Positions 1-42,038 of a stretch of DNA of 42,038 nt are shown here, one piece after another; the stretch's first letter is position 1; each line of letters begins with the position of its first letter. Both the position numbers and the translations under genes were made by a program. The DNA comes from Thermoclostridium sp. (GTDB taxonomy: Bacteria > Bacillota > Clostridia > DSM-8532), in assembly GCA_017995215.1 (NCBI GenBank), contig JAGOJH010000016.1, forward strand, positions 1 through 42,038, read 5' to 3'. The notes beneath the pieces were generated by a model that worked only from the letters and a program-made list of their open reading frames with translations, was not told the origin of the DNA and searched no databases.

Positions 1-48
1 ACTTCTTACGCTCTCTCATTTCAAAAATATTCTCTCAAAATGTACCTA

Positions 49-78
49 CTGAGGCCCCAAAAAGGGCGGTTCCCTCAG
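49..78. other. Small imperfect hairpin at the window edge
   Basis: CTGAGG (49-54) and CCTCAG (73-78) flank an inner GCCC/GGGC pairing. Positions 1-148 otherwise show no gene, only a short direct repeat GTCAGATTT around 97-116. The hairpin may belong to the 5' region of a gene beyond the window, but nothing here shows its role. Confidence 0.25.
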
Positions 79-148
79 GATTAACTACTTTTTTTCGGTC
101 AGATTTCGTCAGATTTTGCGAAAACAAATCAAAAAGATTTGGGCATGG

Positions 149-183
149 AAAAAGCCCGGAAACGTTGAATTTCCGGGCTTTTC
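149..183 (-). terminator. Rho-independent terminator of rplM-rpsI
   Basis: A near-perfect hairpin with arms AAAAGCCCGGAAA (150-162) and TTTCCGGGCTTTT (170-182) and a 7-base loop lies 20 bases past the rpsI stop. On the minus strand the right arm runs into a T tract, so it should end the L13-S9 transcript. Confidence 0.88.
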
Positions 184-203
184 TGAGTGTCTTTGTCTCG
201 AGA

Positions 204-596
204 TCAGCGCTTGCTGAACTGCGGGGCACGACGTGCGGCCTTGAGGCCATACTTCTTTCTTTCCTTCATTCTTGGGTCACGGGTGAGAAAGCCTGCCTTT
301 TTCAGCGGAGCACGGAACTCTTCGTCGGCCTTTAACAAAGCCCTGGCAATGCCATGGCGGATGGCGCCTGCCTGGCCGGTAAACCCGCCGCCGATAACAC
401 TGATAAAAACATCAAACTTGTTTTCAGTTTGGGTAAGAACCAACGGCTGTCTGGATATAACCTTCAAGGTTTCCAGCCCGAAATATTCATCGAGTGAACG
501 ATCGTTCACGGTAACATTGCCTTCACCCGGAACCAGCCGAACGCGTGCAACTGAACTTTTTCTTCTGCCTGTACCGTAATATTGTACCTTTGCCAT
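204..596 (-). CDS. rpsI: 30S ribosomal protein S9
   Basis: Ribosomal protein S9 (uS9), 130 residues, the usual bacterial length. The N-terminus has the family signature [14 protein letters not shown] (6-19). The middle holds [19 protein letters not shown], and the C-terminus is the basic tail ending SKR, which in the assembled 30S subunit reaches the P-site tRNA. The start is supported by GGGGAGG about ten bases upstream. It lies 20 bases downstream of rplM on the same strand, the conserved bacterial L13-S9 pair, and is closed by a strong terminator. No abnormality is visible. Confidence 0.98.
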
Positions 597-616
597 TTAA
601 AATACGCCTCCCCTCG

Positions 617-1051
617 TTATATGTTCAGTTCAAGGACTTCAGGTTTCTGCGCCTGATGATTGTGCTCAGTGCCTGCATATACCTTCAGCTTCTTGAACAT
701 CTGTCTTCCCAGGCTGTTTTTGGGAAGCATTCTTTTGACAGCCAGCTCAAAGAGTTGTTCGGGCTTCGCGGCCAGATATTTGCGGGCTGTAGTTTCCTTC
801 AAATGCCCTACCCAACCTGTGTGATGCCTGTACATCTTGTTGTCGAGCTTATTGCCGGTCATGACGATCTTGTCGGCGTTCAGCACGATGACGAAATCAC
901 CGGTATCTACGTGAGGCGTAAATTCTGGTTTATGTTTACCACGCAGGATCTTTGCGATTTCACTGGCGGCACGGCCCAACACTTTGCCTTCCACGTCTAC
1001 AACAAACCATTTGCGTTCAATGTTCGCTGCATTAGCCATGAATGTTTTCAT
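617..1051 (-). CDS. rplM: 50S ribosomal protein L13
   Basis: Ribosomal protein L13 (uL13), 144 residues, an early-assembling 50S protein. Recognisable segments are [18 protein letters not shown] near the N-terminus, [30 protein letters not shown] and [19 protein letters not shown]. The frame is open 21 codons further upstream, but the ATG at 1051 is chosen because GGAGG sits six bases before it and the family starts here. It heads an rplM-rpsI operon. A sigma-A-type promoter and two hairpins lie in the 150 bases upstream, so autoregulation through an RNA leader is possible. Confidence 0.97.
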
Positions 1052-1071
1052 GTATATCCTCCTTCTGGAAT

Positions 1072-1091
1072 ACGGACATGCTTTTGTCCGT
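1072..1091 (-). promoter_or_regulatory. Hairpin just before rplM, possible L13 leader
   Basis: A perfect 7-bp stem ACGGACA/TGTCCGT with a 6-base loop lies 20 bases upstream of the rplM start, next to its ribosome binding site. Firmicutes are known to carry an L13 leader motif at this place, used for feedback by the ribosomal protein. Whether this hairpin matches that family needs a covariance-model search. Confidence 0.45.
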
Positions 1092-1173
1092 TTGTAACCT
1101 GCTCTATGCGGCACCTGATGATAGCTGAACCATCGTTAACGCTGTTCATTGCCACCAGTTGCAAACCAAATTA

Positions 1174-1200
1174 AAAACCGCCGTTTTGAGCGGCGATTTT
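1174..1200 (-). other. Terminator-like hairpin at the 5' end of the rplM leader
   Basis: On the minus strand AAAATCGCCG (1200-1191) pairs with CGGCGGTTTT (1183-1174) around a 7-base loop, with one G-T wobble at 1196/1178, followed by TTTTTAATTT. By shape it is a Rho-independent terminator that could end clpC read-through. However, the promoter at 1202-1230 would start transcription near 1195, inside this stem, so it may instead be a 5'-terminal hairpin of the rplM mRNA. Confidence 0.55.
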
Positions 1201-1201
1201 T

Positions 1202-1230
1202 ATTGTAATACAGCACCCTCACAATGTCAA
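1202..1230 (-). promoter_or_regulatory. Sigma-A-type promoter for rplM-rpsI
   Basis: On the minus strand TTGACA (1230-1225), a 17-base spacer and TACAAT (1207-1202) form a close match to the vegetative consensus. It points at rplM with a leader of about 145 bases. Positions 1231-1414 up to the clpC stop show nothing further that I recognise. Confidence 0.75.
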
Positions 1231-1414
1231 GGTCAATATGCCGTATTTTTAAAATATCTTGCTTAATCTCTCTTTATTTGATTGTTTATCTTGTTTTCTC
1301 TCGTTTTTTCAGGTTTCATTTCATTTTCATTTGCGTGGTAAAACCCCATTATGGAGAATGCCTGGCTTTTATGCAACAGAAATAGATCATGTCCTCCGAT
1401 AAGCCCGGTCTTTA

Positions 1415-3871
1415 TTATATTGCAGGGGTGGATACGGTTTCTGCCTTTTTAAACACAAGCTTGTCATCCTGAAGCGTAATTTTTACCGTATCACCCTCCT
1501 GTATTTTTCCGTCGAGCACCTCTTCGGCCAGTTTGTCTTCCACCATACTCTGGATGGTACGCCGCAGAGGCCTTGCGCCGTAAACCTTGTCATAGCCTTT
1601 CTTTGCGAGGAATTCGGCCACACCCTCCGATGCTTCAAGCGTGATGTTTGTGTTCTTCAGGCGTTTTGACACTTCCTTCAGCATCAGCTGCGCAATTTCA
1701 TTGATATTCTGCTGTGTCAGCGGATGGAAAACAATCAGCTCATCCACGCGGTTAATAAACTCGGGTCGGAAGGCCTTTTTCAGCTCACCCATGACGTTCT
1801 TCTTCATGTCCTCATAATCTTTCGCCTCATTGACAATAGCCGTTGTAAACCCAAGATGCTTCGGTTCAACAATATCCCGGGCACCAATATTGGAGGTCAT
1901 GATGATGACAGTGTTCCTGAAATCAACAATTCTACCGGTGGAATCGGTTAAGCGCCCATCCTCGAGGATTTGCAGAAGCATGTTGAACACATCGGGATGT
2001 GCCTTCTCTATTTCATCAAACAACACCACGGCATAGGGCTTCCTGCGTACCTTTTCACTCAGCTGTCCTCCTTCGTCATAGCCCACATATCCCGGAGGTG
2101 AGCCTACCATGCGGGAAACACTATGCTTTTCCATATATTCGGACATATCGACGCGGATCATGTGGCTTTCATCCCCAAACAGGGCTTCAGCCAGGGCTTT
2201 TGACAGTTCTGTCTTACCAACACCGGTGGGTCCGAGGAAAATGAAAGAGCCCACTGGCCGCTTTGGATCCTTTAACCCGACACGACCGCGACGAATGGCC
2301 TTTGCCACTGCCATCACTGCTTCTTCCTGGCCTACAACCCGCTGGTGCAGGGTAACCTCCATGTTTTTAAGCTTTTCGGTTTCCTCCTGTGCCAGGCGGC
2401 TGACAGGAATACCGGTCCAGGTGGCCACAATGGTGGCAATTTCTTCTTCCGACACCACCTGTGTGTGGGTCTGGTTCTGCATTTTCCACTCTTCTTTTCG
2501 AGCGTTCATTTCTTCCTTGAGTTGGTTTTCCTGATCCCTAAGCGGCGCAGCCTTTTCATACTCCTGGTTGACGATGGCATCTTCCTTCATCTTGTGCAGC
2601 TGCTGGATCTTCTGTTCTAATTCCTTCAGATCGGGCGGGGCCGTATAGCTTTTAAGCCTAACCCTGGAGGAAGCCTCATCGATCAGGTCGATGGCCTTGT
2701 CGGGCAGATGCCTTTCGGTGATATACCTTACAGACAGCTTTACCGAGGCTTCCAAAGCTTTATCGGTGATTTTCACGTTATGATGGGCTTCATACTTGTC
2801 CCGGATCCCTCTAAGAATCTCCATAGCCTCCTCGGGGGTGGGTTCACCGATTTGGATGGGCTGAAACCGCCGCTCCAGTGCGGCATCCTTTTCAATATGC
2901 TTGCGGTATTCGTCCATGGTGGTTGCCCCTATTACCTGTATCTCACCCCTGGCCAGAAGAGGCTTGAGGATGTTGGAAGCATCAATGGCCCCTTCTGCGG
3001 CGCCCGCTCCGACAATGGTATGCAATTCATCGATAAACAGGATCACATTGCCTGCATTGCGGATCTCTTCTATGGATTTTTTCAGCCGATCCTCAAACTC
3101 ACCACGGTATTTCGCTCCGGCGACCATGGAGGAAAGATCCAGCGTTACCACCCTTTTTTCCTTCAAGGTTTCCGGGATGTTTCCCTCAATAATTCTTTGG
3201 GCAAGGCCCTCGCAAATAGCGGTTTTTCCAACACCGGGTTCACCGATCAGGCAGGGGTTGTTTTTGGTTCTGCGGCTGAGGATCTGAATAATCCGTTCAA
3301 TTTCCTTATCCCTGCCAATGACGGGATCAATTTTTCCTTCCCTGGCCATAACAGTAAGGTCGCGTCCAAACTGGTCGAGGGTAGGGGTTTCCGTTTCTTC
3401 CGCCTTGGGTTTACCGGCCGCCACCGCCGTGGGAGTATCCTCCTGCAGCATGGTGATAATGGAATCATAAAGCTTGTGCGTATCTACGCCCATATCCATC
3501 AGGATCTTCACCGCGATGCTTTCGCCTTCTCGTAGAATCCCCAGCATCAGGTGCTCGGTGCCAATATAGTTCTGACCCATACGTCTGGTCTCTGCATAGG
3601 AAAGTTCTATGACTCTTTTGGTTCTGGGTGTGTAACCAACAGTTTGCTGGCTGCCTTCCCCGCGGCCTACGATGGACAAAATGCTTTCAAGCACCTTTTG
3701 TTCGGTTACACCATGGGAAAGAAGCACGCCGGCAGCAATTCCGCTGCCTTCCTTAACCAGCCCCCACAGCAGGTGTTCAGTGCCTATATAATTGTGCCCC
3801 AGCGCCTGGGAACACTCTTTTGCCAGGTTTAACGCCTGGGCTGCTTTTTGTGTAAATTTTCCGTAGATCAT
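1415..3871 (-). CDS. clpC: ATP-dependent Clp protease ATPase subunit ClpC
   Basis: HSP100 unfoldase, 818 residues, the usual ClpC length. In order: a double N-domain (about 1-145, with the paired NYIGTEHL repeats at 27 and 101), first AAA+ module (Walker A GEPGVGKT at 210-217, Walker [10 protein letters not shown] at 276-284), a coiled-coil middle domain with a UVR-like segment (about 415-470), and a second AAA+ module (Walker A GPTGVGKT at 547-554, VVLFDE at 615-620). It should partner with ClpP and the McsB/McsA adaptors to degrade arginine-phosphorylated or aggregated proteins. Last gene of the ctsR operon, 11 bases after mcsB, and so probably CtsR-controlled. Confidence 0.97.
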
Positions 3872-3882
3872 TCCTTATCACC

Positions 3883-4923
3883 TCAATTGTTCCTTTGTTT
3901 GTTCATCATTTCCCTGACCAGCTGCGCACGGCAGGTATCCCGTTCATCGGAGCCCAATATTCTGCCCTTTGTCTTCTGCAGGCTGCCGGGTTGTACCAAT
4001 AGCATCATTTGATTGATATCCGTAATGTCAATATCCTCAAGGATCCCCATGTCCACCCCCAGCCTCAAATCTGAAAGGCGCTTCAGGGTCTCACCTGTAT
4101 CCATGATTCTCGCGTTCTTCAAAATTCCAAAGGATCTGAAAATCCGGTCTTCCAGCTTATATCTGTTTTGTTTCAGGAGCTCCTGCCGCAAAGCTCTCTC
4201 CTGATCGATGATTTGCTGCGCGATGTTGTGCATGCTCAGGATGATATCCTGTTCGCTTTTTCCAAGGGTAATCTGGTTTGAAAACTGAAATACGTTTCCT
4301 GAGGCCTGGGTATTTTCACCATAAAGCCCTCTTACAGCCATTCCAAGCTTCCCCATAGCCTCCAGCACAGGCTTGATATAGCCTGTCATTGCAAGGGCTG
4401 GAAGATGCATCATCACTGATACACGAATGGCTGTGCCGATATTCGTAGGACAACTGGTGAGGTAGCCGATGTTTTCATCCCAAGCAAAATCAATGGTTTC
4501 AGATAACAGGTTATCCAGGCTGTCACACACCTCCCAGGCCTTGGTCAGCTGCATGCCCGAAGCCAGGCACTGGATTCTGAGATGATCCTCTTCATTGATC
4601 ATGATCGATATCTGCTCGTCCTGGCTGAGGATAAGCCCAATCAGCCGTTTGGATTCCACCAGTTCCTTGCTGACGATATGCTTTTCAACCAGCACGGCTT
4701 TTTCAATGATGTCCAGACTGGTTATATCCACATAACGAAATATGCCCGCCATGCTGTCACTGCCTGAAAAAATGGCTTTTTGGGTTTCCTGTATAATTTT
4801 TTGCTGGTGCTCGGCAGTGCTTTTATGCGGAAAGGGATACTCTCTGAAGTTTCTGGCCAGCCTTACCCTGCTTGACAGCACCACATCCGAATCCGGTCCT
4901 TTATCAATATACCATTTATTCAT
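3883..4923 (-). CDS. mcsB: Protein-arginine kinase McsB
   Basis: Phosphagen-kinase-fold enzyme, 346 residues. In Firmicutes it phosphorylates arginines on proteins, marking them for ClpCP. Visible family elements are DVVLSSRVRLARNFREYPFP near the N-terminus, INEEDHLRIQ, and the active-site loop CPTNIGTAIRVSVMMHLPAL. The frame extends to a GTG at 4935, but the ATG at 4923 is preferred: GGTGAT precedes it and the protein then begins MNKWYIDKG, in line with homologues. Third gene of the ctsR operon. No arginine-kinase substrate can be read from the sequence. Confidence 0.95.
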   Translation of the reverse strand: MNKWYIDKGPDSDVVLSSRVRLARNFREYPFPHKSTAEHQQKIIQETQKAIFSGSDSMAGIFRYVDITSLDIIEKAVLVEKHIVSKELVESKRLIGLILSQDEQISIMINEEDHLRIQCLASGMQLTKAWEVCDSLDNLLSETIDFAWDENIGYLTSCPTNIGTAIRVSVMMHLPALAMTGYIKPVLEAMGKLGMAVRGLYGENTQASGNVFQFSNQITLGKSEQDIILSMHNIAQQIIDQERALRQELLKQNRYKLEDRIFRSFGILKNARIMDTGETLKRLSDLRLGVDMGILEDIDITDINQMMLLVQPGSLQKTKGRILGSDERDTCRAQLVREMMNKQRNN

Positions 4924-4996
4924 TACATCACCCACTTGAAGGAAAGCATTCTGTGTACTTCCTGTTAAGGTTTAAACCCTCGCAGAAACACTGAAG

Positions 4997-5512
4997 CTAT
5001 GTTCTAACGCTTCCTGAATCACTTTTATTTTTTTCAGCCTCTTTAATCTGATCCCGAATGACGGCTGCCTGCTCGTAATTTTCTTCATCGATGCATTTTT
5101 GAAGCTCCTGCTTTAATGCAAGCAGGTTTCGGGCAGGCTGAAGCTTTGCAGACAGCTTTGGGGGTACCTTCCCATGGTGTTTGACATTGCCGTGAATGCG
5201 CTTGAGCAAGGTTTGGATGCTTTCCCCAAAGGCTGTATAGCATTCCGCGCAGCCAAGCAGCCCTGTTTTCTGAAACTCTCCGGCTGTCATTGCGCAGGAA
5301 GGGCATTGAACAGAGGGTACAGGATCTTCCTGTATTTCTTTTGAAGCTTCCTGCCCCAGGATCCCTGAAAGCAGCTTGTGCAGATTAATTTTAATCTCAT
5401 TGTTTTTTCGGGCACATGCCTCGCAAACATAAGTCTCTACCTTCTGTCCATTGATTATTCTTGTATAATGTACGGTTGCCTGCCTTTGCCCGCACAGCCG
5501 GCATATCAGCAT
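4997..5512 (-). CDS. mcsA: Activator of protein-arginine kinase McsA
   Basis: 171-residue zinc-finger protein that activates McsB and assists ClpC. Four CxxC pairs are present: C4/C7, C30/C33, C70/C73 and C88/C91, giving two four-cysteine zinc sites. A UVR motif (about 132-165, with EENYEQAAVIRDQIKEAE) closes the protein, matching the UVR-like segment in ClpC. The start is ATG at 5512, 13 bases after ctsR. Its place between ctsR and mcsB is the conserved Firmicute order. Confidence 0.94.
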   Translation of the reverse strand: MLICRLCGQRQATVHYTRIINGQKVETYVCEACARKNNEIKINLHKLLSGILGQEASKEIQEDPVPSVQCPSCAMTAGEFQKTGLLGCAECYTAFGESIQTLLKRIHGNVKHHGKVPPKLSAKLQPARNLLALKQELQKCIDEENYEQAAVIRDQIKEAEKNKSDSGSVRT

Positions 5513-5525
5513 ATTTTAGCCCTCC

Positions 5526-5984
5526 TTAAATGACAAGACTCATCAGCATGTTTTTCAGAATAGTCATTCTGATCTCGTCGCGCAGTTCGGGCGAAGCAGC
5601 CATAAGTGCCTTATCAGATGTAGCTGCCTTCATAAGCCCGGCCTCCTGCTCACTGATAACATCATAGTCCACAAAATTTTGAATGAAGATCTCACAGGTG
5701 TGCTGTGATAGTTTGTCACCAATAGAGGTGATGATATGCATCAGATATTCGCCCACCGAGCCCGCATTCAGCCGTTTTATGCTGATATAGCCTCCGCCGC
5801 CCCTTCGTGATTCCACATAATAGCCCTTGTCTGTAGAAAAGCGCGTGCTGATAACATAGTTGATCTGTGAAGGAACGCAATTGAAACGGCTTGCCAGCTC
5901 ATTGCGCTGAATTTCCACCGCGCCATCCATATCTTCAATCATCTCTTTGATAAAGGATTCAATAATATCGCTTAGTCTTGCCAC
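5526..5984 (-). CDS. ctsR: Transcriptional repressor CtsR
   Basis: Class III heat-shock repressor, 152 residues. It has an N-terminal winged helix-turn-helix (about 25-70, ASRFNCVPSQINYVISTRF) and the glycine-rich wing RGGGGY (61-66), the known heat-sensing and McsB-targeted part of CtsR. The C-terminal helical domain (about 80-152) forms the dimer. The start is GTG at 5984, preceded by AAGGTGAT, and MARLSDIIE aligns with homologues. First gene of ctsR-mcsA-mcsB-clpC. A matching operator lies 20 bases upstream, so the operon should be self-repressed. Confidence 0.96.
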   Translation of the reverse strand: MARLSDIIESFIKEMIEDMDGAVEIQRNELASRFNCVPSQINYVISTRFSTDKGYYVESRRGGGGYISIKRLNAGSVGEYLMHIITSIGDKLSQHTCEIFIQNFVDYDVISEQEAGLMKAATSDKALMAASPELRDEIRMTILKNMLMSLVI

Positions 5985-6003
5985 CTCATCACCTTCTTTT
6001 GTC

Positions 6004-6020
6004 TTTGACTATCTCTGACT
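6004..6020 (-). promoter_or_regulatory. CtsR operator
   Basis: On the minus strand the site reads AGTCAGA-GAT-AGTCAAA, against the known tandem heptad GGTCAAA-NAN-GGTCAAA. It covers the expected transcription start, directly after the -10 box, and ends 19 bases before the ctsR start codon. Confidence 0.88.
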
Positions 6021-6023
6021 ATT

Positions 6024-6052
6024 ATTATACTGTAAATTTTCTCTGGTTGCAA
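6024..6052 (-). promoter_or_regulatory. Sigma-A promoter of the ctsR operon
   Basis: TTGCAA (6052-6047), a 17-base spacer and a perfect TATAAT (6029-6024) on the minus strand, immediately followed by the CtsR box. Confidence 0.85.
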
Positions 6053-6060
6053 GAGGGACA

Positions 6061-6102
6061 AAAAAGGCTGCAACAAAACGAAAATTTTGCTGCAGCCTTT
6101 TT
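6061..6102 (-). terminator. Rho-independent terminator after the EF-G-like gene
   Basis: A long hairpin with outer arms AAAAAGGCTGCA (6061-6072) and TGCAGCCTTTTT (6091-6102). The inner GCAAAA/TTTTGT pairing extends it. It starts ten bases past the stop codon and separates this gene from the ctsR promoter. Confidence 0.92.
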
Positions 6103-6112
6103 ATACAGAAAA

Positions 6113-8194
6113 TTATTCTTCAGCTTCCTTATCCTTCCTGGCTTCGGCGATGACCTTTTCCGCCACGTTCTGCGGCGCTTCCTCATATCGCTCGAAACGG
6201 ATGGTGTAGGAACCTCTGGCCTGGGTCATGGAACGAAGGTCTGTGGCGTATTTGAACATTTCAGCCTCGGGAACCTCGGCCACAACCTGCTGCATGCCGC
6301 CTGCCGTCGGGTTCATGCCCAGAATACGGCCTCTGCGCTTGTTCATATCTCCAATGATGTCACCCATATAGCTGTCGGGCACCAGAACCTCCACATGGGA
6401 GATAGGCTCGAGCAACACAGGCCCGGCTTGCTGAACGCCTTCCTTGTATGCCAGGCTGGCTGCGATTTTGAACGCCATTTCGGATGAGTCGACGGGATGG
6501 TACTTGCCGTCGACCAGCGTAGCCTTCAGATGTACCACCGGGTAGCCTGCAAGAACACCCTTCACAATGCTTTCACGAAGGCCCTTCTCAACAGCGGGGA
6601 AGTACTGCTTGGGTACGGCCCCTCCAAAGATCTTTTCTTCAAAAATAAGATCCTCTGTGGGTCCTGGTTCAAATTCAACCCAGATATCTCCGAACTGACC
6701 ATGTCCACCGGATTGCTTTTTGTGCTTGCCTTCAACCTTGACCTTTTTACGAATGGTTTCACGGTATGGGATCTTGGGGTTGCAAAGCTCCACTTCCACC
6801 TTGAATTTGGCCTTCAGCTTGCTGAGGATCAGATCCAGATGCTGATCACCAATACCATAAATGAGGGTTTGCTTTGTTTCAGGGTTCAACTCAACCTTGA
6901 AGGTAGGATCTTCATCCATTAGACGGGTTAACCCGCTGGAGATCTTTTCTTCATCACCCTTTGTTTTTGGCAGAACCGCCATGGACAGCATGGGCACCGG
7001 GAACTGGATAGCCGGCAGGATAAGCGGTTTCTCTTTTGCGGCAAGCGTGTCATTGGTTTCAGTGACAACCAGCTTGGCCACAGCACCGATGTCGCCGGTA
7101 ACCAGCTGGGTGGTATTGATCTGCTGCTTTCCTTTGATCAGGAACAGCTGCGCAATTCTTTCAGTCTTGTCGTTATTCACGTTATAGACCGTTGAGTCGG
7201 ACTTCAAGACGCCGGACATGACCTTGATATATGAGATCTTACCGACGAACGGGTCTACAATGGTCTTGAAAACAAGAACGGATAAAGCTTCGTTGTTGTC
7301 GGGCTTCAGCTGGATGGTTTCTTCCTTGCCGGGTACTGAAGCAATGACAGCACCTCTTTCATTATATGCGGGAACATACTGCACAATGGCGTCGAGCAAA
7401 AACTTAATACCGGCATGGTTGACAGCTGAACCACAAAAAACAGGTGCAATTTCACCGGATTTGATGCCTGATGCCAGGCCCTTCAGAATTTCTTCCTGTG
7501 TGAAGGCTTCCCCGGAGAAGTATTTCTCCATCAGTTCTTCGTCTGTTTCTGCAACGGCTTCGGAAATCCCTTCATGGTATTTATCGACTGAAGCTTTCAT
7601 GGAAGCAGGAATATCGGTATCTACAAAATCTTTTCCGGAGAACCTTTTTGCTTTCATCGTGGCAACATTGACAATGCCGGCAAAGGCTCCGTTTTCGATG
7701 ATGGGCAGCTCGAATGCAATAACATGCGTTCCGAATTTATCCTGTAATTGATCAAAGACTTTAAAAAAGTCTGAATTCTCTTCATCAATCTTGCTGATAA
7801 AAAACAGCTTAGCCAGTTTTTGATTTGAAGCCTCTTCCCAGGCTTTCTCGGTTCCGACCTGCACACCGTCCTTGGCGCTTGCAAGAATGAGAGCGCCGTC
7901 GGCTACCCGCAGCCCCTCGCGCATTTCACCGATAAAATCAAAATATCCCGGTGTGTCAATAATGTTTACCTTGTATCCATCCCATTCCACCGGTGCCAAT
8001 GAAGTGCCCGTACTGATCTGACGCTTGACTTCTTCAGGATCATAATCCATGACTGTGTTTCCGCTGACAACACTGCCGAACCGGTCTGTTGCCTTTGCGT
8101 CAAAAAGCATGGCTTCAGCCAGGGTTGTCTTGCCCGCCCCTCCATGTCCCAACAGGCAGATATTGCGTATTTTATCTACGCTATACTCTTTCAT
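6113..8194 (-). CDS. EF-G-like translational GTPase (EF-G2 type)
   Basis: 693 residues with all EF-G domains, but of the divergent EF-G-like class rather than the housekeeping factor. The P loop is GHGGAGKT (16-23) where EF-G has AHIDAGKT. G3 is DTPGYFDF (80-87). G4 is SKID (134-137) instead of NKxD, which may alter guanine recognition. The domain IV segment KKQSGGHGQFGDIWVEFEP is conserved. ATG at 8194 is chosen because GGGGG lies nine bases upstream; an in-frame start seven codons earlier lacks this. Its role in known relatives is unsettled. It stands alone, with its own terminator. Confidence 0.9.
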   Translation of the reverse strand: MKEYSVDKIRNICLLGHGGAGKTTLAEAMLFDAKATDRFGSVVSGNTVMDYDPEEVKRQISTGTSLAPVEWDGYKVNIIDTPGYFDFIGEMREGLRVADGALILASAKDGVQVGTEKAWEEASNQKLAKLFFISKIDEENSDFFKVFDQLQDKFGTHVIAFELPIIENGAFAGIVNVATMKAKRFSGKDFVDTDIPASMKASVDKYHEGISEAVAETDEELMEKYFSGEAFTQEEILKGLASGIKSGEIAPVFCGSAVNHAGIKFLLDAIVQYVPAYNERGAVIASVPGKEETIQLKPDNNEALSVLVFKTIVDPFVGKISYIKVMSGVLKSDSTVYNVNNDKTERIAQLFLIKGKQQINTTQLVTGDIGAVAKLVVTETNDTLAAKEKPLILPAIQFPVPMLSMAVLPKTKGDEEKISSGLTRLMDEDPTFKVELNPETKQTLIYGIGDQHLDLILSKLKAKFKVEVELCNPKIPYRETIRKKVKVEGKHKKQSGGHGQFGDIWVEFEPGPTEDLIFEEKIFGGAVPKQYFPAVEKGLRESIVKGVLAGYPVVHLKATLVDGKYHPVDSSEMAFKIAASLAYKEGVQQAGPVLLEPISHVEVLVPDSYMGDIIGDMNKRRGRILGMNPTAGGMQQVVAEVPEAEMFKYATDLRSMTQARGSYTIRFERYEEAPQNVAEKVIAEARKDKEAEE

Positions 8195-8286
8195 ACCAAT
8201 TCCCCCTTTTCGCACCTGTAAGCCAGGTGATTTTCATAATGGCCGTGTTTAGAAAGATACTTTTATTCTGGTAAATCCTATTAGGT

Positions 8287-8313
8287 ATTATACCAAACTT
8301 TATCGTTTGTTAA
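8287..8313 (-). promoter_or_regulatory. Possible promoter of the EF-G-like gene
   Basis: A perfect TATAAT (8292-8287) on the minus strand with TTAACA (8313-8308) only 15 bases upstream. The -10 is convincing; the spacing is short. It overlaps a small inverted repeat CAAAC/GTTTG. Confidence 0.4.
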
Positions 8314-8604
8314 TATATATAGAGATATTTTTTTAACTTTTTTGTGCATAATCATTCAAATTCTTCGTGCAACTTACGAATACCACTGCTCATAATGTTA
8401 TCACACGTATGGGGATTAATTCAATCCATTTTGCTTTTAGACCTGCAAATACATGGTACGGGTATGTTACAGACAAAACCTTTCTTCTTGTTGTGCCGCC
8501 TCTATATCCTATTAATTTTATTGCCCGGCAATTGTACTTTTAATAGATTGACAGCATATAATAAGAATAATTGTTTTTTTCTGCCTCTGCACTTTTCTAT
8601 ATTA
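8314..8604. other. Divergent intergenic region
   Basis: This A+T-rich stretch between the two divergent genes holds no convincing gene. Near its right end TTGTAC (about 8533) and TATAAT (about 8558) lie 19 bases apart on the plus strand and could serve the nucleotidyltransferase gene. I see nothing else. Confidence 0.35.
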
Positions 8605-8614
8605 GGGGGTTCTT

Positions 8615-11080
8615 TTGAAAGCTGTGATTCTTGCGGGAGGAAAGGGGACACGCCTGCGCCCTGTTACCTGTGAGCTGCCAAAACCCATGGTTCCAGTTCT
8701 AAACGTCCCATTAATGGAGCACCTTATCCTGCTGTTGAAAAAGCATGGAATCCAGGATATCGGTGTTACGCTGATGTATCTGCCCCACAAGATCAGGGCT
8801 TATTTTGGGGACGGTTCAAAATGGGGAGTCCGGCTGTCCTATTTTGTCGAAGAAAACCCTTGCGGCACAGCAGGAAGCCTTTTGAGTGCGGCTGCTTTCC
8901 TGAATGAACCGTTTCTGGTGTTAAGCGGAGATTGCATCACAGACATCAACCTCACCGATGCCATTGAATTTCACTATCGCAAACGGACGCTGGCGACCCT
9001 CGTTCTAACCTGCTCCGGTAACCCCAGAGATTATGGGATCGTCATCACGGATCGTGACGGCCATATCGTCAATTTCCTTGAAAAGCCTTCGCTCTGTGAG
9101 GTTTTCAGCGATGTGGTGAACACCGGCATATATATGCTGGAGCCGGATGTACTGAACTATATCGAGCCCGATCATCCCTGTGACTTCAGCCGCGAGCTTT
9201 TCCCAAAGCTTCTGGCATCCGGGCAGCGGCTTTCGGGCTATGCTGCATCCGGATACTGGTCGGATGTTGGCTCTGTTGAAAATTATTTGAACACGCACAG
9301 GGATATCTTTGATAAAAAAGCAGATCTTTTCCCATACAACCAAAGCGGTCGACAGGGTGTATTTACCGGTAAATCCACCATTATAGAGCCCACCGCGATG
9401 ATTCAGGGGCCCTGCGTTATCGGAAACAATTGTTACATCGGGCACCGAACCATGATCGACAGTTATAGTGTCATCGGAAACAACTGCATCATTGAAGACC
9501 GGGCTTTCGTGAAAAGAAGCATCCTGCACAGCAATGTCACCGTTGGTTCAGGCTGTGAAATCAGAGAAAGCATTCTCGGAAACCGGGTACACCTGATGCC
9601 ATATGTATCCTGTCTTGAAAACACGGTAATTGGTGAAGAAAGCATCATTCATGAGCGCAGCATCATAAAACCGGGTGTACGGATTTGGCCATCGAAAACC
9701 GTTGAACCCCTTTCGATAGTCGACAGGAGCATCATCCATTCCACCCGATACCACTCATCGTTATTTCACAATGGCAGAATTATGGGGATGATCAATGCGG
9801 ATATCACACCCGAACTTGCCTCCCGGCTTGGCTCGGCATTTGGTTCTGTTCTTGGCGTGGGTAAAAGGGTGATCGTAGCTTCAGATGCAACTGGGGTTCA
9901 TTATTTGTTTGAATATGCATTTATTTCCGGTTTGATCTCAACGGGGGTTCAGGTTTTCAGCCTTCATGGCGTATCTGTCCCCGTGGCACGGATGGCCGTT
10001 CATGACCTGAACCTTTCAGGGGGAATTCATATTCACAGTGAACCGTATTCTTCGGAAAAGCTTGAAATTAATTTTTTGGATGAAACCGGTGCAAATCTGG
10101 ATAGCATTCTTGAGAAAACTATTGAAGCCATTTATTACAAGGAAGATTTTGCACGCTGTCGCGCAGGTGCTATTCCAAGCCTTGTGGACATGAACGATTT
10201 TCGGGAAACCTATATTCGTTCTCTGGGCTCAAGGATCAACACAGCCCCGATTCATGCAAGTCCTCCTGTTCTGTTCATCATGAGCGACAGCGAACGAATG
10301 TTGTCCTTCGTGCGAGCCGTGTTCGAAAAGCTTTGTATTCCCATTGCCGGCGAGATGCTGATTGATCGGCTTGATCCCGATAGAAGACGGAGTATTGAAC
10401 ATTGCCTTCATGCCGATCTGACAGCTTTTATTGACAGCAGCGGAGAGCAGTTGCAGCTGATGGATTCCTGCGGAAGGGTTCCCGATGAGAACCAGCTTTT
10501 TCTGATGCGCGCCTATATGCTGCTGAAAAACAACCCGGGGGTGAATATTGCGGCCCCATTGAACATGACCTGCAGCCTCGAACGAATGGCACGCAGATAC
10601 GGAGGTTCGGTGAAACGCACAAAAATCTCCGGATATGACCTTGTCAGGGAATTGCTGAAGAAAAACAGTTTCGATCAATCGGTCGATCAGTACCTTTTAT
10701 ACCATGATGCCATTGCTTCCCTGGCAAAAACAATTGAGTTTCTGTGCATTAACGATATAGCCCTTGACGATCTCATCCGGTTAACTCCCTCCTGTAATAT
10801 CAGGCACTCGTCCTTTTTATGCCCTTTTGAATCTATCGGGAAGGTAATGCGTACGCTTCATTTGGAAAATAACCGGCAGTTGCTTCTTGGGGGTATCCGG
10901 GTTCAGCGGAAAAGTTCCTGGGCATTGATCATCCCCGATTCTGAAAAACCAAAAATTCATCTTTATGCAGAAGGCCGTTCCAGTGGAGAAGCCCGGCGGT
11001 TGCTCCAGGAGTATTCCGAAAGAATTACTTCACTGTTGCCGCAGACGAAGCATGAAGATAGTTCTTTTGCTTTAAGCTGA
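8615..11080 (+). CDS. Sugar nucleotidyltransferase fused to a degenerate phosphohexomutase
   Basis: 821 residues in three parts. Residues 1-235 are a GDP-mannose/glucose-1-phosphate-type nucleotidyltransferase with LAGGKGTRLRP (6-16), the LPKPMVPV motif and SGDCITDIN (104-112). About 250-375 is a left-handed beta-helix of hexapeptide repeats. About 390-821 resembles a phosphomannomutase, but the catalytic serine loop (TASHNP in active enzymes) reads GGIHIHSEP (469-477) and the metal loop (DGDADR) reads DSSGEQ (607-612). The mutase half is therefore probably not catalytic. The start is TTG at 8615 behind AGGGGG. Likely role: NDP-sugar supply for envelope glycans, or its sensing; the substrate is not readable. 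Fusions of this layout are known in Firmicutes. Confidence 0.85.
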   Translation: MKAVILAGGKGTRLRPVTCELPKPMVPVLNVPLMEHLILLLKKHGIQDIGVTLMYLPHKIRAYFGDGSKWGVRLSYFVEENPCGTAGSLLSAAAFLNEPFLVLSGDCITDINLTDAIEFHYRKRTLATLVLTCSGNPRDYGIVITDRDGHIVNFLEKPSLCEVFSDVVNTGIYMLEPDVLNYIEPDHPCDFSRELFPKLLASGQRLSGYAASGYWSDVGSVENYLNTHRDIFDKKADLFPYNQSGRQGVFTGKSTIIEPTAMIQGPCVIGNNCYIGHRTMIDSYSVIGNNCIIEDRAFVKRSILHSNVTVGSGCEIRESILGNRVHLMPYVSCLENTVIGEESIIHERSIIKPGVRIWPSKTVEPLSIVDRSIIHSTRYHSSLFHNGRIMGMINADITPELASRLGSAFGSVLGVGKRVIVASDATGVHYLFEYAFISGLISTGVQVFSLHGVSVPVARMAVHDLNLSGGIHIHSEPYSSEKLEINFLDETGANLDSILEKTIEAIYYKEDFARCRAGAIPSLVDMNDFRETYIRSLGSRINTAPIHASPPVLFIMSDSERMLSFVRAVFEKLCIPIAGEMLIDRLDPDRRRSIEHCLHADLTAFIDSSGEQLQLMDSCGRVPDENQLFLMRAYMLLKNNPGVNIAAPLNMTCSLERMARRYGGSVKRTKISGYDLVRELLKKNSFDQSVDQYLLYHDAIASLAKTIEFLCINDIALDDLIRLTPSCNIRHSSFLCPFESIGKVMRTLHLENNRQLLLGGIRVQRKSSWALIIPDSEKPKIHLYAEGRSSGEARRLLQEYSERITSLLPQTKHEDSSFALS

Positions 11081-11103
11081 AGCAACGCTGCTGTTCACAG
11101 GTA

Positions 11104-11130
11104 AGCAGGCGCAGCCTGCTCTTCTTTTCC
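11104..11130 (+). terminator. Terminator after the nucleotidyltransferase fusion
   Basis: AGCAGGC-GCA-GCCTGCT (11104-11120) followed by CTTCTTTTCC. The stem is perfect and the T tract imperfect. Confidence 0.65.
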
Positions 11131-11133
11131 TGC

Positions 11134-11163
11134 TTGTTTTATTCTTAACGTGTAGTATATAAT
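11134..11163 (+). promoter_or_regulatory. Putative promoter of hisC
   Basis: TTGTTT (11134-11139), 18-base spacer and TATAAT (11158-11163), ending 34 bases before the chosen hisC start. Confidence 0.55.
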
Positions 11164-11197
11164 GTAAAAAAACAAGTATGAAAGGGTGATGACTCGT

Positions 11198-12274
11198 ATG
11201 CGACTGCCATACAGAGATGTTTATGAAAATATTCTTCCATATGTCCCCGGCAAACCAATTAGTGATGTTCAAAGAGAACTGGGGCTTTCCCATGTGATAA
11301 AACTGGCCTCCAACGAAAACCCCTTTGGCTGCTCGGAAAAGGTAAAGCAGGCTGTTGCTGAAGGGCTTTCAAGCCTTGCCCTGTATCCCGACGGAAATGC
11401 AACCACACTGCGCGAACGGCTGGCCTGTCAGCTTGGTCTGGAAGCGGACCAGTTCATATTTGGCGCAGGCTCAAACGAAATTATTACATTTATCGCACAG
11501 GTTTTCCTGGGCCCTGGTGATGAATCGATTTATCCGCAGCCCTCCTTTACCTGGTACGACACTGCGGTGAGAGCCACCGGCGCAGACCCTGTAATCATCC
11601 CATTGAAGAATCACGGGCTCGACCTGAACGCGATGAAAAACGCCATCAACGACAAAACAAAGATCATCTGGATCTGTAACCCGAACAATCCCACCGGTAC
11701 TATTATTACTGCCGAAGAGCAGGATATCTTTCTGCAGTCTGTCCCTTCCAATGTTGTCGTAGTGCTGGATGAGGCCTATTATGAATTTGCCAGGGGCGAA
11801 GATTATCCTGAATCCCTTCCATTGCTGCAAAAATACCCGAATCTGATCATTTTGCGAACCTTTTCAAAGGTATATGGTCTTGCTTCCTTAAGAGTGGGGT
11901 ATGGAATGGCTTCCAGTGAAATGGTGTCCTACCTGAACCGCGTTCGTCCTCCGTTCAATGTGAATACCCTGGCCCAGGAAGCTGCTGTTGCTGCACTGGA
12001 CGATCAGGCATTTGTAGAGAAAACCCTTTCCGAGAACAAAAAAGGGCTTATCACGCTCTATGAGGCTTTTGACAGGTTAAAGCTGTCATATGTAAAATCG
12101 CATGCAAATTTTGTTTGGGTAGAAACGCCTCTTTCTTCGGGTGAAATGTTCCGGCGCCTGCTTCGCAAGGGCGTCATCATCAGGCCATTTATGGGCAACT
12201 GGCTGAGGATCACTGTCGGCAGCGAAGAAGAAAATAAAATTTTAATTCAGGCATTGGAAGAAGTGCTGGCATAA
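11198..12274 (+). CDS. hisC: Histidinol-phosphate aminotransferase
   Basis: PLP-dependent class I/II aminotransferase, 358 residues, converting imidazole acetol phosphate to histidinol phosphate with glutamate. Family marks are LASNENPFG (36-44), YPDGN, NPNNPTG (161-167), DEAYYEF (191-197) and the PLP lysine K224 in TFSKVYGLASLRVGY. In-frame GTG and ATG codons at 11186 and 11189 are possible starts, but the AAAGGGTGAT element sits at a proper distance only from the ATG at 11198. No other his gene is nearby, so it stands alone, as hisC paralogues often do. Activity on aromatic amino acids is a possible alternative. Confidence 0.88.
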   Translation: MRLPYRDVYENILPYVPGKPISDVQRELGLSHVIKLASNENPFGCSEKVKQAVAEGLSSLALYPDGNATTLRERLACQLGLEADQFIFGAGSNEIITFIAQVFLGPGDESIYPQPSFTWYDTAVRATGADPVIIPLKNHGLDLNAMKNAINDKTKIIWICNPNNPTGTIITAEEQDIFLQSVPSNVVVVLDEAYYEFARGEDYPESLPLLQKYPNLIILRTFSKVYGLASLRVGYGMASSEMVSYLNRVRPPFNVNTLAQEAAVAALDDQAFVEKTLSENKKGLITLYEAFDRLKLSYVKSHANFVWVETPLSSGEMFRRLLRKGVIIRPFMGNWLRITVGSEEENKILIQALEEVLA

Positions 12275-12346
12275 TGCTTTAGTAATATTTTAGAATACCA
12301 TGATGATGAGGGGATTTTACCTTTACGCAGGTGCTCCTTGAATATT

Positions 12347-12391
12347 AAAACTGCCGAAGGATGGCATACGGCTTTGTCCTCCGGCAGTTTT
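12347..12391. terminator. Bidirectional terminator between hisC and ispD
   Basis: AAAACTGCCG (12347-12356) and CGGCAGTTTT (12382-12391) form a perfect 10-bp stem, extended inside by AGGA/TCCT pairing. The A/T flanks let it work for both convergent genes. Confidence 0.92.
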
Positions 12392-12430
12392 CTTTCCAAA
12401 TGGCGTCCCGCACACGGCAGTATGGTTCGC

Positions 12431-13138
12431 CTACCTGTCTGGTTCTGCTTTTAGAAACGCACCAGCAAAAACAAGATCTTCAGCAGTTGTAATTTTCAGG
12501 TTGGCATAACTGCCCATAACCATTTTAACCTTAACTCCTAGCCTTTCAACCAGCACTGAATCATCGGTACCGCGATAACCTTCTGAAAGGGCCTTTTCAT
12601 GCGCATTTATCAGGATGTCCCTTTGAAATGTCTGGGGTGTTTGAACTGCCCACAGAACAGAGCGATCTGGTGTATCAATCACTGTTAACTCCGGGCTGAC
12701 TTGCTTGATTGTATCTTTCACAGGCACCCCAACACAGGCTGCGCCATATTTTGCGGCAGTTTCGGTTGAATCGGTTATAACCTTGGGGGCAATTAACGGC
12801 CGTGCACCATCATGCACGGCAATAATGCCTGATTCCGGGCTGACCTGCGCAAGGGCGTTGTATACAGAAGCCTGCCGGTCCGCACCTCCGTCGACCACCG
12901 CAGTGATCTTTGAAAACCCATAAGGCAGGATGCATTCCTTAAAAAGCTGGTGATCATCGGGGTGAATAACAAGAATAATCTCAGAAATGATTTCGGTATG
13001 TTCGAAGGCTTCCAGGGTATATGCCAATACAGGCCTGTTTGAAAGCATTAAATACTGCTTGTTTGTCTTTGCATTCATCCGGCTGCCTTTTCCTGCTGCA
13101 ACGATGATTGCCGAAGTTTTTACGTTCTGCTGCTGCAT
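12431..13138 (-). CDS. ispD: 2-C-methyl-D-erythritol 4-phosphate cytidylyltransferase
   Basis: Third step of the MEP isoprenoid pathway, joining CTP and methylerythritol phosphate. 235 residues, close to the usual 230-236. The CTP loop is IIVAAGKGSRM (11-21). VHDGARPLI, VPVKDTIKQV and VQTPQTF are further family marks. ATG at 13138 is chosen since GGGG precedes it by about nine bases; an in-frame ATG at 13156 overlaps the stop of the upstream gene (TAATG) and would add six residues. It is probably translated from the same mRNA as the PIN/TRAM gene. ispF, often next to it, is absent here. Confidence 0.94.
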   Translation of the reverse strand: MQQQNVKTSAIIVAAGKGSRMNAKTNKQYLMLSNRPVLAYTLEAFEHTEIISEIILVIHPDDHQLFKECILPYGFSKITAVVDGGADRQASVYNALAQVSPESGIIAVHDGARPLIAPKVITDSTETAAKYGAACVGVPVKDTIKQVSPELTVIDTPDRSVLWAVQTPQTFQRDILINAHEKALSEGYRGTDDSVLVERLGVKVKMVMGSYANLKITTAEDLVFAGAFLKAEPDR

Positions 13139-13155
13139 GAAATAAACCCCGTCCA

Positions 13156-14208
13156 TTACCGGACAACCGAAAGCCCGGACGACTTGTGCCTGGCAAAAAC
13201 CATGCGGCCGGCGGAGGTTTGCAGAACGCTGGTGACCACAACATCCACTTCTGATCCTTTAAATTTCTGCGCTCCTTCAACAACAACCATGGTTCCGTCA
13301 TCCAGGTACCCAACGCCCTGGCCGCTTTCCTTGCCTTCCCGGATAATTTTAACGGTCATCTCCTCACCGGACAGTGCCAATGGCTTTAACGCATTGGACA
13401 AATCGTTGATGTTTAAAATATGAATGCCCGCAATGGAGGCAACCTTGTTCAGGTTGTAATCGTTCGTAATAATGCAGCATTTCTCTTCCTTTGCAAAGCG
13501 CATCAGCCTTTCGTCCACTTCGACGGATTCTTCCTGTTTTGCTTTTACTACCTTAACAGGAACCACCGAATCCTGCTTCAGGCTGTTCAGAACATCCAGC
13601 CCGCGCCTGCCCTTCGCCCGAATCAGATCATCATGTGAATCGGCCAGGTGTCTTAACTCTTCAAGAATAAAATCCGGTATGACGAGCTCACCTTCGAGGA
13701 AGCCTGTCCGGCATATGTCGAGGATGCGGCCGTCGATAATTACGCTGGTATCGAGTGCCTTGCTTTGGCCGCCGCGGCGCTTTTTATCATCTGCAAGGGT
13801 TTCATGCCTTTTCGACAGAGCCAGATAAACCCCGCTGCCACCAAATAATACATTCACCAAAATGGTGAGGGGTATACCAATAATTTGAATCCTGATTAAT
13901 GCGATGGAAAGAAGGTTGGCAATGATAAGACCGGAAATTAACCCGGCGACACTGATCAATAATTCATACAGCGTGAGTGATTGCAATACCTTTTCAATTT
14001 TCTCCATGGACTGTGCAGCAAAGCTGACCGCTTTGCCCCCAATAAGGAGCATCACTGCGCCAAACCCTATGGAAGCAGCCACCATGATGCCAAGATTGAT
14101 AAACGATGTTAAATTCGCTCCGGTGGTCTGCAGCACAAACCTCGTGATTGTAAGCCCGGTTACGGCACCAATAACGGCAAAAGCATATTTGATCGCTTTG
14201 TCCAACAT
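13156..14208 (-). CDS. PIN/TRAM-domain membrane protein (YacL type)
   Basis: 350 residues. Four predicted membrane helices (about 5-25, 36-58, 80-105, 109-131) are followed by a basic linker, a PIN nuclease-like domain (about 150-265, with acidic residues in LDTSVIIDGRILD and ITNDYNLNK) and a TRAM domain (about 285-345, GQGVGYLDDGTMVVVEGA). This is the architecture of Bacillus YacL, whose molecular function is unproven; the domains suggest RNA binding or cleavage at the membrane. GGGAG stands eight bases before the ATG. It sits between carD and ispD, the standard Firmicute order. A hairpin GGCCTT/AAGGCC lies at 14262-14281, upstream of it, without a T tract. Confidence 0.92.
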   Translation of the reverse strand: MLDKAIKYAFAVIGAVTGLTITRFVLQTTGANLTSFINLGIMVAASIGFGAVMLLIGGKAVSFAAQSMEKIEKVLQSLTLYELLISVAGLISGLIIANLLSIALIRIQIIGIPLTILVNVLFGGSGVYLALSKRHETLADDKKRRGGQSKALDTSVIIDGRILDICRTGFLEGELVIPDFILEELRHLADSHDDLIRAKGRRGLDVLNSLKQDSVVPVKVVKAKQEESVEVDERLMRFAKEEKCCIITNDYNLNKVASIAGIHILNINDLSNALKPLALSGEEMTVKIIREGKESGQGVGYLDDGTMVVVEGAQKFKGSEVDVVVTSVLQTSAGRMVFARHKSSGLSVVR

Positions 14209-14303
14209 TCAACCGACTCCCGACATCAAATTTCGTATGAAGTTCTTATCCTGATTTAAGGGGCCTTATCCAAAAAAGGCCTGCTTGCGAACCCTATATA
14301 TTG

Positions 14304-14783
14304 CTACAGGCTGATTTTAAAATTGATCATCTCTTCCACTTCGCCTGGCATCATGTTCTCTGCGAGCACCAGTTCGCTGATGAGAATTTGCTTTGCGCTG
14401 TTCAGCATTTTCCGTTCACCCGTTGACAAGCCTCTTTGCCGCTCGCGGATGATCAAATGTTTTACTACTTCGGCAACATCAAAAACATTCCCGCTTTTAA
14501 TTTTAATCATATTTTCGCGGTAACGTTTATTCCAATTGGCAGACTGCTCGATGATAGACCCCTCGAGAGATCTGAAAACCCTGTCTGCTATGGATTTGTC
14601 GATAACATCACGGATGCCCACATTTCCGGCACAGTTAATGGGTATCATGACCTTCATTTCGCCAACAGGCATTTTCATGATATAATAGCTTTTCTTCTCG
14701 CCGAGTATTTCCTTTTCTTCGATGGATTCGATAACACCGGCTCCGTGCATGGGATATACGATTTTATCACCTATGTCATACAT
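14304..14783 (-). CDS. carD: CarD family transcriptional regulator
   Basis: 159 residues of the CarD/CdnL/TRCF-interacting family, which binds the RNA polymerase beta subunit and stabilises open promoter complexes. The N-terminal half is the beta-barrel polymerase-binding domain (MYDIGDKIVYPMHGAGVIESI). The C-terminal half is helical and DNA-binding, with the conserved tryptophan in SANWNKRYREN that in studied homologues wedges into the promoter minor groove. The start is supported by AAAAGGAG. It is followed by the YacL-type gene after 95 bases. The neighbourhood radA-carD-yacL-ispD is typical of Clostridia. Confidence 0.93.
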   Translation of the reverse strand: MYDIGDKIVYPMHGAGVIESIEEKEILGEKKSYYIMKMPVGEMKVMIPINCAGNVGIRDVIDKSIADRVFRSLEGSIIEQSANWNKRYRENMIKIKSGNVFDVAEVVKHLIIRERQRGLSTGERKMLNSAKQILISELVLAENMMPGEVEEMINFKISL

Positions 14784-14980
14784 GCCTTACACTCCTTTTC
14801 GCATTCATACCCCGGTTTTCTTATCTCTTGTAACGCATCCCCCTGAAAAATGCCAGATACGCAAACCAGCAAAAAATATGCAATGCAGACAGGAGACTGA
14901 ACTCTGTTTCTAATATTTCTGGATGGTCGCTGCAGAATACCCGCATGTGCTTTCTTAGTATATGCAAAAGCGCGAAAACA

Positions 14981-15009
14981 ATACAGGCCTGTATACTCCA
15001 GTATACTAC
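14981..15009. promoter_or_regulatory. Cluster of palindromes, candidate operator
   Basis: ATACAGGCCTGTAT (14981-14994) is a perfect 14-bp palindrome. Six bases later comes AGTATACT (15000-15007), itself palindromic, within CCAGTATACTAC (14998-15009). The same 12 bases recur exactly at 15262-15273, inside the next plus-strand gene. The clustering between divergent genes suggests protein binding sites; no regulator is identified. Confidence 0.4.
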
Positions 15010-15023
15010 AAAGGCCAATAAAA

Positions 15024-15052
15024 GTCAAAAGCAGAAAAACTGCTGTTTTGAC
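15024..15052. other. Strong hairpin in the carD upstream region
   Basis: GTCAAAA-GCAG-AAAAA-CTGC-TG-TTTTGAC forms an 11-bp stem with a 2-base bulge. It lacks a proper T tract for the plus strand and has only a weak one on the minus strand. It may be a small RNA end or attenuator. The rest of 14784-15130 holds no gene that I can support. Confidence 0.4.
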
Positions 15053-15132
15053 GTGAATGGATTTGTTGTCGGACAGCCAGCCTTTTTGTTATTTTCTGCG
15101 ATGAAAGACGGGCTGGCAAGAGCCATTTTCGT

Positions 15133-15162
15133 TTGACAAAGCTTAAGCGTTAAAATTATAAT
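15133..15162 (+). promoter_or_regulatory. Sigma-A promoter of the small Cys protein gene
   Basis: Perfect TTGACA (15133-15138) and perfect TATAAT (15157-15162) with an 18-base spacer, 64 bases before the GTG start. This is one of the strongest-looking promoters in the window. Confidence 0.85.
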
Positions 15163-15226
15163 AATATATGGGATGATTTCTCAAACCAAACAGTGAAGTC
15201 AAAGGATGAAAAGGGGTGTGTAGAGA

Positions 15227-15631
15227 GTGACCGAGCTGAAAGATACCGTTCTGGATGAATTCCAGTATACTACCCAGGATTTACTCATCCGGAATAAAAG
15301 TATTTTGGATTGCATGACCAAAATGACCGACTCCTGTGCAAGGGTATCCAGAACGCTGGTTAAGGCAGTTACCCAATGCGGATGTATTCAGATCATCGGC
15401 GAGAAACAGGATATCCCTTCCTTTTCAGATATGGATGAAATGAAAGATCATATGCAGTCCCATTTAAAGGGTACGCTCTGTGAGAACTGCCGAGACCTTC
15501 TTGAAAAGGATATGGGGCGTAACCTTTTTTATTTGTCCTCCATATGTAACACGCTGGATCTCAACCTGTACGACATCATCATCAAAGAACTCAAGCGATT
15601 GAAGCTTTTGGGGAAATACAGTCTGCGGTAA
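15227..15631 (+). CDS. Conserved clostridial protein of unknown function with CGC and CENC motifs
   Basis: 134 residues, soluble, helical, acidic N-terminus. Cysteines occur in AVTQCGCIQI (about 47-56) and as CENC (about 85-88). The C-terminal segment LFYLSSICNTLDLNLYDIIIKELKRL resembles the end of MazG-like helical proteins. I recall similar proteins in Clostridia but cannot place it in a family with certainty. The start is GTG at 15227 behind AAGGGGTG. It is a single-gene unit with its own strong promoter and terminator, lying between carD and radA, both on the other strand. Four cysteines suggest metal binding or redox sensing, which is inference. Confidence 0.75.
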   Translation: MTELKDTVLDEFQYTTQDLLIRNKSILDCMTKMTDSCARVSRTLVKAVTQCGCIQIIGEKQDIPSFSDMDEMKDHMQSHLKGTLCENCRDLLEKDMGRNLFYLSSICNTLDLNLYDIIIKELKRLKLLGKYSLR

Positions 15632-15656
15632 GCCCCCGCTTCACACGATTCTTCGC

Positions 15657-15684
15657 AAGTCAGCACAGCTGGCTTGTTTTTTTT
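15657..15684 (+). terminator. Rho-independent terminator
   Basis: AAGTCAGC-ACA-GCTGGCTT (15657-15675), an 8-bp stem with one wobble, followed by G and eight Ts. It ends the gene above, 26 bases after its stop. Confidence 0.93.
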
Positions 15685-15782
15685 CTTTATCCAAACAAGA
15701 AGTTTGCAGTCAGTGCGGGTATTAAAAACCTGGGAACTAAAACCCCGCCTTCAAATTGTTAAGGCAATTAAGCAGGGTAGGT

Positions 15783-17144
15783 TCAACCAAACAGGTAACC
15801 CAGTGCCTCTTCCACTGTGCCCGCATATAGCAGCTCTATTCCATCACCAGTACTGTCCTGTGCCAGTTTGCTTTTGTTTCCGGCAGGCAGAATGCATTTT
15901 CTAAAACCCATTCGCATGGCTTCCATCACCCTCTTTTCGGCCTGGCTGACAGGGCGAACCTCCCCTGTAAGACCCACCTCACCCATCACAACAATTTCCG
16001 AAGCAATGGGCTTGTTCCGAAAGCTTCCGGCAATGCTGGCGATGATGCCCATGTCACAGGCAGGCTCGTCCAGCCTGATTCCACCAACAACATTTACATA
16101 GGCATCAAAGCTGTATAGCTGCATCCCCACCTTCTTTTCCAAAACCGCCATCAGCATTGTCAGGCGGTTATAGTCAATACCCGTAGCCATTCGCCGGGGC
16201 ATCTGAAAGCTGGTGGGTGTCACCAGCGCCTGCACCTCCAGCAACATTGGCCGTGTACCTTCCAGGCTTGCCACTACAACCGATCCGGACTGGTCCTTTG
16301 CCCTGCCGTCCAGCAAAAGCCCGGAAGGGTTACCCACCTCAGTCAGCCCCTCCTGGCGCATTTCAAACAGACCCAGCTCATTGGTGGAACCAAAGCGGTT
16401 CTTCACCGCCCGAAGAATTCTATAGTTCTGATGCCTTTCGCCTTCAAAGTATAAAACCGTGTCAACCATATGCTCCAACACTCTTGGGCCAGCAATAGCT
16501 CCCTCTTTTGTTACATGCCCCACCACAAAGATAGTCATTCCAAGGCCTTTGGCAATACGCATCAGGTGTCCGGTCACCTCGCGCACCTGGCTGACGCTGC
16601 CCGGGGCAGAGGTAAGTTCTTCGCTGTATACGGTCTGAATGGAATCCAGGATGACTACCTGAGGGCTGTTTTCATCAATGAGCTTTTCTACTTTTTGAAA
16701 ACTTGTTTCTGAAACCATTAGAATGTTCTGATGATTCACAGAAAGCCTGTCGGCTCTGATTTTGATCTGTTTAACCGATTCCTCTCCGGATATGTACAGA
16801 ATTTTCTGTGTTGGCGCCAGGGTTCCGCACACCTGCAGCAACAGGGTGGACTTTCCGATTCCAGGATCACCACCCACCAGCACCAGAGAACCACCAACAA
16901 GCCCGCCTCCGAGAACCCTGTCCAGCTCGGGCATACCGGTTTTTACCCTTTCTTCGGAATCCTTCGAAACCTCGGTTAATGGAATGGCTTTCGCCGAAGC
17001 TCCAATCGAAATGTTTCCCCGCTTTTCAGTTTCTGTTTCTTCGGTAAAGGTGTTCCATTGCAGGCAGGCCGGGCATTTCCCCAGCCATTTTCCGGTTTCA
17101 TAGCCGCATTCCGAGCATACAAACTTCGTTTTCTGTTTTGACAT
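15783..17144 (-). CDS. radA: DNA repair protein RadA
   Basis: 453 residues, full length. It has an N-terminal zinc finger (C10, C13, C24, C27), a RecA-like ATPase with Walker A GGDPGIGKST (91-100), the RadA-specific KNRFG motif (248-252), and a C-terminal Lon-protease-like domain (about 275-453). RadA is a DnaB-like branch-migration helicase that acts with RecA in recombination repair. The start is fixed by GGGGAGG ten bases upstream. It follows the GH15 gene by 86 bases on the same strand and may be read from that promoter as well. disA, its neighbour in Bacillus, is absent. Confidence 0.96.
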   Translation of the reverse strand: MSKQKTKFVCSECGYETGKWLGKCPACLQWNTFTEETETEKRGNISIGASAKAIPLTEVSKDSEERVKTGMPELDRVLGGGLVGGSLVLVGGDPGIGKSTLLLQVCGTLAPTQKILYISGEESVKQIKIRADRLSVNHQNILMVSETSFQKVEKLIDENSPQVVILDSIQTVYSEELTSAPGSVSQVREVTGHLMRIAKGLGMTIFVVGHVTKEGAIAGPRVLEHMVDTVLYFEGERHQNYRILRAVKNRFGSTNELGLFEMRQEGLTEVGNPSGLLLDGRAKDQSGSVVVASLEGTRPMLLEVQALVTPTSFQMPRRMATGIDYNRLTMLMAVLEKKVGMQLYSFDAYVNVVGGIRLDEPACDMGIIASIAGSFRNKPIASEIVVMGEVGLTGEVRPVSQAEKRVMEAMRMGFRKCILPAGNKSKLAQDSTGDGIELLYAGTVEEALGYLFG

Positions 17145-17230
17145 TCAAGTTCCTCCCCCAGGGATCACAGCATCGCCCCAGCCTGGAAACGCTGATTGTT
17201 GAAATACCGGTATCAGAAATAACTGTTCGA

Positions 17231-19180
17231 TCATGGTGTACCGGATAGTAACCCGCCATGATCCAAAAACCTTCTTAAGACTAATATAAACATCGCGTGG
17301 GACCAGGTTAATGGAATCACCCATGCAGGCCTGCCATCGTTCCTGTCAGCCTGTTCGGGCAAAAGGTCCAGATGGGTGCGGCACCGGATGGACCAGTTCA
17401 GATATTCCTCAGCCTTCTTCACCTCTCCTGTTTCCAGGTGATACATCCCCATCCAAAGAGTTGCAATGATCCATGGATTTCCGCCTGCATAATGGTCCTC
17501 TTCATATCGCATAAGCCCACCAGCCTTTTCACATTTTAAAAGCTGTTCCAGCAGGGCGGCTGTATTTCTTACAATCGGGTCATCCGGTTTAAGGACTTTG
17601 AAAGGAACTACCGGCCCCAAAAGGCTGATATCCATTTTTTTGTCTGCTTGGGATACCTCCCAGGAATAACCTTTCGGGTTTACCTGAACCCATACGGTTT
17701 GATCGGAGGGTTCCTTCCCCCAAGGGTTCAGCTTGACCCGGACGCTTCGAAGGAAAATGCCGGTTTCATCATCCACCAGCACTTTACGCATTGCCTGAAG
17801 GATTTGTTCTGCGCTTTGAAGCCAACCCTGTGTTGTCTGTGTCGACGCCCCCAGCACACGCCCCATTTCTGCCGCTGACTGAAGCCCTGCAATGACAGCA
17901 GCGGTAGAGTAGGTATGCTCACCCTTCCTTTCTTCCCAAAGGTCAAATGTTGGCTTGGGTAAGCCTGTTTTAGGGTCGAGAAAGCTTGTCAGAAAATCTG
18001 CTGCCTTCACAACGGCCGGCCACATCTTCTCAAGAAAAGAGAAATCCTTCGTCACGTTGAAATGACAGAGCATCCCAAACAAAACCGATCCGGTCTCATC
18101 GATCTGAATACCCCAGGACGGCGCCAGGCTGCCGTTCATTTGATAACGCTGATGCCAGAAGCCTTCCGTGTCCTGAACCCGGACAGCCCATTCGTAAAAC
18201 CTTGCGGTATCCTCGTAAAGGCCTGCCGCATCAAGAGCTTGTGTAATAAAGGCTGCATCACGGCCCCAGCAAAATGCGTACCGCCCGCATTGGGTGAACC
18301 CCTCGTCTATTTCAGGGGAAGCCAGAAGGCCGCCCGTGTTTTTATCAGACATCAGCTTGAACAGCAGCAATGAACGCTTATATATTCTGTCGGCACTTTC
18401 GTTTCCGCTTTTCATCGGCTTGCGGCTTTTTAAAAATTCCTGCCAGTATTTTTGGGTTTGATCGATCAGCTCATAGCAGCCTGCAGTTTTCATCCTGACA
18501 ACCAGCGCTTTCACATCGGCATAGTTTCGGGCAAATGCGATATAAAGCGTAAGCTCTTTCATCCCGCCAGGCGGCAGTAACCCAATATCCCACTGCATGG
18601 CGCCGTCGGGAGACATGCCGACGCTATCGGGTCCTGTAAGCTTTCCCTCCCATATGGCTGCGAACGGATTGTTCCCTATCTGGAACTGCCGCACCTCCAT
18701 ACTTGAACCAATAGCACAGGCTCCCCCATGCCTGTAATGCACCAGTGCATCCAGCTGAAAATCAAACAGGGTGTTTCCCATATCCGCAGGGGAAGAAATG
18801 ACATGGGAAGCAATACCCATACCGATATGAATATCTGCGTCCCCCAGGTTTTTAATGGTATAGTGCCTTACCAGAACATCTTCATCCGGAAGGCAGAAGT
18901 CTGTTTGCGTCACCGCAAGCGGAAGGCCGGAAAAAACAGCGGTGGTCTCAAGAATGTTTGTGTCTTCCAAATATCGCTGGGTAACCTCATGATCGCCTTC
19001 ACTGAACCAGATGGTACTGTTCGATTTCGTGGTGTTATAAAAACCTGTCAGCATCTTCTCAATGTGCTGCGGAAAATCGATTTCAGGCCAATACAGCCGA
19101 ATTAGCTCGCCTGTTTCGGTAATGCAGCCAAGCATGCTGCCATTGCCGATGACAGCGTTGTTATTATATGGTTTCCCCAT
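17231..19180 (-). CDS. Glycoside hydrolase family 15, glucoamylase-like
   Basis: 649 residues, no signal peptide, so probably cytoplasmic. The N-terminal beta-sandwich (about 1-235) precedes an (alpha/alpha)6 catalytic domain. Catalytic marks are WGRDA (305-309), the general acid in TFDLWEERKG (411-420, E416/E417) and the catalytic base in LLPEQAD (E609). Prokaryotic GH15 enzymes of this shape release glucose from alpha-glucans or small alpha-glucosides, so a role in glycogen or maltodextrin turnover is likely. GCAGGAGGG precedes the ATG. It has its own promoter at 19250-19278, whose sequence recurs before the serine acetyltransferase gene. Confidence 0.9.
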   Translation of the reverse strand: MGKPYNNNAVIGNGSMLGCITETGELIRLYWPEIDFPQHIEKMLTGFYNTTKSNSTIWFSEGDHEVTQRYLEDTNILETTAVFSGLPLAVTQTDFCLPDEDVLVRHYTIKNLGDADIHIGMGIASHVISSPADMGNTLFDFQLDALVHYRHGGACAIGSSMEVRQFQIGNNPFAAIWEGKLTGPDSVGMSPDGAMQWDIGLLPPGGMKELTLYIAFARNYADVKALVVRMKTAGCYELIDQTQKYWQEFLKSRKPMKSGNESADRIYKRSLLLFKLMSDKNTGGLLASPEIDEGFTQCGRYAFCWGRDAAFITQALDAAGLYEDTARFYEWAVRVQDTEGFWHQRYQMNGSLAPSWGIQIDETGSVLFGMLCHFNVTKDFSFLEKMWPAVVKAADFLTSFLDPKTGLPKPTFDLWEERKGEHTYSTAAVIAGLQSAAEMGRVLGASTQTTQGWLQSAEQILQAMRKVLVDDETGIFLRSVRVKLNPWGKEPSDQTVWVQVNPKGYSWEVSQADKKMDISLLGPVVPFKVLKPDDPIVRNTAALLEQLLKCEKAGGLMRYEEDHYAGGNPWIIATLWMGMYHLETGEVKKAEEYLNWSIRCRTHLDLLPEQADRNDGRPAWVIPLTWSHAMFILVLRRFLDHGGLLSGTP

Positions 19181-19249
19181 GTAGCCCTCCTGCGAAAAAT
19201 GAAGAAAAAATAGTTTTCACAAACTGGAAAAACACCAGTGTTCTTATTC

Positions 19250-19278
19250 ATTATAACAACGGAAGTGATTGCTTGCAA
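19250..19278 (-). promoter_or_regulatory. Promoter of the GH15 gene, copy A of a shared module
   Basis: TTGCAA (19278-19273), 17-base spacer, TATAAT (19255-19250) on the minus strand. The palindrome GATTGC-TT-GCAATC covers the -35. The 39 bases at 19249-19287 match 32 of 40 aligned positions of the cysE promoter (25524-25563), with one gap. Confidence 0.75.
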
Positions 19279-19295
19279 TCGCAACACACCGCAGC

Positions 19296-19373
19296 AACGA
19301 AGCTTAAGCTTCGTTATAGCATTCCCCAGACATTGAGTAAATCAACATTTCCCGGTTTATGCCACGGGAAATG
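19296..19373. repeat. Two inverted repeats in the GH15/glycosyltransferase intergenic region
   Basis: AACGAAGCTT followed directly by its reverse complement (19296-19315) is a perfect 20-bp palindrome. CATTTCCCG (19346-19354) and CGGGAAATG (19365-19373) form a 9-bp hairpin. Neither has a terminator T tract. They lie between divergent genes and could be regulator sites or remains of repeats. The remaining bases to 19531 show no gene. Confidence 0.5.
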
Positions 19374-19531
19374 AAAACACTGCAGACCCCGAACTTTCCG
19401 GCAGATGGCATTGAAACTCAAATATGATTGATTTACCAAACATATTTTTACCGCCGTTGTAGAAAATAAACGAGGAAGTGATATACCCGACATATATTTT
19501 TTGCATCATTGAAAACTAAACGGAGGAAACT

Positions 19532-20788
19532 ATGGAAATCGTAATCAATCTGCTGATTTTTTCTTTTTCATATTTTGTCCAGTTCTTTTTGTTTATTTTT
19601 GGTGCCTACTATATGGTCATCACGATTGCAGGTTGGATTCCTTTTCCCGATAAAAAAGACAGGGATAAAAGGTCTGAGGTGTTTCAACGCTTTGCCATCG
19701 TTATTCCAGCCCATAATGAAGATAAAGTGATTAGGAGCATGGTGTCGAGCCTGAAGAAGCAGCAATACCCTGCTTCTCTGTTTGATATTTTCGTCATTTG
19801 TGACAACTGCAGTGACAACACTGAAGCAGAAGCCAAAAAAGCCGGAGCCCATGTTCTTGTTCGCCAGAATGATGAGCAGCGAGGGAAGGGCTATGCGCTG
19901 GATTGGGCCTTTGCAAGAATACTGGATATGCCGTATGATGCAATTTGTGTGTTTGACGCAGACAATGTTGTTTCTTCCGGTTATCTGAGTGAAATGAATA
20001 AAATGCTTTCCCAGGGGCATCAGGTTATCCAGGGCTATATTGACAGCAAGAATCCCTTTGACTCATGGATCTCCCTGTCTTATTCCATCGCCTTCTGGCT
20101 GTCAAACCGGATTTTCCAACAGACCCGATACAATTTAGGCTTAAGCTGCGGGCTATGTGGCACCGGTTTTTGTGTCAGATGCGACATCATCCGGGAGATC
20201 GGATGGGGTGCTACCTGCCTGACCGAAGATCTGGAATTTACCATGAAGCTTGTATTAAACAACAAAAAAGTAGCTTTCTGCAAGAAAGCTGTTGTTTATG
20301 ATGAAAAACCCCTTACCTTTGTTCAGTCCTGGTGTCAGCGCAAACGTTGGATGCAGGGCCATACCGACTGCGCCAGGCGTTATTTGCCGATGCTCTTTAG
20401 AAAATCCTTCCGGGAAGCAAACCTTGCAGCCCTGGATTGTGCCATTTACCTGTTTCAGCCCATCCGTTTCATTTTCTTCGGCCTGGCTACTCTTTTTTCC
20501 TGGTCAGGTCATGCATTCCCGACAATATCCTTTTACATAATCGGATATGCGTTCCCGCCGGAAATATGGTCGTTGATCATCCTTTTTCAAGTCACCTTCG
20601 GCCCTCTGGTCGTTCTCACCGAGAAGAAGTGGGATTTCCGTATTCTAATCGGGTTTTTGGTCTATCCGCTGTACTGCCTCACCTGGCTGCCTGTCACGCT
20701 GGCGGGAATAAAAGATGCCGAACGCAAGGAGTGGGCTCATACCTGCCATACCAGGGACATTTCAATAGAGGAAATAGAACGGCTGTAA
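19532..20788 (+). CDS. Membrane glycosyltransferase family 2 (processive type)
   Basis: 418 residues. An N-terminal membrane helix (about 5-34) is followed by a GT2 catalytic domain: AIVIPAHNED (55-64), ICDNCSDNT, DAD (142-144), TED (231-233) and QRKRW (269-273). This D,D,D,QxxRW pattern marks cellulose/hyaluronan-synthase-like processive enzymes. Three or four further membrane helices lie between about 290 and 400. It should polymerise or transfer a sugar at the membrane; donor and product are not readable. GGAGG stands seven bases before the ATG. It shares no operon partner. An inverted repeat CTGGAA/TTCCAG (20807-20822) follows it but lacks a T tract. Confidence 0.88.
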   Translation: MEIVINLLIFSFSYFVQFFLFIFGAYYMVITIAGWIPFPDKKDRDKRSEVFQRFAIVIPAHNEDKVIRSMVSSLKKQQYPASLFDIFVICDNCSDNTEAEAKKAGAHVLVRQNDEQRGKGYALDWAFARILDMPYDAICVFDADNVVSSGYLSEMNKMLSQGHQVIQGYIDSKNPFDSWISLSYSIAFWLSNRIFQQTRYNLGLSCGLCGTGFCVRCDIIREIGWGATCLTEDLEFTMKLVLNNKKVAFCKKAVVYDEKPLTFVQSWCQRKRWMQGHTDCARRYLPMLFRKSFREANLAALDCAIYLFQPIRFIFFGLATLFSWSGHAFPTISFYIIGYAFPPEIWSLIILFQVTFGPLVVLTEKKWDFRILIGFLVYPLYCLTWLPVTLAGIKDAERKEWAHTCHTRDISIEEIERL

Positions 20789-20849
20789 GTCATTGATCGG
20801 ATTATCCTGGAAACGCTTCCAGTCCCTGCATCCTAAGCTTAGCAAAACC

Positions 20850-20980
20850 AATTGAACAATTTATATCGTTTTTTGTTTAGAAAAGTACTATGAAGGTAAA
20901 TATGCAATGGAACTATATTATCGTTACTAAGAAAAGCTTTATTGCCGACATTCATTGCATACCGCGAAAATTGTTCAATT
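20850..20980 (+). promoter_or_regulatory. 13-bp inverted repeat bracketing the chemoreceptor leader
   Basis: AATTGAACAATTT (20850-20862) is the exact reverse complement of AAATTGTTCAATT (20968-20980). The right arm ends one base before the GGAGGGAG ribosome binding site. If both arms are transcribed, they could pair and loop out 105 bases, so a translational switch is possible. Two DNA-bound dimers are the alternative. Confidence 0.45.
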
Positions 20981-20993
20981 CGGAGGGAGTACT

Positions 20994-22253
20994 ATGAAAA
21001 ACAGTAAGGAACCAAAAAAAGTGAATACCGTCCAGGCTGTTATTATTGCAACAACCATTTTGGGCTTTATTTTAGGTGCGCTGTTTTACTTCAGAACAAA
21101 GGATTGGCTGATCTTCATTGTCTTTGGTGCATTTGCACTGGCAGAGGCATTTATTGTGCGGTTTGTTCTTAATCGTGAGCTTAAAAAACTGGTCATCCGA
21201 TTCAACGAGCAAATCCAACTGATCAAGGAGGGTGATTTTTCCGTCCTGATTATACCAAAGGAATACGGCTTACTTGGTCCCATTGCAACGACGATCAACG
21301 TTCTGCTCAGTGAAATTAGAAAACTGATCGACGGTTTCTTCCAGCTGTCTCTTGCGATAAACAGTGCCTCGTATACGGTTAAAACAGTTTCAAAGAATGC
21401 ATCTGAGGCCATCGAGCTGATTAACCATACCACCGATGATATCTCAAAGGGCGCAACCAGTCAGGCTGAAGAAGCACAAAACGGAGTACTGTCCGTTGAG
21501 AAGCTCTCCGATCAGATAAATGCCGTTTATGGCAGTTCCAATGAAATCATTCTTGAAACCGATAAGATCACCCATGTGAATACAGCGGGGTTAGATGCGG
21601 TGCAGTCCCTGAAGGAAAAAACGGTTACCAACAGCAATGCTTCCGAGAAGATCTTCTCGGTTGTTGAAAAGCTCGTTCAAACAGTTCAACAGATTACATC
21701 GTTTACCGATTCTATAGAGTCCATAACCGAGCAGACAAACATGCTTGCACTGAATGCGGCCATCGAGGCTGCCAGAGCCGGAGAAGCCGGCCTGGGCTTT
21801 GCAGTGGTCGCAGATGAGGTGCGCAGTCTCGCCGACCAAAGCAGGCAATCCAACCTGGAGATCACCAACCTTGTTGAATCCATCAGCGAAGATTCCAGAA
21901 TGGCCGTTGCTGTGATGGAGGATCTTAGAAAAGCCTCCGATAACCAGAATCAATCCGTTGAAAAAACAGAGAAGGCTTTTGGCGATATCGCCAATGCGAT
22001 TTATGCCATTGTAGATAAATTCAGAAGTGTTAACGACTCCGTGAACAAGATGCAGTCCGACAAGGACGAGGTTACACGGGCTATCGAGCACATTTCATCG
22101 GTTTCACAGGAAACTGCCGCTGCAAGCCAGCAAATGGCTGCCACAACAGAATCGCAGATGAAAGCTTTCGACGAGCTTCAGGAAGCTTCAGCAGACCTGG
22201 GCAAACTGGTGGTCGAGCTGGATGAGAAGCTAAAACGGTATAAACTTCGTTAA
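20994..22253 (+). CDS. Methyl-accepting chemotaxis-type signalling protein without an extracellular sensor
   Basis: 419 residues. Two closely spaced membrane helices (about 12-33 and 38-59) are joined by only a few residues, so there is no extracellular ligand-binding domain. A linker (about 60-125) leads to a long coiled coil and the conserved signalling tip [20 protein letters not shown] (246-265), followed by [13 protein letters not shown]. It should interact with CheW/CheA, sensing membrane state or an intracellular cue. ATG at 20994 is chosen because CGGAGGGAG precedes it; an upstream in-frame start lacks a ribosome binding site. No che genes are near. Confidence 0.92.
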
Positions 22254-22279
22254 GCCGACAGCTTAATTCCTGAAAACCA

Positions 22280-22307
22280 AAATGGGAATGCATGTGCATT
22301 CCCATTT
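22280..22307. terminator. Bidirectional terminator
   Basis: AAATGGGAATGCA (22280-22292) and TGCATTCCCATTT (22295-22307) are perfect complements, 26 bases after the chemoreceptor stop and 25 before the stop of the convergent gene. Confidence 0.9.
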
Positions 22308-22332
22308 CTTGTTTCGCTTACAGAGCAGTTAT

Positions 22333-22854
22333 TTACAGGCACCCTACCAATGCGTTCCATAAGGCGTCGCATAGTTCTTCCTCTTCAAATTCCAGCTCGT
22401 TACTGTTCATCACTACGAAATCTTTATCTCCCGGCAGCTTCCTGGCAGCGGGGATGGAAATGCTAAAACCGTCCTGACCGTAGCGAAGATGGCTGAGCCA
22501 TTCGATCATCTGCCCGATTCCGGGAAGAGGCATGCAGTCTTCCTTGTTGAAATATTGCTCAGGCTCAGAATATTCCAGTTCAAAATCCCCTTCGTTCTCA
22601 AACAGCTCCTTGTTTTCATCAAAGAAGGATTCATCCAGCAGCCTGTACCTGCGAAGCACAAGATTGTTCCTTCCTTCGGTAACAAGCACCTCTCCGATCA
22701 CAAAAACGATGTTGTCATATTCGTCATGAATAACATCCTTGCAGATTCTGGCCATGGCCAGGGTGTTTACCTGTGGCAGCCATAAATCCATCAAATTGGA
22801 CTTTTGCGTAGCATTCAGCGCCAGCAGCTGATCCGGTGTAATGAACTGTTTCAT
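22333..22854 (-). CDS. Acidic protein of unknown function
   Basis: 173 residues, soluble, strongly acidic (FENEGDFELEYSEPE; ELEFEEEELCDALW near the end). The N-terminus MKQFITPDQLLAL and the segment LPGIGQMIEWLSHLRYG (about 110-127) faintly recall small conserved proteins of clostridial phages, but I cannot name a family. GAGGGG lies six bases before the ATG. It stands alone between the chemoreceptor (convergent) and cysS (same strand, 102 bases downstream). No membrane segment or signal peptide. The frame is intact and has normal codon use, so I take it as real. Confidence 0.7.
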   Translation of the reverse strand: MKQFITPDQLLALNATQKSNLMDLWLPQVNTLAMARICKDVIHDEYDNIVFVIGEVLVTEGRNNLVLRRYRLLDESFFDENKELFENEGDFELEYSEPEQYFNKEDCMPLPGIGQMIEWLSHLRYGQDGFSISIPAARKLPGDKDFVVMNSNELEFEEEELCDALWNALVGCL

Positions 22855-22956
22855 ACTTAACCCCTCGTTTTTATTTATTGTGCAGCCCTTTCCAGTGGGT
22901 GCGCGCCTGCATTAACGCATAATCACGCAAGCGCTGATTGAATCCTGCCGGAAAGG

Positions 22957-24342
22957 CTAACGATAAACTACCTTAATGCCCTGTGGTGTGTCTTGAAGCT
23001 CGATTCCCATTTCCTTCAGCTGATCACGTATTTCATCCGCTTTCTTAAAATCTTTGGCGGCCCTTGCCTTTTGTCTTGCTTCGATTAATGCTTCCACCCC
23101 TTGATCCTGAACGGTTTCCTGTTCTTTTGCCATGATTCCCAGAACCCCCGTCAATTCCTTCAACAGCTCCAGGGCTTTTCCAATGGTTTGTTTTCCCGTA
23201 CCGGGTATGGAAACATTGATCTGACGAACCAATTCAAAGATGGCTGCGAGGGCGTCGGCTGTATTTAAATCATCCTCCATGGCTTCAATGAACCTCTGCC
23301 GGTAGCCTGCCAGTTGTTCAAAGCATTCCGCTTCATAAGAATCACTCTGTGCATTTTGCATCAGAAAAACCAGGTTGTCCCGGCATTCATAAATCCTGCC
23401 TAAAGCGCTTTGTGCCTGTTCCAGCAAGCCGTCACTAAAATTGATCGGGCTTCTGTAATGGGCTGAAAGCATGAAAAATCGGATCACCTCATAATCAAAA
23501 TGCTTGATGATGTCCCTTACCGTGAAGAAATTCCCCTTGGATTTGGACATCTTCTCATTGTTGATATTGATAAAGCCATTATGCAGCCAGTAGTTTGCAA
23601 AGGGCTTTCCATTGACCGCCTCGCTTTGAGCAATCTCATTTTCATGGTGCGGGAAGATCAGATCCTGGCCTCCACTGTGAATATCAATCGTTTCACCCAG
23701 AAAGCGGTTTGCCATGGCCGAGCACTCGATATGCCATCCCGGGCGTCCCTTGCCCCAGGGGCTGTCCCAGGCGGGTTCTCCGGGTTTTTGCGCTTTCCAC
23801 AGCGCAAAGTCCATGGCGTTTTCCTTTCTTTCATCCACGCTAATCCGGGCTCCGGCCTCAAGGTCCTCCATGTTGTGCCCGGACAGCTTGCCATATTCCG
23901 CAAACGCCAATGCCCTGTAATACACATCACCCTCGGTTTCGTAGGCATAGCCTTTGTCCACCAGCGTTTTAACCATTTCAATAATGGCATCCATGTTATC
24001 GGTAGCTTTCGGAGCCACCGTTGCATCCCAGATACCCAGGCCTCGTGCATCGGTATAATATTCCCGGATATACCTGTCGGCAACCTCAGGCACAGTCGTC
24101 CCTTCCTCCTGGGCTTTCTTGATCATTCTGTCTTCGATGTCGGTGAAGTTTTGAACAAAGGTAACCTTGTAACCACGATATTCGAGGAATCGCCGCAGGC
24201 AGTCGAACACTATAAATGGACGGGCATTTCCAATATGAAAATAATTATAGACAGTGGGGCCGCAGCTGTACATCTTGACCTCGCCGGGTTTGACGGGCTT
24301 GAATTCTTCTTTGCTGCGTGTGAGGGTATTATAAAATCTCAT
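22957..24342 (-). CDS. cysS: Cysteinyl-tRNA synthetase
   Basis: 461 residues, the usual length. Class I synthetase with HIGNARP (36-42), KMSKSKGN, and zinc-binding residues including C27 in MYSCGPT and the [14 protein letters not shown] segments. It charges tRNA-Cys in the cytoplasm. The ATG at 24342 is preferred over an in-frame GTG two codons upstream, since AGGGAG is properly spaced from it. It follows the serine acetyltransferase gene by 148 bases, the frequent Firmicute pairing of cysteine synthesis and charging. I looked for a T-box specifier/antiterminator before it and saw none. A small hairpin CTTCTAT/ATAGAAG is at 24402-24419. Confidence 0.96.
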
Positions 24343-24490
24343 AGACACATCTCCCTGTAAATCAATTCTGTGTTGAGTAAATGCTTACGGATCGTTGGTA
24401 ACTTCTATACAGATAGAAGGTTGTTGCTCACAATTTGCATAAGTGTTCGCTCATTGAATGAATAATTCGCAGCTTTGTGGGTTTCAGCTG

Positions 24491-25450
24491 TTATTTATTT
24501 TGGACTTCACCCGCTTCTACCATATCATCAGGTTTTCCGTTTTTGATAGTTGGTGAGGGCTGAGAATTATGTACCATACTGAAAGGCGGAACCGAACGGG
24601 TGAGCCATACATTTCCTCCGATAACCGAATCATGGCCGATGACGGTATCGCCCCCCAAAATGGTGGCCCCGGCATAAATGATTACATGATCCTCGATATC
24701 CGGATGACGCTTCACACCCTTCACCGGGTTTCCCTTGTCATCAAGGGTGAAGCTTTTGGCCCCCAGGGTAACCCCCTGATATACTTTTACATGGTTTCCG
24801 ATCACGCAGGTTTCGCCGATAACCACGCCGGTGCCGTGGTCAATGAAAAAGTATTCGCCGATGGAAGCACCGGGATGAATGTCGATTCCGGTTCTGCGGT
24901 GGGCATACTCCGACATGACCCTTGGGATGATGGGAACACCGTGCTTGTAAAGCACATGGGCAAGGCGATGGATGCTCAGCGCTTCTATGGAGGGATAGCT
25001 TAAAAGGATTTCCTCCCGGCGGATGGCAGCCGGATCTCCTTCATAGGCAGCCTCGATATCCTTGTGCAGCATTTCCCGGATTTTGGGCAGCTGCTCAAGC
25101 AGATCAATGGTGATTTCGTTGGCCTTTTCCTGGCATTTCTTACAGGTGCCTTTGTCCTTCTCATCGCGGTCACATTCATTCTTCAGGCATTTTTCCATTA
25201 GCCCCTGCAAATCCAGTGCCGCTGTGCGGATATTGTTCCCGGTGATAATATCGATATTGCACTCATCAATGGGATACTTTTCATATACCCCTGGAAAAAG
25301 AGCCGAGCGAAGCAGTCGTAGAACCTGATAGACCTGCTCCTTCCCAGCCACGCCTATGGTTTTATCATTCAAAAAATGGTTTTTATTGATTTCCTCCAGA
25401 CTTTTTGTGATGTCCGGAAGCTTATGATTCAGCCAATCATTCAATTTCAT
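24491..25450 (-). CDS. cysE: Serine O-acetyltransferase (EpsC/CysE type) with a cysteine-rich insert
   Basis: 319 residues. It transfers acetyl from acetyl-CoA to L-serine, the first step of cysteine synthesis. An N-terminal helical domain (about 1-180) precedes the left-handed beta-helix (HPGASIGEYFFIDHGTGVVIGE and repeats to about 290). DHGTG holds the usual catalytic histidine. The N-terminal part is long and carries C64, C88, C93, C103 and C106, the last four as Cx4Cx9CxxC, unusual for this family as I know it. No clear ribosome binding site precedes the ATG, so the start is less certain. Transcription from 25525-25553. cysS is downstream. Confidence 0.9.
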   Translation of the reverse strand: MKLNDWLNHKLPDITKSLEEINKNHFLNDKTIGVAGKEQVYQVLRLLRSALFPGVYEKYPIDECNIDIITGNNIRTAALDLQGLMEKCLKNECDRDEKDKGTCKKCQEKANEITIDLLEQLPKIREMLHKDIEAAYEGDPAAIRREEILLSYPSIEALSIHRLAHVLYKHGVPIIPRVMSEYAHRRTGIDIHPGASIGEYFFIDHGTGVVIGETCVIGNHVKVYQGVTLGAKSFTLDDKGNPVKGVKRHPDIEDHVIIYAGATILGGDTVIGHDSVIGGNVWLTRSVPPFSMVHNSQPSPTIKNGKPDDMVEAGEVQNK

Positions 25451-25524
25451 CGGTTTGTCCAGTTAACCTCGCTTCCATATGGCTTTCTGCTTATTCATTT
25501 TCATCTTGTCAGCCAATCATCAAC

Positions 25525-25553
25525 ATTATAGCAAAGGAAGCAATTGTGTGCAA
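25525..25553 (-). promoter_or_regulatory. Promoter of cysE, copy B of a shared module
   Basis: TTGCAC (25553-25548), 17-base spacer, TATAAT (25530-25525) on the minus strand, 75 bases before the start codon. The surrounding 40 bases (25524-25563) resemble the GH15 promoter far beyond the -35 and -10 boxes. Confidence 0.75.
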
Positions 25554-25649
25554 TTGCAAACACGCCAGATATGATATGGGCAGCAGTTGAATTGTTCGGT
25601 TCAATGGCTGCGCTGCTATCTCACTGGTGAGGTCTTTACAAAGTAATGC

Positions 25650-25684
25650 AAAAACCTGCCGGTAAGCCTTACCCTGCAGGTTTT
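25650..25684 (-). terminator. Terminator after divIC
   Basis: AAAACCTGC (25651-25659) pairs with GCAGGTTTT (25676-25684), with inner GGTAAG/CTTACC. It overlaps the stop codon of the gene it ends and is followed by Ts on the minus strand. Confidence 0.88.
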
Positions 25685-25955
25685 ATTCTGAATCTACAAA
25701 TAGCCTTTCGCCTTCCTTGACCATGCCAAGCTTTTCTCTGGCAATGCTTTCGATAAAAGCATCGGTATTGGCTTTTATTTTCTGTTCAAGCAATTCATCC
25801 CGCTTTTTTTCCTCCTGGCTGATTTTATGTGCGATAACCTGCATTTCAGCCTGGATAAGGGAAATTTCGCCCTGCTGCCTGGCAAGCGTGATGATAAAAT
25901 AGAAAATAAGACCCGACATGAACACCCATATTAAAGGATGCACTCGTTTTCTCAT
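25683..25955 (-). CDS. divIC: Septum formation initiator, DivIC/FtsB type
   Basis: 90 residues: a short basic cytoplasmic start (MRKRVHP), one membrane helix (about 8-27, LIWVFMSGLIFYFIITLA), then an extracellular coiled coil (about 30-65) and the closing segment IAREKLGMVKEGERLFV, typical of FtsB/DivIC. It acts with FtsL and DivIB at the division site. ATG at 25955 is chosen because GGGGAAG is seven bases before it; 23 codons of open frame further upstream look non-coding. It follows yabP-yabQ, as in other spore formers, but with a 320-base gap that contains a repeat. Confidence 0.88.
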   Translation of the reverse strand: MRKRVHPLIWVFMSGLIFYFIITLARQQGEISLIQAEMQVIAHKISQEEKKRDELLEQKIKANTDAFIESIAREKLGMVKEGERLFVDSE

Positions 25956-26126
25956 CGGTAACTTCCCCTTTTTAGCTTTTGTATGGGCAAACCCTGCTGT
26001 TCCCAGAGCATCTGCCTGGTTCAATTATACCATAATCCAGCAAGAGTGCAAGTTGCCTGAACCATTCTTTTCAGCCGTTTAAGTAAAATCGTTACTAAAC
26101 AGAGGTATATGTTTAATCAAATACGC

Positions 26127-26200
26127 AGCGAAGGCTCCATAGTAATGCAAGGATCCTTCACTGTGCTCAGGATGGCAGGCGGTGCCTGCTTACCTTTAGT
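26127..26200. repeat. Dispersed intergenic repeat, copy 1
   Basis: GGATCCTTCACTGTGC and TCAGGATGGCA within this stretch match the element at 34095-34190 (AGATCCTTCGCTGCAC, TCAGGGTGGCA). CAGCGAAGG (26128-26136) and CCTTCACTG nearly pair as a hairpin, and CAGGC/GCCTG forms a second. Upstream, ACAGAGGTATATGTTTA (about 26099) resembles, in reverse, the end of copy 2. Otherwise 25956-26275 contains no gene. Confidence 0.6.
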
Positions 26201-26275
26201 CGTAACGTGAATGAAATCGACGTCGCCCGAGTCAATCGCCAGCTTTCCTGCGGGTCTGGCGATAGCGGGCGCTTT

Positions 26276-26740
26276 CTAGAGCTTGCGCATGATATGGTGG
26301 ATGGACTTCATCCGCCGATTCATTCGAACGCCTGCCAACTGCAGCTTTTGATGGGTTTTCTCAGCTCCCTTTCCCACTAGCGCACAAAACTTTTTCGCAG
26401 GAGGCTTCATTAGCCGCAGCAAAAAAAGAAAGGGCCAGAGGACAGCCTTCACCAGGAAGGTCAGTATCTGTATGACCAGGCGTGAAAACAACCAGTAATA
26501 AATGAAAACACCTATCAATGCAGCAGACAGGAAGTAAATCCGGACTTCTCCCTCGCTGCTGAAATATGCTGTAACAAACATCAGGATGGCTGCCAGGATC
26601 CAGAACGCAACGTCCTCAAGGCCTATTAAAAGCGCTTTTGTCCTGATCGCTTTTCTCTTCAGCCGGATCAGATCGTAAATGAAGCCTGCAACCGCACCGC
26701 CGCACAGAGCACTTATAAATACAGTTACTTCCCTGATCAT
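26276..26740 (-). CDS. yabQ: Spore cortex biosynthesis protein YabQ
   Basis: 154 residues, an integral membrane protein. Hydrophobic helices lie at about 6-22, 38-58, 65-85 and 88-108, followed by a basic cytoplasmic tail (RMNRRMKSIHHIMRKL). In Bacillus, YabQ sits in the forespore-surrounding membranes and is needed for cortex formation. ATG at 26740 has AGAAGG at a fitting distance; an ATG two codons earlier is too close to it. It begins 11 bases after yabP and should share the sigma-E promoter upstream of yabP. Confidence 0.88.
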   Translation of the reverse strand: MIREVTVFISALCGGAVAGFIYDLIRLKRKAIRTKALLIGLEDVAFWILAAILMFVTAYFSSEGEVRIYFLSAALIGVFIYYWLFSRLVIQILTFLVKAVLWPFLFLLRLMKPPAKKFCALVGKGAEKTHQKLQLAGVRMNRRMKSIHHIMRKL

Positions 26741-26751
26741 ACCCATGCCTT

Positions 26752-27042
26752 CTACCGGAACAAACCGGACAAAAATCCGCTTTTGCGCTGCGGCACAGTC
26801 TGATCAAGGTATTCAATCACGGCAATTTCGCCTTCCACATCCAGGGTGGCACTTTCCACATCCAGCTTATTGATATGCATGTCCAGCCCTCTGACTACAA
26901 TGAGCCCCAGTTCGGAATCCACAACAATGCATTCCTCATTGAAGCTGTCAACATTGTGCACCCCTGTGATCAGCAGCTTCTTCCTGTCGCGCAGTGTTAT
27001 ATTCTGATGTTCCTGCTCGGGCAGCTTCTTTTCCTCCGCCAT
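26752..27042 (-). CDS. yabP: Sporulation protein YabP
   Basis: 96 residues. The small beta-rich YabP/YqfC fold is visible in NITLRDRKKLLITGVHNVDSFNEE and the following strands (VVDSELGLIVVRGLDMHI, VEGEIAVIEY). In Bacillus it is a mother-cell protein needed for a complete spore cortex, working with YabQ. ATG at 27042 is chosen, behind GGAGGTGAAGG. A sigma-E-like promoter lies 63 bases upstream, which agrees with mother-cell expression. It forms a two-gene unit with yabQ. Confidence 0.9.
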   Translation of the reverse strand: MAEEKKLPEQEHQNITLRDRKKLLITGVHNVDSFNEECIVVDSELGLIVVRGLDMHINKLDVESATLDVEGEIAVIEYLDQTVPQRKSGFLSGLFR

Positions 27043-27104
27043 CAACCTTCACCTCCGAAGAGCGATCAGCACCTGCATGAAAACGACATCGTCCATGCAT
27101 TGAA

Positions 27105-27134
27105 ATTCTATGAGAGGGAAGGGAACAATATGCT
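27105..27134 (-). promoter_or_regulatory. Sigma-E-type promoter of yabPQ
   Basis: On the minus strand AGCATATT (27134-27127), a 14-base spacer and CATAGAAT (27112-27105). The known mother-cell sigma-E consensus is close to KMATATT, 13-15 bases, CATACAAT. One base differs in the -10 box. Confidence 0.8.
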
Positions 27135-27189
27135 TTGAAGGGCATCAGAAATAAAGGAGAGGTGATGGACTGCTGCCACACCTCTTTGC

Positions 27190-27245
27190 GCATTTTCAGC
27201 CTCAGGGTAAAAACATCTTTATATGCATTTTCAGCCAGAGGCTAA
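27190..27245. repeat. Short direct repeat before the yabP promoter
   Basis: GCATTTTCAGCC occurs at 27190-27201 and again at 27225-27236, a 35-base period, each copy followed by a related CAGRG...TAAAAA segment. The second copy can fold AGCC-AGA-GGCT. No function is evident. Confidence 0.45.
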
Positions 27246-27282
27246 AAAGCGTGTGGTGCTGATAAACTGAACCCTGCTCCCA

Positions 27283-27522
27283 TTACAGAAGCTCGTACAT
27301 CTCGGCGGTTTCTTCCTTGCGCACATGCTCAGAAACCTTTTTAATCCGAAATCGGGTTGTGTTTTCACCGAAGCGGATCTCGACGATATCGCCTTCTTTT
27401 ACGGCAGTGCCCGGTTTGGCAGCTTTTCCGTTGATCGTCACCTTGTCCCGGTCACAGGCTTCCTGCGCCAGAGTTCTGCGCTTAATGACGCGGCTTACCT
27501 TTAAAAATTTATCAATACGCAT
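27283..27522 (-). CDS. rqcP: S4-domain RNA-binding protein RqcP (YabO)
   Basis: 79 residues, essentially one S4 domain (MRIDKFLKVSRVIKRRTLAQEACDRDKVTINGKAAKPG...GDIVEIRFG). The Bacillus homologue RqcP binds stalled 50S subunits with RqcH and helps add alanine tails in ribosome quality control. GGAGTG precedes the ATG by nine bases. It lies 98 bases downstream of mazG on the same strand, as in other Firmicutes; hup, often between them, is absent. It is probably cotranscribed with mazG and ends before the separately regulated yabP. Confidence 0.92.
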   Translation of the reverse strand: MRIDKFLKVSRVIKRRTLAQEACDRDKVTINGKAAKPGTAVKEGDIVEIRFGENTTRFRIKKVSEHVRKEETAEMYELL

Positions 27523-27620
27523 TTTTTCTTCACTCCATAATTAAATCTATTATTTCCACGAATTTTCAGCTATTCTTTTTTGGCTTCATTGAAAGCCGGG
27601 GCAGGCTTTAAGCCGTTGCT

Positions 27621-28406
27621 TTATTCTGATTTCTTAGCTTCATCCCACAGAACATCCATCTCCCGAAGCGTCATGGAAGATAATTTCCTACCCTTCTCAC
27701 GGCTTTTGGTTTCAATATATTCAAACCTTCTGATGAATTTGTTGATCGTTCCGGTTAACGCCAGCTCGGGTTGAATTTTCAGGAACCTGGCCACATTAAC
27801 CACGGCGAAGAGTAAGTCACCCATTTCACCTTCCGTTTTTTCCTTGTCCCCAGTCAAATAGGCTTCACGCAGCTCTTCGGTCTCTTCAGCTACCTTCTTC
27901 CAGGCATCTTCCACATGATCCCAGTCAAAGCCAACCTTTGCTGCCTTTTCCTGAACCTTGTAGCTTCTCATCAGTGCCGGCAGTACAGGCGGTACGTCCT
28001 TCAGCACTTCGGTCTGGCTTTTCACACCCTTTTCCTGCTTCTTAATGTCTTCCCATAAATTCACCACATCGTCGGCGGTCTCAGCCTGAGCCAGTCCAAA
28101 AACATGCTGATGCCGGTGGACCATTTTCCTGCTGACGGTGTCGATGACATCGTCCATGGTGAACTGACCGTTTTCTTCAGCGATCCGTGCGTGAAAGATA
28201 ACCTGCAGCAACACGTCTCCAAGCTCTTCACAAAGCTTTTCGGGGCTTTTCAGGTCAATAGCCTCGAGAACCTCATAGGTTTCCTCGATAAAATACTTTT
28301 TCAGGGTTTCATGATCCTGCTCTCGATCCCAGGGGCATCCGCCCGGACCACGCAGCTTTTTCATGATTTCAAGAAGGTCTGTATAGCTATATCGTTTGTT
28401 TTGCAT
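27621..28406 (-). CDS. mazG: Nucleoside triphosphate pyrophosphohydrolase MazG
   Basis: 261 residues with two MazG domains. The N-terminal one has RGPGGCPWDREQDHETLKKY then EETYEVLEAID and EELGDVLLQV, the acidic ExxE...ExxD metal site. The C-terminal one has EETEELREA and GEMGDLLFAVVNVARFL. It hydrolyses (d)NTPs to monophosphates and pyrophosphate, cleaning abnormal nucleotides and possibly lowering alarmone levels. ATG at 28406 is favoured by GGAGTGG; a GTG three codons upstream is also in frame. It begins 22 bases after the duplicated Cys/His protein gene and probably shares its message. Confidence 0.93.
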   Translation of the reverse strand: MQNKRYSYTDLLEIMKKLRGPGGCPWDREQDHETLKKYFIEETYEVLEAIDLKSPEKLCEELGDVLLQVIFHARIAEENGQFTMDDVIDTVSRKMVHRHQHVFGLAQAETADDVVNLWEDIKKQEKGVKSQTEVLKDVPPVLPALMRSYKVQEKAAKVGFDWDHVEDAWKKVAEETEELREAYLTGDKEKTEGEMGDLLFAVVNVARFLKIQPELALTGTINKFIRRFEYIETKSREKGRKLSSMTLREMDVLWDEAKKSE

Positions 28407-28428
28407 TTTTACCACTCCATTTGTTGTT

Positions 28429-29208
28429 TTACCGCATTAAATCGCTGGGCCCGCAGATTTTCTCGATGCTCCTCGGGATTGCATCCTGGGAGTTTTTCCA
28501 CGGGGCCTTCTCATTGCGGTAATCGAATTTTTGCGTGAACCAGTTCACCTCTTCCTTTATTCTGTCCAGATGAACGATTTCCATTTCCATCAGGGCCATG
28601 ACAAACTCATTTCGTTCCCGCTGGTTCAGGTATTTCAGCGTTCCCTCGAGCAGCATTTTGACATGGTACAGGCAAAAACCCTTTTTGGATAGAAAACGTT
28701 CTTTGAAGTCCGGTTCCTTGAAAAACAGGTACAGGATAACATCTGTAAACTTGCCCATGTTAAAACCCATTTTCTCACATATCGTACAGGTTTTCTCCAG
28801 TTCGGACAGCTTTTCAACCATCTGAGCGATATACGCAGCTGTATCGCTTTTACCCTTTTTCAGGCCCTGTACCATTTGCTCCACCGCACTTGATGCAGCC
28901 TCCTTCTTCATTCCCGGAAGGCTTTTATCGAACATTTTTTTCAGGATTTCGTTTTGCTCCATCAAATGGGTGTCGATGACCAAACCCAGGGCCAACCGGT
29001 TTTTCTGCTTGTTGTATAGCTTTGTGAAATGGCGGTTGCAAAAGCCTTTTTTGTTTGTTTCAATCCGATGGTCGGATTCCATCATGGATGGTCCCAGAGT
29101 ATATTCCAGCGCATCGTCCTCCAGCTTTTTCTGCAGCAGGCACATAGGACATTCGCAGTCCTCTTTGAACGCCTCGCTCACCGGTATGGTATAAATCCGC
29201 TCTTTCAA
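28429..29208 (-). CDS. DUF6062-type protein with a duplicated CxxC...GFCxxH site
   Basis: 259 residues, soluble and mostly helical. Two half-domains each carry the same possible metal site: C20xxC23 with GFC57NRH60, and C141xxC144 with GFC179LYH182. The spacing between the pairs is 33 and 34 residues. An extra C18 precedes the first. It matches my memory of the DUF6062 family of Clostridia; no function is established. TTG at 29208 is chosen since AAAGGTGG is eight bases upstream and MKERIYTIPV fits relatives; a GTG four codons earlier is possible. First gene of a probable unit with mazG and rqcP. Zinc or redox binding is inference. Confidence 0.78.
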   Translation of the reverse strand: MKERIYTIPVSEAFKEDCECPMCLLQKKLEDDALEYTLGPSMMESDHRIETNKKGFCNRHFTKLYNKQKNRLALGLVIDTHLMEQNEILKKMFDKSLPGMKKEAASSAVEQMVQGLKKGKSDTAAYIAQMVEKLSELEKTCTICEKMGFNMGKFTDVILYLFFKEPDFKERFLSKKGFCLYHVKMLLEGTLKYLNQRERNEFVMALMEMEIVHLDRIKEEVNWFTQKFDYRNEKAPWKNSQDAIPRSIEKICGPSDLMR

Positions 29209-29267
29209 CAAAAAATCCACCTTTCACAAAATATTCTTTACACAACACAATCATCGTAACGCACAAC

Positions 29268-30239
29268 TCATTTTTTCAGGTTCTGCAATTCATCCCGTAC
29301 TCTGCGATACATGACGATAGGTCCATCTCCCACCACCAACTTTTCTCCTGATCTGAAAGAAGAGGCCTTGGGCTTTTGGGTAATGACAACACGCTTGTCC
29401 TGCCGTTCAACAACTTTATTTGCAAATTTACCAAAAAATGCAATCAAGCTGTTCACTGCCTTGATCTTAGCAAGCTTACAATAAAAACGTATATATAGTA
29501 TTGTGTTTTCATCATCTACCGGAGCGAAATAAATAATTACCTTTATTTTTGAGCTGATATGGTTCATCCAAATGTTTGGGTAGATAAAATTGAGATTAGT
29601 ATCCTTTATCACACATTCAACAGGCGGCTTCGGTTTTTGTCCATTATCCACCTCATTGTTTGCGCTGGTTCGTAAGATGCCGTCCTCAAACTCAACCTTC
29701 GGGCCATTGATTAAGGTCTTGTTGCCTTTTCCTATCGTATTGTGGTGGACAATGGGTACATGAACCACATCAAGTTGATTTTCTATGCAGCGGGAGTAAT
29801 GAGAATTCCAATGATCCTCAATTTCACTATAAGAATAAGAGTCATCTACAAAATTATAAAAGAAAGGTACTTGTTCTGTTGTTTTCTCAACATCTCCATA
29901 CCAAACATAGACGATTCCATTCGATTCCTTCACTGGATAATGCCTCACATTATAACGACTGAGATCGGCAGTTGAGGATTTTCCATTGGCAGGTATAAAT
30001 GTACATTTACCGTTTTTGTCAAACTCCAATCCATGAAAAGGACACTGAATGCAATTACCTATCAGCTTACCTTTGCTGAGTGCCGCCCCCCGATGTGAGC
30101 ATAGATCCTCAACACATGCAATTTCACCCTTCGCATTTCGGAACAATGCAAGGTCTATATTCATTCTTTTCACTGCGATGATTTTGTTTTCTTTAATTTG
30201 TTTTGAAGGTAATATTGCATACCACTGATTCGTAATCAT
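29268..30239 (-). CDS. Rieske non-haem iron oxygenase, terminal component
   Basis: 323 residues. The N-terminal Rieske domain binds a 2Fe-2S cluster by C47-S-H49 and C66-P-F-H69 (motifs CSHRGA and CPFHG). The C-terminal catalytic domain has the mononuclear iron motif ENQLDVVHVPIVHHN, with H160 and H165. The layout fits the alpha-only monooxygenases (phthalate dioxygenase/pheophorbide oxygenase/vanillate demethylase side). Such enzymes need O2 and a reductase, and no reductase gene is adjacent. The gene is visibly richer in A+T than its neighbours, so transfer is plausible. GGAGAGG precedes the ATG at 30239. Substrate unknown. Confidence 0.85.
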   Translation of the reverse strand: MITNQWYAILPSKQIKENKIIAVKRMNIDLALFRNAKGEIACVEDLCSHRGAALSKGKLIGNCIQCPFHGLEFDKNGKCTFIPANGKSSTADLSRYNVRHYPVKESNGIVYVWYGDVEKTTEQVPFFYNFVDDSYSYSEIEDHWNSHYSRCIENQLDVVHVPIVHHNTIGKGNKTLINGPKVEFEDGILRTSANNEVDNGQKPKPPVECVIKDTNLNFIYPNIWMNHISSKIKVIIYFAPVDDENTILYIRFYCKLAKIKAVNSLIAFFGKFANKVVERQDKRVVITQKPKASSFRSGEKLVVGDGPIVMYRRVRDELQNLKK

Positions 30240-30439
30240 TGACGATCCTCTCCTTTTCAATTCTATTTATTGGAATCCATTGATTCGCTTTCCCATGCCT
30301 CAACAATAGATTTATACCGTTTGATAAACTCCGCTTAAACATTAAGGGTGCAACAAGATATTTCCCCTTATACCCCCTCTGCAAACACATTATGGAATAT
30401 AAACATTGCTTGAAGAAACAAAAACCGCCTTTTTCTCAT

Positions 30440-30445
30440 ATTATA
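30440..30445 (-). promoter_or_regulatory. Possible -10 box for the Rieske gene
   Basis: A perfect TATAAT on the minus strand, about 200 bases before the start codon, just beyond the gene remnant. No good -35 is seen at 16-18 bases. The stretch 30240-30439 holds no gene I can support. Confidence 0.35.
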
Positions 30446-30465
30446 CCACATTATTAACCCGGTGA

Positions 30466-30712
30466 TCACTGCATCATCGCCCTGAGAGACTGCGAATATT
30501 TCTCTTTAAATACAGGTTCGATCTTCAGTGCAAAGAAATTGTCCCACACTTCCCGCAAACCCAGCCCCATATGAGGGGGCTTACGGATAACTTCCAACAA
30601 AGGGCTTCAGTCAGCACAAAAGCGCTGGAGAAAGGCTGATAGAAAACAACTGGAAACAGCCGATTATTTATGAGATAATAATTCAGCGCCTGTTGCAGAG
30701 GTATGGAAAAAG
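30466..30712 (-). pseudogene. Frameshifted remnant of an unidentified gene
   Basis: Two minus-strand frames read like consecutive parts of one protein. Upstream: LQQALNYYLINNRLFPVVFY then QPFSSAFVLTEAL. Then, after a shift of frame near 30605, LLEVIRKPPHMGLGLREVWD, followed by NFFALKIEPVFKEKYSQSL and a TGA at 30466-30468. The second frame has a stop immediately before the shift point. No start or ribosome binding site is present and the 5' part is missing. The composition looks coding, but I do not recognise the family. A chance reading is possible. Confidence 0.4.
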
Positions 30713-30810
30713 ATGAAGAAAAACGGGAAAACAATACTTTTGCCTGCAGGTTTTACTTCATCCCTGATTACCCGGACCCGGTCTACAGGTTCACAGGAGG
30801 AATATGCACC

Positions 30811-31665
30811 ATGTTGACAAGAAATGAGCCATTTTTCAGGATCCAGATGAATGATTTTGATCCTTTCCAGACCTTCCTGTGCGGTCAGTGCTTCCGATGG
30901 GCTCAGGACGAGGACGGATTATGGACGGGGAACGTTTTCGGGCGCAGGCTCAGGCTTTCCTGGGAGAACGGAATTTGCACCTTCTATGGCATCAATGAGC
31001 AGCAATTTATAGATCAATTTCATGATTATTTTGATATGAGCACCGATTACACCAGCATCAAAAAAGAGCTTATTCAGATAGATGAAAGGCTGGATAAAGC
31101 GGTGGCTTTCGGCAGTGGTATGCGACTGCTAAGGCAGGATTTGTGGGAGGTTCTTTTGTCCTTTGTCATCTCCCAGAACAACGGAATACCAAGGATTAAG
31201 CAAATTGTCGAATCGCTGTGTATGCATTTTGGAAAACCTCTTTCAGCGGAAAATGGCACTTATGACTTTCCACAGCCGGAAGCATTGGCCAATGCAACAA
31301 TGGATAACCTGAACCTTTGTCGGGGAGGATATCGTTGCCGGTACATTTCGGATATCTCCAGAATTCTGACACAAAAGCCTTCTTTTTTAGCCGAGCTGAA
31401 AACACTTCCCAGCCAGCAGGCCAGAGAACTGCTGCTATCGCTTCCTGGAATCGGGCAAAAGGTTGCCGACTGTGTTCTTTTATACAGCGGGACTGATCGG
31501 AGTGCTTTTCCTGTAGACCGTTGGATCAAACGGGTGATGGAACAAATATATTTTCACAGGGAAACAAGCGAAGACACCATCCGTAAATTCGCCCGGGATA
31601 CTTTCGGAGATCTGGGCGGTATTGCACAGCAGTATTTGTTTTACTATGCTATCAATAACCTATAG
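30811..31665 (+). CDS. 8-oxoguanine DNA glycosylase/AP lyase (OGG type)
   Basis: 284 residues of the HhH-GPD superfamily, removing 8-oxoguanine opposite cytosine. An N-terminal OGG domain (FRIQMNDFDPFQTFLCGQCFRW, about 9-30) is followed by SQNNGIPRIKQIVE (121-134), the helix-hairpin-helix LPGIGQKVADC (211-221) with catalytic lysine K217, and the catalytic aspartate D236 in PVDRWIKR. ATG at 30811 is chosen because AGGAGG lies about ten bases before it; the open frame further upstream overlaps the remnant on the other strand. It is a single gene, convergent with feoB, and no SOS box was seen. Confidence 0.92.
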   Translation: MLTRNEPFFRIQMNDFDPFQTFLCGQCFRWAQDEDGLWTGNVFGRRLRLSWENGICTFYGINEQQFIDQFHDYFDMSTDYTSIKKELIQIDERLDKAVAFGSGMRLLRQDLWEVLLSFVISQNNGIPRIKQIVESLCMHFGKPLSAENGTYDFPQPEALANATMDNLNLCRGGYRCRYISDISRILTQKPSFLAELKTLPSQQARELLLSLPGIGQKVADCVLLYSGTDRSAFPVDRWIKRVMEQIYFHRETSEDTIRKFARDTFGDLGGIAQQYLFYYAINNL

Positions 31666-31731
31666 AAGTCTGCTTATGCATAAAAACCTGTGGCCCGGAT
31701 CGTTCTTTGATCCAATACATGATTTCACTGC

Positions 31732-33597
31732 TTACTCTTCTTCCTTCTTCACTGTCACCTGGCTGGCAAGGAGCATTACACCTGCCGCAAAAACCATTGT
31801 CAGAAGGTTGTAAATCCAGACGTTGTTCACAAGCCCCAGCAAAGCGCGCATCCATATGCCTGCAGCCAGGGTAATTCCCGCCATGATCAGAAAGGATTTC
31901 GTTGTATCCTTAAGCCCCAGTTCCTTCAGAAGAACCACAAAGGTTGCCATGCACGGGAAATAAATGATGAGCGTGGTTGCCCCCGTTACCATTTGTGAGG
32001 AATTTAGTGCAAGCGGCTCAAGAAGTGCAACCGCAGCATCTTTCCTGATGATTCCAACAATATAGGATGCCACAGCCTCGCCGGGCAGACCGAATACCCC
32101 CGTGATGAGCGGTCTGGCAAGGTTGCCCAGGAAATCCATCACACCCAGAAGCGTTAAGATATTCACAAAAAGGATACCGCCCAGAACGTAGGGGAAGGCA
32201 TCGGTGAGAAACCCCACCAGCCGGGTGCCCAGATTACGCAGCAAGACCTTCATTCCGGGGAGGCGGTATGGCGGCACCTCCATGATCAGGGTGTCCGTGG
32301 TGCCTTTTATGGTCAACCGTAAAATGGAACCCAAGATCATCCACAGTGCAACAATTGTTATCAGAATTGCTGCTACAGTTCCCAGTCCATAAGAAGCAGT
32401 CAGGGAAAATATGATAGCTGATTGGGCCAGACAGGGTATGGTAATTGCAGTGAGTGTGGCAGTAATAAATCGCTGCCTGCGGGATTCAAGGTTTCTAACC
32501 GCCATGATGCCGGGCACATTGCAGCCAAGGGCCAGCATCATGGGAATGATCGAAAACCCGTGCAGTCCCACCTTGTGCATGAACCGATCAAACAATACAG
32601 CCACCCGGGGCAAATACCCCAAATCCTCCAAAAAACCAAGAACGATATAAAAGATCAGAATATAGGGAAAAACCAGCCCCAGCTCCATGAATACGCCGGT
32701 TGTGAGCACACCCATGGCTGCCTCGTAATCTATTTTTTCTCCAGAAATATCACCCAGTAAAATCTGGTGAACAACACCCTGTCCTCCCAGAAGGCGGCTT
32801 ATGAACAGGATTACCGGTGTATAAAGCCATTCAAACAGCTTTTCCATCAAGCCTATCAAAAATTCTCCTGCAATGATGATCACCTGAAACAATGTTGTCA
32901 ATACGATCAGGGCAATGGGAACACCAGCCAGCGGATGAACGCTGAGATCCTGCAAGCGCTCCAGGAAGGTATGATGTCGATGCTCCAGGTTTTGAACGGC
33001 CGTGACGATTTCACCTAGGGTTTGCCACCTGTTGTCGAATTTTCTTTCCCTGACGGTTTCATGTGGATAATTCATAATATGCCGGATCAGCGTATCAATC
33101 CCTGTACCTGTAACCCCTGTTGTTGTAACGACGGGAACGCCCAGCAATTCTGAGAGCTTTGGAACATCTATGGAAATACCCTTGTGCAGGGTATCATCCC
33201 ACATGTTCAACACAACAATCACAGGCTTTCCGAACTCAAGCAGCTGCAGGGTCAGGTTCAAGTTTCTCTCGAGGTTGGTCGCATCTATAATATTCACATA
33301 CATATCACCCTGAGGCAGCATCCGACATGCTACCTGTTCAGCTTCACACTCGGGATCAAGACGATATGTGCCAGGAACATCAATGACCTCAATCTTTTCG
33401 GGAATACGAGCCTGGCAGCCCCCACAGCCTCCTGCACAGGATGTACATGCAGTGCCCGACTTTATAACCGTCAGCGTTCCAGTGGTATAGGTTACCGTGG
33501 TTCCCGGATAGTTTGATGTTTTGACATTTATGCCTGTCAATTGGGTAAAAACGGCGCTTTTCCCTACGTTAGGGTTGCCAATAAGCAATACCTTCAT
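31732..33597 (-). CDS. feoB: Ferrous iron transporter FeoB with a four-cysteine insert
   Basis: 621 residues, at the short end for FeoB. The N-terminal G domain has GNPNVGKS (7-14), DVPGTY (73-78) and NMWD (131-134). Between G2 and G3 is an insert with C51, C54, C58 and C61 (CxxCxxxCxxC), not usual in FeoB. The membrane part has two Gate-type segments, including ALGCNVPGIMAVRN with the conserved pore cysteine, and about ten helices. It imports Fe(II). AAAGGAG precedes the ATG. It follows feoA by 157 bases under the same Fur-type control. The C-terminus VTVKKEEE lacks the FeoC-like extension. Confidence 0.93.
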   Translation of the reverse strand: MKVLLIGNPNVGKSAVFTQLTGINVKTSNYPGTTVTYTTGTLTVIKSGTACTSCAGGCGGCQARIPEKIEVIDVPGTYRLDPECEAEQVACRMLPQGDMYVNIIDATNLERNLNLTLQLLEFGKPVIVVLNMWDDTLHKGISIDVPKLSELLGVPVVTTTGVTGTGIDTLIRHIMNYPHETVRERKFDNRWQTLGEIVTAVQNLEHRHHTFLERLQDLSVHPLAGVPIALIVLTTLFQVIIIAGEFLIGLMEKLFEWLYTPVILFISRLLGGQGVVHQILLGDISGEKIDYEAAMGVLTTGVFMELGLVFPYILIFYIVLGFLEDLGYLPRVAVLFDRFMHKVGLHGFSIIPMMLALGCNVPGIMAVRNLESRRQRFITATLTAITIPCLAQSAIIFSLTASYGLGTVAAILITIVALWMILGSILRLTIKGTTDTLIMEVPPYRLPGMKVLLRNLGTRLVGFLTDAFPYVLGGILFVNILTLLGVMDFLGNLARPLITGVFGLPGEAVASYIVGIIRKDAAVALLEPLALNSSQMVTGATTLIIYFPCMATFVVLLKELGLKDTTKSFLIMAGITLAAGIWMRALLGLVNNVWIYNLLTMVFAAGVMLLASQVTVKKEEE

Positions 33598-33630
33598 ATT
33601 TAGCTCCTTTTTATGCTTGCAAAGCTGTTA

Positions 33631-33677
33631 AAACAGGCATGACAAAAAACGGGGCAACTGCCGCTCCTGACATGCCT
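33631..33677 (-). other. Hairpin between feoA and feoB
   Basis: AGGCATG (33635-33641) and CATGCCT (33671-33677) pair, with further partial pairing inside. On the minus strand the structure is followed by GTTTTAAC. It may reduce read-through or stabilise the feoB part of the message. Confidence 0.4.
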
Positions 33678-33754
33678 CACGTGTTTAAGCTGATAATGGC
33701 TGTTTCATGATTTCACTGTAGAAACTTATTCAAATGAATAAAGGTTTTCACTCG

Positions 33755-33979
33755 TCATGCGGACTGCACAAAGATTTTCCCGGCAATTTCACATCCAAGG
33801 GCAATCTGGGTAGCCCCAATCTCTATAATCACCGGGCCATTGTTCATCACAGCACTTTTTTTAACGATGGACACTCCCTCGCGAAGCCCCATCGATTCAA
33901 GTTTATTATGAACAGACCTGCCTCCGGAAATCGTCCGGATGGTCCCCCTGTCCCCAATTTTCATTTCCCTCAGTGTCAT
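33755..33979 (-). CDS. feoA: Ferrous iron transport protein FeoA
   Basis: 74 residues, a single SH3-like FeoA domain (MTLREMKIGDRGTIRTISGG...KLESMGLREGVSIVKKSA...GCEIAGKIFV). FeoA is a cytoplasmic partner needed for full FeoB activity. The upstream region carries GAGGGG before the ATG, a sigma-A promoter and a Fur box. It leads the feoAB operon. No frame or length abnormality. Confidence 0.94.
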   Translation of the reverse strand: MTLREMKIGDRGTIRTISGGRSVHNKLESMGLREGVSIVKKSAVMNNGPVIIEIGATQIALGCEIAGKIFVQSA

Positions 33980-34055
33980 ACCTGATGCCCCTCTTATGCC
34001 TAACCATTAGGCGCGATCGTTCTTTGATTATTCTATCTTTTTTTGTTCTGATATT

Positions 34056-34084
34056 ATCATATCCTTTTTGATAATGATTGTCAA
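34056..34084 (-). promoter_or_regulatory. Sigma-A promoter of feoAB
   Basis: Perfect TTGACA (34084-34079), 17-base spacer and TATGAT (34061-34056) on the minus strand. The Fur box covers the -35. Confidence 0.82.
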
Positions 34085-34088
34085 TATC
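34070..34088 (-). promoter_or_regulatory. Fur box of feoAB
   Basis: GATAATGATTGTCAATATC matches the classical 19-bp Fur consensus GATAATGATAATCATTATC at 16 of 19 positions. Binding here would block RNA polymerase when iron is plentiful. Confidence 0.83.
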
Positions 34089-34094
34089 GAAAAT

Positions 34095-34190
34095 AAGGAT
34101 CTCGCACCACTTGAGATCCTTCGCTGCACTCAGGGTGGCATCGCGCGTTCAGGGTGACATTGCGCGCTCAGGATAAAACACATACCTCTG
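34095..34190. repeat. Dispersed intergenic repeat, copy 2, with 19-bp tandem units
   Basis: A perfect 9-bp hairpin AAGGATCTC/GAGATCCTT (34095-34121) is followed by about three 19-base units beginning at 34126, 34145 and 34164, of the form GCRYTCAGGGTGRCATYGC. The last drifts into ACACATACCTCTG. Similar sequence occurs at 26127-26200, and I recall comparable hairpin-plus-CTCAGGATGACA elements in other bacterial genomes. Confidence 0.6.
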
Positions 34191-34270
34191 CAGCAACTTA
34201 TGAGCTTAATAATGGGGTGTGAGAGCAGTAACAGTTATGCAACGCAATGGTTATGGTTTATTCAAACTTC

Positions 34271-34299
34271 TTGAGGAAAACAAATGAAGCGTGTATAAT
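34271..34299 (+). promoter_or_regulatory. Sigma-A promoter of the lipid kinase gene
   Basis: TTGAGG (34271-34276), 17-base spacer, perfect TATAAT (34294-34299). It predicts a start near 34306 and a 138-base leader. Confidence 0.75.
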
Positions 34300-34305
34300 A
34301 GTTTT

Positions 34306-34443
34306 AGCCCCCAGGCCATCTAGCAAATGCCCGGGTAAAAGCATCCTGTTGGATTCATCTGACGCCTCCCCGCAAGAACTGAAATTTGTGGCTGACGCCA
34401 AAAGCTTTCAGCAGTAATATGAACAATACGAAGGGTCTGCAAA
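34306..34443 (+). promoter_or_regulatory. Unassigned structured leader
   Basis: The predicted leader contains CTGACGCC twice (about 34359 and 34392) around a stem CCGCAA/TTGTGG, and further G+C-rich segments (GCCCCCAGGCC, GCCCGGG). I compared it by eye with the signatures of common riboswitches (TPP, SAM, c-di-GMP, guanidine, fluoride, ZTP, THF) and found no match. It could be an RNA regulator of a new or unrecognised kind, or simply a leader. Confidence 0.35.
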
Positions 34444-35331
34444 ATGCATCTTTTTATTCTGAACCCAGTTGCCGGGAAAGGACACACCCTGAAGATCCTG
34501 CCGGAAATTGAAGCGCTAATGGGAAAGCACGCACTTCCCTATAGGGTTGAAATTACCGAGGCACCCGGGCATGCCACGATCATTGCCAGGGAATACATAA
34601 AGGAAAACAGAAAATTACGCATATATGCGGTCGGAGGAGATGGCACACTCAACGAGGTTCTGCAGGGTGTTGTGGGTAGCGACGCATGCCTTGGCATTAT
34701 TCCTGCAGGCACCGGTAATGATTTTATTAAAAGCTTCTGCGCCATTCGTGATCCTGTAAAGCTGCTTCCGTTTCTGGTGCATGCCGATCCAGTTCCGGTG
34801 GACATTTGCAAAATGAACGATCGTTACTTTCTAAATATTGCCTCAGCAGGCTTTGATGCCGACGTGGTCGCCAGCACGCAGCGCCTTAAGCGCCTTCCAT
34901 TGATGAAGGGGAAAATCGCCTATATTGGTGGTATCCTGTTATCCTTGATACGAAAGAAAAACATTCAGGCAACCTTTATGCTCGATGACGAAACCATAGT
35001 GATGAAAAGCCTTCTTTTGGCCGCCTTTGCAAACGGACGTTTTTATGGCGGAGGGATGTCACCGGTTCCGGATGCCAGGCCTGATGACGGCTTTTTGGAT
35101 GTCTGCCTGATCGAGGGAATGAACCGGCTGAAGATTCTCATGTTTTTTCCCCGCCTGATCAAGGGAACCCACACGAAGATGCGTGAGGTAACCTTAAGGC
35201 GGTGTCGCAGCCTTACAATGGAGAGCCCCCAGCCAGTTCATGTCAACGCTGACGGAGAGTTATCCCAGTCCACAAAGGTACAGATACACCTGATCCCAAA
35301 AGGGATTCAGTTCATAAAGCCACTCTCGTAG
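34444..35331 (+). CDS. Diacylglycerol kinase family lipid kinase
   Basis: 295 residues of the DgkB/YegS/sphingosine-kinase-like fold. ATP-binding marks are LNPVAGKG (6-13), VGGDGTLNEV (63-72) and GTGNDF (89-94). The C-terminal beta-rich domain has the usual PDARPDDGFLDV. Such enzymes phosphorylate diacylglycerol, recycling it from lipoteichoic acid synthesis, or other lipids. Soluble, membrane-associated. GAAGGG lies nine bases before the ATG. Single gene with its own promoter and a long leader. The lipid substrate cannot be read from sequence; multidrug-like YegS activity is an alternative. Confidence 0.9.
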   Translation: MHLFILNPVAGKGHTLKILPEIEALMGKHALPYRVEITEAPGHATIIAREYIKENRKLRIYAVGGDGTLNEVLQGVVGSDACLGIIPAGTGNDFIKSFCAIRDPVKLLPFLVHADPVPVDICKMNDRYFLNIASAGFDADVVASTQRLKRLPLMKGKIAYIGGILLSLIRKKNIQATFMLDDETIVMKSLLLAAFANGRFYGGGMSPVPDARPDDGFLDVCLIEGMNRLKILMFFPRLIKGTHTKMREVTLRRCRSLTMESPQPVHVNADGELSQSTKVQIHLIPKGIQFIKPLS

Positions 35332-35522
35332 TGATAAGCAGTGATGATAGGTATGTAGTACACCACTGAAGATATAACCAGGGATGATGAGTCCCGCCCA
35401 CCTAACCTTTTTTATCAGAGGCCAAAACATGATATAACGCGTTTTTAATCCCAAGGGTCAAAAATGCGCTATCAGGCAGGTGGCTTCGAAGCATTTGATA
35501 ATACTTGGAGGGAGATTTTGAA

Positions 35523-36539
35523 ATGTTTGAAACAACCATATGCGCTCTGAAAGATGATAAAGCCTGCGCTGTTTCGTTTACCACCGACGATGCACTGTAT
35601 CGTTCCTGTGTCTTCTATCAATCAAGGTTTAAGGAATATGGGCTTAAAGGAACCATCATGCCTCCCACTCATTTTATTTGTCCATCTCCGAATAAGGATT
35701 TCAGCGAAAGCAATGGTTTCGCCAGTTGGGAGCAATGGCAGGCCTTTTTAAGCGAGGGTTGCTTTGATGTCGCCAACCACACCATAAGTCATCCCTTTCT
35801 GGATAAAATCTCATCCGAGCAGCTGGAAGACGAGGTGAATGGCGCACAAGCGGTTTTGAGGGAAAGGTTCCCCGGGCAAAAGGTAATTTGTATGGCAAAC
35901 CCCTATGTTATAACCAATGACGCTATTGATGCTGTTATCCGGCAGCGGCATTTTTCCGCCAGGAATGGCGGCGACGGTTACAATTCGTTAGACCCTACTG
36001 ATCGGCAATGGTATCGTTTGGACTTTCAAACAGCCTTGCACCACTCAACGGCGGAAATCATGAACCCCTGGATTGATCACGCCATTGAGAAAAAGCTTTG
36101 GCTCATTGAAATGTGGCACGGTGTAGATGGTCAGTGGTGGGAACCCCCCGCGGCACAGGAATGCGACAGGCATCTGGCTTATCTGTCGGGTAAGCTCGAT
36201 ACGGTATGGAGCGGAACCATGGAGGAGGTTACCCTGTATTTACGGGAAAAGCAGCATGCAACCATAAAAACCGAATTAGCGAATGAATCTGAATTGCATA
36301 TTTCTTTAAAAACCGACCTGGATACTTCCCTGTTCGATTTTCCATTAACCCTGAAAACCGTGGTTCCCTATAGCTGGAACAGGGTCTGCATGGTAAACGG
36401 CAGTCAGGAACAGTCACTATCCGCAAGAGAAAATGGCAATCAGGAACACTCCCTTGATGTAAGGGAAAATGATGGCTATAGAACTGTATATTACGATGTT
36501 GTTCCAAACACCGGTACGATTATATTAAGAAAGCTGTAA
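35523..36539 (+). CDS. Divergent polysaccharide deacetylase-like (CE4/NodB) protein
   Basis: 338 residues. The NodB-type core is in the first 200: SFTTDD (18-23) stands where TFDDG is usual, and NHTISHP (85-91) fits the HxxxH metal site, so D23, H86 and H90 may bind the metal. The glycine after the aspartates is alanine. No signal peptide, so it is cytoplasmic or acts on a small sugar. The C-terminal about 100 residues look beta-rich and contain a 12-residue tandem duplication (293-316). ATG at 35523 follows GGAGGGAG. Single gene, convergent with cysC. Substrate unknown; deacetylation of an amino sugar is inference. Confidence 0.75.
   Translation: MFETTICALKDDKACAVSFTTDDALYRSCVFYQSRFKEYGLKGTIMPPTHFICPSPNKDFSESNGFASWEQWQAFLSEGCFDVANHTISHPFLDKISSEQLEDEVNGAQAVLRERFPGQKVICMANPYVITNDAIDAVIRQRHFSARNGGDGYNSLDPTDRQWYRLDFQTALHHSTAEIMNPWIDHAIEKKLWLIEMWHGVDGQWWEPPAAQECDRHLAYLSGKLDTVWSGTMEEVTLYLREKQHATIKTELANESELHISLKTDLDTSLFDFPLTLKTVVPYSWNRVCMVNGSQEQSLSARENGNQEHSLDVRENDGYRTVYYDVVPNTGTIILRKL
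36399..36470 (+). repeat. 36-bp in-frame tandem duplication
   Basis: Units 36399-36434 and 36435-36470 are identical at 27 of 36 bases and encode GSQEQSLSAREN and GNQEHSLDVREN, inside the deacetylase-like gene. Confidence 0.8.
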
Positions 36540-36615
36540 GCTGCTCCCCCTGTCATCACCCAATCGAACAGACAAGCAAAAACTGCTCAGCTTTTATAGT
36601 ATTGTGGGCAATGAA

Positions 36616-36652
36616 AAAGCAGTTCGGCCAAATAATGCGGCTGAACTGCTTT
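36616..36652. terminator. Bidirectional terminator between the deacetylase-like gene and cysC
   Basis: AAAGCAGTTC (36616-36625) pairs with GAACTGCTTT (36643-36652), extended inside by GGC/GCC pairing. It directly follows the cysC stop on the minus strand. Confidence 0.88.
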
Positions 36653-36654
36653 AT

Positions 36655-37248
36655 TTACAATGTGCTTGCATTGACGATGGCACAAACCAATTGTTTCGCA
36701 CATTCTTCCAGGGAGTGTTTCTCGGTATCCAAAACAAGCTCCGGGGTTTCCGGTTCTTCATACACCGCGGATACGCCGGTAAACTCTTTAATTTCGCCCA
36801 TCATTGCTTTTTTGTACAGTCCTTTGGGATCTCTTTGGGCGCAGGCTTCCAAGCCGGCTTTTACATAGACCTCCAAAAAGCCTGGTTTTGCTTTATCTCT
36901 GGCCATTTGCCGCATGGACTTCAAGGGCGATATGAAACAGGCCAGCACAATCAACCCGGCATCCTGAAACAAGGCACAAACCTCCGCGATTCTCCGGATA
37001 TTTTCCATCCGATCTGCTTCAGAAAAGCCCAGGTCACTGTTCAGCCCAAAACGGACATTGTCCCCATCCAGCCGGTATACCGCTCTGCCCATGCCGTTAA
37101 GCACCCTTTCAACCTCAGCGGCTATGGTGGATTTACCCGAGGCTGACAAACCCGTCAGCCAAACCACCAATCCCCTCTGCCCTAATAAATTCTCCCTGTC
37201 TTCCCGCATCACAGAACCTGCGTGAAAAGTTATATTCTTACCCGGCAT
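36655..37248 (-). CDS. cysC: Adenylylsulfate (APS) kinase
   Basis: 197 residues, full length. It phosphorylates APS to PAPS. P loop GLSASGKS (33-40), DGDNVR (61-66) and the CFISP segment (104-108) with the family serine are all present, as is KGLYKKA with the conserved lysine. AAGGGGG stands eight bases before the ATG, inside the end of the upstream AraC gene; the intergenic gap is 4 bases, so translation is probably coupled. No sulfurylase, PAPS reductase or sulfotransferase gene lies nearby, so its context (GH3, AraC) does not explain its job. Confidence 0.9.
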   Translation of the reverse strand: MPGKNITFHAGSVMREDRENLLGQRGLVVWLTGLSASGKSTIAAEVERVLNGMGRAVYRLDGDNVRFGLNSDLGFSEADRMENIRRIAEVCALFQDAGLIVLACFISPLKSMRQMARDKAKPGFLEVYVKAGLEACAQRDPKGLYKKAMMGEIKEFTGVSAVYEEPETPELVLDTEKHSLEECAKQLVCAIVNASTL

Positions 37249-37252
37249 CCGG

Positions 37253-38116
37253 TTAGTCCCCCTTCTTTTGAAAATTGTGTTCCCATCTCATTTTTCTGTA
37301 CTCCAGCGGGGTGCAGCCCTTCATTTCCCGGAAAAGGCGGTTGAAGGTGGGGATGCTGTTAAACCCGCAGCTAAAGGCAATCTCCGTGATGCTGTCATCA
37401 TGAAGAATAATTTTGCTTTCTGCGTGCTTGATGCGAATCTTGTTCAAATAAAGATGGAACGGGCTTCCAACCGCCCGATTGAATATCCTTGAAAGATAGT
37501 GTTCGCTGAAGCCTGCATTTTCCGCAGCAGACTTCAGTGTAATGGGCTCCATGTAGTTCTTTTCGATATAATCTACAACCTTGCCAATTTTGTGCAGCAA
37601 ATCCTTCCGGTCACTTCCTGACAGTTCATCCTCCCTGTTTGTATTTCTGCCAATAAGCGCTGTGATATCGTATATTCTTGCTAGTATCACAAACCTTGAG
37701 CCATTGGTTATATTCGCTGCTTCCTGAAGAATCCCTTCGATATGGGGCAACACCTTTGAATGAAGCGGTGTGTTTCTGCGGATAAAAATGGACTTTGTAA
37801 CAAGAGAATAATCTTGCAGGAGAGAATGGCTGTTCATCATATCTTGCAGATCGAACAGAATAAACACCCGCTCCCCGCCATTTGAAACGGGATAGCTGTG
37901 AATGTCCCCGCCTGCAATGAAAACCAGATCTCCCTCCTGCAGCAGGTATGGTTGGTTATTTATGACAATGTCGGTGTCGTTCTGCCTGGCGATGGTAATT
38001 TCAGCTGCTTTGTGCCAGTGAGCGGGGTATTGGAACGACGGCTTCTTATTGTGATCAATGCGTATGGGAAAGGATTCAGGAAACAAATCCATTTCCACCA
38101 GGTTCTTAATGTACAT
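37253..38116 (-). CDS. AraC family transcriptional regulator
   Basis: 287 residues. An N-terminal cupin domain (about 20-110, with PAHWHKAAEITI) should bind a sugar or related effector. A C-terminal double helix-turn-helix (about 180-280, ITLKSAAENAGFSEHYLSRIF and ITEIAFSCGFNSIPTFNRLF) binds DNA. It belongs to the usual regulators of carbohydrate genes and probably activates the GH3 gene 101 bases upstream. GGGAGGGGGG precedes the ATG. It overlaps functionally with cysC, whose start lies 4 bases after its stop. The inducer is unknown. Confidence 0.92.
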   Translation of the reverse strand: MYIKNLVEMDLFPESFPIRIDHNKKPSFQYPAHWHKAAEITIARQNDTDIVINNQPYLLQEGDLVFIAGGDIHSYPVSNGGERVFILFDLQDMMNSHSLLQDYSLVTKSIFIRRNTPLHSKVLPHIEGILQEAANITNGSRFVILARIYDITALIGRNTNREDELSGSDRKDLLHKIGKVVDYIEKNYMEPITLKSAAENAGFSEHYLSRIFNRAVGSPFHLYLNKIRIKHAESKIILHDDSITEIAFSCGFNSIPTFNRLFREMKGCTPLEYRKMRWEHNFQKKGD

Positions 38117-38171
38117 AAAAATCCCCCCTCCCTATTCTATCGAAAAACAGAGAGGGGGGCAAGGGCTGGTC

Positions 38172-38187
38172 ACAAGCTGAAGCTTGT
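38172..38187. other. Short hairpin between the GH3 and AraC genes
   Basis: ACAAGCT-GA-AGCTTGT lies in the 101-base gap. It has no T tract on either strand, so it is not an evident terminator; an RNA processing or partial-attenuation role would be inference. Confidence 0.3.
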
Positions 38188-38217
38188 TGCTCGCCCATGC
38201 ATCCTGATTGTGTCACC

Positions 38218-40365
38218 TTACTTAAGTTCAAAACTTGCCTTCAGCGGAGCTTTTCCAGTTAACCTAATGCTTCTGGCATCAGGCTGGGAGCCTCCTATAT
38301 AAACCTTAAAAGCTCCGGGCTCATAAGCCCTCTTTCCTTCATCATTCACCACCGTCAGCTGTTCCGGCAGAATGTCAAAGGATACTTCAGCCGATTCACC
38401 GGGTGCCAGACTGACACGTTTCATACCGGAAAGCTGCCAAACCGGAACGGTAACGCCTGCTTCGACGTCTTTCACATATATCTGTGTAATCTCGTCCCCG
38501 GCAAGCTTTCCGGTATTGGTAACCGTGACGGTTGCCGTAAGGCCCTCTCCGGAAGATACTTCTGTTTTTGACAGACACAGATGTGAGTATTCAAACTGTG
38601 TATAGCTCAGCCCAAACCCGAAAGGATACAGTGCTTCGTTCTTCATGTAGCGGTAGGTGCGGTTTTCCATTGCATAGTCGGTAAAATCGGGCAGTTCTTC
38701 TGTTGTGCGGTAGAATGTAACCGGCAGCCTTCCTGAAGGATTGGTTTCACCGAACAATACCGAAGCGACTGCTCTGCCTCCTAAAGCACCCGGATACCAT
38801 GCATTTACAATTGCGGGGATGTTTTCATCCGCCCAGTTCACCGAAAGGGCGCTTCCTGTCAGCAATACAAGAATCACGGGCTTACCTGTGGCACATACTG
38901 CCTCCATCAGTTCCTGCTGCTGGCCGGGCAGGTTCAGGTCTTGTTTGTCACCTGAGCCGAACGCATTGCTTTCATGCATTTCCTCCCCTTCGATGGTCGC
39001 ATCGAGGCCAAGGCAAAGCACGACCACATCTGCCTTTTCAGCACAGCTCACTGCTTCCTGTAACCTGTCTCCCGCTTCGCCGAGGCCTTGAGCCCTATCT
39101 TTGAACAAATGGCAGCCCATCGAGTAATAAAGCTTTGTACCAGGTGCAGCATACTCCCGGATCCCTTCAAGAACCGTAACATACTCGGATGCCGTGCCTT
39201 CGTAGTTGCCCACAAGTGCCGCCCGACTGTCGGCGTTTGGCCCGATGACAGCGATGGATTTGATGCTGTCCTTTTTAAGCGGCAGCACAGCCTCATTCTT
39301 TAACAGAACGATGGATTTTTGCGATGCCTCCTGAGCCAAAGCCAGGTGCTCGTCACTATCTACGACATCATAAGGAATCTGAGCATACGGTACTTTTTCT
39401 TCGGGGTCAAACATCCCCAGCCGCATTCTCGTAACCATTAAACGCGTTACGGATCTATCAATTTCATCCTCGGTAATCAGCCCTTCCTGGAGTGCTATCA
39501 GGAGATTGCCGAAAAGATTCCCACAGTTCAGATCACAGCCATTGTGCACTGCAAGCGCACAGGATTCGGGCGCTGTGGCCGTTACCTGATGGTGCAGATG
39601 GAAATCACGAATAGCCCAGCAATCTGAAACAACATGTCCATCGAAGCCCCATTCGTTGCGCAGAATATCGGTTAAAAGGGTTTTGCTGCCGCAGCAGGGT
39701 TCGCCGTTGGTTCGGTTGTAAGCACCCATCACTGATTCAACGCGAGCCTCCTGCACCAATGCCTTAAATGCAGGCAGATAGGTTTCCGTCATATCTTTTT
39801 TGGATGCGACGGCATCAAAACTATGCCGGTCGGCCTCCGGACCGCTATGTACCGCATAATGCTTTGCACATGCCGCCAGCTTCATGTATTTGGGATGATC
39901 ACCCTGCAAGCCCTTTACAAAAGCCACACCCATCCTGGCGGTCAGGTACGGGTCTTCACCGTAGGTTTCCTGGCCCCGGCCCCATCTCGGATCTCTGAAT
40001 ATATTGATGTTCGGAGACCAATAGGTTAAGCCCTTGTATATTCCCCGATCATTTTTACGGGCATAGGCATGGTGCTTTGCACGGCCTTCGGTGGATATCA
40101 CCTGGGCAATTTTATGCAGCAGCTCCTCATCGAAGCTGGATGCCATTCCAATTGCCTGCGGAAACATCGTTGCCGTACCGGCCCTTGCAACACCGTGCAA
40201 CCCTTCATTCCACCAGTTATAAGCCTGAACCCCCAGCCTTTCAATGGCGGGCGACCCATGCAGCATCTGAGAAACCTTTTCCTCCAGGGTCATTCTGGCA
40301 ACCAGGTCCTTCGCTCTGTCTTCAAAAGAGTAGTCTGTATTCATGTACACTGCTTTTTCACTCAT
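38218..40365 (-). CDS. Glycoside hydrolase family 3 beta-glycosidase (beta-glucosidase/xylosidase type)
   Basis: 715 residues, no signal peptide, so intracellular. The N-terminal (beta/alpha)8 domain has RDPRWGRGQETYGEDPY, KHYAVHSGPEADRH and the nucleophile aspartate D248 in GHVVSDCWAI. The second alpha/beta domain follows (KSIVLLKNEAVLPL to about 560), with acid/base candidates in EGEEMHE. A fibronectin-III-like domain closes the protein (EVSSGEGLTATVTVTNTGK onward). It should split oligosaccharides taken up by the cell; the motifs fit xylosidase and glucosidase alike. GTG one codon upstream is an alternative start. Leads a GH3-AraC-cysC unit. Confidence 0.92.
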   Translation of the reverse strand: MSEKAVYMNTDYSFEDRAKDLVARMTLEEKVSQMLHGSPAIERLGVQAYNWWNEGLHGVARAGTATMFPQAIGMASSFDEELLHKIAQVISTEGRAKHHAYARKNDRGIYKGLTYWSPNINIFRDPRWGRGQETYGEDPYLTARMGVAFVKGLQGDHPKYMKLAACAKHYAVHSGPEADRHSFDAVASKKDMTETYLPAFKALVQEARVESVMGAYNRTNGEPCCGSKTLLTDILRNEWGFDGHVVSDCWAIRDFHLHHQVTATAPESCALAVHNGCDLNCGNLFGNLLIALQEGLITEDEIDRSVTRLMVTRMRLGMFDPEEKVPYAQIPYDVVDSDEHLALAQEASQKSIVLLKNEAVLPLKKDSIKSIAVIGPNADSRAALVGNYEGTASEYVTVLEGIREYAAPGTKLYYSMGCHLFKDRAQGLGEAGDRLQEAVSCAEKADVVVLCLGLDATIEGEEMHESNAFGSGDKQDLNLPGQQQELMEAVCATGKPVILVLLTGSALSVNWADENIPAIVNAWYPGALGGRAVASVLFGETNPSGRLPVTFYRTTEELPDFTDYAMENRTYRYMKNEALYPFGFGLSYTQFEYSHLCLSKTEVSSGEGLTATVTVTNTGKLAGDEITQIYVKDVEAGVTVPVWQLSGMKRVSLAPGESAEVSFDILPEQLTVVNDEGKRAYEPGAFKVYIGGSQPDARSIRLTGKAPLKASFELK

Positions 40366-40471
40366 CACCTATACCTCACTCAATAATTACATTATAAATA
40401 TCATACCTGAAAACCGTAATGTGTGCCTGTCAGCTTTTGTCTGAAAATACTCATTTATTGTCACAAACATG

Positions 40472-40507
40472 ACCTGAAGTGGGGGTGTGGGCCCGTCACT
40501 TCCAGGT
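40472..40507 (-). terminator. Probable terminator of the prenyltransferase gene
   Basis: ACCTGAAGTG (40472-40481) pairs with CACTTCCAGGT (40497-40507) with one bulged base. The right arm overlaps the stop codon. The T tract on the minus strand is weak, so some read-through into the GH3 gene is possible. Confidence 0.5.
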
Positions 40508-41463
40508 TATGTGAACAATCTGATTCCGATGGATAAAAGAAAAGCAAAAATAAGTACTACATTCATGATGGTAAAGTTTTTAACTGCCAGAGCAAAGGTT
40601 TCGGCCTTGCTTTGCTTTTGCTCAAAGGCTTTAACGTTTTTATAAACGGGAATGAGTGAAATAAAAAACAAAATACCCGTTATGGGAATGATCTTTAGTA
40701 CCAGCCCCAGGACGATTGACAGGCAGGCAATGAAATAGAGTGCTTTGAATAAAACCAGTGCCTTTTTCTTTCCGATATAAAGCGGAAGGGTGTATCGTTT
40801 ATTTTCCAGATCATCTTCCATATCACAGATATTATTCGCAAGCATGATATTTGCAATGCCCATCATTGCCGGAACCGAGCACAGGAATATTGAAAGCAGC
40901 TCAACCGCGTTCACGTGGAAGGTAAAGGATGAACCGTCGAAGGCAAAACCAAGAATGTTCCTGTCCAGGATATGAATAAAAACCGAGAGAAAGGGGATTA
41001 AGAAGCCCATAAACAGACCCGAGGCAGCTTCTCCGAAGGGCGTCCTTGAAATGGGCACCGGACCTGCCGAATACAACACGCCTACCAGGAAAGAGATAAC
41101 GCCCACAATCAGAACAATGACATTTGTGCGAAGAAACAGCATAAAGCCAGCCAGTACAGCAATGGTACCCAGAACGATGATCACCGCAATGGCTTCAGTT
41201 TCCCGAATATTATCCCTGACAATGGCATTATGCTTTTCATAACCATAGCCGGACCTCTTTTGAGCTTTTTTAAAATCCATATGATTATTGATCGCTGTCG
41301 TGGTCATATCAAAGCACAATAAAGAAACGAGCATCAACAGGAAGCTGACTGTATTAAATGCCTGATAACGATATAGTGCCAGCACGGTTCCCAGCATTAA
41401 AGAGATCATGCTTGCCAGCTTGGTTTGAATCTCAACGTACTTCAAAAAACTTTGTGCCTTCAT
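40507..41463 (-). CDS. UbiA family prenyltransferase (MenA-like)
   Basis: 318 residues with eight or nine membrane helices. The two prenyl-diphosphate-binding acidic motifs of the UbiA family are visible: NNHMDFKKAQ (59-68) and NNICDMEDDLENKR (about 210). MenA, which prenylates dihydroxynaphthoate, is the nearest idea from length and motifs, but no menaquinone genes are near. AAAGGG precedes the ATG. Expression is from a sigma-A promoter overlapped by a palindrome. Alternative substrates are possible, since anaerobic Clostridia often lack menaquinone. Confidence 0.85.
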   Translation of the reverse strand: MKAQSFLKYVEIQTKLASMISLMLGTVLALYRYQAFNTVSFLLMLVSLLCFDMTTTAINNHMDFKKAQKRSGYGYEKHNAIVRDNIRETEAIAVIIVLGTIAVLAGFMLFLRTNVIVLIVGVISFLVGVLYSAGPVPISRTPFGEAASGLFMGFLIPFLSVFIHILDRNILGFAFDGSSFTFHVNAVELLSIFLCSVPAMMGIANIMLANNICDMEDDLENKRYTLPLYIGKKKALVLFKALYFIACLSIVLGLVLKIIPITGILFFISLIPVYKNVKAFEQKQSKAETFALAVKNFTIMNVVLIFAFLLSIGIRLFT

Positions 41464-41504
41464 TGTATTCCCTTTTCCAAAAGCTGTGATGGCTTATGAA
41501 TCCC

Positions 41505-41534
41505 ATTATATCAATAGTATCATTTGTTTGTAAA
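41505..41534 (-). promoter_or_regulatory. Promoter of the prenyltransferase gene
   Basis: TTTACA (41534-41529), 18-base spacer, perfect TATAAT (41510-41505) on the minus strand, 42 bases before the ATG. Confidence 0.75.
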
Positions 41535-41540
41535 TGATAC
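41517..41540. promoter_or_regulatory. Palindromic operator candidate
   Basis: GTATCATTT and AAATGATAC, perfect 9-base arms around GTTTGT, cover the -35 and half the spacer of the prenyltransferase promoter. The position suits repression by a dimeric regulator (TetR/MarR-like by size). The regulator is not encoded next to it. Confidence 0.65.
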
Positions 41541-41764
41541 AGTTCCAGGATGTATATAGGCAGCAGTCAGGATGCATCGGCGAGAGCAGGCTTTATATGC
41601 CTGCGTTCAGCTTCGGCTTTAGCCTTTAGCCCGCTATAAGCCTTATCTTTTTTCCAGCAAAACAGAGCCTGCGTTCAATCCATGCTCCTGACACCGCAAT
41701 CTGCTTCAGCAATCCAATTGCTTCTATTCATAGTTCTGTTGGGGTTTGATTTTCACAGTCTTGT
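41541..41764. other. Intergenic stretch without a supported gene
   Basis: It contains small repeats such as GGCTTTAGCCTTTAGCC (about 41617-41633) and AGGC-TTTATA-TGCCT (about 41588), but no coding frame or promoter that I would defend. Confidence 0.4.
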
Positions 41765-41797
41765 GGGCAAAGAAAAGGGCATCTGCTGACGCCCTTT
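41765..41797 (-). terminator. Terminator of the cold shock gene
   Basis: On the minus strand AAAGGGCGTC (41797-41788) pairs with GATGCCCTTT (41783-41774), followed by TCTTTGCCC. The stem includes one G-T pair. Confidence 0.8.
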
Positions 41798-41800
41798 GTT

Positions 41801-41998
41801 TCAGAATGGTACAACATTGGTTGCCTGAGCTCCTCGATTGCCCTGCTCAATCTCAAATTGAACACGCTGACCTTCGTCAAGCGACTTGTAACCTTCTGCC
41901 TTGATCGCGGAGAAATGAACAAAAACATCTTCCCCGCCTTCTCTTTCAATAAATCCAAAGCCTTTCTCGGCATTGAACCATTTTACTGTTCCTACCAT
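41801..41998 (-). CDS. csp: Cold shock protein
   Basis: 65 residues, one cold shock domain. RNP1 (KGFGFIE) and RNP2 (VFVHFSAI) are intact, and the order [14 protein letters not shown]...[20 protein letters not shown] is the standard Csp pattern. It binds single-stranded RNA and DNA and keeps mRNA unfolded. TGGAGGTG lies before the ATG. TTGACA near 42031 could be part of an upstream promoter that is cut by the window edge. Which Csp paralogue it is cannot be told. Confidence 0.96.
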
Positions 41999-42038
41999 TT
42001 TAACACCTCCAGCATATATATTTATTATGTCAACATTT

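Follow-up and report, generated by a model that had tools for sequence, protein, structure and literature searches.

A gene of the bacterium Thermoclostridium sp., found in the window (the whole stretch of DNA that was analysed, 42,038 nucleotides in length), encodes a protein that is best explained, on sequence grounds, as an NDP-sugar pyrophosphorylase (a nucleotidyltransferase with a β-helix) fused to a predicted pseudomutase. Its C-terminal half was aligned to five standalone mutases, and all four catalytic mutase loops, i.e., the phosphoserine, metal, sugar and phosphate loops, are gone from it, from which we infer that this half cannot interconvert sugar phosphates. It most probably serves the pyrophosphorylase to which it is joined as a regulatory or docking domain.

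Architecture of the Fusion Protein

The open reading frame at positions 8,615–11,080 of the forward strand begins with TTG, comprises 821 codons and is followed by a stop codon. The initial annotation of this DNA described a fusion in which a mutase-like half is kept in frame, and the reading frame, the Pfam matches and the fold predicted by AlphaFold2 for residues 382–808 agree with that description (Table 1). Pfam places NTP_transferase at residues 2–231 (E 2e-53), hexapeptide (LbH) repeats from about residue 246 onward and PGM_PMM_I at residues 388–513 (E 3e-20). The AlphaFold2 model of the fusion (52 sequences) has a mean pLDDT of 84.6, and with a pTM of 0.59 the placement of the domains relative to each other is uncertain. 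Within the model, residues 382–808 match the phosphoglucomutase of T. kodakarensis (9du5) with Z 39.8 and an rmsd of 2.6 Å over 417 aligned residues, and residues 1–372 match the GDP-mannose pyrophosphorylase VTC1 (7x8j) with Z 40.2 and an rmsd of 2.9 over 347. Structure prediction, which had been proposed as a check, thus gives a whole mutase fold for the C-terminal half, with the four domains that characterize the α-D-phosphohexomutase superfamily, so that this half is regarded as homologous to mutases and not as a chance match. A phmmer search of PDB sequences matched the two halves to different proteins, and no chain spanned both among the 60 of 114 chains listed.

The N-terminal half has the features of NDP-sugar pyrophosphorylases, namely the NTP_transferase domain with an intact GG.G.R....PK signature and the hexapeptide helix, and residues G8, G9, G11, R13, K23, D106, E156, K157 and P158 are invariant in 52 aligned sequences. 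The window protein scores below the cut-offs of the NCBIfam models for mannose-1-phosphate guanylyltransferase (NF052502; 264.8 bits, cut-off 440) and glucose-1-phosphate thymidylyltransferase (TIGR01208; 171.4 bits, cut-off 320.25). Several genomes of the window's own family carry a transferase frame of 348–366 aa that has no mutase half (L016, L019, L020, L021) and is 36–41% identical to the N-terminal half of the fusion; one genome (G012) has both the fusion and such a short frame.

Table 1. Features of the fusion gene and its product, in window coordinates
Feature	Residues	Position	Strand	Basis or remark
Likely ribosome-binding site AGGGGG		8604..8609	+	5 nt 5′ of the TTG start, read in the sequence
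Whole fusion ORF, 821 aa and stop		8615..11080	+	ORF list
Nucleotidyltransferase domain	2–231	8618..9307	+	Pfam PF00483; catalytic signature intact (GGKGTRLRP...PKPM, GDCITD, EKP)
Left-handed β-helix (hexapeptide)	~246–365	9350..9709	+	Pfam PF25084, PF00132; strand pattern of the model
Predicted pseudomutase (phosphohexomutase fold without catalytic loops)	381–808	9755..11038	+	Pfam, AlphaFold2 model, structure match, alignment, motif search
Former phosphoserine loop and preceding strand, GGIHIHSEPYS	469–479	10019..10051	+	H472 conserved in the family; Glu476 in the catalytic Ser column
Family-specific motif EDFAR (family (R/K)EDF.R)	510–514	10142..10156	+	E510 118/130, R514 118/130
Former metal loop DSSGEQ	607–612	10433..10450	+	Conserved Glu611 in place of the third catalytic Asp
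Deletion site of the sugar-binding loop GEQSGH	~684–690	10664..10684	+	Alignment; low model confidence there
Family-specific motif CPFESIGKVMR (family CPWE.KG.VMR)	736–746	10820..10852	+	C736 118, G742 127, R746 126 of 130
Former phosphate-binding loop, LIIPDSEKP vs RPSGTEP	771–779	10925..10951	+	D775 conserved in the family

Loss of the Catalytic Loops

Two loops, those for the phosphoserine and the metal, had been reported as lost. Both are replaced, and the statement proved too modest, for the sugar and phosphate loops are lost as well. The column of the phosphoserine loop, [TS]ASHNP in the consensus, holds HSEPYS (residues 474–479) in the window protein; the earlier assignment of GGIHIHSEP (469–477) to this place was right about the loss and imprecise about the column, since GGIHI forms the strand before the loop. 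Alignment to the five standalone mutases bears out DSSGEQ as standing in place of the metal loop DGD.DR. The sugar loop, GE.SGH, is deleted, and the phosphate loop R.SGTEP gives way to IIPDSEKP (772–779).

It had been stated from the outset that a better alignment might bring the loops back. They stayed absent in three MAFFT alignments (78, 101 and 158 rows), and in an alignment-free search none of the four catalytic motifs (TASHNP, DGD.DR, GE.SG, R.SG[TN]-type) was found in any of 143 unique fused ORFs, defined as profile matches of 690 aa or more with a transferase motif in the first 200 residues; restoration of the loops by alignment is thereby ruled out. Degeneration of the window copy alone, or an assembly error, is likewise ruled out, as the fusion from the same genus (G001/L006, 64% identity) and distant fusions are also without the loops.

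The other 50 profile-matched ORFs divide into 29 with at least the metal-loop motif and 21 with none of the four; these 21 comprise fragments, fusions that had failed the length or motif filter, and a stand-alone protein, L103 (G040:C8). L103 is a pseudomutase of 407 aa that has none of the motifs and no transferase half in frame. With a looser transferase motif, accepted anywhere in the ORF, the count rose to 146, among them a single ORF (L109, a frame of 1118 aa) with all four mutase motifs; that it represents a fusion with an active mutase half is ruled out, since Pfam finds mutase domains only. No fusion with a still-active mutase half was found among the 143 fused ORFs, a non-exhaustive set obtained with profiles built from degenerate members.

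Distribution of the Family

Such fusions had been described as known in Firmicutes, which is true as far as it goes and too narrow, for relatives occur in many phyla. The C-half profile, derived from fusions, matches 131 of the 299 genomes of a phylum sample at E 1e-45 or better by hand count, and most of the matches listed fall in open frames some 800 aa long. A pattern scan of named genomes, whose pattern included the degenerate phosphate loop and so biased the set to degenerate members, yielded at least 588 relatives in at least 596 pattern matches. Going by record titles, the best 80 of these include members from Bacillota, Armatimonadota, Eremiobacterota, Chloroflexi/Ktedonobacteria, Cyanobacteria/Sericytochromatia, Riflebacteria/Ozemobacter, Methylomirabilota, KSB1 and Poribacteria. 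Plasmid records add fusions from Streptomyces, Nonomuraea and Sulfuricurvum, and two annotated relatives on Streptomyces plasmids are also devoid of the catalytic mutase loops. The annotation of these proteins follows the transferase half, e.g., sugar phosphate nucleotidyltransferase or mannose-1-phosphate guanyltransferase.

Residues Kept, Lost and Gained

Residue counts were made on 153 fusions, reduced to 130 non-redundant ones (<90% identity), at columns invariant in five active standalone mutases. Residues of the fold are kept (F384 128/128, G391 129/129, Y533 130/130, D698 128/130, E786 123/130). Most catalytic residues are gone: R11 is found in 2/129 fusions, R50 in 1/130, H101 in 2/120, P103 in 1/127 and K110 in 25/130, while in the phosphate loop R411 is kept in 0/130 and S413 in 2/130, with Asp at the latter position in 117. 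The metal-loop D243 remains in 8/129 and is Glu in 115. The invariant Arg, Lys and Ser of the active set are presumably phosphate or substrate ligands, as in mutase structures. The suggestion that the half senses a sugar phosphate in the old pocket therefore fares poorly: with the phosphate-binding residues gone such a ligand is doubtful, and it is likelier that the half binds another ligand or a partner protein.

Some catalytic positions persist in part. The catalytic Ser column is Ser in 58/128 fusions (Glu476 in the window), 84/129 retain the first metal Asp (Asp607 in the window) and 63/129 the loop Arg R244 (Gln612 in the window). Given the first two counts, fusions may still bind a metal or carry a phosphate on this Ser.

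The conservation analysis that had been called for shows that the fusions have conserved residues of their own, i.e., in window numbering, R459 (125/130), H472 (102/130), R514 (118/130), E611 (115/129), R746 (126/130) and D775 (117/130); position 474 is Arg or Lys in most members. One might read the newly conserved His, Glu, Asp and Arg as the basis of another enzymatic activity, gained by the C-terminal half and not dependent on the phosphoserine and Asp triad. The conserved polar residues H472, E611 and D775, which lie within the old loop sites or next to them, would suit such a function, as would the acidic residues that some members keep at metal positions (DDDGER in L109, ESDGER in several). 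Yet H472 is missing in 28/130 fusions, including all three Actinomycetota members examined, and the sugar loop too has been lost in the window lineage and in most fusions of the 78-row alignment, which makes this alternative improbable.

Purifying Selection on the Mutase-Like Half

For the mutase-like half, dN/dS (NG86) in the three unsaturated pairs is 0.155 (L007/L008), 0.123 (L007/L009) and 0.165 (L008/L009), and the transferase half of the same pairs gives 0.112, 0.078 and 0.098. In the other 18 pairs, among them every pair with the window, synonymous sites are saturated or almost so, and these pairs are little informative. In the close relatives L007–L009 the mutase-like half is thus under purifying selection. 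A decaying vestige that is merely carried along would agree with the somewhat faster evolution of the C-terminal half and with the absence, in the window lineage, of the sugar loop, which survives in altered form in other members. This explanation is very improbable and is largely refuted by dN/dS values of 0.12–0.17, by full-length, in-frame retention across many phyla and by near-invariant new residues. The kept fold, the new conserved residues and the purifying selection together indicate a pseudomutase that is being conserved and is not in decay. The idea of the initial annotation that a non-catalytic job has been retained gains support from the same evidence, joined by the recurrence of the same losses across many phyla.

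Gene Neighborhood

Neighbors were collected at 80 named loci as genes of at least 170 aa lying on the same strand as the fusion and within two genes of it; 126 of 129 were scanned, three being left out, and the counts are raw. Among them were GH77 (6 proteins), GH57 (5), CBM48/α-amylase (3) and six GT4 proteins that also match a starch-synthase domain. A CBM48/α-amylase gene, a GH77 gene and the fusion stand in a row on one strand at L117, L119 (Eremiobacterota) and L124. At L117 the CBM48/α-amylase gene scores as GlgX above the NCBIfam TIGR02100 cut-off, and at L114 (Eremiobacterota) the GH77 gene 5′ of the fusion scores as MalQ, above that of TIGR00217. In Bacillota MAGs a GT4 gene and a GH57 gene that has a branching-enzyme C domain (BE_C) lie 5′ of the fusion; at L105 the three follow one another in this order, and the GT4 and GH57 genes score below the NCBIfam glgA and branching-enzyme cut-offs. 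The fusion thus lies in α-glucan operons (glgX-malQ-fusion; GT4-GH57-fusion) in some lineages. Such neighbors are present at a minority of loci and none adjoins the window gene, which is flanked by EF-G (divergent) and hisC; a GH15-like gene, below its NCBIfam cut-off, is located 6 kb away on the opposite strand. Other lineages have unrelated recurring neighbors, i.e., DNA polymerase I and radical SAM.

Beyond these genes, the minus strand of the window carries at 1,415–5,984 clpC-like, mcsB, mcsA-like and ctsR genes, followed by the EF-G gene that diverges from the fusion, and on a Streptomyces plasmid (L190, 2,649–7,398) genes for an AGE-family epimerase and a STAS-domain protein precede the fusion. 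No riboswitch or other RNA matched Rfam at the gathering threshold within the window.

In the window genome (G000) no GlmM match above the TIGR01455 cut-off was found, the best active-mutase match being 5.1e-42. The same-genus genome G001 has a standalone GlmM-like ORF (L065) with all four loops, and the window assembly is 91.84% complete; for these two reasons the missing GlmM is probably an assembly gap, and the possibility that the fusion replaces a lost housekeeping mutase was set aside.

Relation to Known Systems

With archaeal-type phosphoglucomutase/phosphomannomutase (9du5, 1wqa) the fusion has in common the four-domain fold and its structural residues, and it differs from them in the replacement or deletion of the phosphoserine, metal, sugar and phosphate loops. 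VTC1, GMPPB and the 8x7s protein (tlr0611) have the same N-terminal fold and catalytic signature (33–35% identity to the 8x7s chains); unlike the fusion, they are chains of about 350–400 aa without the mutase-like half. Regulation of an active enzyme by a pyrophosphorylase homologue that is itself non-catalytic is known from GMPPA with GMPPB, KONJAC with VTC1, and eIF2B. As in the fusion, a degenerate enzyme of the sugar-nucleotide pathway is kept there beside an active one; the degenerate part, however, is a transferase homologue on a separate chain, whereas here it is a mutase homologue on the same chain.

The gene sll1496 presumably belongs to the fusion family. A frameshift in it is listed for one substrain (PMC10068330), and three phosphohexomutase genes are named for Synechocystis (PMC10010611).

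A 2018 paper on S. coelicolor presents SCO1388 as having nucleotidyltransferase and ManB-like domains, as the fusion has, and calls it apparently bifunctional from these domains (PMC5982138); its membership in the family would follow from the described architecture. GDP-mannose pyrophosphorylase activity is assigned there to two genes other than SCO1388, and a strain depleted of SCO3039 and SCO4238 was partly phage resistant, whereas single insertion mutants, sco1388 included, stayed sensitive (PMC5982138). In a further study, insertions in SCO1388 lowered actinorhodin production, yet the gene was grouped with downmodulators in a list (PMC6585502). Were the fusions true bifunctional ManC–ManB enzymes, as this description and the domain annotation suggest, both active sites should be complete; the transferase signature is, but the mutase loops are absent in the window protein and in 143/143 fused ORFs, and the phage sensitivity of the sco1388 mutant points the same way, so that we consider such bifunctionality barely credible. 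The part of PMC11046441 that was searched does not mention phosphomannomutase, and none of the 12 passages listed from it, of 27, deals with the fusion. In the literature searched (titles and the beginnings of abstracts, with most subscription journals outside), no paper was found to call the mutase half degenerate.

Possible Role of the Pseudomutase

That the pseudomutase half is a regulatory domain is a reading which, judged from sequence and modeled structure, we regard as about evenly balanced in probability. The half would bind a metabolite at its remodelled cleft, and the binding would tune the N-terminal transferase. Candidate binding residues are R459, H472, Arg/Lys at 474, R514, E611, R746 and D775, which may line the cleft, and in at least some lineages the setting would be α-glucan or hexose-phosphate metabolism. 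With the phosphate-binding residues gone, the regulatory ligand would have to be new, and a purely intramolecular regulator does not fit the stand-alone pseudomutase L103. For the multi-phylum family as a whole it may tentatively be proposed that mutase chemistry was lost anciently, probably once, and that the new conserved site senses a metabolite other than a sugar bisphosphate, which would couple sugar-nucleotide synthesis to the α-glucan or hexose-phosphate state.

The pseudomutase could also be a docking or assembly module that binds a protein and not a metabolite, recruiting an active mutase or forming an oligomer and so passing sugar 1-phosphate to the transferase. Many positions newly conserved in the family are found away from the former loops (R459, the 736–746 motif). 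In a search with an active-mutase profile, for which the best-scoring matches were listed, 298 of the 299 phylum-sample genomes reached at least E 1e-25, in most cases by a wide margin, so that a partner would usually be available; a few of the weaker matches could stem from the pseudomutase itself. Mutase-motif ORFs occur in the flanks of 5/84 loci from named records (L109, L153, L155, L172, L190), and at L153 (3,538–4,962) and L155 (9,393–10,817) an active-looking phosphomutase with TASHNP and DGDGDR lies directly 3′ of the fusion on the same strand. Five loci of 84, some of them with short flanks, are nevertheless few, and docking is considered somewhat unlikely.

If the mutase half is dead throughout the family, it is an error to enter it in a pathway reconstruction as a phosphomannomutase or phosphoglucomutase. 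The new conserved residues are concrete targets for mutation, and why an inactive mutase has been kept on a pyrophosphorylase becomes a directly testable question.
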